A stretch of DNA of 33,216 bases from Halococcus hamelinensis 100A6 (GTDB lineage: Archaea > Halobacteriota > Halobacteria > Halobacteriales > Halococcaceae), in the NCBI RefSeq assembly GCF_000336675.1, contig NZ_AOMB01000041.1, positions 147,109-180,324 of the forward strand, written 5' to 3'. Made by a program: the position numbers and the translations under genes. Below are positions 1 through 33,216 of the stretch, piece by piece (the first letter of the stretch is position 1; every line of letters starts with the position of its first letter). The notes under the pieces are model-generated. The model worked only from the letters and a program-made list of their open reading frames with translations, ran no database searches and was not told where the DNA came from.

Positions 1-1
1 C

Positions 2-268
2 CTCCAGAGCCTCGACTTCGACGCCGAGACCCGCGAACTCATCGGCCTCGACAACATCGACGAGATACTCGGCAACATCGACGAGGAGGCCGAACTCGAC
101 GTCGAGGAGATGGAACAGGAGGCCGAAGCCATCAAGACCGGTAAGTCCACCACCGACATCCAGGACCCCGACGACGTCATCGCCGAGATGGACGAACCGA
201 CGGGGGCCGAGTCGGAGACCGACTCGACCGAGTCGAGCGACGGAGAACTCGAACCCGAGACGAACTGA
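2..268 (+). CDS. C-terminal end of a probable SPFH/stomatin-like (Band 7) protein, partial
   Basis: Only the last 88 codons are inside the window; the reading frame is open from base 2 to a TGA at 266-268. The visible part is very acidic and begins with a helical stretch containing LIGLDNIDEILGNID, followed by a disordered Glu/Asp/Ser/Thr-rich tail. From memory of haloarchaeal proteins, this tail resembles the C-terminus of stomatin/prohibitin homologues, whose SPFH domain would lie upstream of the window. Such proteins form membrane-bound oligomers and are often linked to NfeD proteins or membrane proteases. No catalytic or membrane segment is visible here, so the family call rests on tail resemblance alone. 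Its stop codon is 54 bp before the next gene, which has its own TATA-like box, so the two are probably separate transcripts. Confidence 0.5.
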   Translation, partial: LQSLDFDAETRELIGLDNIDEILGNIDEEAELDVEEMEQEAEAIKTGKSTTDIQDPDDVIAEMDEPTGAESETDSTESSDGELEPETN

Positions 269-322
269 GTCGACGCGCACACAGTCAAAGCCGTTTTATC
301 TACCTGTCCCGAGGCAGTACCA

Positions 323-931
323 ATGGGCGACCCCGAGGTCGACGAGGGAAAACGCGCGACGCTCCGGCGGTTCGCCGCCGTCGGGGCGGTCGGGCCGCTC
401 GCGCGCCTCGCCGACAGGGACGAGGAAGACGAGAGCGACGCCCGCGACGCCATCACGGGCTACCTCGCGGCGACGCCGGGCGCACACTTCTCGAAGGTCC
501 GCGACGACCTCGGGCTGGGGACCGGCGAAACCCAACACCACCTCCGGCGGCTCGAAAACGACGCGGTCGTCGAGAGCGACCGGGACGGCGACTATCGACG
601 GTACTTTCCGGCCCGGGAGTTCGATTCGTTCGAGAAGGTCGCGCTCGGCGTGCTTCGTCGGGAGACGCCACGGGGGATGGTGATCGCGCTGCTTCGCGAC
701 CCCGACGCGAGCGCGAGCGACCTCGCCACCGACCTCGGGGTCTCGCGGCCGACGGTGAGCAAACACGCCGCCGACCTCGAAGGTGCGGGGGTGCTCTCGC
801 GTGGCGAGGGCTACGCGCTCGTTCGTCCGGAGCTCCTGTTGACGCTGCTCGTTCGATACGCCAACTCGTTCGACGTCGCGACCCTCCAGTTCGCGCGCGA
901 GGCCGACCGGTACATCAGCGTCGACGGTTGA
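323..931 (+). CDS. Winged-helix-turn-helix transcriptional regulator with two HTH domains
   Basis: A 202-residue acidic soluble protein. A first winged helix covers roughly residues 40-100 (LAATPGAHFSKVRDDLGLGTGETQHHLRRLE), with the recognition helix around GETQHHLRRLEN and a wing at DRDGDYRRYFP. A second helix-turn-helix follows at about 115-165 (DLATDLGVSRPTVSKHAADLE). This tandem arrangement is typical of haloarchaeal MarR/ArsR-like regulators. A TATA-like TTTTAT at 294-299 lies about 25 nt before the ATG, which fits leaderless transcription from this start. The gene ends 7 bp from the convergent gene at 939. No ligand-binding or metal-binding residues can be identified, so its target is unknown; a role in regulating the upstream membrane protein is possible only by proximity. 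Confidence 0.85.
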   Translation: MGDPEVDEGKRATLRRFAAVGAVGPLARLADRDEEDESDARDAITGYLAATPGAHFSKVRDDLGLGTGETQHHLRRLENDAVVESDRDGDYRRYFPAREFDSFEKVALGVLRRETPRGMVIALLRDPDASASDLATDLGVSRPTVSKHAADLEGAGVLSRGEGYALVRPELLLTLLVRYANSFDVATLQFAREADRYISVDG

Positions 932-938
932 TTCCGCT

Positions 939-1178
939 CTATCGGGTGACCTTCCAGGTGGTGCTGGAGGAGTAGCCCCACTTCTCGACCGAGAGCGGTC
1001 CCTCCGAGTTCTGGATCGCGGTCATGTTGGTACCGACCTCCTTCGCCGAGAGCCCGACCGCCTCGCCGATGAGGCGGGATTTGAAGTAGGTTCGCGTGGC
1101 CACGTGCTCGCGGAGGTACTCGAAGATCCGTCGCTGCTTCTCGCTGAGAGCGGGCATCGCCGCGGTGGTAGCGCCCAT
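939..1178 (-). CDS. Small winged-helix-like haloarchaeal protein (DUF7123-like)
   Basis: A 79-residue protein, or 71 residues if it starts at the internal Met of MPALSEKQ. The sequence LSEKQRRIFEYLREH, then FKSRLIGEAVGLSAKEVGTNM, has the layout of a helix-turn-helix in which the second stretch is the recognition region. The C-terminus (EKWGYSSSTTWKVTR) would form the wing. I recall this sequence type as a conserved small haloarchaeal family, probably DUF7123, but cannot confirm the number. A TATA-like GTATGTA on the minus strand (about 1199-1206) sits some 22-27 nt before the 1178 start and supports the longer form as a leaderless gene. It is convergent with the regulator at 323-931. A DNA-binding role is inferred from the fold only. 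Confidence 0.75.
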   Translation of the reverse strand: MGATTAAMPALSEKQRRIFEYLREHVATRTYFKSRLIGEAVGLSAKEVGTNMTAIQNSEGPLSVEKWGYSSSTTWKVTR

Positions 1179-1417
1179 GGTCTCCCTACCGGGGCGGCGT
1201 ACATACGGGGTTTGGTACGGTGGGGTAATCCGGTCGCCGTCCGTCGATTTTGTCTTCGAGGAGGGGTCGAGGCGGTGGCCGTGGCCCGCCAGCGCCGTCC
1301 CGGGCTCCGGGGGATGGTACGTGCGGGTAACGCCCTCGAACCCCCCGTCCGCGGGGTCGTCGGTGAGCGGTAGTTCTTTGGTCCTCCGCTCCAGAGACGC
1401 GAACGGAGCACTACGTG

Positions 1418-1810
1418 ATGGAAATCTCTGATAAACTCCTGTGTCTGTTCAACGCTGATGTCTCCGAAACCGGCGACACCTACACCGTCGAGGTGCCGCG
1501 GCGCGAGGTCGACACCGGTTCGATCGAGGCGGGTGAGACCTATCGCGTGGCGCTGATCTCGCGCGAGTCGGTCGAGAGCGGGACGAGCGGGTCGTCGTCG
1601 AACCGCCCCTCCTCCGAGCCACAGCCCCCGGTCGACGTCGGCGAGATGCGGTACGTCGAGGTCGAGGACATCGGCAAGCAGGGCGACGGTATCGCACGCG
1701 TCGAGCGGGGCTACGTCATCATCGTCCCCGGGGCGGAGGTCGGCGAACAGGTCAAGATCGAGGTCACCGAAGTGAAATCCAACTTCGCGGTGGGCGAGAT
1801 CATCGAATAG
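1418..1810 (+). CDS. TRAM-domain protein
   Basis: A 130-residue protein. The C-terminal part (about residues 70-130) is a TRAM domain: VGEMRYVEVEDIGKQGDGIARVERG, then YVIIVPGAEVGEQVKIEVTEVKSNFAVGEII. TRAM is an OB-like beta-barrel that binds RNA in TrmA/RumA-type methyltransferases and MiaB-type enzymes. Here there is no attached enzyme, so it resembles the stand-alone archaeal TRAM proteins thought to act as RNA chaperones. The N-terminal about 50 residues are a small beta-rich region, joined by a Ser/Pro linker. The ATG at 1418 is chosen over an in-frame GTG at 1415 because MEISD matches the usual start of this family. There is no partner gene in an operon; the next gene is on the other strand. 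Confidence 0.85.
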   Translation: MEISDKLLCLFNADVSETGDTYTVEVPRREVDTGSIEAGETYRVALISRESVESGTSGSSSNRPSSEPQPPVDVGEMRYVEVEDIGKQGDGIARVERGYVIIVPGAEVGEQVKIEVTEVKSNFAVGEIIE

Positions 1811-1871
1811 GTCGTCGGCGGCCGCCCACGCACCCCCGGACCGCTCGACGACGAGTCGGCGGCCGGCCGCC

Positions 1872-2072
1872 TCAGCTCTCCTGGCCGGTCTCGCTTTTCG
1901 CGTGGTCGTCGTCGTCGTCCGCGTCGAACTCCTCGTCACAGTTCGTACAGCGGTAGATGCCGGCGGCACCGCCCTCGATCCGTTCGACGTCGCCCGAGCC
2001 ACAGGAGGGACACGAGGGCGTCTCGCCGATCCCGTGTGTGTCGTTCATCGAGTCGGTCGTACCATCGGCCAC
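1872..2072 (-). CDS. Small zinc-ribbon protein
   Basis: A 66-residue protein whose centre carries two CxxC knuckles, CPSC and CTNC, about 18 residues apart. This is the pattern of a single zinc ribbon. The second knuckle is followed by an acidic tail with five consecutive Asp residues, encoded by a GTC/GAC triplet run at about 1900-1925. Translation could begin at 2072 or at the internal ATG at 2048 (MNDTHGIG); the conserved part is unaffected. The gene is just downstream of the YkgJ-like gene on the same strand with 15 bp between them, so the two are probably co-transcribed. Haloarchaea encode many such mini zinc ribbons; most have no assigned function. Confidence 0.75.
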   Translation of the reverse strand: MADGTTDSMNDTHGIGETPSCPSCGSGDVERIEGGAAGIYRCTNCDEEFDADDDDDHAKSETGQES

Positions 2073-2087
2073 CGAATAAACGTCCCG

Positions 2088-2771
2088 CTACTCTCCAGAA
2101 ACGCGTCCGTCCTCTCCGTCGATCGGGGTCCCGTCCGGTCGTTTCGCGCCCTCCGAGTCGTGGACCACGACGCCGTCGGCGTCCGTGGGGTCGTAGTTCT
2201 CTTGGACCGCGATCGCCTCCTCGAGTTCGCGGACCGCGCGGGTCTTGAGCGCGCCCGCGAGCGCCTCGGCGTCCCCCCGGTCGATGTCGCGCCCGAGCCC
2301 CTCGCACTCGTGGGCGCGCACCGATCCCACTCGATCGACCGCCGCGCCCATCGGCTGGTTCGTCCCGTCGAGCGCGACGCTGAACGGGTAGGTTCGACAG
2401 ATCAGCGGGCGGTCCTCGTGGACGGTGCAGGCACCCGTCCCGTCCCGTTCGGTGTAGAAGGTACAGTCGCCACAGCCGGTGGTTTCGAGCGCCCACTCGA
2501 AGGTCTCGCCCGTCGGGCCGTCGGGGCCGTCCTCGACCCCGTAGGGCATCGGTCGAGCGACGTCGCGCCACTCCCGACCGGTCGCGGCCTGGAGGTCGCG
2601 CACCTCGTCGGGGAAGGCGGTCGCGGTGTGGTCCTCGTGGCCGTCGGCTCCCTCGGCGGCTTTGCAGCACGCTCCACAGCGAGTACACTCGAATCCCAGC
2701 TCCTCGACCGCGTCGGCCAGTTCCGATACGTCGAGGTCGCGGGCACGGGCGAGTTCGTCCTCGAAGCTCAC
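2088..2771 (-). CDS. YkgJ-family cysteine-cluster protein
   Basis: A protein of about 227 residues with an N-terminal CTRCGACC cluster (near residues 30-37), a middle CGDC and a later RPLICRTYPF segment. These are the marks of the CxxCxxCC family (UPF0153/YkgJ), which is presumed to bind zinc or an Fe-S cluster. Its biochemical role is unknown. The frame stays open up to 2846, but the GTG at 2771 (giving SFEDELARARDLDV) matches where related proteins begin, and a T-rich box on the minus strand at about 2794-2799 lies at the right distance for leaderless transcription from 2771 or 2777. The C-terminal about 50 residues are acidic and probably disordered. It is followed on the same strand by the zinc-ribbon gene. 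Confidence 0.8.
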   Translation of the reverse strand: MSFEDELARARDLDVSELADAVEELGFECTRCGACCKAAEGADGHEDHTATAFPDEVRDLQAATGREWRDVARPMPYGVEDGPDGPTGETFEWALETTGCGDCTFYTERDGTGACTVHEDRPLICRTYPFSVALDGTNQPMGAAVDRVGSVRAHECEGLGRDIDRGDAEALAGALKTRAVRELEEAIAVQENYDPTDADGVVVHDSEGAKRPDGTPIDGEDGRVSGE

Positions 2772-2898
2772 ACCCACACCAGCCAGCCACGCCGCAAAAA
2801 CCCGTCGTCGGGGCGATAGTCTCAAGTTCGATCGAGCCTGAACCACAACACAACCGATCCGCGGAATCCGTCGCGCTACACCCCTTCGTCGAAGGAAG

Positions 2899-2931
2899 TT
2901 TTAAATATTAGTAGGACTAACCAAAGGTTAG
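2899..2931 (+). promoter_or_regulatory. TATA box and inverted-repeat candidate operator of the cdc48 operon
   Basis: A strong TATA-like TTTTAAATATT occurs at about 2899-2909. Next comes a perfect 6-bp inverted repeat with a 3-base spacer, CTAACC AAA GGTTAG, at 2917-2931, ending just before the ATG at 2933. A shorter overlapping repeat TTAG...CTAA lies at 2908-2920. The palindrome would cover the transcription start, a position used by archaeal repressors. That a protein binds here is inference. Confidence 0.55.
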
Positions 2932-2932
2932 G

Positions 2933-3175
2933 ATGACACCAACACTCCAGCAGTTCGACAACCGGGACGACGTACTCCGGCGATACGAGTACGCCGACCG
3001 GGTGGTGTACGCAGCCGACCTCGGCCCCGCCGCCGACACGACGACGGTCGACGTCGTCGAGGGCACCGTGATGCTCGTCCGCGGCGACGAACAGGCCGAC
3101 TTCGATATCCCCGAGACCGGATCGGCCGAAGCGACCATCAACAACGGCGTGCTTACCGTCGAGGTGGCGCGATAA
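2933..3175 (+). CDS. Small Hsp20-like protein (DUF7127-like) upstream of cdc48
   Basis: An 80-residue protein predicted to be mostly beta strands. Its end, [14 protein letters not shown], closely resembles the last strands of the alpha-crystallin domain of small heat-shock proteins (NGVLTVxV). The middle ([26 protein letters not shown]) fits a beta sandwich. I recall a haloarchaeal family of this type as DUF7127, often next to a Cdc48 ATPase. The stop codon is one base before the cdc48 start, so the two are co-transcribed and almost certainly translationally coupled. A reasonable inference is that it serves as a substrate-holding partner or adaptor for the ATPase. It is shorter than a true Hsp20, so independent chaperone activity is uncertain. 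The upstream palindrome may control both genes. Confidence 0.8.
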
Positions 3176-3176
3176 C

Positions 3177-5441
3177 ATGAAGCTCTCAGTCAAACCGCTG
3201 AAACAGAAGGACGCGGGCCGCGGCCTCGCGGCCGTCGACCGCGCCGCGATGGAGGAACTCGACCTCGAAAACGGCGACTACATCCTGATCGAGGGGAGCG
3301 ACGGCCGCGCGATCGCGCGGGTCTGGCCGGGCTACCCCGACGACCAGGGTCGCGACGTGATCCGGATCGACGGCCAGCTCCGCGGCGAGGCCCAGGTGGG
3401 TATCGACGACCGCGTGAGCGTCGAGAAGGCCGACGTCAGACCGGCCGACTCGGTGACGGTGGCGCTGCCACAGAACCTCCGGATCCGGGGCAACATCGGC
3501 CCCTACATCCAGGACAAGCTCTCCGGACAGGCGATCACCCAGGGCCAGACGATCCCGTTCTCGCTCGGCTTCGGCCCGTTCTCGGGCGGGTCGGGCCAGC
3601 GCATCCCGCTGCGGATCGCGGACACCGAGCCGAACGGGACCGTGATCGTCGCCGACACGACCACGATCGAGGTCAGCGAGAAGCCCGCCGAGGAGATCGT
3701 CTCCGATTCGGCGGACGAGGCCGACACCACGCCCTCGGTGGCCTACGAGGACATCGGCGGGCTGGACCGCGAGCTCGAACAGGTCCGCGAGATGATCGAG
3801 CTCCCGATGCGCCACCCCGAGCTCTTCAAACAGCTCGGCATCGACCCGCCGAAGGGAGTCCTGCTCCACGGCCCACCGGGTACGGGCAAGACCCTGATCG
3901 CGAAGGCGGTCGCCAACGAGATCGACGCCCACTTCGAGACCATCTCGGGTCCCGAGATCATGTCGAAGTACTACGGGGAGTCCGAAGAACAGCTCCGAGA
4001 GATCTTCGACGAGGCCGAGGAGAACGAACCCGCGATCGTCTTCATCGACGAGATCGACTCGATCGCCCCCAAACGCGACGATACCTCGGGCGATGTCGAG
4101 CGCCGGGTCGTCGCCCAGCTCCTCAGCCTGATGGACGGCCTCGAAGAGCGCGGCCAGGTCACCGTGATCGCGGCGACCAACCGCGTGGACGCGATCGACC
4201 CCGCGCTCCGCCGGGGCGGCCGGTTCGACCGCGAGATCGAGATCGGCGTGCCCGACAAGGAAGGGCGAAAGGAGATCCTCCAGGTCCACACGCGCGGGAT
4301 GCCGCTGGAGGAGGGGATCGACCTCGACACCTACGCCGAGAGCACCCACGGGTTCGTCGGTTCGGACCTCGAATCGCTGGCGAAGGAGTCGGCGATGAAC
4401 GCCCTCCGGCGGATCCGACCCGAACTCGACCTCGACGAGGAGGAGATCGACGCCGAGGTGCTCGAATCGTTGCAGGTCACCCGCGACGACATGAAGAGCG
4501 CGCTGAAGGGCATCGAGCCGTCCGCGCTCCGCGAGGTGTTCGTCGAGGTTCCGGATACCAGCTGGGAGAACGTCGGCGGGCTCGAGGAGACGAAGGAGCG
4601 CCTCCGCGAGACCGTCCAGTGGCCGCTCGATTACCCCGAGGTGTTCGAGGCGATGGACATGAACGCCGCGAAGGGCGTGATGATGTACGGCCCGCCGGGC
4701 ACGGGGAAGACCCTGCTCGCGAAGGCCGTCGCCAACGAGGCCCAGTCGAACTTCATCTCGATCAAGGGCCCCGAACTCCTCAACAAGTTCGTCGGCGAGT
4801 CGGAGAAGGGCGTCCGCGAGGTCTTCTCGAAGGCCCGTGAGAACGCGCCCACCGTGGTGTTCTTCGACGAGATCGACTCGATCGCGGGCGAGCGGGGCCA
4901 GCACGCCAACGACTCCGGCGTGGGCGAGCGCGTGGTCTCACAGCTCCTCACCGAGCTCGACGGGCTCGAAGAGCTCGAGGACGTCGTGGTGATCGCGACC
5001 TCGAACCGGCCGGACCTGATCGACAGCGCGCTGCTCCGACCGGGTCGGCTCGACAGACACGTCCACGTCCCGGTGCCCGACGAGGAGGGTCGGGAGGCGA
5101 TCTTCGAGGTCCACACCCGGAACAAACCGCTGGCCGACGACGTCGACCTCGCCGACCTCGCGCGCCGGACGGAGGGCTACGTCGGGGCCGACATCGAGGC
5201 CGTCACCCGCGAGGCCGCGATGGCCGCGACCCGCGAACTCATCGAGATGAGCGACCCCGAGGACCTGGCCGGCAACGTCGGCAACGTCCGGATCGGCGTC
5301 GAGCACTTCGACCAGGCGCTCGACGAGGTCAACCCGAGCGTCACCGCCGAGACCAGGGAGCGCTACGAGAACATCGAGTCCCGGTTCAACGCCGGCGAAC
5401 CCGCGAACGACGAACCCGAGATCGGTCAGACCTTCCAGTAA
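3177..5441 (+). CDS. cdc48: Cdc48/VAT-type AAA+ ATPase
   Basis: A 754-residue two-ring unfoldase of full family length. The N-terminal about 180 residues match the Cdc48 N domain (double-psi barrel plus a second beta subdomain). D1 has Walker A GPPGTGKT at 232-239 and Walker B ending in DE at 291-292. D2 has an identical Walker A at 505-512 and Walker B DE at 564-565. Sensor and arginine-finger stretches such as [13 protein letters not shown] and [12 protein letters not shown] are present. Such ATPases unfold proteins and can feed the archaeal 20S proteasome. The last residues are TFQ, which resembles but does not fully match the hydrophobic-Tyr-X docking motif because Thr replaces the hydrophobic residue. 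It is the second gene of an operon with the Hsp20-like gene. Confidence 0.97.
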
Positions 5442-5479
5442 GGTCGTCCTCGACCGGTCTTCCGGGTTCGCTTCGTTTT
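5442..5479 (+). terminator. Probable terminator of the cdc48 operon
   Basis: Directly after the cdc48 stop codon is a small hairpin, GGTCG-TCCT-CGACC (5442-5455). A TTTT run at 5476-5479 follows about 20 bases later. Archaeal termination depends mainly on T tracts; the hairpin may be incidental. Confidence 0.35.
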
Positions 5480-5521
5480 CCGTCGTATCGAGCCGGCGTG
5501 AGAAGCATCGCCGCTTACTGA

Positions 5522-5580
5522 AACGGTATGAGTGTACGTGTACCAACGGTCTTTACCGTTATCGAAAATAATTACGGTTG
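5522..5580 (+). promoter_or_regulatory. Promoter with AACGGT repeats upstream of the OFA transporter gene
   Basis: The motif AACGGT occurs at 5522-5527 and 5545-5550, its reverse complement at 5555-5560, and TACGGTT at 5573-5579. The middle two form a perfect inverted repeat with a 4-base spacer. The AT-rich TATA candidate (AAAATAATTA, about 5564-5573) lies between them and the last copy, about 28 nt before the ATG at 5600. Sites flanking a TATA box suggest regulation at TBP/TFB binding; the regulator is unknown. Confidence 0.55.
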
Positions 5581-5599
5581 CCAGGCTCCACGATAGGCG

Positions 5600-6889
5600 A
5601 TGTCATCAAGGGAGGCGGACAAGAACCGATGGTTGATCGCGGCGTCGGCCGTCGCGATCCACCTGTCGATCGGTAGCATTTACGCGTACAGTATCTATCA
5701 GATCCCGCTGAACGAAGCGCAGGGCTGGGGTACGTCGAGCGTGACGACCGCGTTCTCGATCGCGATCTTCGTCCTCGGGATCACGGCGGCCTTCCTCGGG
5801 AGCTACGTCGAGAAGTACGGCCCGCGGCTGTCCGGGCTGGCGGCGGCGGTCCTGTACGGCCTCGGGATGGTCGGGTCGGGGCTCAGCGTCCAGCTCGGCA
5901 GTCTCCCGCTCTTCCTCGCCACGTTCGGGGTCGTCGGCGGGATGGGGCTCGGGCTCGGCTACATCACCCCGATCGGAACGCTCGTCGAGTGGTTCCCCGA
6001 CCGCCGCGGGATGGCGACGGGCCTCGCGGTGATGGGCTTCGGTGCCGGGGCGCTGCTGACCGGTCCACTCGGGAATTACCTCATCCAGTCCGTCGGCGTC
6101 GCGACGACGTTCTACGCGCTCGGCGTGCTGTACCTCGTTCTGATGGCCGCCGGCGCGAGCTATCTCGCCAAACCGCCGGAGGGCTGGCTCCCCGAGGGGA
6201 TAGAAGACACCCCCGAGAACCAGGAGGAGGCCAAAAGCGCGCTCGCCGGGATCGAGAACCTCACCGCGAAGGAGGCACGCACCTCGCCGCGGTTCTGGAT
6301 GGTCTGGCTCATCGTCTTCATCAACGTCTCCGCGGGGATCATGCTGCTCGCGTTCGCCTCGCCGATGCTCCAGCAGATCGCCGGCGCGAGCGCGACGACC
6401 GCGGCGTTCATCACCGGCTACATCGGGATCTTCAACGGCGGCGGCCGCATCGTGTGGGCCTCGCTGTCGGATTACATCGGCCGGACGACGACGTACGCGG
6501 CGTTCTTCGCCATCCAGATCGTCGCCTTCTTCGTGATGCCACAGGTCGCGGGCGTCTGGCTCCTCGCGGGGCTCATCTTCCTCGTCATCACCTGCTACGG
6601 CGGCGGCTTCGCCTGTCTCCCGGCCTACCTCAGCGACCTCTTCGGCACCCAGGAGGTCAGCGCGATCCACGGCTACGCGCTCACGGCGTGGGGGTTCGCC
6701 GGGGTCGCGGGGCCGCAGCTCGCCTCGGCGATCCTCGAATCGACGGGGAACTACACCAGCGCGCTCTACATCATGAACGGGGCGCTCGTCGTCGGGCTGA
6801 TCACGGTCGCGGTCCTCCGCTGGCGGATCGGGAAGCTTCAGGACGCGGACCGGAGCCGCGGAGCCAGCGGGACGACGACCGAGGGGTAG
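5600..6889 (+). CDS. MFS transporter, OFA (oxalate/formate antiporter-like) family
   Basis: A 429-residue protein with about 12 predicted membrane helices, the usual number for the major facilitator superfamily. The first helix (HLSIGSIYAYSIYQIPL) and the following loop match the OFA branch. The cytoplasmic loop after helix 2 is GSYVEKYGPR, a variant of the MFS motif A, and WFPDRRGMATGLAVMGFG is the typical helix 4-5 region. A central acidic loop follows residue 190. The family moves small carboxylates such as oxalate or formate in exchange for another anion or with protons, but many members have no known substrate, and no substrate gene is adjacent here. It stands alone behind a repeat-rich promoter and is convergent with the Mrp gene. 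The direction of transport is not deducible. Confidence 0.9.
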   Translation: MSSREADKNRWLIAASAVAIHLSIGSIYAYSIYQIPLNEAQGWGTSSVTTAFSIAIFVLGITAAFLGSYVEKYGPRLSGLAAAVLYGLGMVGSGLSVQLGSLPLFLATFGVVGGMGLGLGYITPIGTLVEWFPDRRGMATGLAVMGFGAGALLTGPLGNYLIQSVGVATTFYALGVLYLVLMAAGASYLAKPPEGWLPEGIEDTPENQEEAKSALAGIENLTAKEARTSPRFWMVWLIVFINVSAGIMLLAFASPMLQQIAGASATTAAFITGYIGIFNGGGRIVWASLSDYIGRTTTYAAFFAIQIVAFFVMPQVAGVWLLAGLIFLVITCYGGGFACLPAYLSDLFGTQEVSAIHGYALTAWGFAGVAGPQLASAILESTGNYTSALYIMNGALVVGLITVAVLRWRIGKLQDADRSRGASGTTTEG

Positions 6890-6941
6890 TTCGCCGACGC
6901 GCGCGGTCGGCCACGTCCGAACCGTGCGTTCTGCCGTCGCG

Positions 6942-8000
6942 TTACGGCGCGTCCGGGGTCGACGGCTCGGACCGGTCGCCGGTCACCAGTCGGTTGCGGT
7001 GGACGACCCCGACGTTGTTCGCGGTGTTCTCGGTCAGGGTTCGGAAGGCGTCGGCGGTGTCGCCCTCGTCGAGGACGACCGGCGAACCGCCGTCGCCGCC
7101 CTCGCGAACGGCGGGGTCGAGCGGGAGCTCACCGAGGAACGGCATCTCGACCTCCTCGGCGAACGCGCGACCGCCGCCCTTCCCGAAGAGGTCGTGTTCT
7201 GCGCCACAGTCCGGGCAGACGAACCCGCTCATGTTCTCGACGATCCCCAGAACCGGCGTCTCGTGTTTGCCGAACATCTCGAGACCCTTCCGCGCGTCGT
7301 CGATGGCGACGTCCTGCGGGGTGGTGACGATGACGGCCCCGGCGAGCGGGACGGTCTGGAGCATGGTGAGCTGGGTGTCGCCGGTTCCCGGGGGCAGGTC
7401 GACGACCATGTAGTCCAGCGCGCCCCACTCGACGTCCTCGAAGAGCTGTGTGAGGACCTTGTGGACCATCGGCCCCCGCCAGATCACGGGGTCGTCCTGG
7501 CCCACGAGGAAGTCCATGCTCATGAGCTTCATGCCGTACTTCTCGGGCGGGACGATCTTCTCCTCGGGGGTGGCCTGCGGGCGCTGGTCGGCCCTGACCA
7601 TCCGGGGGACGTTCGGGCCGTAGATGTCGGCGTCGAACAGCCCGACGCGCGCGCCCATCTCCGAGAGCCCCGCGGCGAGGTTCACCGCGACGGTGGACTT
7701 CCCGACGCCGCCCTTGCCGCTCGCGACCGCGATGACGTTCTTCACGCCCGGGAGGACGTCCTGGCTCCGCTCGACGCTCGCGGTGAGGTCGACCTCGATA
7801 CCCGCGTCGGCACAGACCTCGCGCACCCGCCCCGCGATGGCGGTCTCGTTCGGCGAGTAGGGCGCGCCGAGCGCGAGCGAGATGTGGGCGACCCCGTCCC
7901 GAACCTCGATGTCGTTGACGAGCCCCAGCGAGACGATGTCGTCACCGAGATCCGGGTCCTCGACGTCCGCGAGGAGGTCCTGCACGTCGGATTCGTTCAT
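6942..8000 (-). CDS. mrp: Mrp/Nbp35-type Fe-S cluster carrier P-loop ATPase
   Basis: A 352-residue protein. Residues 1-80 form an MIP18/DUF59 domain (VEDPDLGDDIVSLGLV). The MinD/Mrp-type deviant Walker A GKGGVGKST is at about 95-103, and the dimer-interface cysteines are in CPDC at 262-265. Together these define the Mrp (ApbC) branch that assembles or transfers [4Fe-4S] clusters onto target proteins in the cytosol. Other family marks seen are DADIYGPNVPRM and DYMVVDLPPGTGD. The ATG at 8000 has a T/A-rich box about 26 nt upstream on the minus strand, consistent with a leaderless mRNA. It is convergent with the transporter gene and is a single-gene unit. Length and motifs are complete, with nothing unusual. 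Confidence 0.95.
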   Translation of the reverse strand: MNESDVQDLLADVEDPDLGDDIVSLGLVNDIEVRDGVAHISLALGAPYSPNETAIAGRVREVCADAGIEVDLTASVERSQDVLPGVKNVIAVASGKGGVGKSTVAVNLAAGLSEMGARVGLFDADIYGPNVPRMVRADQRPQATPEEKIVPPEKYGMKLMSMDFLVGQDDPVIWRGPMVHKVLTQLFEDVEWGALDYMVVDLPPGTGDTQLTMLQTVPLAGAVIVTTPQDVAIDDARKGLEMFGKHETPVLGIVENMSGFVCPDCGAEHDLFGKGGGRAFAEEVEMPFLGELPLDPAVREGGDGGSPVVLDEGDTADAFRTLTENTANNVGVVHRNRLVTGDRSEPSTPDAP

Positions 8001-8076
8001 GGCTCGGATAGCGCCGGACGAGCGATAAGGGTTGGGAAGCAGCCGATCCGGGGTCGCCGGCTCCGCACTCGACGAC

Positions 8077-8406
8077 TCACACCCACGTCACACGCTTCAG
8101 TTCGTCCGGACCTGCGGCGAGCACGACGAGTTCATCGATCTTCCGAGCGATCTCGTCGCCGTCGGTGTCGTCACCGCTCACGAGCAGCACTCGCAATCCA
8201 GTGTTCAGTTCGGGATCGAGGAAGTCACGGTCGGTCGTAACGAGTACTCGATCCGTCTCCCGGGCGTATCCTGCGACTCGGGTGTCAGGTTCGCCTTTCG
8301 CGAGAACCGTCCCGACCGTTACCGCGTCGTGACCACGCTCTCGAAGTTCGGCCGCCGTCGCCGTATCGGTGTCCTCGTCGACGAGAAATCCCCACCCGTC
8401 AGTCAC
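8077..8406 (-). CDS. DUF5615 PIN-like protein, probable toxin
   Basis: A 109-residue protein. It opens with WGFLVDEDTDTATAAELRERGHDA, a Rossmann-like strand ending in an acidic pair, which is the start typical of DUF5615/Mut7-C-like PIN-related nucleases. A second acidic motif, VLVTTDRDFLD, lies at about residues 54-64, as expected for a metal-binding nuclease core. The GTG at 8406 is the best start because it overlaps the end of the upstream DUF433 gene by 8 bp and keeps the N-terminal strand intact; longer versions of the frame run through the antitoxin gene in another frame. DUF5615 and DUF433 genes are commonly paired and annotated as toxin-antitoxin modules. Activity is inferred, not shown. 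Confidence 0.8.
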   Translation of the reverse strand: MTDGWGFLVDEDTDTATAAELRERGHDAVTVGTVLAKGEPDTRVAGYARETDRVLVTTDRDFLDPELNTGLRVLLVSGDDTDGDEIARKIDELVVLAAGPDELKRVTWV

Positions 8407-8713
8407 GGTCGTTCCGGAGCCGGTCGCGGGCCGCGTCGAACGTTTCGAAGCTGGTTCCGTCGGCCCCGGCTTCGGCCTCGCGCTCGCGTCGGTCGTACCG
8501 GTCCATCTCGTCGGGATGATCATGGTAGTACGCGAGCGCACGATGAACGTCGCTGACGGAGAGGTCGTAGCGCTCGGCGGTTTCGGCGGGGGATCGACCC
8601 TCGCGCTCGACGAGGTCGCCGACCCGACGAACGGGAACCCGGGTTCCCGCAACGCACGGCTCACCGCCTTGTTTCCCGGGACCGCGATCGATACCCGTCG
8701 CGAGGTCGGCCAT
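8399..8713 (-). CDS. DUF433 protein, probable antitoxin
   Basis: A 104-residue protein. The core GGEPCVAGTRVPVRRVGDLVEREGRSPAETAERYDLSVSDVHRALAYYHDHPDEMD matches the DUF433 pattern of a GxPxIxGTRIxV strand, then a helix-turn-helix (SPAETAERYDLSVSDVHRAL), then a YYxxHxxEID segment. DUF433 proteins are presumed DNA-binding antitoxins. Its stop codon overlaps the GTG of the DUF5615 gene, so the two are translationally coupled in the order antitoxin then toxin. A TATA-like AATCAAATAC on the minus strand lies about 25-30 nt before the ATG at 8713. The C-terminal about 25 residues are charged and probably contact the toxin. The pair sits between mrp and the ribosomal operon and shows no flanking repeats. 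Confidence 0.8.
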   Translation of the reverse strand: MADLATGIDRGPGKQGGEPCVAGTRVPVRRVGDLVEREGRSPAETAERYDLSVSDVHRALAYYHDHPDEMDRYDRREREAEAGADGTSFETFDAARDRLRNDRD

Positions 8714-8786
8714 GTTCGTTCTTCGGCGCGATGGTATTTGATTCTACGGCCCGGTGCGGCTCACGACGGCGGGGGTTTCGTGGGGG

Positions 8787-8793
8787 TTAAATA
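8787..8793 (+). promoter_or_regulatory. TATA box for the tRNA-Ser/rps13 operon
   Basis: TTAAATA within a GGGTTAAATACCC context is the best archaeal TATA box upstream of the tRNA-Ser gene. It implies transcription starting near 8815, leaving about 60 nt before the tRNA. There is no clear TATA box at the right distance to serve the tRNA alone, so tRNA and rps13 probably share this promoter. Confidence 0.5.
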
Positions 8794-8875
8794 CCCGCAT
8801 CGAAATAGAACCACTACGACGTACTGCAGGGGACCGGCCCCGAGTCCGGGAGGGCGACAATACAACCACACGAGT

Positions 8876-8960
8876 GTCGTGGTAGCCAAGCTTGGCCCAA
8901 GGCGCAGGGTTGCTAACTCTGTGGCGCACAGCCTCCGGGGTTCGAATCCCCGCCACGACG
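8876..8960 (+). tRNA. tRNA-Ser (GCT anticodon)
   Basis: The acceptor stem GTCGTGG (8876-8882) pairs with CCACGAC (8953-8959), with G8960 as discriminator base. The anticodon loop TTGCTAA gives anticodon GCT, reading AGC/AGU serine codons. The long variable arm (a GTG...CAC-containing stem) and the G discriminator agree with serine identity. The T arm has the normal GGTTCGAATCC. No CCA is encoded and no intron is present. It ends 16 nt before the rps13 start codon. Confidence 0.95.
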
Positions 8961-8976
8961 CATCACGGATCAACGC

Positions 8977-9486
8977 ATGAGTGCAGAAGACCCAGACACA
9001 CCGGCCGAGGACGAAGCGGAGGATATCCGTTACTTCGTCCGGATCGGCCAGACCGACCTCGACGGCACGAAAAGCGTCGAGCGGGCGCTGACCGGCATGA
9101 ACGGTGTCGGCAGGCGAACCGCTCGCATCATCGCGGAGCAGGCGGAGGTCGACAAGACGGCGACCCTCGGTCGCCTCGACGACGACGCCGTCGACGCCAT
9201 CATCGAGGGCGTCGAGGGGCTCGCCGACGAGGTTCCGGAGTGGCTCGTCAACCGCCCGAAGGACTACTTCTCGGGCGAGGCGGCCCACGAGGTCGGCAAC
9301 GACCTCTCGCTGACGCGACAGCAGGACATCAACCGAATGCAGATGATCAGTTCCTACAAGGGCGTGCGCCACAACCGCGGCCAGAAGGTCCGCGGCCAGC
9401 GCACCAAGTCCACCGGCCGCTCGGAGGGCACCATCGGCGTGAACGTCGAGGCCCTCCAGGAAGAGATGGAAGAGGAGGAAGGGTAG
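8977..9486 (+). CDS. rps13: 30S ribosomal protein S13 (uS13)
   Basis: A 169-residue archaeal uS13. It has the acidic N-terminal extension of haloarchaeal forms, then IRYFVRIGQTDLDGTKSVERALTGMNGVGRRTARII, and the C-terminal HNRGQKVRGQRTKSTGRS that contacts rRNA. The C-terminus ends in a run of glutamates (EEMEEEEG). S13 sits in the head of the small subunit near the P-site tRNA and contacts bridge elements to the large subunit. It is the first protein gene of the rps13-rps4-rps11-rpoD cluster and is directly followed by rps4 with no gap. The ATG is 16 nt after the tRNA-Ser gene, so the mature mRNA 5' end may be created by tRNA 3' processing. Confidence 0.97.
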   Translation: MSAEDPDTPAEDEAEDIRYFVRIGQTDLDGTKSVERALTGMNGVGRRTARIIAEQAEVDKTATLGRLDDDAVDAIIEGVEGLADEVPEWLVNRPKDYFSGEAAHEVGNDLSLTRQQDINRMQMISSYKGVRHNRGQKVRGQRTKSTGRSEGTIGVNVEALQEEMEEEEG

Positions 9487-10014
9487 ATGGCGCTTGGCAC
9501 CAACACCAAGGGCTACGAGACCCCGAACCATCCGTGGCAGGGCGAGCGCATCGCCGAGGAGTCCGGGCTGATGGGGCGCTACGGCCTGAAGAACAAGGAG
9601 GAACTCTGGCGCGCCGAGTCCCAGCTCCGTGACTTCCGTCGCGAGGCTCGACGACTGCTCGGCAACGCGCAGGGCGACGCCGAGGAGGCCGAGCGCGAGG
9701 GCGAGCCGTTCTTGAACCGGCTCCGCCGGCTCGGGATCCTCAACGAGGCCGACTCGATCGACGCCGTCCTGAGCCTCGACACCACCGACGTGCTCGAACG
9801 CCGGCTTCAAACCGTGGTCTACCGCAACGGACTGGCGAACACGCCGAAGCAGGCGCGTCAGTTCGTCTCCCACGGCCACATCGTGATCGGCGACAGCCGC
9901 GTGACGGCTCCCTCCCGGAAGGTCTCGACCACCGAGGAGGACCAGGTCGCCTTCGACGAGGGGAGTTCGCTCGCGGACGAACTGCATCCCGAACGTGCGG
10001 AGGGGCAGGAATGA
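9487..10014 (+). CDS. rps4: 30S ribosomal protein S4 (uS4)
   Basis: A 175-residue archaeal uS4. The S4 RNA-binding domain is in the second half ([41 protein letters not shown]), preceded by the helical region [14 protein letters not shown]4 is a primary binder of the 5' domain of 16S rRNA and forms part of the mRNA entry site. The gene starts immediately after the rps13 stop codon, preceded by a purine-rich GAGGAAGGG that can serve as a ribosome-binding site. Its TGA overlaps the rps11 ATG (ATGA), so the two are translationally coupled. The N-terminus [17 protein letters not shown] is the normal archaeal start. Confidence 0.97.
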
Positions 10015-10406
10015 GCGCCAACGAGGGCAACGAGGACCGGTGGGCCGTCGCCCACGTCCACGCCTCGTTCAACAACACCATCATCTCGGTCACCGACCTC
10101 ACCGGCGCGGAGACGCTGGCGAAGTCGAGCGGCGGGACGGTCGTCAAGCAGAACCGCGACGAGGCCTCGCCGTACGCCGCGATGCAGATGGCCGAGACCG
10201 TGGCCGAGGAGGTGCTCGCCCAGGGTATCGAAGGCGTCCACGTCAAGCTTCGCGGTCCCGGCGGCAACCTCCAGAAGAGCCCCGGACCGGGCGCACAGGC
10301 CACCGTCCGCGCGCTCGCCCGCGCCGGACTCGAGATCGGCCGGATCGAGGACGTCACGCCGATCCCACACGACGGTACACGCGCACCCAAATCCAGCGGG
10401 TTCTAA
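10011..10406 (+). CDS. rps11: 30S ribosomal protein S11 (uS11)
   Basis: A 131-residue uS11. Signature stretches are [32 protein letters not shown], the RGPGGN region and the basic C-terminus [16 protein letters not shown]11 lies on the platform of the small subunit near the decoding-region rRNA and contacts mRNA upstream of the P site. Its ATG overlaps the end of rps4 by 4 bp. Only three bases separate its stop from the rpoD ATG, so ribosomal and RNA polymerase genes are one unit here, as in other archaea. Confidence 0.97.
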
Positions 10407-10409
10407 CAA

Positions 10410-11159
10410 ATGAGCACCACCGACTACGAGGTCGAGTTCATCGACGTCGACGAGCGCGAGGCGCGCTTTCTCGTTCGCGGGATCACACCGGCGTTCGCCA
10501 ACGGGATCCGGCGGGCGATGGTCGCGGACGTGCCGACGCTCTCGATCGACACGGTGAGAGTGATCGAGAACTCGTCGGTGATGTTCGACGAGCAGATCGG
10601 CCATCGGCTCGGGATGGTGCCCCTCTCGGCCCCGCCCGACGAGTTCGAGGTCGGCGAGAGCGTGACCCTTGCCCTCGACGTTTCGGGTCCCGAAACCGCC
10701 TACTCGGGCGACCTCCAGAGCGCGGACTCGATGGTCGAGCCCGCCGAGCAGAACGTCCCGATCATCGACCTGAAGGAGGACCAGCGCCTCGAAGTCGAGG
10801 CCGAGGCCGTCCTCGATAGCGGGAAGACCCACGCCAAACACCAGGGCGGCGTGGCCGTCGGCTACCGCCACCTCCAGCACGTCGAGGTGGCCGGCGACGC
10901 CGACGAGTTCGCCGACGAGGAGCCGAACATCCTCCGGGGCGTGATCGAGGACGACGGCGAACTGGTCCCCACCGAGGAGTTCGGCAGCGACCTCACGAAC
11001 CGGTATCCGGGCAAGGAGCTCGACGTGACCGACGTCCCGAACGCGTTCGTCTTCCACGTCGAGACCGACGGGTCGATGAGCGTCGAGGAGCTGGTGCTCG
11101 CGGCCGTCGACTCGCTCGGCGACCGCGCGAACGAACTCCGCGAGGCGGTTCAGCTGTGA
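10410..11159 (+). CDS. rpoD: DNA-directed RNA polymerase subunit D (Rpo3)
   Basis: A 249-residue subunit D, the archaeal counterpart of bacterial alpha and eukaryotic Rpb3, which nucleates RNA polymerase assembly with subunit L. The dimerisation region [28 protein letters not shown] and the [10 protein letters not shown] segment are intact. In some archaea an inserted ferredoxin-like domain binds an Fe-S cluster; this protein has no cysteine at all, so no cluster can form, as is usual for haloarchaea. It lies between rps11 and tRNA-Leu. About 115 nt separate it from the tRNA. Confidence 0.97.
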
Positions 11160-11273
11160 TGTATCGCCCCACGAACCGGTCCCGGTCGAGCGCGGCGACG
11201 CGAGAGGCGACGAGCCCCGCGCTCGCGACGACCGAAACTGGTTTGTGGGGACAGGAGAAAGACGGTTTCGCGT

Positions 11274-11358
11274 GCAGGGATAGCCAAGTCAGGTCAACGG
11301 CGCAGCGTTCAGGGCGCTGTCTCGTAGGAGTTCGCAGGTTCGAATCCTGCTCCCTGCA
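11274..11358 (+). tRNA. tRNA-Leu (CAG anticodon)
   Basis: The acceptor stem GCAGGGA (11274-11280) pairs with TCCCTGC (11351-11357), with A11358 as discriminator. The anticodon stem-loop is CAGCG-TTCAGGG-CGCTG, giving CAG (11310-11312) for CUG codons. The variable arm is long, as in class II tRNAs. No intron or encoded CCA is present. It lies inside the ribosomal gene cluster, 21 nt before rpl18e; the same placement is known from Haloarcula. Confidence 0.95.
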
Positions 11359-11379
11359 TGCTCTTTTCGGAGTGATAGT

Positions 11380-11730
11380 ATGAGCAAGACCAATCCGAGG
11401 CTCACGAGTCTCATCGACGAACTGGAGTCGGTCGCGCGCGAGACGGAGAGTCCCGTCTGGCAGGCCGTGGCCGACCGCCTCGAGAAACCCCGGCGGACCC
11501 ACGCCGAGGTCAACCTCGGGCGGATCGAACGCTACGCGAAAGAGGACGAAACGGTCGTCGTCCCCGGCAAGGTGCTCGGGAGCGGCGTCCTCCAGAAGCC
11601 AGTCACCGTTGCGGCGGTGGACTTCTCGGGGACGGCCGAGACCAAGATCGACCAGGTAGGAGAGCACGTCGCGCTCGAAGACGCGATCGAATCGAACCCC
11701 GAGGGGTCGAACGTCCGGGTGATCCGATGA
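11380..11730 (+). CDS. rpl18e: 50S ribosomal protein L18e (eL18)
   Basis: A 116-residue protein of normal archaeal length. Recognisable stretches are [47 protein letters not shown] and the conserved [18 protein letters not shown]. eL18 belongs to the L15/L18e fold and binds 23S rRNA on the large subunit; older haloarchaeal papers call it HL29. The ATG is 21 nt after tRNA-Leu and its stop overlaps the rpl13 start (ATGA), so translation of the two is coupled. A separate promoter just upstream of the tRNA is possible but not obvious. Confidence 0.97.
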
Positions 11731-12161
11731 ACGCCGCCGAATTCGAACCCGACCTCGTGGTCGACGCCCGGGATTGCATCCTCGGACGGGTGGCGAGCCA
11801 GGTGGCCGAACGCGCGCTCGACGGCGAGCGCATCGCCGTGGTGAACGCCGAAGAGGCCGTCATCACGGGCAGCGACGACGACGTGATGGAGGTCTTCGAG
11901 ACCCGGGCGGGGCTCGGCTCCGACCAGGGGCCGCGCTACCCCAAACGGCCCGACCGGATCATGAAACGCTCGATCCGCGGCATGCTGCCGTACAAGCGCC
12001 CGCGCGGTCGCGAGGCCTTCGAGAACGTCCGCGTCTACGTCGGCAACCCGTTCGAGGACAGCGAGGTGCTCGACGACACCTCGCTCGACCGGCTCTCGAA
12101 CATCAAGTTCGTCCAGCTCGGCGACGTCAGCGAGAACCTCGGCGCGAACGTCACGTGGTGA
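11727..12161 (+). CDS. rpl13: 50S ribosomal protein L13 (uL13)
   Basis: A 144-residue archaeal uL13. It begins with the usual [21 protein letters not shown] and contains [39 protein letters not shown], the strongly conserved rRNA-binding stretch. uL13 is an early assembly protein of the large subunit. The start overlaps the rpl18e stop by 4 bp, and rps9 follows after 7 nt. Gene order rpl18e-rpl13-rps9-rpoN-rpoK-eno-rps2 is the standard haloarchaeal arrangement, which makes the assignment secure. Confidence 0.97.
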
Positions 12162-12168
12162 TACAACA

Positions 12169-12564
12169 ATGGTAACCAACACCTCAGGCAAGAAGAAGAC
12201 CGCCATCGCCCGCGCGACGATCTCCGACGGGGAGGGTCGCGTCAGAGTCAACTCGGCACCCGTCGAGCTCGCCGAACCCGAGCTCGCGCGGCTGAAGATG
12301 CTCGAACCGTTCCGGCTCGCCGAGGAGCAGCGCGAGGAGGTCGACATCTCGGTCGACGTCTCGGGCGGCGGGACGGTCGGCCAGGCCGACGCGGTCCGGA
12401 CCGCGATCGCCCGCGGACTGGTCCAGCACACCAACGACGCCGAGCTCCGGGACGCCTACATGGAGTTCGACCGGTCGCTGCTGGTGAACGACGTCCGCCA
12501 GTCCGAGTCCAAGAAGTGGGGCGGCCCCGGCGCACGCGCGCGCTATCAGAAATCCTACCGTTAA
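12169..12564 (+). CDS. rps9: 30S ribosomal protein S9 (uS9)
   Basis: A 131-residue archaeal uS9 with N-terminal [21 protein letters not shown], the central [23 protein letters not shown], and the C-terminal tail [17 protein letters not shown]. That basic tail reaches towards the P-site tRNA in the ribosome. The ATG at 12169 lies 7 nt after rpl13. A 30-nt gap follows before rpoN. No unusual residues or truncation are seen. Confidence 0.97.
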
Positions 12565-12594
12565 CATGAACGCGAGCACAGGGGGACGACGGCG

Positions 12595-12786
12595 ATGATG
12601 GTTCCGGTGCGGTGTTTCACCTGCGGGAGCGTCGTCGGCGAACACTGGGAGGCGTTCGAGTCGCGGATCGAGGACGGCGAGGACCCCGGTGACGTGCTCG
12701 ACGACCTCGGGGTCAAACGCCACTGCTGTCGGCGGATGCTCGTCTCGCACACCGACCTCGTGGACATCGTGGCTCCCTACCAGTGA
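12595..12786 (+). CDS. rpoN: DNA-directed RNA polymerase subunit N (Rpo10)
   Basis: A 63-residue homologue of eukaryotic Rpb10. The zinc site is intact: CFTCG near the N-terminus and HCCRRM near the middle, the atypical CxxC...CC arrangement of this subunit. It binds the D/L assembly platform of RNA polymerase. Two consecutive ATG codons (12595 and 12598) both give a plausible start; [11 protein letters not shown] is the usual form. The TGA overlaps the ATG of rpoK by one base (TGATG), which indicates coupled translation. Confidence 0.96.
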
Positions 12787-12971
12787 TGTCGATGGTGAAC
12801 CAACGCTACAATCGGTACGAGAAGGCCCGGATCATCGGGGCCCGCGCGCTCCAGATCGCCTACGGCGCGCCGGTGCTGGTCCAGACCGAGAGCACTGAGC
12901 CGATACTGATCGCCGCCGAGGAGTACGACGCCGACGTGTTGCCGTTCACCGTCTGGCGGGGCGAGCAGTGA
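12786..12971 (+). CDS. rpoK: DNA-directed RNA polymerase subunit K (Rpo6)
   Basis: A 61-residue homologue of eukaryotic Rpb6 and bacterial omega. The signature [26 protein letters not shown] and the C-terminal [10 protein letters not shown] are present. The subunit stabilises the largest RNA polymerase subunit. I place the start at the ATG overlapping the rpoN stop (12786); another ATG at 12792 would remove two residues, and an earlier in-frame GTG at 12783 is less likely. The stop overlaps the GTG start of the enolase gene, continuing the tightly packed operon. Confidence 0.95.
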
Positions 12972-14170
12972 CGCTCATCACCGAGGTCCGGCTCCGCCGG
13001 ATCCTCGACTCGCGTGGAAACCCCACGGTCGAGGCCGAGGTCTCGACGGAGTCGGGTGGATTCGGTCGGGGGGCCGCCCCGAGCGGCGCGAGCACGGGAG
13101 CCCACGAGGCCGTTTCGCTCCCCGCCGACGAGGCCATCGCGGCGGCGCGCGAACACGCCGTCCCGCGGATCGAGGGGCAGGTCTACGCCGGCGACCAGCG
13201 CTCGGTGGACGCCGCGCTCCGGGCCGCCGACGGCACCGACGACTTCGGGACGATCGGCGCGAACAGCGCCGTCGCGATCTCGATGGCGAGTGCAAAGGCC
13301 GCCGCCGACACCCTCGGCGCGCCGCTCTATCAGCATCTCGGTGGGGCCTTCCGTGGCAACACGTTCCCGACGCCGCTCGGCAACGTCGTCGGCGGGGGCG
13401 AACACGCCAAGGAAGCGACCCACATCCAGGAGTTCCTCTCCGCACCCGTCGGCGCGCCGAGCGTCACCGACGCGGTGTTCGCGAACGCGCGGGTCCACGG
13501 CGCGGTCAGCGAGATCCTCGACGACCGTGATATCCCGGCGGCGAAGGGCGACGAGGGCGCGTGGGCACCCGCGATCGACGACGAGGAGGCCTTCGAGGTC
13601 GTCGCCGAAGCCACCGACACGGTGGCCGACGAGGTCGGCTTCGAAGTCGGCTTCGGGCTCGACGTGGCCGCGGCCGAACTCTACGACCCCGACGACGGGG
13701 TCTATCGCTACGGCGACGTCGAGCGCACCACGGACGAACAGGTCGAGTACGTCGCGGACCTCGTAGACGAGTACGACCTCGTCTACGTCGAGGACCCGCT
13801 CGACGAGGAGGACTTCTCGGGCTTCGCCGACCTCACCGCGAAGGTGGGCTCGGAGACCCTGGTCTGCGGCGACGACCTGTTCGTCACCAACACCGAGCGC
13901 CTCGCGCGCGGCATCGACGAGGCCGCGGCGAACGCCATCCTGGTGAAGCCGAACCAGATCGGCACGCTGTCGGACGCGTTCGACGCGGTCGAACTCGGTG
14001 TGGAGAACGGGCTCGCGCCCGTGATCTCCCACCGGTCGGGCGAGACCGAGGACACCACGATCGCACACCTCGCCGTGGCGACCGACGCCCCGTTCGTGAA
14101 GACGGGCGCGGTCGGTGGCGAGCGCACCGCGAAACTCAACGAACTCATCAGAATCGAGGAAACCGCATGA
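12968..14170 (+). CDS. eno: Enolase (phosphopyruvate hydratase)
   Basis: A 400-residue enolase, which converts 2-phosphoglycerate to phosphoenolpyruvate in the cytoplasm. Visible family marks are [16 protein letters not shown] at the N-terminus, the flexible active-site loop [13 protein letters not shown], the metal-binding [10 protein letters not shown], the catalytic-lysine region [10 protein letters not shown] and [16 protein letters not shown] near the C-terminus. The start is GTG, overlapping the rpoK stop. Its TGA overlaps the rps2 ATG. The placement of a glycolytic gene within a ribosomal and polymerase operon is long known in haloarchaea, so it is not an insertion peculiar to this strain. 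Confidence 0.97.
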
Positions 14171-14934
14171 GCGAAAACGAAGAGGGGCTCGACGCGGCGG
14201 AACGCGACATCGAGGCGGAGCCGACCGGCGAAGCCGGCGCGAACCCCGCCGAGAACCCCACAGACACAGACGCACCGACCGACGACCAGCCAGCCGACGA
14301 GGAAGAGGACACGGGGCCGACGTTCGACGAGGACGTCATGGCGGACGACGAGGCCGACCTCCTCATCCCGGTCGAGGACTACCTGGGGGCCGGTGTCCAC
14401 ATCGGCACCCAGCAGAAGACCAAGGACATGGAGCGGTTCATCCACCGCGTTCGAACCGACGGCCTCTACGTCCTCGACGTCGGCCGCACCGACGAGCGCG
14501 TCCGGACGGCCGCGAACTTCCTCGCGAACTACGACGCCGAGAACGTGCTCGTCGCGTCCTCGCGCCAGTACGGGCGCTTCCCGGCCGAGAAGTTCGCCGA
14601 CGCCATCGGCGCGCGTGCGCGAACGGGTCGGTTCATCCCCGGCACGCTCACGAACCCCGACTACGACGGCTACATCGAACCCGACGTCCTGGTCGTCACC
14701 GACCCGATCGGTGACTCCCAGGCCGTCACGGAGGCCGTCACCGTCGGGATCCCCGTGATCGCGATGTGTGACTCGAACAACTCCGTGAGCAACGTCGACC
14801 TCGTGGTGCCGACGAACAACAAGGGTCGTCGTGCGCTCTCGGTGGTCTACTGGCTGCTCGCGAACGAGACGCTCGACCGCTCGCCCGACGGCGAGCCGAA
14901 CTACGCGCTCGACGACTTCGAAGAAGGCATCTGA
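14167..14934 (+). CDS. rps2: 30S ribosomal protein S2 (uS2)
   Basis: A 255-residue uS2. The first about 60 residues are an acidic, Asp/Glu/Pro-rich extension typical of haloarchaea. The conserved domain then starts at [32 protein letters not shown] and includes [29 protein letters not shown] and [30 protein letters not shown]2 binds late to the small subunit between head and body. The start ATG overlaps the enolase stop by 4 bp. It is the last gene of the operon; a TTTT run at 14979-14982 may help end the transcript, and the next gene is convergent. Confidence 0.97.
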
Positions 14935-15025
14935 GTCGGCCGGTCCTGATTCTATCGGTATTCCGAAGCAGCGGATCGTTTTCCACAGCGAACAGTGACG
15001 GAACCCAGCGGGTCAGAAACGCCGT

Positions 15026-15448
15026 TCAACCGAGGTTTCGGGCGAAGTCCTCGACCGGCATGACTGAATAATCCACCGAGACCGTGTCCCGGGTCGCGCG
15101 GATCTTCCCGACGAAGGTCGAGATCTCCTCGAGGTCGCCGTCGAGGATGAACAGCTCCATGCAGTAGTGGTTCCCGACGTGGCTGTGGAAGTTCGAGGCC
15201 ACCAGGTCGTCGTGTTCGTGGCGGAGGTGCATCATCCGCTCCTCGACGCTGGTGGTCTCGTAGTCGAATAGAACCGTCACGACCGCCATGAGTTCGCGGT
15301 CCTCGAGCCGGGCGTCCTCGAACTCCCCGAGGAGGTTGCGCCCCGCCTCCCTGATGACCTCGCTTCGCCCGGTGTAGCCGTGGTCGTCGGCGAAGGTGTC
15401 GATCCGTTCGAGGAGTTCTTCCGGCATCGAGACGCTGACGACGGTCAT
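15026..15448 (-). CDS. nikR: Nickel-responsive regulator NikR (CopG/ribbon-helix-helix family)
   Basis: A 140-residue protein of normal NikR length. Residues 1-45 form the ribbon-helix-helix DNA-binding domain ([38 protein letters not shown]); the rest is the ACT-like metal-binding domain. Residues H77, H88, H90 and C96 have the same spacing as H76, H87, H89 and C95 of E. coli NikR, so the high-affinity nickel site appears complete. NikR represses nickel uptake genes when nickel is plentiful. No nickel transporter, urease or hydrogenase gene is visible in the window. It is a single gene convergent with rps2 and divergent from mvk. A GTATTA direct repeat upstream could be an autoregulatory site. 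Confidence 0.92.
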
Positions 15449-15476
15449 GTATTAACTCAGTTCGTTTCGAGTATTA
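15449..15476 (-). promoter_or_regulatory. Possible NikR site / nikR promoter region
   Basis: Immediately upstream of nikR, GTATTA occurs at 15449-15454 and again at 15471-15476, 22 bp apart. An imperfect inverted repeat, AACTC (15454-15458) with GAGT (15469-15472), lies between. A TATA-like box on the minus strand overlaps the distal copy. It does not match the bacterial GTATGA-N16-TCATAC operator, so function is only suggested by position. Confidence 0.25.
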
Positions 15477-15554
15477 GGCTTTGCCATAGTACGGGTCGGC
15501 CTACCGATCGGGTGGATCCACAAACACTGATACGCCGGCCGACGGAGAGGGCGC

Positions 15555-16544
15555 ATGGCGGTCTCAAGCGCCCCCGGCAAGGTCTATCTCTTCGGCGAAC
15601 ACGCGGTGGTCTACGGCGAACCCGCGGTGCCGTGTGCGATCGAGCGCCGGGCACGGGTCGAAGCCACGCAGCGATCGGACAGTCGGGTCCGGGTCCACGC
15701 CCAGGACCTCTACCTCAACGGCTTCAGCGTCGAGTACGCGGGGCCGGCCGACGACCGGCCGACCGTCGCCACCGACCAATCGGTGCTCGACCTCGGGATG
15801 CGTTACATCGACGGCGCGATCGACCGTGCCCGCGACCTCGCCGACCAGCCCGAAGTGGGCCTCGACGTCACCGTCGAGAGCGACCTCCCGCTGGGGGCCG
15901 GCCTCGGCTCGTCGGCGGCGGTCGTGGTGGCGGGGATCGACGCCACGGCACGCGAACTCGGGCTCGAACTCGACTCGGAGGAAGTGGCGAACCACGCCTA
16001 CAAGGTCGAACACGAGGTCCAGAACGGCGAGGCCTCGCGTGCGGACACGTTCTGCTCGGCAACCGGCGGCGCGGCGAAGGTCGAGGGCGACAGTTGCGAG
16101 ACCATCGACGCGCCGAACCTCCCGTTCGTGGTGGGCTACGACGGCGGCACCGGCAACACCGGCGAACTCGTCGCGGGCGTGCGCGCGCTCCGCGAGGAGT
16201 ACGACTTCGCTGCCAGCACGGTCGAATCGATCGGCGACCTCGTGCGTCGCGGCGAACACGCGCTCGATGCGGGCGACGTCGACGAACTCGGCCGGCTGAT
16301 GGACGTCAACCACGGCCTGCTCTCGGCGCTCGGGGTCTCCGCGCGCTCGCTCGACGCGATGGTGTGGGCCGCCCGCGAGGCGGGCGCACGCGGCGCGAAG
16401 CTCACCGGGTCCGGCGGTGGGGGCTGTATCGTCGCGCTCGACGAAACCGAGGACACCCCGACGGCGCTCGGCTACACCCCCGAGTGCGAGCGGGCGTTCC
16501 GCGCGGAACTCGACACCGAGGGCGTCCGGCGGGAGGACGGATGA
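15555..16544 (+). CDS. mvk: Mevalonate kinase
   Basis: A 329-residue GHMP-family kinase. The N-terminal APGKVYLFGEHAVVYGEPAV is characteristic of mevalonate kinases, the ATP-binding motif PLGAGLGSSAA lies at about 112-122, and the third GHMP motif KLTGSGGGGC at 282-291. It phosphorylates mevalonate to mevalonate 5-phosphate in the cytoplasm, the committed entry into isoprenoid synthesis after HMG-CoA reductase. The ATG at 15555 is divergent from nikR across a 106-bp gap. Its stop overlaps the ATG of the isopentenyl phosphate kinase gene, so the two pathway enzymes are translationally coupled. Confidence 0.96.
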   Translation: MAVSSAPGKVYLFGEHAVVYGEPAVPCAIERRARVEATQRSDSRVRVHAQDLYLNGFSVEYAGPADDRPTVATDQSVLDLGMRYIDGAIDRARDLADQPEVGLDVTVESDLPLGAGLGSSAAVVVAGIDATARELGLELDSEEVANHAYKVEHEVQNGEASRADTFCSATGGAAKVEGDSCETIDAPNLPFVVGYDGGTGNTGELVAGVRALREEYDFAASTVESIGDLVRRGEHALDAGDVDELGRLMDVNHGLLSALGVSARSLDAMVWAAREAGARGAKLTGSGGGGCIVALDETEDTPTALGYTPECERAFRAELDTEGVRREDG

Positions 16545-17311
16545 CCGGCGAGTCGAGTACGGAAGACCGGACGGCGACGGGGACGACGGTGCTCAAACTC
16601 GGCGGGAGCGTCATCACGGACAAATCCAGCCCCGAGACCCTCGACGGGGACCACCTCGCACGCGCCACGGACGCGGTGGCGGCGTTCGAGGGGGAACTCG
16701 TCCTCGTCCACGGCGGCGGGAGCTTCGGCCACCACCACGCCAGCGAACACGGGATCACGACGACGGCCGGGAGCCACGACGCGGAGGGCGCACGCGCCGT
16801 CCACGACGCGATGCGACGGCTCAACGACGCCCTGCTCGACGCGCTCCGCGAACGTGGCGTCCCGGCGCTCCCGGTTCACCCCCTCTCGGCGGCGACACGC
16901 GACGATTCCGGGGAGCTCTCGCTCGCCACGGGCGTCGTGGAGACCATGCTCGACGAGGGGTTCGTCCCCGTGGTCCAGGCCGACGTGGTCGCCCACGCGG
17001 GTCGAGGTGTCACGGTGGTGAGCGGCGACGAACTGGTGGTCGTGCTCGCGACGGCACTCGACGCCGATCGGGTCGGGGTCTGTTCGGGTGTACCGGGCGT
17101 GTTCGACACCGACGGAGTGGTCATCGACCGGATCGATTCGTTCGCGGACGTGCGGGCGGCGCTCGGCGGGAGCGATGCCACCGACGTCACCGGCGGGATG
17201 AGCGCGAAGGTCGAGGCGTTGCTCGGCCTCGACGCGCCGGCGTGGGTGTTCGGCCTCGACGACCTCGACGGATTTTTCGATGGCGCGTCACCCGGAACGC
17301 GGGTCGACTGA
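16541..17311 (+). CDS. ipk: Isopentenyl phosphate kinase
   Basis: A 256-residue amino-acid-kinase-fold protein. It has the N-terminal TTVLKLGGSVITDK phosphate-binding strand and the VLVHGGGSFGHHHA motif, in which H64 matches the catalytic histidine that distinguishes isopentenyl phosphate kinases from related kinases. The C-terminal DVTGGMSAKVEALL region is the nucleotide-binding end. The enzyme phosphorylates isopentenyl phosphate to isopentenyl diphosphate, the last step of the alternative archaeal mevalonate pathway; the decarboxylase that makes its substrate is not in this window. The ATG overlaps the mvk stop. It is followed by a 177-bp gap holding the rnj leader. Confidence 0.95.
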   Translation: MTGESSTEDRTATGTTVLKLGGSVITDKSSPETLDGDHLARATDAVAAFEGELVLVHGGGSFGHHHASEHGITTTAGSHDAEGARAVHDAMRRLNDALLDALRERGVPALPVHPLSAATRDDSGELSLATGVVETMLDEGFVPVVQADVVAHAGRGVTVVSGDELVVVLATALDADRVGVCSGVPGVFDTDGVVIDRIDSFADVRAALGGSDATDVTGGMSAKVEALLGLDAPAWVFGLDDLDGFFDGASPGTRVD

Positions 17312-17355
17312 GGGGGATTCGACCTCCCCGCGTCCGCTCGGGTCGAGCCACGGAG

Positions 17356-17417
17356 TTTATACCACCCGGGTCCCGTAGCCACGCACATCCGAGAGACCGC
17401 CCCGAGCATCGGGGCGG
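17356..17417 (+). promoter_or_regulatory. rnj promoter and structured 5' leader
   Basis: A TATA-like TTTATA at 17356-17361 predicts transcription from about 17385, giving an untranslated leader of about 100 nt. The leader starts with a perfect 9-bp hairpin: CCGCCCCGA (17397-17405), loop GCA, TCGGGGCGG (17409-17417). Most genes here look leaderless, so a long structured leader stands out. The hairpin could instead belong to the ipk 3' end, though no T tract follows it. Confidence 0.5.
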
Positions 17418-17488
17418 CCGGGCGGGTCGTGTGACCTCGCCAGCCGGCGGACGAATCCCTGCTCGCGGGCGGCTCTGGAGTACTAACC

Positions 17489-18835
17489 ATGGAAATCGAT
17501 ATTGCAACCATCGGCGGCTACGAAGAAGTCGGCCGACAGATGACCGCCGTCCGGGCGGGCGACGACATCGTTGTCTTCGACATGGGCCTCAACCTCTCGA
17601 AGGTCCTGATCCACGACAACGTCGAAACCGAACGCATGCACAGCCTCGACCTGATCGACATGGGCGCGATCCCCGACGACCGGGTCATGTCCGACCTCGA
17701 CGGCGAGGTCCAGGCTATCGTCCCGACACACGGCCACCTCGACCACATCGGGGCCATCAGCAAACTCGCTCACCGCTACGACGCACCCATCGTCGCGACG
17801 CCGTTCACGATCGAGCTCGTCAAACAGCAGATCGAGAGCGAGGAGAAGTTCGGGGTCGGCAACGACCTCGTCAAGATGGACCCGGGCGAATCGATGGAGA
17901 TCGGCAACGGGCTCGATCTCGAGTTCGTCAACGTCACCCACTCGATCATCGACGCGATCAACCCCGTGCTCCACACCCCCGAGGGGTCGATCATCTACGG
18001 GCTCGACAAACGTCTCGACCACACCCCCGTGATCGGCGACCCGATCGACATGGACCGCTTTCGCGAGATCGGTCGCGAGGGCGAGGGCGTGCTCTGTTAC
18101 ATCGAGGACTGCACCAACGCCGGCCGCAAGGGCCGAACCCCGAGCGAGCAGCTCGCGCGCGAGGAGGTTCGGGACGTGCTCTACAGCATGGAGGACTACA
18201 AGGGTGGCATCGTCGCCACCACCTTCTCCAGTCAGATCTCCCGGGTCAAGTCAATCGTGGAGTTCGCAAAGGAGATCGGTCGTCAGCCCGTCCTCCTCGG
18301 TCGCTCGATGGAGAAGTACTCGGGTACCGCCGAGCGCCTCGACTTCGTCGACTTCCCCGACGACCTCGGGATGTTCGGCCACCGGCAGTCGGTCGACCGG
18401 ACCTTCAAGCGGATCATGAACGAGGGCAAGGAGAACTTCCTGCCGATCGTCACGGGCCACCAGGGCGAGCCGCGCGCGATGCTCACCCGGATGGGTCGGG
18501 GCGAGACGCCCTACCAGCTCGACGAGGGTGACAAAGTGATCTTCTCGGCACGGGTCATTCCCGAGCCGACCAACGAGGGCCAGCGTTACCAGTCCGAGCA
18601 GTTGCTCCGGATGCAGGGCGCACGCATCTTCGACGACGTCCACGTTTCGGGCCACATGTCCCAGGAGGGCCACTACACGATGCTCGACACCATCCAGCCC
18701 CAGCACATCGTGCCGGCCCACAACGACCTCGAACACCTCGCGCGCTACATCGACCTCGCCGAGGGCCAGGGCTACCGGATGGGCCGAGACCTCCACGCGA
18801 CGCGCAACGGCAACGTCATCTCGCTGGTCGAATGA
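17489..18835 (+). CDS. rnj: Ribonuclease J (beta-CASP metallo-beta-lactamase family)
   Basis: A 448-residue archaeal RNase J. The metal-binding motif THGHLDHIG lies near residues 80-88 (H81, H83, D85, H86), and further metallo-beta-lactamase elements are VTHSI and YIEDCTNA. The beta-CASP domain runs through about residues 190-360 ([24 protein letters not shown] and [16 protein letters not shown]), and [15 protein letters not shown] plus IVPAHND supply the last metal-site motifs. Archaeal RNase J enzymes are 5'-3' exoribonucleases acting on mRNA. It has the short form without a C-terminal extension. Its stop overlaps the start of idsA (ATGA), so RNA decay and lipid synthesis genes are coupled, an arrangement I recall from other haloarchaea. 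Confidence 0.96.
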
Positions 18836-19881
18836 GCGCTTCGGGGGAGGCGGTCGTCGAGGCGGTCGCGGCACGACGGGAGCTCGTCAACGCGTCGGTC
18901 TCGGAGTACCTCCCGATAGACAAACCCGAGCGCCTCTATCGCGCCTCGCGTCACCTGCTCGACGCCGGCGGCAAGCGCCTCCGGCCCGCGGTCACGCTAC
19001 TCGTAGCCGAGGCACTGACCGACACCGAACCGCTCGGTGCGGACTACCAGTCGTTCCCGACGCTCGACGCCTCGGGACCCGACGAGATAGACCTCATGGC
19101 GGCCGCGGTGAGCATCGAGACGATCCAGTCCTTCACCCTGATCCACGACGACATCATGGACGAGGACGACCTCCGGCGCGGGGTGCCCTCCGTCCACAGC
19201 GCGTTCGACACCGAGACCGCGATCCTCGCTGGCGACACGCTCTACGCGAAGGCCTTCGAGTTCATGCTCGCCACTGGCGCGCCGCCCGAACGCACCGTGC
19301 GCGCGCTCTCGGAGCTCGCCAGGACCTGTACCCGGATCTGCGAGGGCCAGTCGCTCGACGTCGCCTTCGAACACCGCGACGACGTCACGACCGACGAGTA
19401 CATCACGATGGTCGAGCAGAAGACGGCCGTTCTCTACGCCGCCGCAGCCCGGGTCCCGGCCATCCTGCTCGGCGCGGACGACGAGACGACCGAGGCGCTC
19501 CGCCAGTACGGGCTCGACATCGGCCGGGCGTTCCAGATCCGCGACGACGTGCTCGATCTCACGGTTCCGAGCGAGAAGCTCGGCAAACAGCGCGGCAGCG
19601 ACCTCGTCGAGGGCAAGCGCACCGCCGTCACGCTCCACGCCGCCGAGCACGGTGTCGACCTCGACGACCTCGTGGTGTCCGAAACGCCCGCGGAAGTCAC
19701 CGAAGCGGAGATCGACGCCGCGGTCGCCGAACTCGACGCCGCCGGCAGCATCGAGTACGCCCGCACGTTGAGCCGCGACCTCGTCGAGAGCGGGAAATCC
19801 CACCTCGAAGTCCTCCCCGACAACGAGGCCCGCCGTCTGCTCGCGGGGCTCGCCGAATACCTGATCGAACGCGGGTACTAG
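18832..19881 (+). CDS. idsA: Geranylgeranyl diphosphate synthase (trans-prenyltransferase)
   Basis: A 349-residue all-helical polyprenyl synthase. The first Asp-rich motif is DDIMD at 106-110 within [17 protein letters not shown], and the second is DDVLD at 238-242. Phe101 occupies the fifth position before the first motif, where archaeal geranylgeranyl diphosphate synthases carry an aromatic residue that limits chain length, so a C20 product is likely. It condenses isopentenyl diphosphate with allylic diphosphates to make the side chains of archaeal membrane lipids. The start overlaps the rnj stop. The intergenic repeat element begins 3 nt after its stop codon. Confidence 0.95.
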
Positions 19882-19884
19882 AAA

Positions 19885-20120
19885 CCCACCTTTTGCTACG
19901 CTCGGCCGCGAAGCGGCCTCGCTCGCAAAATGTGGATCAAAAGCCTCCTCCTTCCCGATGGTCAGTCGTCGGCCCGCTCGCTCGTTTCACTCGCTCGCGG
20001 TACAACTGCTATCCGCAAACCGCACAGCGCCGCCTCCGCCGAAGCCCTCGCCACGCGCTCCCTTCGGTCGCTACTCACTCGCCTTCGGCTCGTTCGCGCG
20101 GCTCGCCCTTCATCCGCCAG
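19885..20120 (+). repeat. Dispersed intergenic element, copy A
   Basis: Seven blocks are shared in the same order and strand with copy B at 27828-28040. They lie at 19885-19897, 19925-19945 (21 identical bases), 19969-19983, 19991-20005, 20019-20028, 20036-20051 and 20101-20115. Segments between blocks differ in sequence and often in length. Block 1 and block 2 can pair: CCAC-C-TTTTGC (19886-19896) with GCAAAA-T-GTGG (19925-19935); the loop holds an extra 6-bp stem GGCCGC/GCGGCC (19904-19918). The element starts 3 nt after idsA. The several frames open through it are low-complexity Arg/Pro/Ser proteins and are not genes. Confidence 0.75.
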
Positions 20121-20344
20121 ACACCGCCCCGCACCGCACAACGACCACACCGCCGGCCGCCGCCGCACCGCAGCCGTCGGCTGCCGGCCACCGGCCGCAG
20201 CCGCACCCCGTGGGCCGCCGACCGCACGACAAGACCCGGGCGACCCAGGTGTGATCGTTGTGTGCCGATCGCATACCATCGGTTTTCGGGCGATTCGGGC
20301 CGGGAATGAAAAGGAACTTACCCGACGCCCGAGACGGAGTTCGC
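20121..20344. other. Intergenic region between repeat copy A and the nucleotidyltransferase gene
   Basis: The first about 100 bases are C-rich and contain many CCGCAC, CCGCCG and CCGGCC strings that can fold on themselves; they may be the degenerate end of the repeat element. The last about 35 bases before the ATG include AAAAGGAACTTACC, a weak TATA candidate. No protein-coding or RNA gene is supported. Confidence 0.5.
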
Positions 20345-21310
20345 ATGAAGGCTATCGTGCTCGCCGGCGGGTATGCGACCCGACTCTGGCCGATCACCAA
20401 ACACCGGCCCAAGATGTTCCTCCCCGTCGGTGACACCGTCGTCATCGACCGGATCTTCGAAGAGCTCGAAGCCGACGACCGTATCGAGGAGGTCTACATC
20501 TCGACCAACGAGCGCTTCGCCGGGGAGTTCGAAGAACACGTCGAGGAGCGGGGTTTCGAGAAACCAACGCTCTCGATCGAGGACACCACCGGCGAGGACG
20601 AGAAGTTCGGCGCGGTCGGCGCGCTCGCCCAACTCATCGACCGCGAGAACGTCGACGACGACCTCCTCGTGGTCGCGGGCGACAACCTCCTCAGCTTCTC
20701 GCTCGGCGACTTCATCGACGACTTCGAAGGACGCACCGAACCCACGATCGCGGCCTACGACGTCGGTTCGCGCGAACGCGCCAAGTCCTACGGCCTCGTC
20801 GAACTCGACGGCGACCGGGTCGTTGACTTCCAGGAGAAACCCGAGGACCCCAACTCCACGCTGGTCTCGATCGCGTGCTACGCCTTCCCCGCCGACGCGC
20901 TCGTGCTCGATGAGTACCTCGCGGACGACAACAACCCCGACGAGCCCGGTCGGTTCGTCCAGTGGCTCCGGGGTCGGCGCGACGTCTACGCCTACACCTT
21001 CGACGGCGCGTGGTTCGACATCGGCACGCCCGAGAGCTACCTCGACACCGTCGCGTGGGCGATCGACGGCGACTCCTCGGTCGCCGCCGACGCGACCGTC
21101 GAGAACAGCGAGATCGGGTCGGGCGTTCACGTGATGCCGGGTGCGACGGTCACGAACTCGACCCTCGAACACTCGGTGGTCTTCCCCGAGGCCACCGTCG
21201 AGGACTGCACGGTTCGCGATTCGATCCTCGACGAGCACGTCGACGTCGCCGGGGTCGACCTCACCGGCGCGCTCGTCGGCGAGCACACCGTGATCCCGGA
21301 CGGCGAATAG
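20345..21310 (+). CDS. Sugar-1-phosphate nucleotidyltransferase (NDP-sugar pyrophosphorylase)
   Basis: A 321-residue protein. The N-terminus MKAIVLAGGYATRLWPITKHRPKMFLPV is the nucleotide-binding signature of the NTP_transferase family; this fixes the start at 20345 although the frame is open upstream. VVAGDNLLSF and WFDIGTPESYLD are the expected active-site stretches. From about residue 245 the sequence has the repeating pattern of a left-handed beta helix (ATVENSEIGSGVHVMPGATVTNSTLEHSVVFPEATVEDCTV). The enzyme joins a sugar 1-phosphate to an NTP, probably dTTP or UTP, supplying activated sugar for surface glycans. The sugar cannot be told from sequence. It could support the glycosyltransferase genes at 24-27 kb but is not in an operon with them. 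Confidence 0.9.
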   Translation: MKAIVLAGGYATRLWPITKHRPKMFLPVGDTVVIDRIFEELEADDRIEEVYISTNERFAGEFEEHVEERGFEKPTLSIEDTTGEDEKFGAVGALAQLIDRENVDDDLLVVAGDNLLSFSLGDFIDDFEGRTEPTIAAYDVGSRERAKSYGLVELDGDRVVDFQEKPEDPNSTLVSIACYAFPADALVLDEYLADDNNPDEPGRFVQWLRGRRDVYAYTFDGAWFDIGTPESYLDTVAWAIDGDSSVAADATVENSEIGSGVHVMPGATVTNSTLEHSVVFPEATVEDCTVRDSILDEHVDVAGVDLTGALVGEHTVIPDGE

Positions 21311-21353
21311 CGGGATCCGGTGGATTCTTCTCCCGACGGGCCGTTCTCGGGAC

Positions 21354-21479
21354 ATGGCATCACGCAAAACCCAGGTCGCGCTCGGTCTCTCGGTCCTGCT
21401 CGCCGCCTCGTTCGCCGTCCACTACGTCCTGTTCGGCGCGCTCCCGCTCGGCAAGCCGACGATGCTCGACGACGAGTAG
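21354..21479 (+). CDS. 41-residue single-pass membrane protein
   Basis: A short frame ATG...TAG encodes 41 residues: a basic start (MASRKTQ), one hydrophobic helix (about residues 8-28: VALGLSVLLAASFAVHYVLFG), and a short tail ending in LDDE. The positive N-terminus and acidic C-terminus predict N-in, C-out orientation. It begins 43 nt after the nucleotidyltransferase gene on the same strand and could be co-transcribed with it. Codon use is GC-rich at third positions like that of its neighbours. I do not recognise a family with certainty. The call rests on length-appropriate topology and tidy placement between genes. Confidence 0.6.
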   Translation: MASRKTQVALGLSVLLAASFAVHYVLFGALPLGKPTMLDDE

Positions 21480-21486
21480 TCGCTGA

Positions 21487-22197
21487 TCACTCCCCGAGCC
21501 ACGCGTCGGTGACACGGAGCCGACCGCGCGTCCCGTCCCACTCGGTCTCGTAATCGAACTCGATCGGGCGCGCCATGTGCGGCCCGTCGGTCACCAGCGT
21601 CTCGAACTCCCCACCCTCGCCGAGCACGTGGACCCCGTACTCCTCGTGGAGGGTTCGGAGCTCGTCGAACGCTTCTTCGTCGAGCACGCGCCCGAGCCAC
21701 GACTCGTCGAGGCCACGGGCCGCGACCTGCACCACTCGGATCTCGAAGCCCGCATCGAGCATCGCGTCGGCGAGGTCGCGGGGGTCGCGCCCCCAGAGCG
21801 GGGCGAACAGCTCGATACCGAGCCGGTCGCACATCCCCTGGATCCGGCTCGTCTGGAACTCGCTCTCGACCGCCCCCGCGGTGACCCCCGCGAGGTCGAG
21901 GTCGGCCCCGAGGTCGCCGAGGGCGCGTTCGAGGGGTTCGAGCTCGGCGTCGCCGCGCGCCCCGGACTCCTCGATACCGCGCCCCGCCTCGTCCGGGTCG
22001 ACCTCGACGAGTTCGATCCCGATGCTCTCGGCCGCGAGCCGCGCGAGCCGCGTCTCGGGGACGTGATACATGTACGAGCCGTCGTCGGGGTGGACCGTCA
22101 GGAGCCGCTCGACCGGCAGGTCGGTTTCGAGCGCGCGGTAGAGCGCCCACGAGGAGTCCTTGCCGCCGGAGAACAGGCTCACCCACGCCTCCGTCAT
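21487..22197 (-). CDS. Dph6-like ATP-binding protein (probable diphthine-ammonia ligase)
   Basis: A 236-residue protein of the N-type ATP pyrophosphatase superfamily. The P-loop VSLFSGGKDSSWALYRAL is at residues 6-23. AGVTAGAVESEFQTSRIQGMCDRLGIELFAPLWGRD and LGEGGEFETLVTDGPHM are hallmarks of the Dph6/TIGR00290 branch. In eukaryotes and archaea this group completes diphthamide on elongation factor 2 by amidating diphthine with ammonia and ATP. The ATG at 22197 is chosen because MTEAWVSLFSGGKDS begins the conserved domain; the frame continues to 22254. It overlaps no other gene and is divergent from the membrane zinc-ribbon gene at 22304. A different substrate for this paralogue is possible, hence no symbol. 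Confidence 0.88.
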   Translation of the reverse strand: MTEAWVSLFSGGKDSSWALYRALETDLPVERLLTVHPDDGSYMYHVPETRLARLAAESIGIELVEVDPDEAGRGIEESGARGDAELEPLERALGDLGADLDLAGVTAGAVESEFQTSRIQGMCDRLGIELFAPLWGRDPRDLADAMLDAGFEIRVVQVAARGLDESWLGRVLDEEAFDELRTLHEEYGVHVLGEGGEFETLVTDGPHMARPIEFDYETEWDGTRGRLRVTDAWLGE

Positions 22198-22303
22198 GGG
22201 CCTCGTACCGCGGCGAGGACTAAACCCACATCGGTCGTCCGTCGAGAGCGACATCGACCGCCAACCCGGAAGATTAAGACCGTCGGGCCGAGTATTGGGG
22301 GAA

Positions 22304-22783
22304 ATGAGCCGTCATCGCGCCGGCAAGCGCCCGTGGCTCGCCGCGGTGCTCGCGGTCATCTACCCGGGGCTGGGCCACCTCTATCTCCGGCGGTGGTTCC
22401 GGGCGCTCGCGTGGTTCCTCCTGGTGTTTCTCACGGTCCAGATCACGCTTCCCCAGTCCGCGCTCCCCGAGTCGGGGGAGTTCAGCGTCGAGGCGGTCCT
22501 GGAGGCGAGCCAGGCGCTCCCGATCGAGGCCACGTTCGCGCTCCTCGTCCTCACGATCCTCAACATCGCCGACGCCTACTACCTCGCCCGCCAGCGAAAC
22601 GCAGGAGCCGAGTCGACACGGAGTGGGGCGAGCGGGTCGAACGGACCGGTCGGAAGCGTCATCGGCACCGAGGCGGACGACGACGAACCCACGGACCGCT
22701 GTCCCCACTGCGGCCGCACGACCGACACCGACCTCGATTTCTGCCAGTGGTGCGGCGAACCCCTCGACACCGACCCCTCGTGA
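22304..22783 (+). CDS. Membrane protein with C-terminal zinc ribbon
   Basis: A 159-residue protein. The first half has two or three hydrophobic helices (WLAAVLAVIYPGLGHLYL, FRALAWFLLVFLTVQI and a later ATFALLVLTILNIADAYYLA). The IYPGLGHLYLRRWFRAL stretch recalls small TM2-like membrane proteins. A Ser/Gly linker leads to a zinc ribbon with CPHC and CQWC near the C-terminus. The ATG at 22304 is supported by a TATA-like AGATTAAG about 26 nt upstream. I recall this composition as a conserved haloarchaeal family (possibly DUF7575). Function is unknown; the ribbon would face the cytoplasm if the tail follows an inward-ending helix. Confidence 0.8.
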   Translation: MSRHRAGKRPWLAAVLAVIYPGLGHLYLRRWFRALAWFLLVFLTVQITLPQSALPESGEFSVEAVLEASQALPIEATFALLVLTILNIADAYYLARQRNAGAESTRSGASGSNGPVGSVIGTEADDDEPTDRCPHCGRTTDTDLDFCQWCGEPLDTDPS

Positions 22784-22827
22784 GCCTCGAGCGTGGAGTA
22801 GAAGTTCGCCGAGGTCCTCGGTGACGT

Positions 22828-23214
22828 ATGGGCTACGCCTGTCCGGTCTGTGAGACGCCCCAGGCCGACGCGCACCACCTGGCCAACCACCTCGCGTTCA
22901 CCGCGTTGCTCGGTGACGACGACCACGAGGCCTGGCTCGACGAGCACACGCCCGGCTGGGACGAGGCGGGCGAGGACGAACTCGCCGAGCGGGTGGTCGA
23001 GGCGGCGAAGGAGGTCGAGTTCCCGCAGGTCTTCGAGGACACCACCGACGACGACCACCACGACCACGACGAACCCCGACCCGGCGAGCTCTTCGACGAC
23101 GAGCCACCGATGGCGGGCAGTCGCGGACCGGGCGGGGGCGACCTCGACGCCGAGACGGCCGAGGCGCTTCGGAAGGCCCGGGAACTGACCCGCGACGACG
23201 ACGAAAGCGAGTAG
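22828..23214 (+). CDS. DUF5810 family protein
   Basis: A 128-residue acidic protein beginning MGYACPVCETPQADAHHLANHLAFTALLG. The CxxC with the following HHLANH pattern resembles a small zinc finger. The middle (HEAWLDEHTPGWDEAGEDELAERVVEAA) is helical, and the rest is an acidic, His-rich disordered region (DDDHHDHDE). I recognise it as the haloarchaeal DUF5810 family, which is typically next to a DUF5809 gene, as here (23 bp downstream, same strand). No enzymatic motif is evident; the pair is likely one functional unit of unknown role. Confidence 0.85.
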   Translation: MGYACPVCETPQADAHHLANHLAFTALLGDDDHEAWLDEHTPGWDEAGEDELAERVVEAAKEVEFPQVFEDTTDDDHHDHDEPRPGELFDDEPPMAGSRGPGGGDLDAETAEALRKARELTRDDDESE

Positions 23215-23237
23215 TCCCCTCGGGGTTCACTCCCGCC

Positions 23238-23654
23238 ATGCACACCCAGGGACGGTTCTCGCCGGGGACCGCCGACGACGCCCACGAACGCTACGAGGAG
23301 CTCGGACCGACCGCCCAGACCGCCGTGCGGGAGGCCGCGACCGCGATGGAGTTCGGAAAGGACGAGTACGACGACCGCGTGACGAGCGAGGTGGTCGAGC
23401 GGGTCCGGAACGCGCTGTTCGCGGGTGCGCTCGAAGTCCGGGTCGGAACGCGTGAGGAGTTCGACAACTGGCTGGCGGCACACCCCGACTACGAAACCCA
23501 CGTCATCGGGAACGAGAACGTCGACCAAGTAGCGTGGCACGCCGCGCCGTTCGCAGAGACGGTGGCGGCGGCGACGTTCGCCAATCGGGAACGCGCCGCG
23601 GTCGAGACCCTCCGCCGCCAGGCCTTCGGCCGTATCTACCGCGACTTGTTCTAA
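23238..23654 (+). CDS. DUF5809 family protein
   Basis: A 138-residue soluble protein with no membrane segment. The sequence AREAATAMEFGKDEYDDRVTSEVVERVRNALF-like core, VGTREEFDNWLAAHPDYE, GNENVDQVAWHAAPFAETVAAATFANRERAAVETLRRQAFGRIYRDLF is, to my recollection, that of the DUF5809 family, known only from haloarchaea. The C-terminal helix is basic and could bind nucleic acid, but that is a guess. It follows the DUF5810 gene closely and probably shares its promoter. Confidence 0.85.
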   Translation: MHTQGRFSPGTADDAHERYEELGPTAQTAVREAATAMEFGKDEYDDRVTSEVVERVRNALFAGALEVRVGTREEFDNWLAAHPDYETHVIGNENVDQVAWHAAPFAETVAAATFANRERAAVETLRRQAFGRIYRDLF

Positions 23655-23659
23655 ACCGA

Positions 23660-23860
23660 CGTTTCGAAATTTTCGCACCCACGGCTGCGGTGGCGCGCGC
23701 TCGCGGTCGGTACGAACGATAGTGAGTGCCGACCGCGGACACTGTGCGAGGGATGAGCGACGTGAGTGAACGGAGTGAACGAGCGGAGCGAGTCGGCTGG
23801 GGAGGCGTGTGGTCGGCGCGGAGCGGTGCGGTTGCGGTTCTCACTTGAAACGGGAGTTCT
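23660..23860 (-). repeat. Structured intergenic element, probable diverged relative of copies A and B in reverse orientation
   Basis: This gene-free stretch between DUF5809 and the YYY gene contains a hairpin CGCGGTCGG (23702-23710) with CCGACCGCG (23729-23737), extended by a T-G wobble and two more pairs around a 12-base loop. Read on the minus strand, it then shows CCGCACCGC, a CCTCCCCAGCCGA stretch, purine/pyrimidine-alternating GTTCACTCCGTTCAC strings and GCTCATCC, in an order reminiscent of blocks 5-7 of copies A and B. Sequence identity is much lower than between A and B. No gene is supported here. Confidence 0.45.
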
Positions 23861-23931
23861 CGTTAGCGCTTCACCGGTCGTCCCACTCACGATCCGAGCG
23901 GACCAGAACGTCGAAGATCGCCGACGAATAG

Positions 23932-26304
23932 CTACGTCGAAAGCCGATCCTGGTTCACGCGGTAGATGGTCACCGCGTCCCACTGCTTTGCGACGCTGAC
24001 GCCGTCGAGGCCGCTGAAGTCCACGTCGCCGTAGGCGAGGCGTTCGTTCGGGCCGACGTAGATGTAGCGGACGTCGTACGCGTCGAGGAGTTGGGCCCGC
24101 TGTGTCGGCGAGCCCTCGTAGATGGTCCGGACGTCGTCGACCCGTTCGAAGTAGGCCGCCTCGCCGCGGTAGCCGACCTCGTGGTCCCAGCCGACGACCG
24201 TGGGGACGCCGGTGAGGCTCGACGGCGCGTTGACCCAGTGGTAGTCCGTGAGCGCCTCCTCGTCGTTGCAGTAACAGGAGGGCACCGAGACGATGGTCGG
24301 CTGACCCGAACGGGCGTCGAGCCACTCGATCGCGCCGGCCTCCTCGGGGTGGGTGGTAGAGACGAACGCCAGCGCGTCGATCGTCGGGTCGTCGACCTGC
24401 GAGACGCCCTCGGTGCTCGTGAAGTGATCAGTGAGCGCGAACGCGCCGTAGACCGACGCCAGGACGACGACGAGGCCGACCAGAACGCGACCGGCGAGCC
24501 GCCAGCGCCCCGTCAGCGCCTCGCGGGCGGCCGTCGCGTCCGGGCGGTGGGCGTCGACGAGCCACGCGCCCACCGCACCCGCCGCGACCGCGAACAGCAC
24601 CCAGACCTGGGCGTAGGTCTTGAAGACGGTGTTGAGCCGGCCCGGCCCCGCGTTGCCCTGGATGTAGACGAACTCCACGAGCAGGAGGATGCCCACCCCG
24701 CCCACGATCAGGACCGTCTCGAAGCCGACCGCGGGGAGCGGGTCGGTGCCGGTCCGGACGCCGCCGTCGGACTCCGTCGGCCGGCGGTCGCTCACGGCGG
24801 TGGACGAGGGGGCTCGGCCGGTGTCGTGTCGATGGACGAGCACCAACCAGCCGACGACGAGGAGCGGGGCGAGAACCGCGAGCGCGGCGGCGTCGGCGAG
24901 CCACGCCACCGCGACCAGCCCGACGATGGCGACGAGCACGGCTTGCGTGGTGGCCGTATCGAGCAGCCGTCGCCCACGGTCGAGGAGGTAGGGGACGAAC
25001 AGCGCGAGGAACGCGCCGTGGACGAGGAGGAGCGCGCCGAGCGGGCTGCGGTCCGGGAGGAACGCGACCGCGCGGCCGCTGGCGGAGTCGAGCCAGAACG
25101 GGATCGACCACGCGATGCCGACGACGAGGACGACGGCCGCGACGACGAGCGCGACACCGGTCCGAAGGGCCTCGCGTTCGATCCGCGACCCGCCCGCGGG
25201 AAGCCGGTCGCCGACCCGCGGGAACAGGGTTCGGGGGTCGCTATCGGCGAACGTCATCGCGAGCCAACCGACCCCGACCGAGGCGGGGAAGCTCCAGGTG
25301 TTGACCACCGTGAGGAGGCCCACTATCGGGGGCACGGCACCGAAGACGAGGACCCGCCGTCGGCGGAACGCGGCTTCGGGGGTGCGGTAGTAGGCGAACC
25401 AGCACGCGGCGGCGAGCAACAGGAACGGCGTGCTCATCATGTGGGCGTGGAGGTCGCCGTTGAGCCACGCGAACAGCGGGAACTCGTTGATCGCGCCCGG
25501 TATCACCCGGCTCGCGTCCCAGTAGCTGAACGCGCCGGGCGACGCCGCGAGCCCGGCGAGTTCGACCTCCAGTCGAGCAGCGATGGCCCGTGCGAATCCG
25601 TCGGGCAGGACGAGCAACACGGCGCGACCGGGGGTTTCGAGGTTGCTCGCGAAGCCGACGAAGAAGGCCGCGAGCGCGCCCGCGACCGGGGCCGACCGAC
25701 CGCGGGCCGCCGCGACCGCCCCCGCGAGACCGTAGGCCGCCGTCACGACCATCCCGAAGAAGCCCGCGAGCGCGAGGTTGTAGGCGTAGCGTGCGGGGGT
25801 GACCGTGACCTTCATCAGCAGCGCCGTCAGCAGGTGGCCGCCGTAGTAGTACTGGACGGGTTCGCCCGCGAACCAGAAGTCCTCGGGCGGAAGTGCCTGG
25901 CTCCGAAGCAGTGACTTGAGCAACCCGAAATCCAGGAACTTCTCGCCGCCGCTCGGGTGCACCGCGGGGTCGACGGCTCGAAGGGCCACCACGAACAGGA
26001 ACGCGAGCGTGAAGACGACCACCGGCCCGACGAACCGGTCGAGTTCGAAGTCGGTACGGTCGAGGCCGCGAAGCGAGAGCGCCGAGAGACCGATGAGAAC
26101 GAGGAGGCCGGCGACGAGCCCCGCGTCGAGCGAGAGGTGGCCGATCCAGTAGGCCACGACGCCGACGACGGTGAGCGAGAGCGGGATCGAGAGCGTCGCC
26201 CCGCGGTCGGGGAACCCACGGAAGAGGCGGGCGGCGAGCGGGAGGGCGACGACCCCGAGACCGAGGAAGACGACGAGCCAGAGCGCCACCGGACCGTACT
26301 CCAT
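23932..26304 (-). CDS. Large YYY-family (DUF2298) membrane protein, probable glycosyltransferase-related
   Basis: A 790-residue integral membrane protein with at least a dozen hydrophobic helices. The namesake VQYYYGGHLL motif has its three tyrosines at residues 152-154, and the N-terminus MEYGPVALWLVVFLGLGVVALPLAARLF starts the first helix. The family (DUF2298, Chlor_Arch_YYY) is found in haloarchaea and Chloroflexi and resembles GT-C fold lipid-linked sugar transferases. The C-terminal about 150 residues form a soluble, probably extracellular domain. The ATG at 26304 is supported by a GTATAT box on the minus strand 22-26 nt upstream; the frame itself continues to 26772. It is divergent from the GT2 gene, which suggests shared work on surface glycans. 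Confidence 0.85.
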   Translation of the reverse strand: MEYGPVALWLVVFLGLGVVALPLAARLFRGFPDRGATLSIPLSLTVVGVVAYWIGHLSLDAGLVAGLLVLIGLSALSLRGLDRTDFELDRFVGPVVVFTLAFLFVVALRAVDPAVHPSGGEKFLDFGLLKSLLRSQALPPEDFWFAGEPVQYYYGGHLLTALLMKVTVTPARYAYNLALAGFFGMVVTAAYGLAGAVAAARGRSAPVAGALAAFFVGFASNLETPGRAVLLVLPDGFARAIAARLEVELAGLAASPGAFSYWDASRVIPGAINEFPLFAWLNGDLHAHMMSTPFLLLAAACWFAYYRTPEAAFRRRRVLVFGAVPPIVGLLTVVNTWSFPASVGVGWLAMTFADSDPRTLFPRVGDRLPAGGSRIEREALRTGVALVVAAVVLVVGIAWSIPFWLDSASGRAVAFLPDRSPLGALLLVHGAFLALFVPYLLDRGRRLLDTATTQAVLVAIVGLVAVAWLADAAALAVLAPLLVVGWLVLVHRHDTGRAPSSTAVSDRRPTESDGGVRTGTDPLPAVGFETVLIVGGVGILLLVEFVYIQGNAGPGRLNTVFKTYAQVWVLFAVAAGAVGAWLVDAHRPDATAAREALTGRWRLAGRVLVGLVVVLASVYGAFALTDHFTSTEGVSQVDDPTIDALAFVSTTHPEEAGAIEWLDARSGQPTIVSVPSCYCNDEEALTDYHWVNAPSSLTGVPTVVGWDHEVGYRGEAAYFERVDDVRTIYEGSPTQRAQLLDAYDVRYIYVGPNERLAYGDVDFSGLDGVSVAKQWDAVTIYRVNQDRLST

Positions 26305-26319
26305 AGCGACACCGGGGAA

Positions 26320-26375
26320 CCGGCGTATATCCGTCTTGTGGGATTCGGTCGTCCCCCGTTTCGAACCCCTTTTAC
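26320..26375. promoter_or_regulatory. Back-to-back promoters of the YYY and GT2 genes
   Basis: The 93-bp gap between the two start codons holds a GTATAT box (about 26325-26330, serving the minus strand) and CCCCTTTTACCC (about 26367-26377, serving the plus strand). Each lies 22-30 nt before its ATG, so both mRNAs are probably leaderless and could be co-regulated. Confidence 0.5.
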
Positions 26376-26397
26376 CCGCGCCGTCGGTGCCTCCTGC

Positions 26398-27177
26398 ATG
26401 CAGCGGTCCGTCGGGGTCGTCGTGCCGGCCTACCGGCCCGACGTCGAGCGACTCGTCGAGTACGTCGACGCGATAGCCGACCGGCTCTCGCCGGCGACGA
26501 TCCGGATCGAACTCGACGCCCCGCGCTCGGGCGTCGTCGCGGCGCTCGCCGACACGCCCGCGACCGTCGCCACGGCTCCCTACCGCCGTGGGAAGGGGCG
26601 GGCGATCACCGACGGGTTCGAGGCGCTCGACACCGACGTGCTCGCGTTCGCCGACGACGACGGGAGCACGCCCGCGGACTCGTTCGCGGCGGTGGTTCGC
26701 CCGGTCGAGGGGGACGAGGCCGACCTCGCGGTCGGCTCGCGCCGCCATCCGGACTCGCCGATGGGCCACCACCGGACGTTCGGCCGGCGGCGGCTGGGCG
26801 ACGCGTTCGCGTGGCTCGCCCGCCGCCTGGTCGATCCGAGCCTCTACGACTACCAGTGCGGCGCGAAGGCCGTCTCACGGGCGGCGTGGAACGAACTCCG
26901 CGAGCACCTCTACGAACCGGGTTTCGCCTGGGACGTCGAACTCGTCGCGATCGCGGGCGCGCTCGACCAGCGCGTCGTCGAGGTCCCGGTGGAGTGGCAC
27001 GACCAGCCCGACTCGACGGTCTCGCCGCTCGGAACGTCGCTCGCGCTCGCCCGCGGCGTGCTCGCCGCGCGGCATCGCGCGGGCCTGATCCACGAGAGTC
27101 GACTCCACGGCGCGATCGACGCCCGCCGGACCGAGCAGTCGACGCTCGTCGAAACCCACGGGCCGGACCGGCCATGA
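26398..27177 (+). CDS. GT2 glycosyltransferase, dolichyl-phosphate mannose/glucose synthase-like
   Basis: A 259-residue GT-A fold enzyme. It starts SVGVVVPAYRPDVERLVEYVDAI, has an acidic nucleotide-sugar motif ADDDGST (86-88 acidic) and the segment YDYQCGAKAVSR typical of dolichyl-phosphate mannose synthases, followed by FAWDVELVAIA. No C-terminal membrane helices are present, so it would act at the cytoplasmic face and hand sugars to a lipid phosphate. The start ATG at 26398 follows a T-rich TATA box. Nineteen bases after its stop is a GtrA gene; this GT2-GtrA pairing is common and points to a lipid-linked sugar made inside and moved across the membrane. The exact sugar is unknown. Confidence 0.88.
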   Translation: MQRSVGVVVPAYRPDVERLVEYVDAIADRLSPATIRIELDAPRSGVVAALADTPATVATAPYRRGKGRAITDGFEALDTDVLAFADDDGSTPADSFAAVVRPVEGDEADLAVGSRRHPDSPMGHHRTFGRRRLGDAFAWLARRLVDPSLYDYQCGAKAVSRAAWNELREHLYEPGFAWDVELVAIAGALDQRVVEVPVEWHDQPDSTVSPLGTSLALARGVLAARHRAGLIHESRLHGAIDARRTEQSTLVETHGPDRP

Positions 27178-27196
27178 CCCGCCGGGAGTCGCGTTC

Positions 27197-27712
27197 GTGA
27201 GCCCGTCCGGGCCGCTGACCGCCCTCCGAGCACGGCTCGCCGGCGGCGGTCGGTTCTCCCAGCGCGCCCTCGCGTTGCTGTCGGCGGTGCGGTTCGGGAA
27301 GTACGCCTCCGTCGGAGCCGTGGGGATGGTCTTCGACGTCACGACCTCGACGGCCCTCCGCGAGCTCGGGGTGTTCCCCGAGCTCGCGGTCTTCGTCGGC
27401 ATCGAGGTCTCCATCGTCGTGATGTTCCTGCTGAACGACGTCTGGACGTTCTCGGGCGAGCAGACGACCGGTGGCCTCGCACGCCTCCGACGGCTGGTGC
27501 TCTCGAACATCGTCCGCACCGGCGGGATCGTCGTCCAGCTCGCGACCTTCCACGTGCTCTATCGGGTCGTCGCGCTCCAGTTCACCCTGCTCGGGGTCGA
27601 CGGCTGGTTCGTGGTCTCGAAGCTCGGCGGGATCGGGCTCGGGATGGTCATCAACTACGTCGCCGAGAGCCTGTTCACGTGGCGTGTTCACAGGGGGAGT
27701 GACGACGATTGA
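27197..27712 (+). CDS. GtrA-family membrane protein
   Basis: A 171-residue protein with four predicted membrane helices. The first (FGKYASVGAVGMVFDVTTSTAL) and the fourth (GGIGLGMVINYVAESLFTWRV) have the classic GtrA/DPMS-C pattern, including the NYxxxxxFTWR ending. The second helix has VFVGIEVSIVVMFLLNDVWTF. GtrA proteins are thought to flip polyprenyl-phosphate sugars across the cytoplasmic membrane. The GTG at 27197 is the likely start; a nearby ATG in another frame yields only eight codons. It is coupled with the GT2 gene directly upstream. The C-terminus is short and charged. Confidence 0.88.
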   Translation: MSPSGPLTALRARLAGGGRFSQRALALLSAVRFGKYASVGAVGMVFDVTTSTALRELGVFPELAVFVGIEVSIVVMFLLNDVWTFSGEQTTGGLARLRRLVLSNIVRTGGIVVQLATFHVLYRVVALQFTLLGVDGWFVVSKLGGIGLGMVINYVAESLFTWRVHRGSDDD

Positions 27713-27751
27713 ATCACAACCCTTAACCAGCAAACTCGGTTACGAAGAGGT

Positions 27752-27826
27752 AGCGGGATAGGATAGCCAGGAGATTCCGGCGGGCTCATAACCCGCAGAC
27801 CGGTAGTTCAAATCTACCTCCCGCTA
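27752..27826 (+). tRNA. Initiator tRNA-Met (CAT anticodon)
   Basis: The acceptor stem AGCGGGA (27752-27758) pairs with TCCCGCT (27819-27825), with A27826 as discriminator. The A1-U72 end pair and three consecutive G-C pairs next to the anticodon loop (GCGGG-CTCATAA-CCCGC) identify the initiator rather than the elongator methionine tRNA. The T arm reads GGTAGTTCAAATCTACC. No intron or CCA is encoded. Repeat copy B starts 2 nt after the discriminator base. Confidence 0.93.
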
Positions 27827-27827
27827 T

Positions 27828-28040
27828 CCCACCTTTTGCTGCGCTCGTTCACTTCGTTCACTCGCTGGCAAAATGTGGATCAAAAGCCAGCGTCACCCCC
27901 TCCGCTTCGCTCCGGGGGTTCCTCGGCCCGCTCGCTCACTGCGTTCGCTCGCGGTACAAATCCTGAGACCTCCGCTACCGCACAGCACCGCACCCGCCGA
28001 AGCCCTCGCGCCCTCCGGGCGCTCGCCCTTCATCCACCAG
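27828..28040 (+). repeat. Dispersed intergenic element, copy B
   Basis: Same block order as copy A: 27828-27840, 27868-27888, 27923-27937, 27945-27959, 27977-27986, 27994-28009 and 28021-28035. Blocks 1-2, 3-4 and 5-6 keep identical spacing in the two copies (40, 22 and 17 nt between block starts), while other spacers differ. The CCAC-C-TTTTGC / GCAAAA-T-GTGG pairing is preserved (27829-27839 with 27868-27878). A second stem, ACCCCC with GGGGGT, lies between blocks 2 and 3. The copy begins at the 3' end of the initiator tRNA. The region up to 28167 is otherwise gene-free. Confidence 0.75.
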
Positions 28041-28167
28041 GAGATCACAGCTCTCCTGAGCTCGGCTCGCTGGCGCTCGCCGAGACGCCAGGACCGCACC
28101 GGCACCGCGACCGCACTGCGGCCACAGCCCCATCGCCACTATCCTTCTAGTTCGGTTGAGTAGTCCG

Positions 28168-28860
28168 TCAGGCCGACGCGTCGACATCCAACTCGTCGAG
28201 CAGGGTCTCGGCGGCCGCGGCCGACGACCCGGGCCCACGCGCCGTGACGAGGTCGCCGTCGACGGTCACGCTGGTGTCGGCATCGAGTTCGGCATCCCAG
28301 TTCCCGCCGGCGGCTTTGACCTCCTCTTCGACCCAGTAGGGGAGTTTCCGACCGTCTGGCATCCGGTCCTGATCGTCGACGATGCCCTCTTCCCACTCGT
28401 TCGGGAAGCCGGTCACGTCGCGGCCGTCGACGACGTACCGGCCGTCGTCGTCGTGGGCGAAGCCGAGTAGCCCGACCGCGTGACAGACCACCAGCGCCGT
28501 CCCGTCCTCGCCGGCGACCGCGTTCGCGAGCAGGTCGCGGGCGTGGCGGTCCTGGTTGACGTCCCACGCCGTGCCGTGGCCGCCGGGGAACACTACGACG
28601 TCGTAGTCGGCGGCGTCGACCGAGGCTATTGGACTCGGGTCGTTGAGCCGCTCGTCGGTCTCGTCGACCTCCCGGACCCACGCCGCGGTCTCCTCGCCGA
28701 CCTCGTCCGGGTCGGCCGAGCGCTCGTCCATGACCGGTGGATCGCCGCTGGGTGTCGCCACCGTCACCTCGACGCCCGCGTCGGCGAGCGTGGTGAGCGG
28801 CTCGATACATTCCTCGCCCCAGTAGCCCTCCTCGCTGACGACGAACAGTGCGGTTGTCAT
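28168..28860 (-). CDS. DJ-1/PfpI-family protein (Hsp31-like)
   Basis: A 230-residue class I glutamine amidotransferase-like protein. The nucleophile elbow VVCHAVG places Cys126 with His127 beside it, the FPGGHGTAWD segment is typical of the Hsp31 branch, and a conserved glutamate is near residue 11 (SEEGYWGEE). Members act as glyoxalase III or as protein chaperones/deglycases that counter methylglyoxal; which one applies here cannot be told. The ATG at 28860 has a TTTT-containing box about 26-33 nt upstream on the minus strand. It is downstream of the phosphoribosyltransferase gene on the same strand but with its own promoter. Confidence 0.9.
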   Translation of the reverse strand: MTTALFVVSEEGYWGEECIEPLTTLADAGVEVTVATPSGDPPVMDERSADPDEVGEETAAWVREVDETDERLNDPSPIASVDAADYDVVVFPGGHGTAWDVNQDRHARDLLANAVAGEDGTALVVCHAVGLLGFAHDDDGRYVVDGRDVTGFPNEWEEGIVDDQDRMPDGRKLPYWVEEEVKAAGGNWDAELDADTSVTVDGDLVTARGPGSSAAAAETLLDELDVDASA

Positions 28861-28917
28861 CGCTATTGGCTACTCGTTCCGGACCGAAAAGCCCCGTGCC
28901 ACGCCGTCGAGAGAGGG

Positions 28918-29484
28918 CTATCCGTCGCCCTGCGGGTCGACGATGACGACCTCGCCGTCCTCGACGTCGACGTTGATCAGCGTCTTCACGTCGTACTGGC
29001 CGTCCTCGAGTTCGTTGCCGCCGCCGACCTTCTTGATCACCGCGACGACGTCGGCGACCTCCGCGCCGATCTCCTCCAGCGCGCCGGTGATGCCCCGGAG
29101 GGTGCCGCCGGTCGAGAGGACGTCGTCGAGCAGGAGGACCTTGTCGCCCGGGTCGACGTCGTTGACGTACATCTCGTTCTCGGAGTAGCCCGTGACCTGC
29201 GAGAGCGCGACCTCGCCCTCAAGCCCGTACTGGCGCTTTCGAACCACGACCAGCGGGATGTCGGTCATCAGCGAGACCGCCGTCGAGAGGTGGATCCCCA
29301 TCGCCGCGGGGGTGACGATCTTGTCGACGTCGACGTCGGCCTTCCGGATGATCTTGATCACGATCTCACGGAGGAGGCTCGGTTCGAGCATCGGGACGCC
29401 GTCGCTGATCGGGTGGACGAAGTAGTGATAGCCGTCCTTTTCGATGATGGGTGCCTCACGCAACGACTCCGCGAGCTGATCCAT
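28918..29484 (-). CDS. hpt: Hypoxanthine/guanine phosphoribosyltransferase-like protein
   Basis: A 188-residue type I phosphoribosyltransferase. The PRPP-binding motif [13 protein letters not shown] occupies 116-128, and [31 protein letters not shown] is the preceding domain core. This architecture matches the archaeal HGPRTase-like family related to xanthine and adenine phosphoribosyltransferases, which salvages free purine bases using PRPP. One detail is that the PRPP-loop (residues 58-65) reads TPAAMGIH rather than the usual TxExxG(I/V)xxA, seen commonly in this archaeal branch. The ATG at 29484 is 160 bp from the divergent REC-PAS gene. Base specificity is not certain from sequence. Confidence 0.88.
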
Positions 29485-29611
29485 GCTCCGGGTATAGCCA
29501 GTCGTCGCTAAAGCCTGACGGTCCGCCCGGCGAACCCCCCCGGAGAACCGCTCGATGCGCCCGAGGCCGTCGGGAGGAGACGACTCACGAATGTTACTCG
29601 ATTGATCACAA

Positions 29612-29621
29612 TAAACATATA
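29612..29621 (+). promoter_or_regulatory. TATA box of the REC-PAS gene
   Basis: AAACATATAT in an AT-rich island lies 24-33 nt before the ATG at 29645, the spacing expected for a leaderless haloarchaeal transcript. The remaining hpt/REC-PAS gap shows no other clear signal. Confidence 0.55.
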
Positions 29622-29644
29622 TCTCAGGGCGTTTTGGTTCGAAT

Positions 29645-30436
29645 ATGTCCTCGGCGGAGGATGGGACGGAGCCGATTCACGTGCTCCACGTCGACGACGA
29701 ACCGGGGTTTTGTGAACTGGTCGAGCTGTTTCTCGAACGTGAGCTCGACGCGATCGACGTGGTGACGGCGGCGAGCGCCGAAGCGGGGCTCGAATGGCTC
29801 GACGCGACCGACGAGCCCGTCGACTGTGTCGTGAGCGATTACGATATGCCGACGATGAACGGGCTCGAACTCCTCGAACGCGTTCGGGAGTCGAACCCGG
29901 ACCTCCCGTTCGTGTTGTTCACCGGGCGCGGCAGCGAGGAGATCGCGAGCGAAGCCATCACCGCCGGCGTCAGCGAGTACGTGGAGAAACAACACGGCAC
30001 CGAACAGTACACCCTCCTCGCCAACCGTATCGACAACCTCGTCGCCGGGTACCGCGCCGAGCGCGAACTCGAAGCCACCAACGAACGGCTTCGAAAACTC
30101 TACGCCGGGATCACCGATGCGATCTTCGCCCTCGACACCGAACGACGATTCACCCACGTCAACGAGCGTGCCGAGGAACTCCTCGGCCAGTCCGAGGAGG
30201 AACTGCTCGGCGAGTTGGTCGAAGAGGAGTTCTCGGTACTCGCCGGCACCAAGTTCGAGACGGAGAGCATACGGGCCTATCGCGAGGACGAACCCGTCGA
30301 GTTCGAGGAGTACTACCCGCCGCGCGACGCGTGGCATCGGGTCCGTGCGGTACCGACCGGGGACGGGCTGACGGTCCACGTTAGCGACGTCACCGAGCGA
30401 CGGACACGCGAGCAACCCGTACAGCGCCAGCGATAG
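29645..30436 (+). CDS. Response regulator receiver-PAS protein without kinase domain
   Basis: A 263-residue protein. Residues 10-125 are a receiver domain: the acidic pair D17-D18, phospho-acceptor D65 in VVSDYDMP, Thr in [11 protein letters not shown] and Lys in YVEKQHG. A short helical linker ([15 protein letters not shown]) leads to a PAS domain at about 145-250 ([27 protein letters not shown] and the PAC-like [24 protein letters not shown]). No histidine kinase or DNA-binding output follows; the protein ends soon after the PAS. Haloarchaea often carry REC-PAS-HisKA proteins, so this may be a truncated or single-output form that passes signals to a separate kinase. There is no cognate kinase gene in the window. 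Confidence 0.9.
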
Positions 30437-30495
30437 GCTCCGGCGCACGATCGACCGAGCGGGAGCTTTTTGCGCCGAGCGTCCCAACCCGCGCT

Positions 30496-31560
30496 ATGGC
30501 ACAAACGACCGAGCGGTACGGCGACTGGCCGCTCAAGCGGCTGATGACCGAGGTGGTCGGTTCGGGCCACAAATCCGCCGACGACATGACCCGGGAACAG
30601 GCGCGCGAGGCCTTCTCCCGAATCCTCGACGGCGAACCCGACAACACCACCCTCGGGGCGTTCTGGCTCGCGAACCGCTGGAAGCGCAACACGCCCGAGG
30701 AGCTCGCGGCCTACATCGACGTGATGGCCGAGGACTCCGTGGAATTCGCCGCGCCGGAGTGTGACCCCGTGGACTGCGGGGCGAACTACGACGGAAAGGG
30801 TCGCTCCGCGATCCTCGGGGTCGGTGCGGGTCTCGTGGCCGCCGCCGCCGGCACACCGGTCGTCACCCACTCCGGCGACCGCGTCCCGACCCAGAAGCAG
30901 GACGCCTACAAACACGTCCTCGACGAACTCGACGTTCGAACGGACCTCGCACCCCAGGAGAGCGCCGAGATGGTCGACGAGACGGGCTTCGGGTTCTACT
31001 ACCAGCCGAACTTCAACCCCGGTATCGACGACATCTCGGAGCGGCGCGCGATGATGGGCGTCCGGACGTTCGTCAACACCATCGAGACCCTCGCGAACCC
31101 CGCGAAGGCGAGTGTGCATCTCGGGAGCTTCTACCACCTCCCCTACGCCAAACGCATCATCGACACCTTCGCCGCGAGCGAGCGCTACGAGGTCCCCCGG
31201 GTCGTGATGTTCCAGGGGATGGAGGGCTACGACGACATCCGCCCCGGTTCGACGACGGTCGCGGTCGGAGAGGACGGCGAACTCGACGACTTCGAGATCA
31301 AGACCGCCGAGTACGGCATGGACTTCGACGCCGACGACCTCGGGGTCGACGACGTGGCCGCCGACTCCGCGACCATCACCGAGGAGGTCGTCTCGGGCGA
31401 ACGTGAGGACCGCTTCACCGACGCGGTCGCGCTCAACGGCGCGTTCCGGATCTACGCCCGCGAGGACTGCGAGTCGCTCGACGAGGGGCTCTCGACCGCG
31501 CGCGAGGTCATCGCCGACGGGAGCGCTGCGGGCGTCCTCGACGACCTCCGGGCCTTCTGA
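30496..31560 (+). CDS. Anthranilate phosphoribosyltransferase-like protein (TrpD/TrpD2 type)
   Basis: A 354-residue protein with the TrpD layout. The N-terminal helical domain (LKRLMTEVVGSGHKSADDMTREQAREAFSRILDGEPDNTTLGAFWLANRWK) is followed by a phosphoribosyltransferase class III domain. The usual GTGGD PRPP-binding loop is replaced by DCGANYDGKGRSA (residues 93-105), and THSGDRVPTQKQDAY stands where HGNRxxSSxxGSAD is expected. These changes argue against ordinary tryptophan synthesis; TrpD2/YbiB relatives have been reported to bind nucleic acids instead. No other trp gene is nearby. A TTTTT box about 26 nt upstream supports the ATG at 30496. Confidence 0.8.
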   Translation: MAQTTERYGDWPLKRLMTEVVGSGHKSADDMTREQAREAFSRILDGEPDNTTLGAFWLANRWKRNTPEELAAYIDVMAEDSVEFAAPECDPVDCGANYDGKGRSAILGVGAGLVAAAAGTPVVTHSGDRVPTQKQDAYKHVLDELDVRTDLAPQESAEMVDETGFGFYYQPNFNPGIDDISERRAMMGVRTFVNTIETLANPAKASVHLGSFYHLPYAKRIIDTFAASERYEVPRVVMFQGMEGYDDIRPGSTTVAVGEDGELDDFEIKTAEYGMDFDADDLGVDDVAADSATITEEVVSGEREDRFTDAVALNGAFRIYAREDCESLDEGLSTAREVIADGSAAGVLDDLRAF

Positions 31561-31628
31561 GTCGTCGACCGAGCGCCTCGATACCCGAAGTCGGCAGGGT
31601 TTTCCGCCGCGCGGTGTTTCCCCGAGGC

Positions 31629-32129
31629 ATGACGAACGCGACCCTGCACACGAACCGCGGCGACATCGAGGTCGAACTCCACGACGAGCGCGCGCCGCGA
31701 ACCGTCGAGAACTTCGTCGGGCTCGCGACCGGCGAGCAGGAGTGGGAGGACGACGGCGAGACGGTCGAGGAGCCGCTCTACGACGACGTGGCCTTCCATC
31801 GAGTGATCGAGGGCTTCATGATCCAAGGCGGGGACCCCGACGAGACCGGTCGCGGCGGCCCGGGCTACAGTTTCGACGACGAGTTCCACGACGAGCTGCG
31901 CCACGACTCGGCGGGGACCCTCTCGATGGCGAACTCAGGGCCCGACACCAACGGCTCGCAGTTCTTCATCACGCTCGACGCCCAGCCCCACCTCGACGAC
32001 CGCCACGCGGTGTTCGGCCAGGTCACCGACGGGATGGACGTCGTCCGCGAGATCGGCACGGTCGACACCAACGCGAACGACCAGCCCCAAGAAGAGGTCG
32101 TCCTCGAATCCGTCGAAGTCCACGACTGA
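31629..32129 (+). CDS. Cyclophilin-type peptidyl-prolyl cis-trans isomerase
   Basis: A 166-residue cyclophilin. The sequence RGDIEVELHDERAPRTVENFVGLATG, AFHRVIEGFMIQGGDPDETGRGGPGYSFDDEF and LSMANSGPDTNGSQFFITLDAQPHLDDRHAVFGQV contains the catalytic Arg (FHRV), the Phe/Met/Gln core and the substrate-binding residues of the family. It has no signal peptide, so it speeds proline isomerisation during folding in the cytoplasm. The ATG at 31629 is chosen because the preceding in-frame codons (from 31614) add only unconserved residues and a T-rich box lies about 30 nt upstream. The Trp that confers cyclosporin sensitivity is replaced by His (PHLDD), as is common in prokaryotic forms. Confidence 0.95.
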   Translation: MTNATLHTNRGDIEVELHDERAPRTVENFVGLATGEQEWEDDGETVEEPLYDDVAFHRVIEGFMIQGGDPDETGRGGPGYSFDDEFHDELRHDSAGTLSMANSGPDTNGSQFFITLDAQPHLDDRHAVFGQVTDGMDVVREIGTVDTNANDQPQEEVVLESVEVHD

Positions 32130-32182
32130 GTTCGCCACTCGAAAACCGACAGACGAAACCTCACGGAGTTCTTTCACTACGT

Positions 32183-32518
32183 ATGCCCGACGAACCCGTC
32201 GACCCCAGCGACATCGGCGAGCACGACGCGCCGCCAATCGCAGAGAAACCCTACAAGATCATCTTCGAGGCCAACAAGTGCATCGCGGCCGGCAAGTGCG
32301 CCGAGGTCTCCGAGAACTGGACGATGAACATCACCTCCGGGATCGCCCAGCCCGAATCCTACTTCATCGACGAGGCGGCCCTCGACGACAACATCCGGGC
32401 GGCGGAAGTCTGCCCCGCGAAGAAGGATCGGGGTGTGATCCACGTCGTCGACCGCCGGACGAACGAGGAGATCGCGCCCGACCCCGCGGGCGACGGTTCG
32501 CTCTCGGTCGATTGGTAA
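32183..32518 (+). CDS. Ferredoxin with three cluster cysteines (probable 3Fe-4S or atypical 4Fe-4S)
   Basis: A 111-residue acidic protein. It has exactly three cysteines, C33, C39 and C77, in CIAAGKCAEV and EVCPAKKDRGVIHV. A C-x5-C spacing with a single later CP resembles single-cluster ferredoxins that bind a 3Fe-4S centre or a 4Fe-4S centre with a non-cysteine ligand. An unusual about 40-residue segment between the second and third cysteines contains WTMNITSGIAQPESYFIDE. The role is electron transfer to an unknown partner in the cytoplasm. The ATG at 32183 lies 53 nt after the cyclophilin gene, on the same strand. A TTTT run follows its stop and may end the transcript before tRNA-Leu. Confidence 0.85.
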   Translation: MPDEPVDPSDIGEHDAPPIAEKPYKIIFEANKCIAAGKCAEVSENWTMNITSGIAQPESYFIDEAALDDNIRAAEVCPAKKDRGVIHVVDRRTNEEIAPDPAGDGSLSVDW

Positions 32519-32568
32519 GAGAAAGACAACCGAAACGGGTTTTCGCGCGCGGACGAACTCCACACTGC

Positions 32569-32653
32569 GCGAGGGTGGCCGAGTCTGGCCAAAGGCGGCG
32601 GGCTTAAGACCCGCTCTCTTAGGAGTTCGTGCGTTCAAATCGCATCCCTCGCA
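32569..32653 (+). tRNA. tRNA-Leu (TAA anticodon)
   Basis: The acceptor stem GCGAGGG (32569-32575) pairs with CCCTCGC (32646-32652), with A32653 as discriminator, as for leucine tRNAs. The anticodon stem-loop GCGGG-CTTAAGA-CCCGC gives TAA (32605-32607), reading UUA. The variable arm is long. The T loop is GTTCAAAT. No intron or CCA is encoded. A T-rich box at 32539-32543 lies about 27-30 nt upstream and could be its promoter. Confidence 0.95.
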
Positions 32654-32735
32654 CTCCACGGTCACGAGTTCTCGACCACGAATTCGATCCGGAGCACCCG
32701 GAACTACTTAGTCGCCGTCGGGCGAATCCGCGCGC

Positions 32736-33216
32736 ATGTCAGTACCGAGCGTGACGTTGCCGAGCGGCGACGAGATGCCGATGGTGGGCGTGGGCACCTG
32801 GGACATCGACGGCGAGACGGTCCAGGAGTCCGTCCGTGCCGGGCTCGACGGAGTCTACACCCACGTCGACACCGCCGAGGGCTACCGGAACGAGAGCGAG
32901 ATCGGTGACGTGCTCGCGGAGTACGACCGCGAGGACCTCTTTCTCACCTCGAAGGTACTCCCGTCGAATCTCGACTACGACTCCGTAATCGAATCGTGTG
33001 AAGAGTCGCTCGACAGATTGGGCACCGACTACTTGGACCTCTATCTCATCCACTGGCCGAACCCCGCCATCTCCCTGCGCGAGACCCTGAACGCGATGGA
33101 GACGCTCCACGACGAGGGGAAGATCGAGAACGTGGGCGTCTCGAACTTCAGCGCCTACCAGCTCAGCAACGCCCTCCACATCGCGGACGTGCCGATCGCC
33201 CTCAACCAGGTCGAGT
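32736..33216 (+). CDS. Aldo/keto reductase, N-terminal part (runs off the window)
   Basis: The first 160 codons are visible and open to the end of the window. The TIM-barrel start VTLPSGDEMPMVGVGTWDIDG is typical. The catalytic tetrad can be read: Asp and Tyr in HVDTAEGYRNE, Lys in LFLTSKVLP and His in LYLIHWPNP. VGVSNFS is the usual cofactor-region landmark. Such NAD(P)H-dependent enzymes reduce aldehydes and ketones, but the cofactor-specific C-terminus lies outside the window and the substrate is unknown. A TATA-like TACTTAG about 28 nt before the ATG supports leaderless expression. It follows tRNA-Leu on the same strand. Confidence 0.92.
   Translation, partial: MSVPSVTLPSGDEMPMVGVGTWDIDGETVQESVRAGLDGVYTHVDTAEGYRNESEIGDVLAEYDREDLFLTSKVLPSNLDYDSVIESCEESLDRLGTDYLDLYLIHWPNPAISLRETLNAMETLHDEGKIENVGVSNFSAYQLSNALHIADVPIALNQVE

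Follow-up and report, generated by a model that had tools for sequence, protein, structure and literature searches.

The 33,216-nucleotide stretch of Halococcus hamelinensis 100A6 analysed here (the window) carries two copies of one dispersed element, the first adjoining the 3' end of idsA and the second that of an initiator tRNA-Met gene (table 1). An initial annotation of this DNA had described a seven-block element at two places, and it is indeed found there, to within one base of the positions first given: the gapped alignment of the two copies contains the seven conserved blocks in order and scores 88, whereas 500 shuffles average 8.6 and reach 21.7 at most. A T-run for transcripts in the plus direction, CCTTTTGC, lies in the H1 region of copy 1, and the covariance-model alignment of this copy reaches 137.6 bits across 19886-20001.

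Table 1. The two element copies in the window, their segments and the adjoining genes.
Feature	Positions	Strand	Remarks
idsA, polyprenyl synthetase gene	18832..19881	+	3' end adjoins copy 1; Pfam polyprenyl synthetase
Copy 1, complete (H1 + linker + H2 + H3 + spacer + 3' module)	19886..20121	structured strand minus	H1 end 4 nt past idsA stop (TAG, 19879-19881)
H1 hairpin, copy 1	19886..19935	-	closing stem CCAC/GTGG and TTTTGC/GCAAAA
Conserved linker, copy 1	19936..19942	-	minus-strand UUUUGAU, between H2 and H1
H2 hairpin, copy 1	19943..19973	-	type I cassette, GCCGACGACTGACC..GGGAAGGAGGAGGC
H3 hairpin, copy 1	19974..20000	-	CCGC-GA-GC-GA-GT-GAA-AC-GA-GC-GA-GCGG
3' module, copy 1	20038..20121	-	GCCGAAGCCCTCG...CTCGCCCTTCATCCGCCAGA, encloses variable hairpin
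Initiator tRNA-Met gene	27751..27829	+	3' end adjoins copy 2; ARAGORN coordinates, Rfam fit ends at 27826
Copy 2, complete	27829..28041	structured strand minus	H1 end 2 nt past final tRNA-Met base of the Rfam fit
H1 hairpin, copy 2	27829..27878	-	covariance-model alignment 108.0 bits across 27829-27955
Conserved linker, copy 2	27879..27885	-	minus-strand UUUUGAU
H2 hairpin, copy 2	27886..27927	-	type II cassette, CCCCC..GGGGG stem
H3 hairpin, copy 2	27928..27954	-	CCGC-GA-GC-GA-AC-GCA-GT-GA-GC-GA-GCGG
3' module, copy 2	27996..28041	-	

The element is approximately 200-300 nt long and folds as a chain of hairpins. When copies are aligned on their anchors the segments follow a fixed order, namely H1, the linker (GATCAAAAGC on the plus strand), H2, H3, a spacer and a 3' module ending in CGCCCTTCATCCRCCAG. 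The initial annotation had noted that the sequence between blocks differs, which is correct; however, those stretches are hairpin stems that swap while still paired, and the structure, with three consecutive hairpins, lies on the strand complementary to the one first read. On this minus strand H3 comes first, followed by H2, CUUUUGAUC and finally H1, whose closing stem has about 10 pairs. The hairpins are built of short Watson-Crick segments, 1-4 bp in all except the longest, split by invariant tandem mismatches of GA opposite GA and capped mostly by GNA triloops, so that the minus-strand consensus of H3 reads CCGC-GA-NN-GA-NN-loop-NN-GA-NN-GA-GCGG. The outer H3 segment takes the forms GC/GC, AC/GT or GT/AC in 41 copies, almost all of which have the flanking TC/TC (GA/GA on the minus strand) intact. 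Among 98 distinct copies from across the order, GA/GA is present at the two H3 positions in 79 and 75, respectively, and the UUUU of the linker is retained in nearly all; GNA accounts for 56 of the 67 three-nucleotide H3 loops. H2 occurs as at least four interchangeable cassettes, and the closing stem varies as CCAC/GTGG, CGAC/GTCG, CAACA/TGTTG, CAACC/GGTTG, GTAGC/GCTAC and CGAAATTTTG/CAAAATTTCG. Some loci (L012, L043, L033 and L008) carry an alternative 3' module (CGACAGCCACACGCCTCCCCAGCCGACTG...GGTGCTCATCCCTCGCACAGTGTCC) in place of the usual GCCGAAGCCCTC...CATCCACCAGG.

A covariance model, R1, was built on eight copies from the genus. In the genus set 98.8% of cells are paired, compared with 31-53% in slid controls. 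Applied to 102 copies of other families, the model retains 97.2% of cells paired (79.2% when shuffled; 36-53% in slid controls), with two-sided changes at 26 of the 30 pairs and in 435 cells, as opposed to 103 in shuffled and at most 59 in slid versions. This very strong covariation bears out the earlier view of a conserved structure with tolerated inserts rather than a recent duplication. The minus strand is the more stably folded one in each of 31 copies (mean -115 vs. -83 kcal/mol) and has more G-U than A-C oppositions (50 and 18, a difference for part of which alignment bias may account); together with the stabilising GA mismatches and GNA loops, this makes the minus strand the likelier functional one. 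The plus strand was rejected as the main structured strand, since it is the less stable in all 31 copies and its TC/TC mismatches would be destabilising. G-U pairs make up 1.8% of the element stems, against 10.6% in tRNAs of the same DNA, a low share consistent with block replacement or with pairing at the DNA level. We also considered the internal loop of H1 as a kink-turn, which does not fit the consensus for every variant. A general scan for GA hairpins revealed an excess only for those with GNA loops, many of them within the element or its relative.

The two copies are far from alone, contrary to the possibility that no others exist. The 20-nt core CAAAATGTGGATCAAAAGC[C/G] has 51 matches with at most 3 mismatches in the 3.42 Mb genome of the organism, against 1 for a reversed-pattern control; some of the 51 are N-joined assembly duplicates, leaving approximately 47 distinct sites. 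Four loci of this genome (L001, L010, L016 and L027) show a single N and a short tandem duplication inside elements, and such N-linked duplications, which inflate the copy count, are probable artefacts of short-read scaffolding. The same core is present in neighbouring genomes of the genus Halococcus, with variants in more distant families. With 150 candidates scored per genome, R1 finds at least 31-73 copies in each Halococcus genome, the number varying between species, and within the order Halobacteriales it matches 249 of 293 genomes, which represent 73 of 81 genera. Outside the order it has none in the phylum sample, where all 32 positive genomes belong to Halobacteriales. Six bacterial matches of a loose DNA pattern are attributed to chance, the covariance model giving them no support, and none of 50,697 phage records matched. 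Rfam release 15, searched over the whole window and, with E up to 1, at six loci, has no match over the element, above gathering score or below it; it yielded only tRNAs and far-below-threshold mir-598 matches in L164. The family is novel with respect to the open literature, where we found PATEs and REPs but no description of it, although an earlier account in subscription papers is possible.

A comparison with a related genome (G006) indicates how the copies diverge. At 25 sites of the H. hamelinensis genome both flanks could be found together in G006, with identities of 88-97% upstream and as low as 80% on one downstream side. None of the 25 syntenic sites is empty in either species: 22 carry the same family and three a related or divergent element. 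The hairpin sequences at shared sites almost always differ, and as intact units: the H3 insert is identical at 1 of 21 sites and the H1 insert at 2 of 18, some of the compared inserts having been mis-delimited by regular expression. Among inner H3 pairs, 17 of 28 have changed on both sides with pairing kept and a single change is one-sided; point mutation at 5-10% divergence cannot account for such proportions. Long cassettes, e.g., CGTCCCAAAATCGC...TGATGACG, recur at non-orthologous sites in both species. This indicates a concerted exchange of cassettes among copies, probably through ectopic gene conversion that would swap whole hairpins via the anchors common to the copies. Exchange of whole hairpins is also the source of the differences between copy 1 and copy 2.

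Placement was assessed in an unbiased sample, 1.96 Mb of G006, with genes defined by ARAGORN and a hexamer gene caller, which replaced an initial acidity-based caller of too low coverage. The sample contains 31 copies outside genes. Twenty of them have their H1 end toward the 3' end of a gene on the same strand, 17 at no more than 34 nt, and 11 toward a divergent gene start, eight of these lying 31-61 nt from the start codon. In leaderless haloarchaeal genes the promoter is expected just inside that spacing. Random placement would put 38% of copies at gene ends (p = 0.003) and 13.6% between convergent genes, where 11 of the 31 are found (p = 0.002). The copies from other families behave similarly: of 72, 53 face a gene end (36 at a distance of 5 nt or less) and 29 lie in convergent contexts, to which 13.6% of long intergenic regions belong. 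The H1-bearing end is 0-5 nt past a stop codon in half of the order-wide copies, and most of the remainder adjoin a tRNA end or lie on the promoter side of a divergent gene. The placement at gene 3' ends put forward initially is therefore upheld for most copies but was too narrow, given that about a quarter to a third of them are at divergent starts.

Two further arrangements were observed at such boundaries. In a genome from another family (G062, L171) one gene start occurs twice, a truncated copy (EYDIDFREN...EEGVLK) preceding the element and another copy following it, which suggests a recombination event at the element. Downstream of the initiator tRNA-Met in G006, G007 and G009 (L112, L113 and L118) are units of about 150 nt whose ends repeat the T-arm of the tRNA, and for G007 and G009 its acceptor end too; they precede the element where one is visible, and represent a different small repeat at the same site.

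The open reading frames of the plus strand were rejected as genes, since they have no Pfam match and the segment lengths are not multiples of three. The suspicion that frames through the element are not genuine proteins was thus well founded: the reading frame is not conserved, with one exception. Between trpE and trpG, in operon sense, three Natrialbaceae genomes (L161, L170 and L412) share a copy with an open, conserved frame that would lengthen TrpG by about 45 residues (MTDTDSTRERVDTSERPDDRP...RSKR-LLVVDNYDSF); PGAP places the TrpG start at the last TTG of H1 instead. From its sequence, this repeat looks like one absorbed into the gene as an N-terminal extension of TrpG.

T-tracts are found in both directions. 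On the plus strand CCACCTTTTGC is positioned just downstream of the gene end, and on the minus strand CUUUUG directly follows H2, forming a hairpin with a U-run. A T4 occurs no more than 60 nt from the stop codon at 15 of 16 gene ends with the element, whereas about 14% of 352 other gene ends have T4 or more; at gene ends with a second, related two-hairpin family, T6-7 is present in seven of seven. That second family (CCACTTTTTT...GCAAAAACCTGGACTAAAAAGG plus an H3-like GA hairpin) numbers 18 copies in the 1.96 Mb of G006 (e.g., C1:482367 and C2:118443) and none in the window, and it obeys the same placement rules as the main element, with longer T-tracts. The element resembles archaeal T-tract terminators in its T-run soon after the gene end, and in the hairpin and U-run of its other strand, but its T-run is only four long in the main family and is embedded in a conserved multi-hairpin repeat that would act in both directions (PMC7237163, PMC8716108). 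In Haloferax volcanii reporter assays, transcription ends at T-runs and at some hairpins (PMC7237163).

The T-tracts in both directions, in combination with the enrichment between convergent genes, favour a reading that we put forward tentatively and without great confidence: the element may act in cis at gene boundaries as a two-way transcription terminator/insulator, with frequent cassette exchange maintaining the copies as a genome-wide family. In the direction of the gene, the edge T-run CCACCUUUUGC, a few nucleotides past the stop codon or tRNA end, would end the upstream transcript. In the opposite direction, RNA from the neighbouring gene would fold into the 3'-module hairpin, H3 and H2, and the folded antisense RNA would meet CUUUUGAUC and then a second U-run in H1, and terminate. 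Such a stop would keep antisense transcription out of the gene end, or out of a divergent gene's promoter. We infer both that the fold forms in RNA and that polymerase stops at the element. Among the roles proposed earlier, in transcript ending, processing or stability, transcript ending is the best-supported guess. Nevertheless, several observations fit termination poorly. The main-family T-runs are short, and the copies at divergent starts lie where an ordinary gene terminator is unneeded. A strong stop would do harm at the conserved trpE-trpG copy, which has the sense of the operon and is read through, possibly as an N-terminal extension of TrpG, and so strong termination cannot hold everywhere. 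Simple stems would do for termination, leaving the GA grammar without explanation, and the low G-U content of the stems is more DNA-like than RNA-like, or else reflects whole-hairpin replacement. A more specific version is in our view improbable: haloarchaea would carry a genome-wide set of boundary elements that are defined not by sequence but by a grammar of structure on one strand (Watson-Crick segments of 1-4 bp in alternation with invariant tandem G-A pairs); replacement of entire hairpins, with position and fold kept, would diversify the stems, and dedicated protein or RNA machinery would read the grammar so as to terminate or insulate transcription.

In an alternative scenario, possible but on balance unlikely, the element works at the DNA level: the minus strand would fold into single-stranded DNA hairpins serving replication, recombination, topology or nucleoid organisation, like bacterial REP/BIME, and its place at gene boundaries would reflect tolerance. 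In DNA, GNA triloops and tandem G-A pairs of the sheared type have very high stability, and both are on one strand. G-T is very rare in the stems in spite of common two-sided changes, unlike in tRNA; copies occur at divergent starts besides gene ends; and no minus-strand transcription is needed. However, the strong bias toward gene ends and convergent genes, the near-invariant U/A tracts and the excess of G-U over A-C on one strand fit RNA better, and no protein partner is known. The REP/BIME elements of Enterobacteria and Pseudomonas, with proposed roles in termination, mRNA stability and topology, are likewise dispersed extragenic imperfect palindromes in tens of copies (PMC3733652, PMC2817692, PMC12306157). 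Compared with these, the present element has a far longer composite fold of three to four hairpins in fixed order and orientation, a tandem GA grammar, cassette-swapped stems and order-wide conservation, and its copies need no Y1/RAYT transposase gene: the REP/RAYT Y1 gene (PF01797) has no match in G003, G008 and G007, which hold 54, 53 and 42 copies, respectively (G007 being only 72% complete). High-copy, extragenic, palindromic and near gene ends, the element is REP/BIME-like in its working rather than by descent, and shares no tested defining enzyme. Integron attC sites also follow stop codons, are strand-asymmetric imperfect palindromes and keep their structure while their sequence varies. 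The element, by contrast, is not a cassette boundary, flanking gene order being conserved at syntenic sites, and the likeness is one of analogy only.

We consider it rather improbable that the family is a non-autonomous mobile element, MITE- or PATE-like, inserting beside gene ends without host function, its conserved sites being old insertions. Such an origin would suit a dispersed element with tens of copies per genome, in numbers that differ between species; it occurs on Natrialbaceae plasmids, the idsA site is filled in only two of ten Halococcus genomes, and the trpE/trpG copy resembles an insertion later taken into the TrpG frame. Yet between the two species compared none of the 25 comparable sites is empty, which leaves no empty site against which a target-site duplication could be read, and the terminal inverted repeats of MITEs are missing: only one end carries H1, and the opposite one is CCCTTCATCCRCCAG. 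PATEs, derived from IS200/IS605 and described in Haloquadratum and other haloarchaea, are similarly transposase-free, palindromic, heterogeneous and devoid of terminal inverted repeats (PMC3119063, PMC10544981). In contrast to them, the element has a fixed boundary placement, no species-specific insertions with clean empty sites at the syntenic positions, and no R1 match in 38 Y1/TnpB loci (121 kb) of the same genus. The Y1 transposase is absent from the three genomes with 42-54 copies cited above, nor does the number of TnpB genes follow copy number; an IS605/PATE origin is therefore not supported.

Finally, a multi-copy structured ncRNA from the minus strand, acting in trans or pairing with adjacent mRNA 3' ends, would agree with the extensive covarying fold, the conserved single-stranded linker and the position of H1 beside those ends, but we regard it as very improbable, since inspection by eye shows no TATA-like promoter downstream of either window copy, the far side often offers little intergenic space, and dozens of interchangeable copies with free stem sequences disfavour a specific trans target.

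The family is found in about 85% of the sampled Halobacteriales genomes, in tens of copies per Halococcus genome, and is absent from Rfam; annotations very likely hide it as intergenic space that is empty or filled with spurious ORFs. The fast, structure-preserving swap of hairpins at fixed sites in species 5-10% apart represents a testable case of concerted evolution of a non-coding structure in a polyploid archaeon. Transcription termination is poorly understood in this group, for which the element, if it does terminate transcription, would provide a terminator that is structured and works in both directions.
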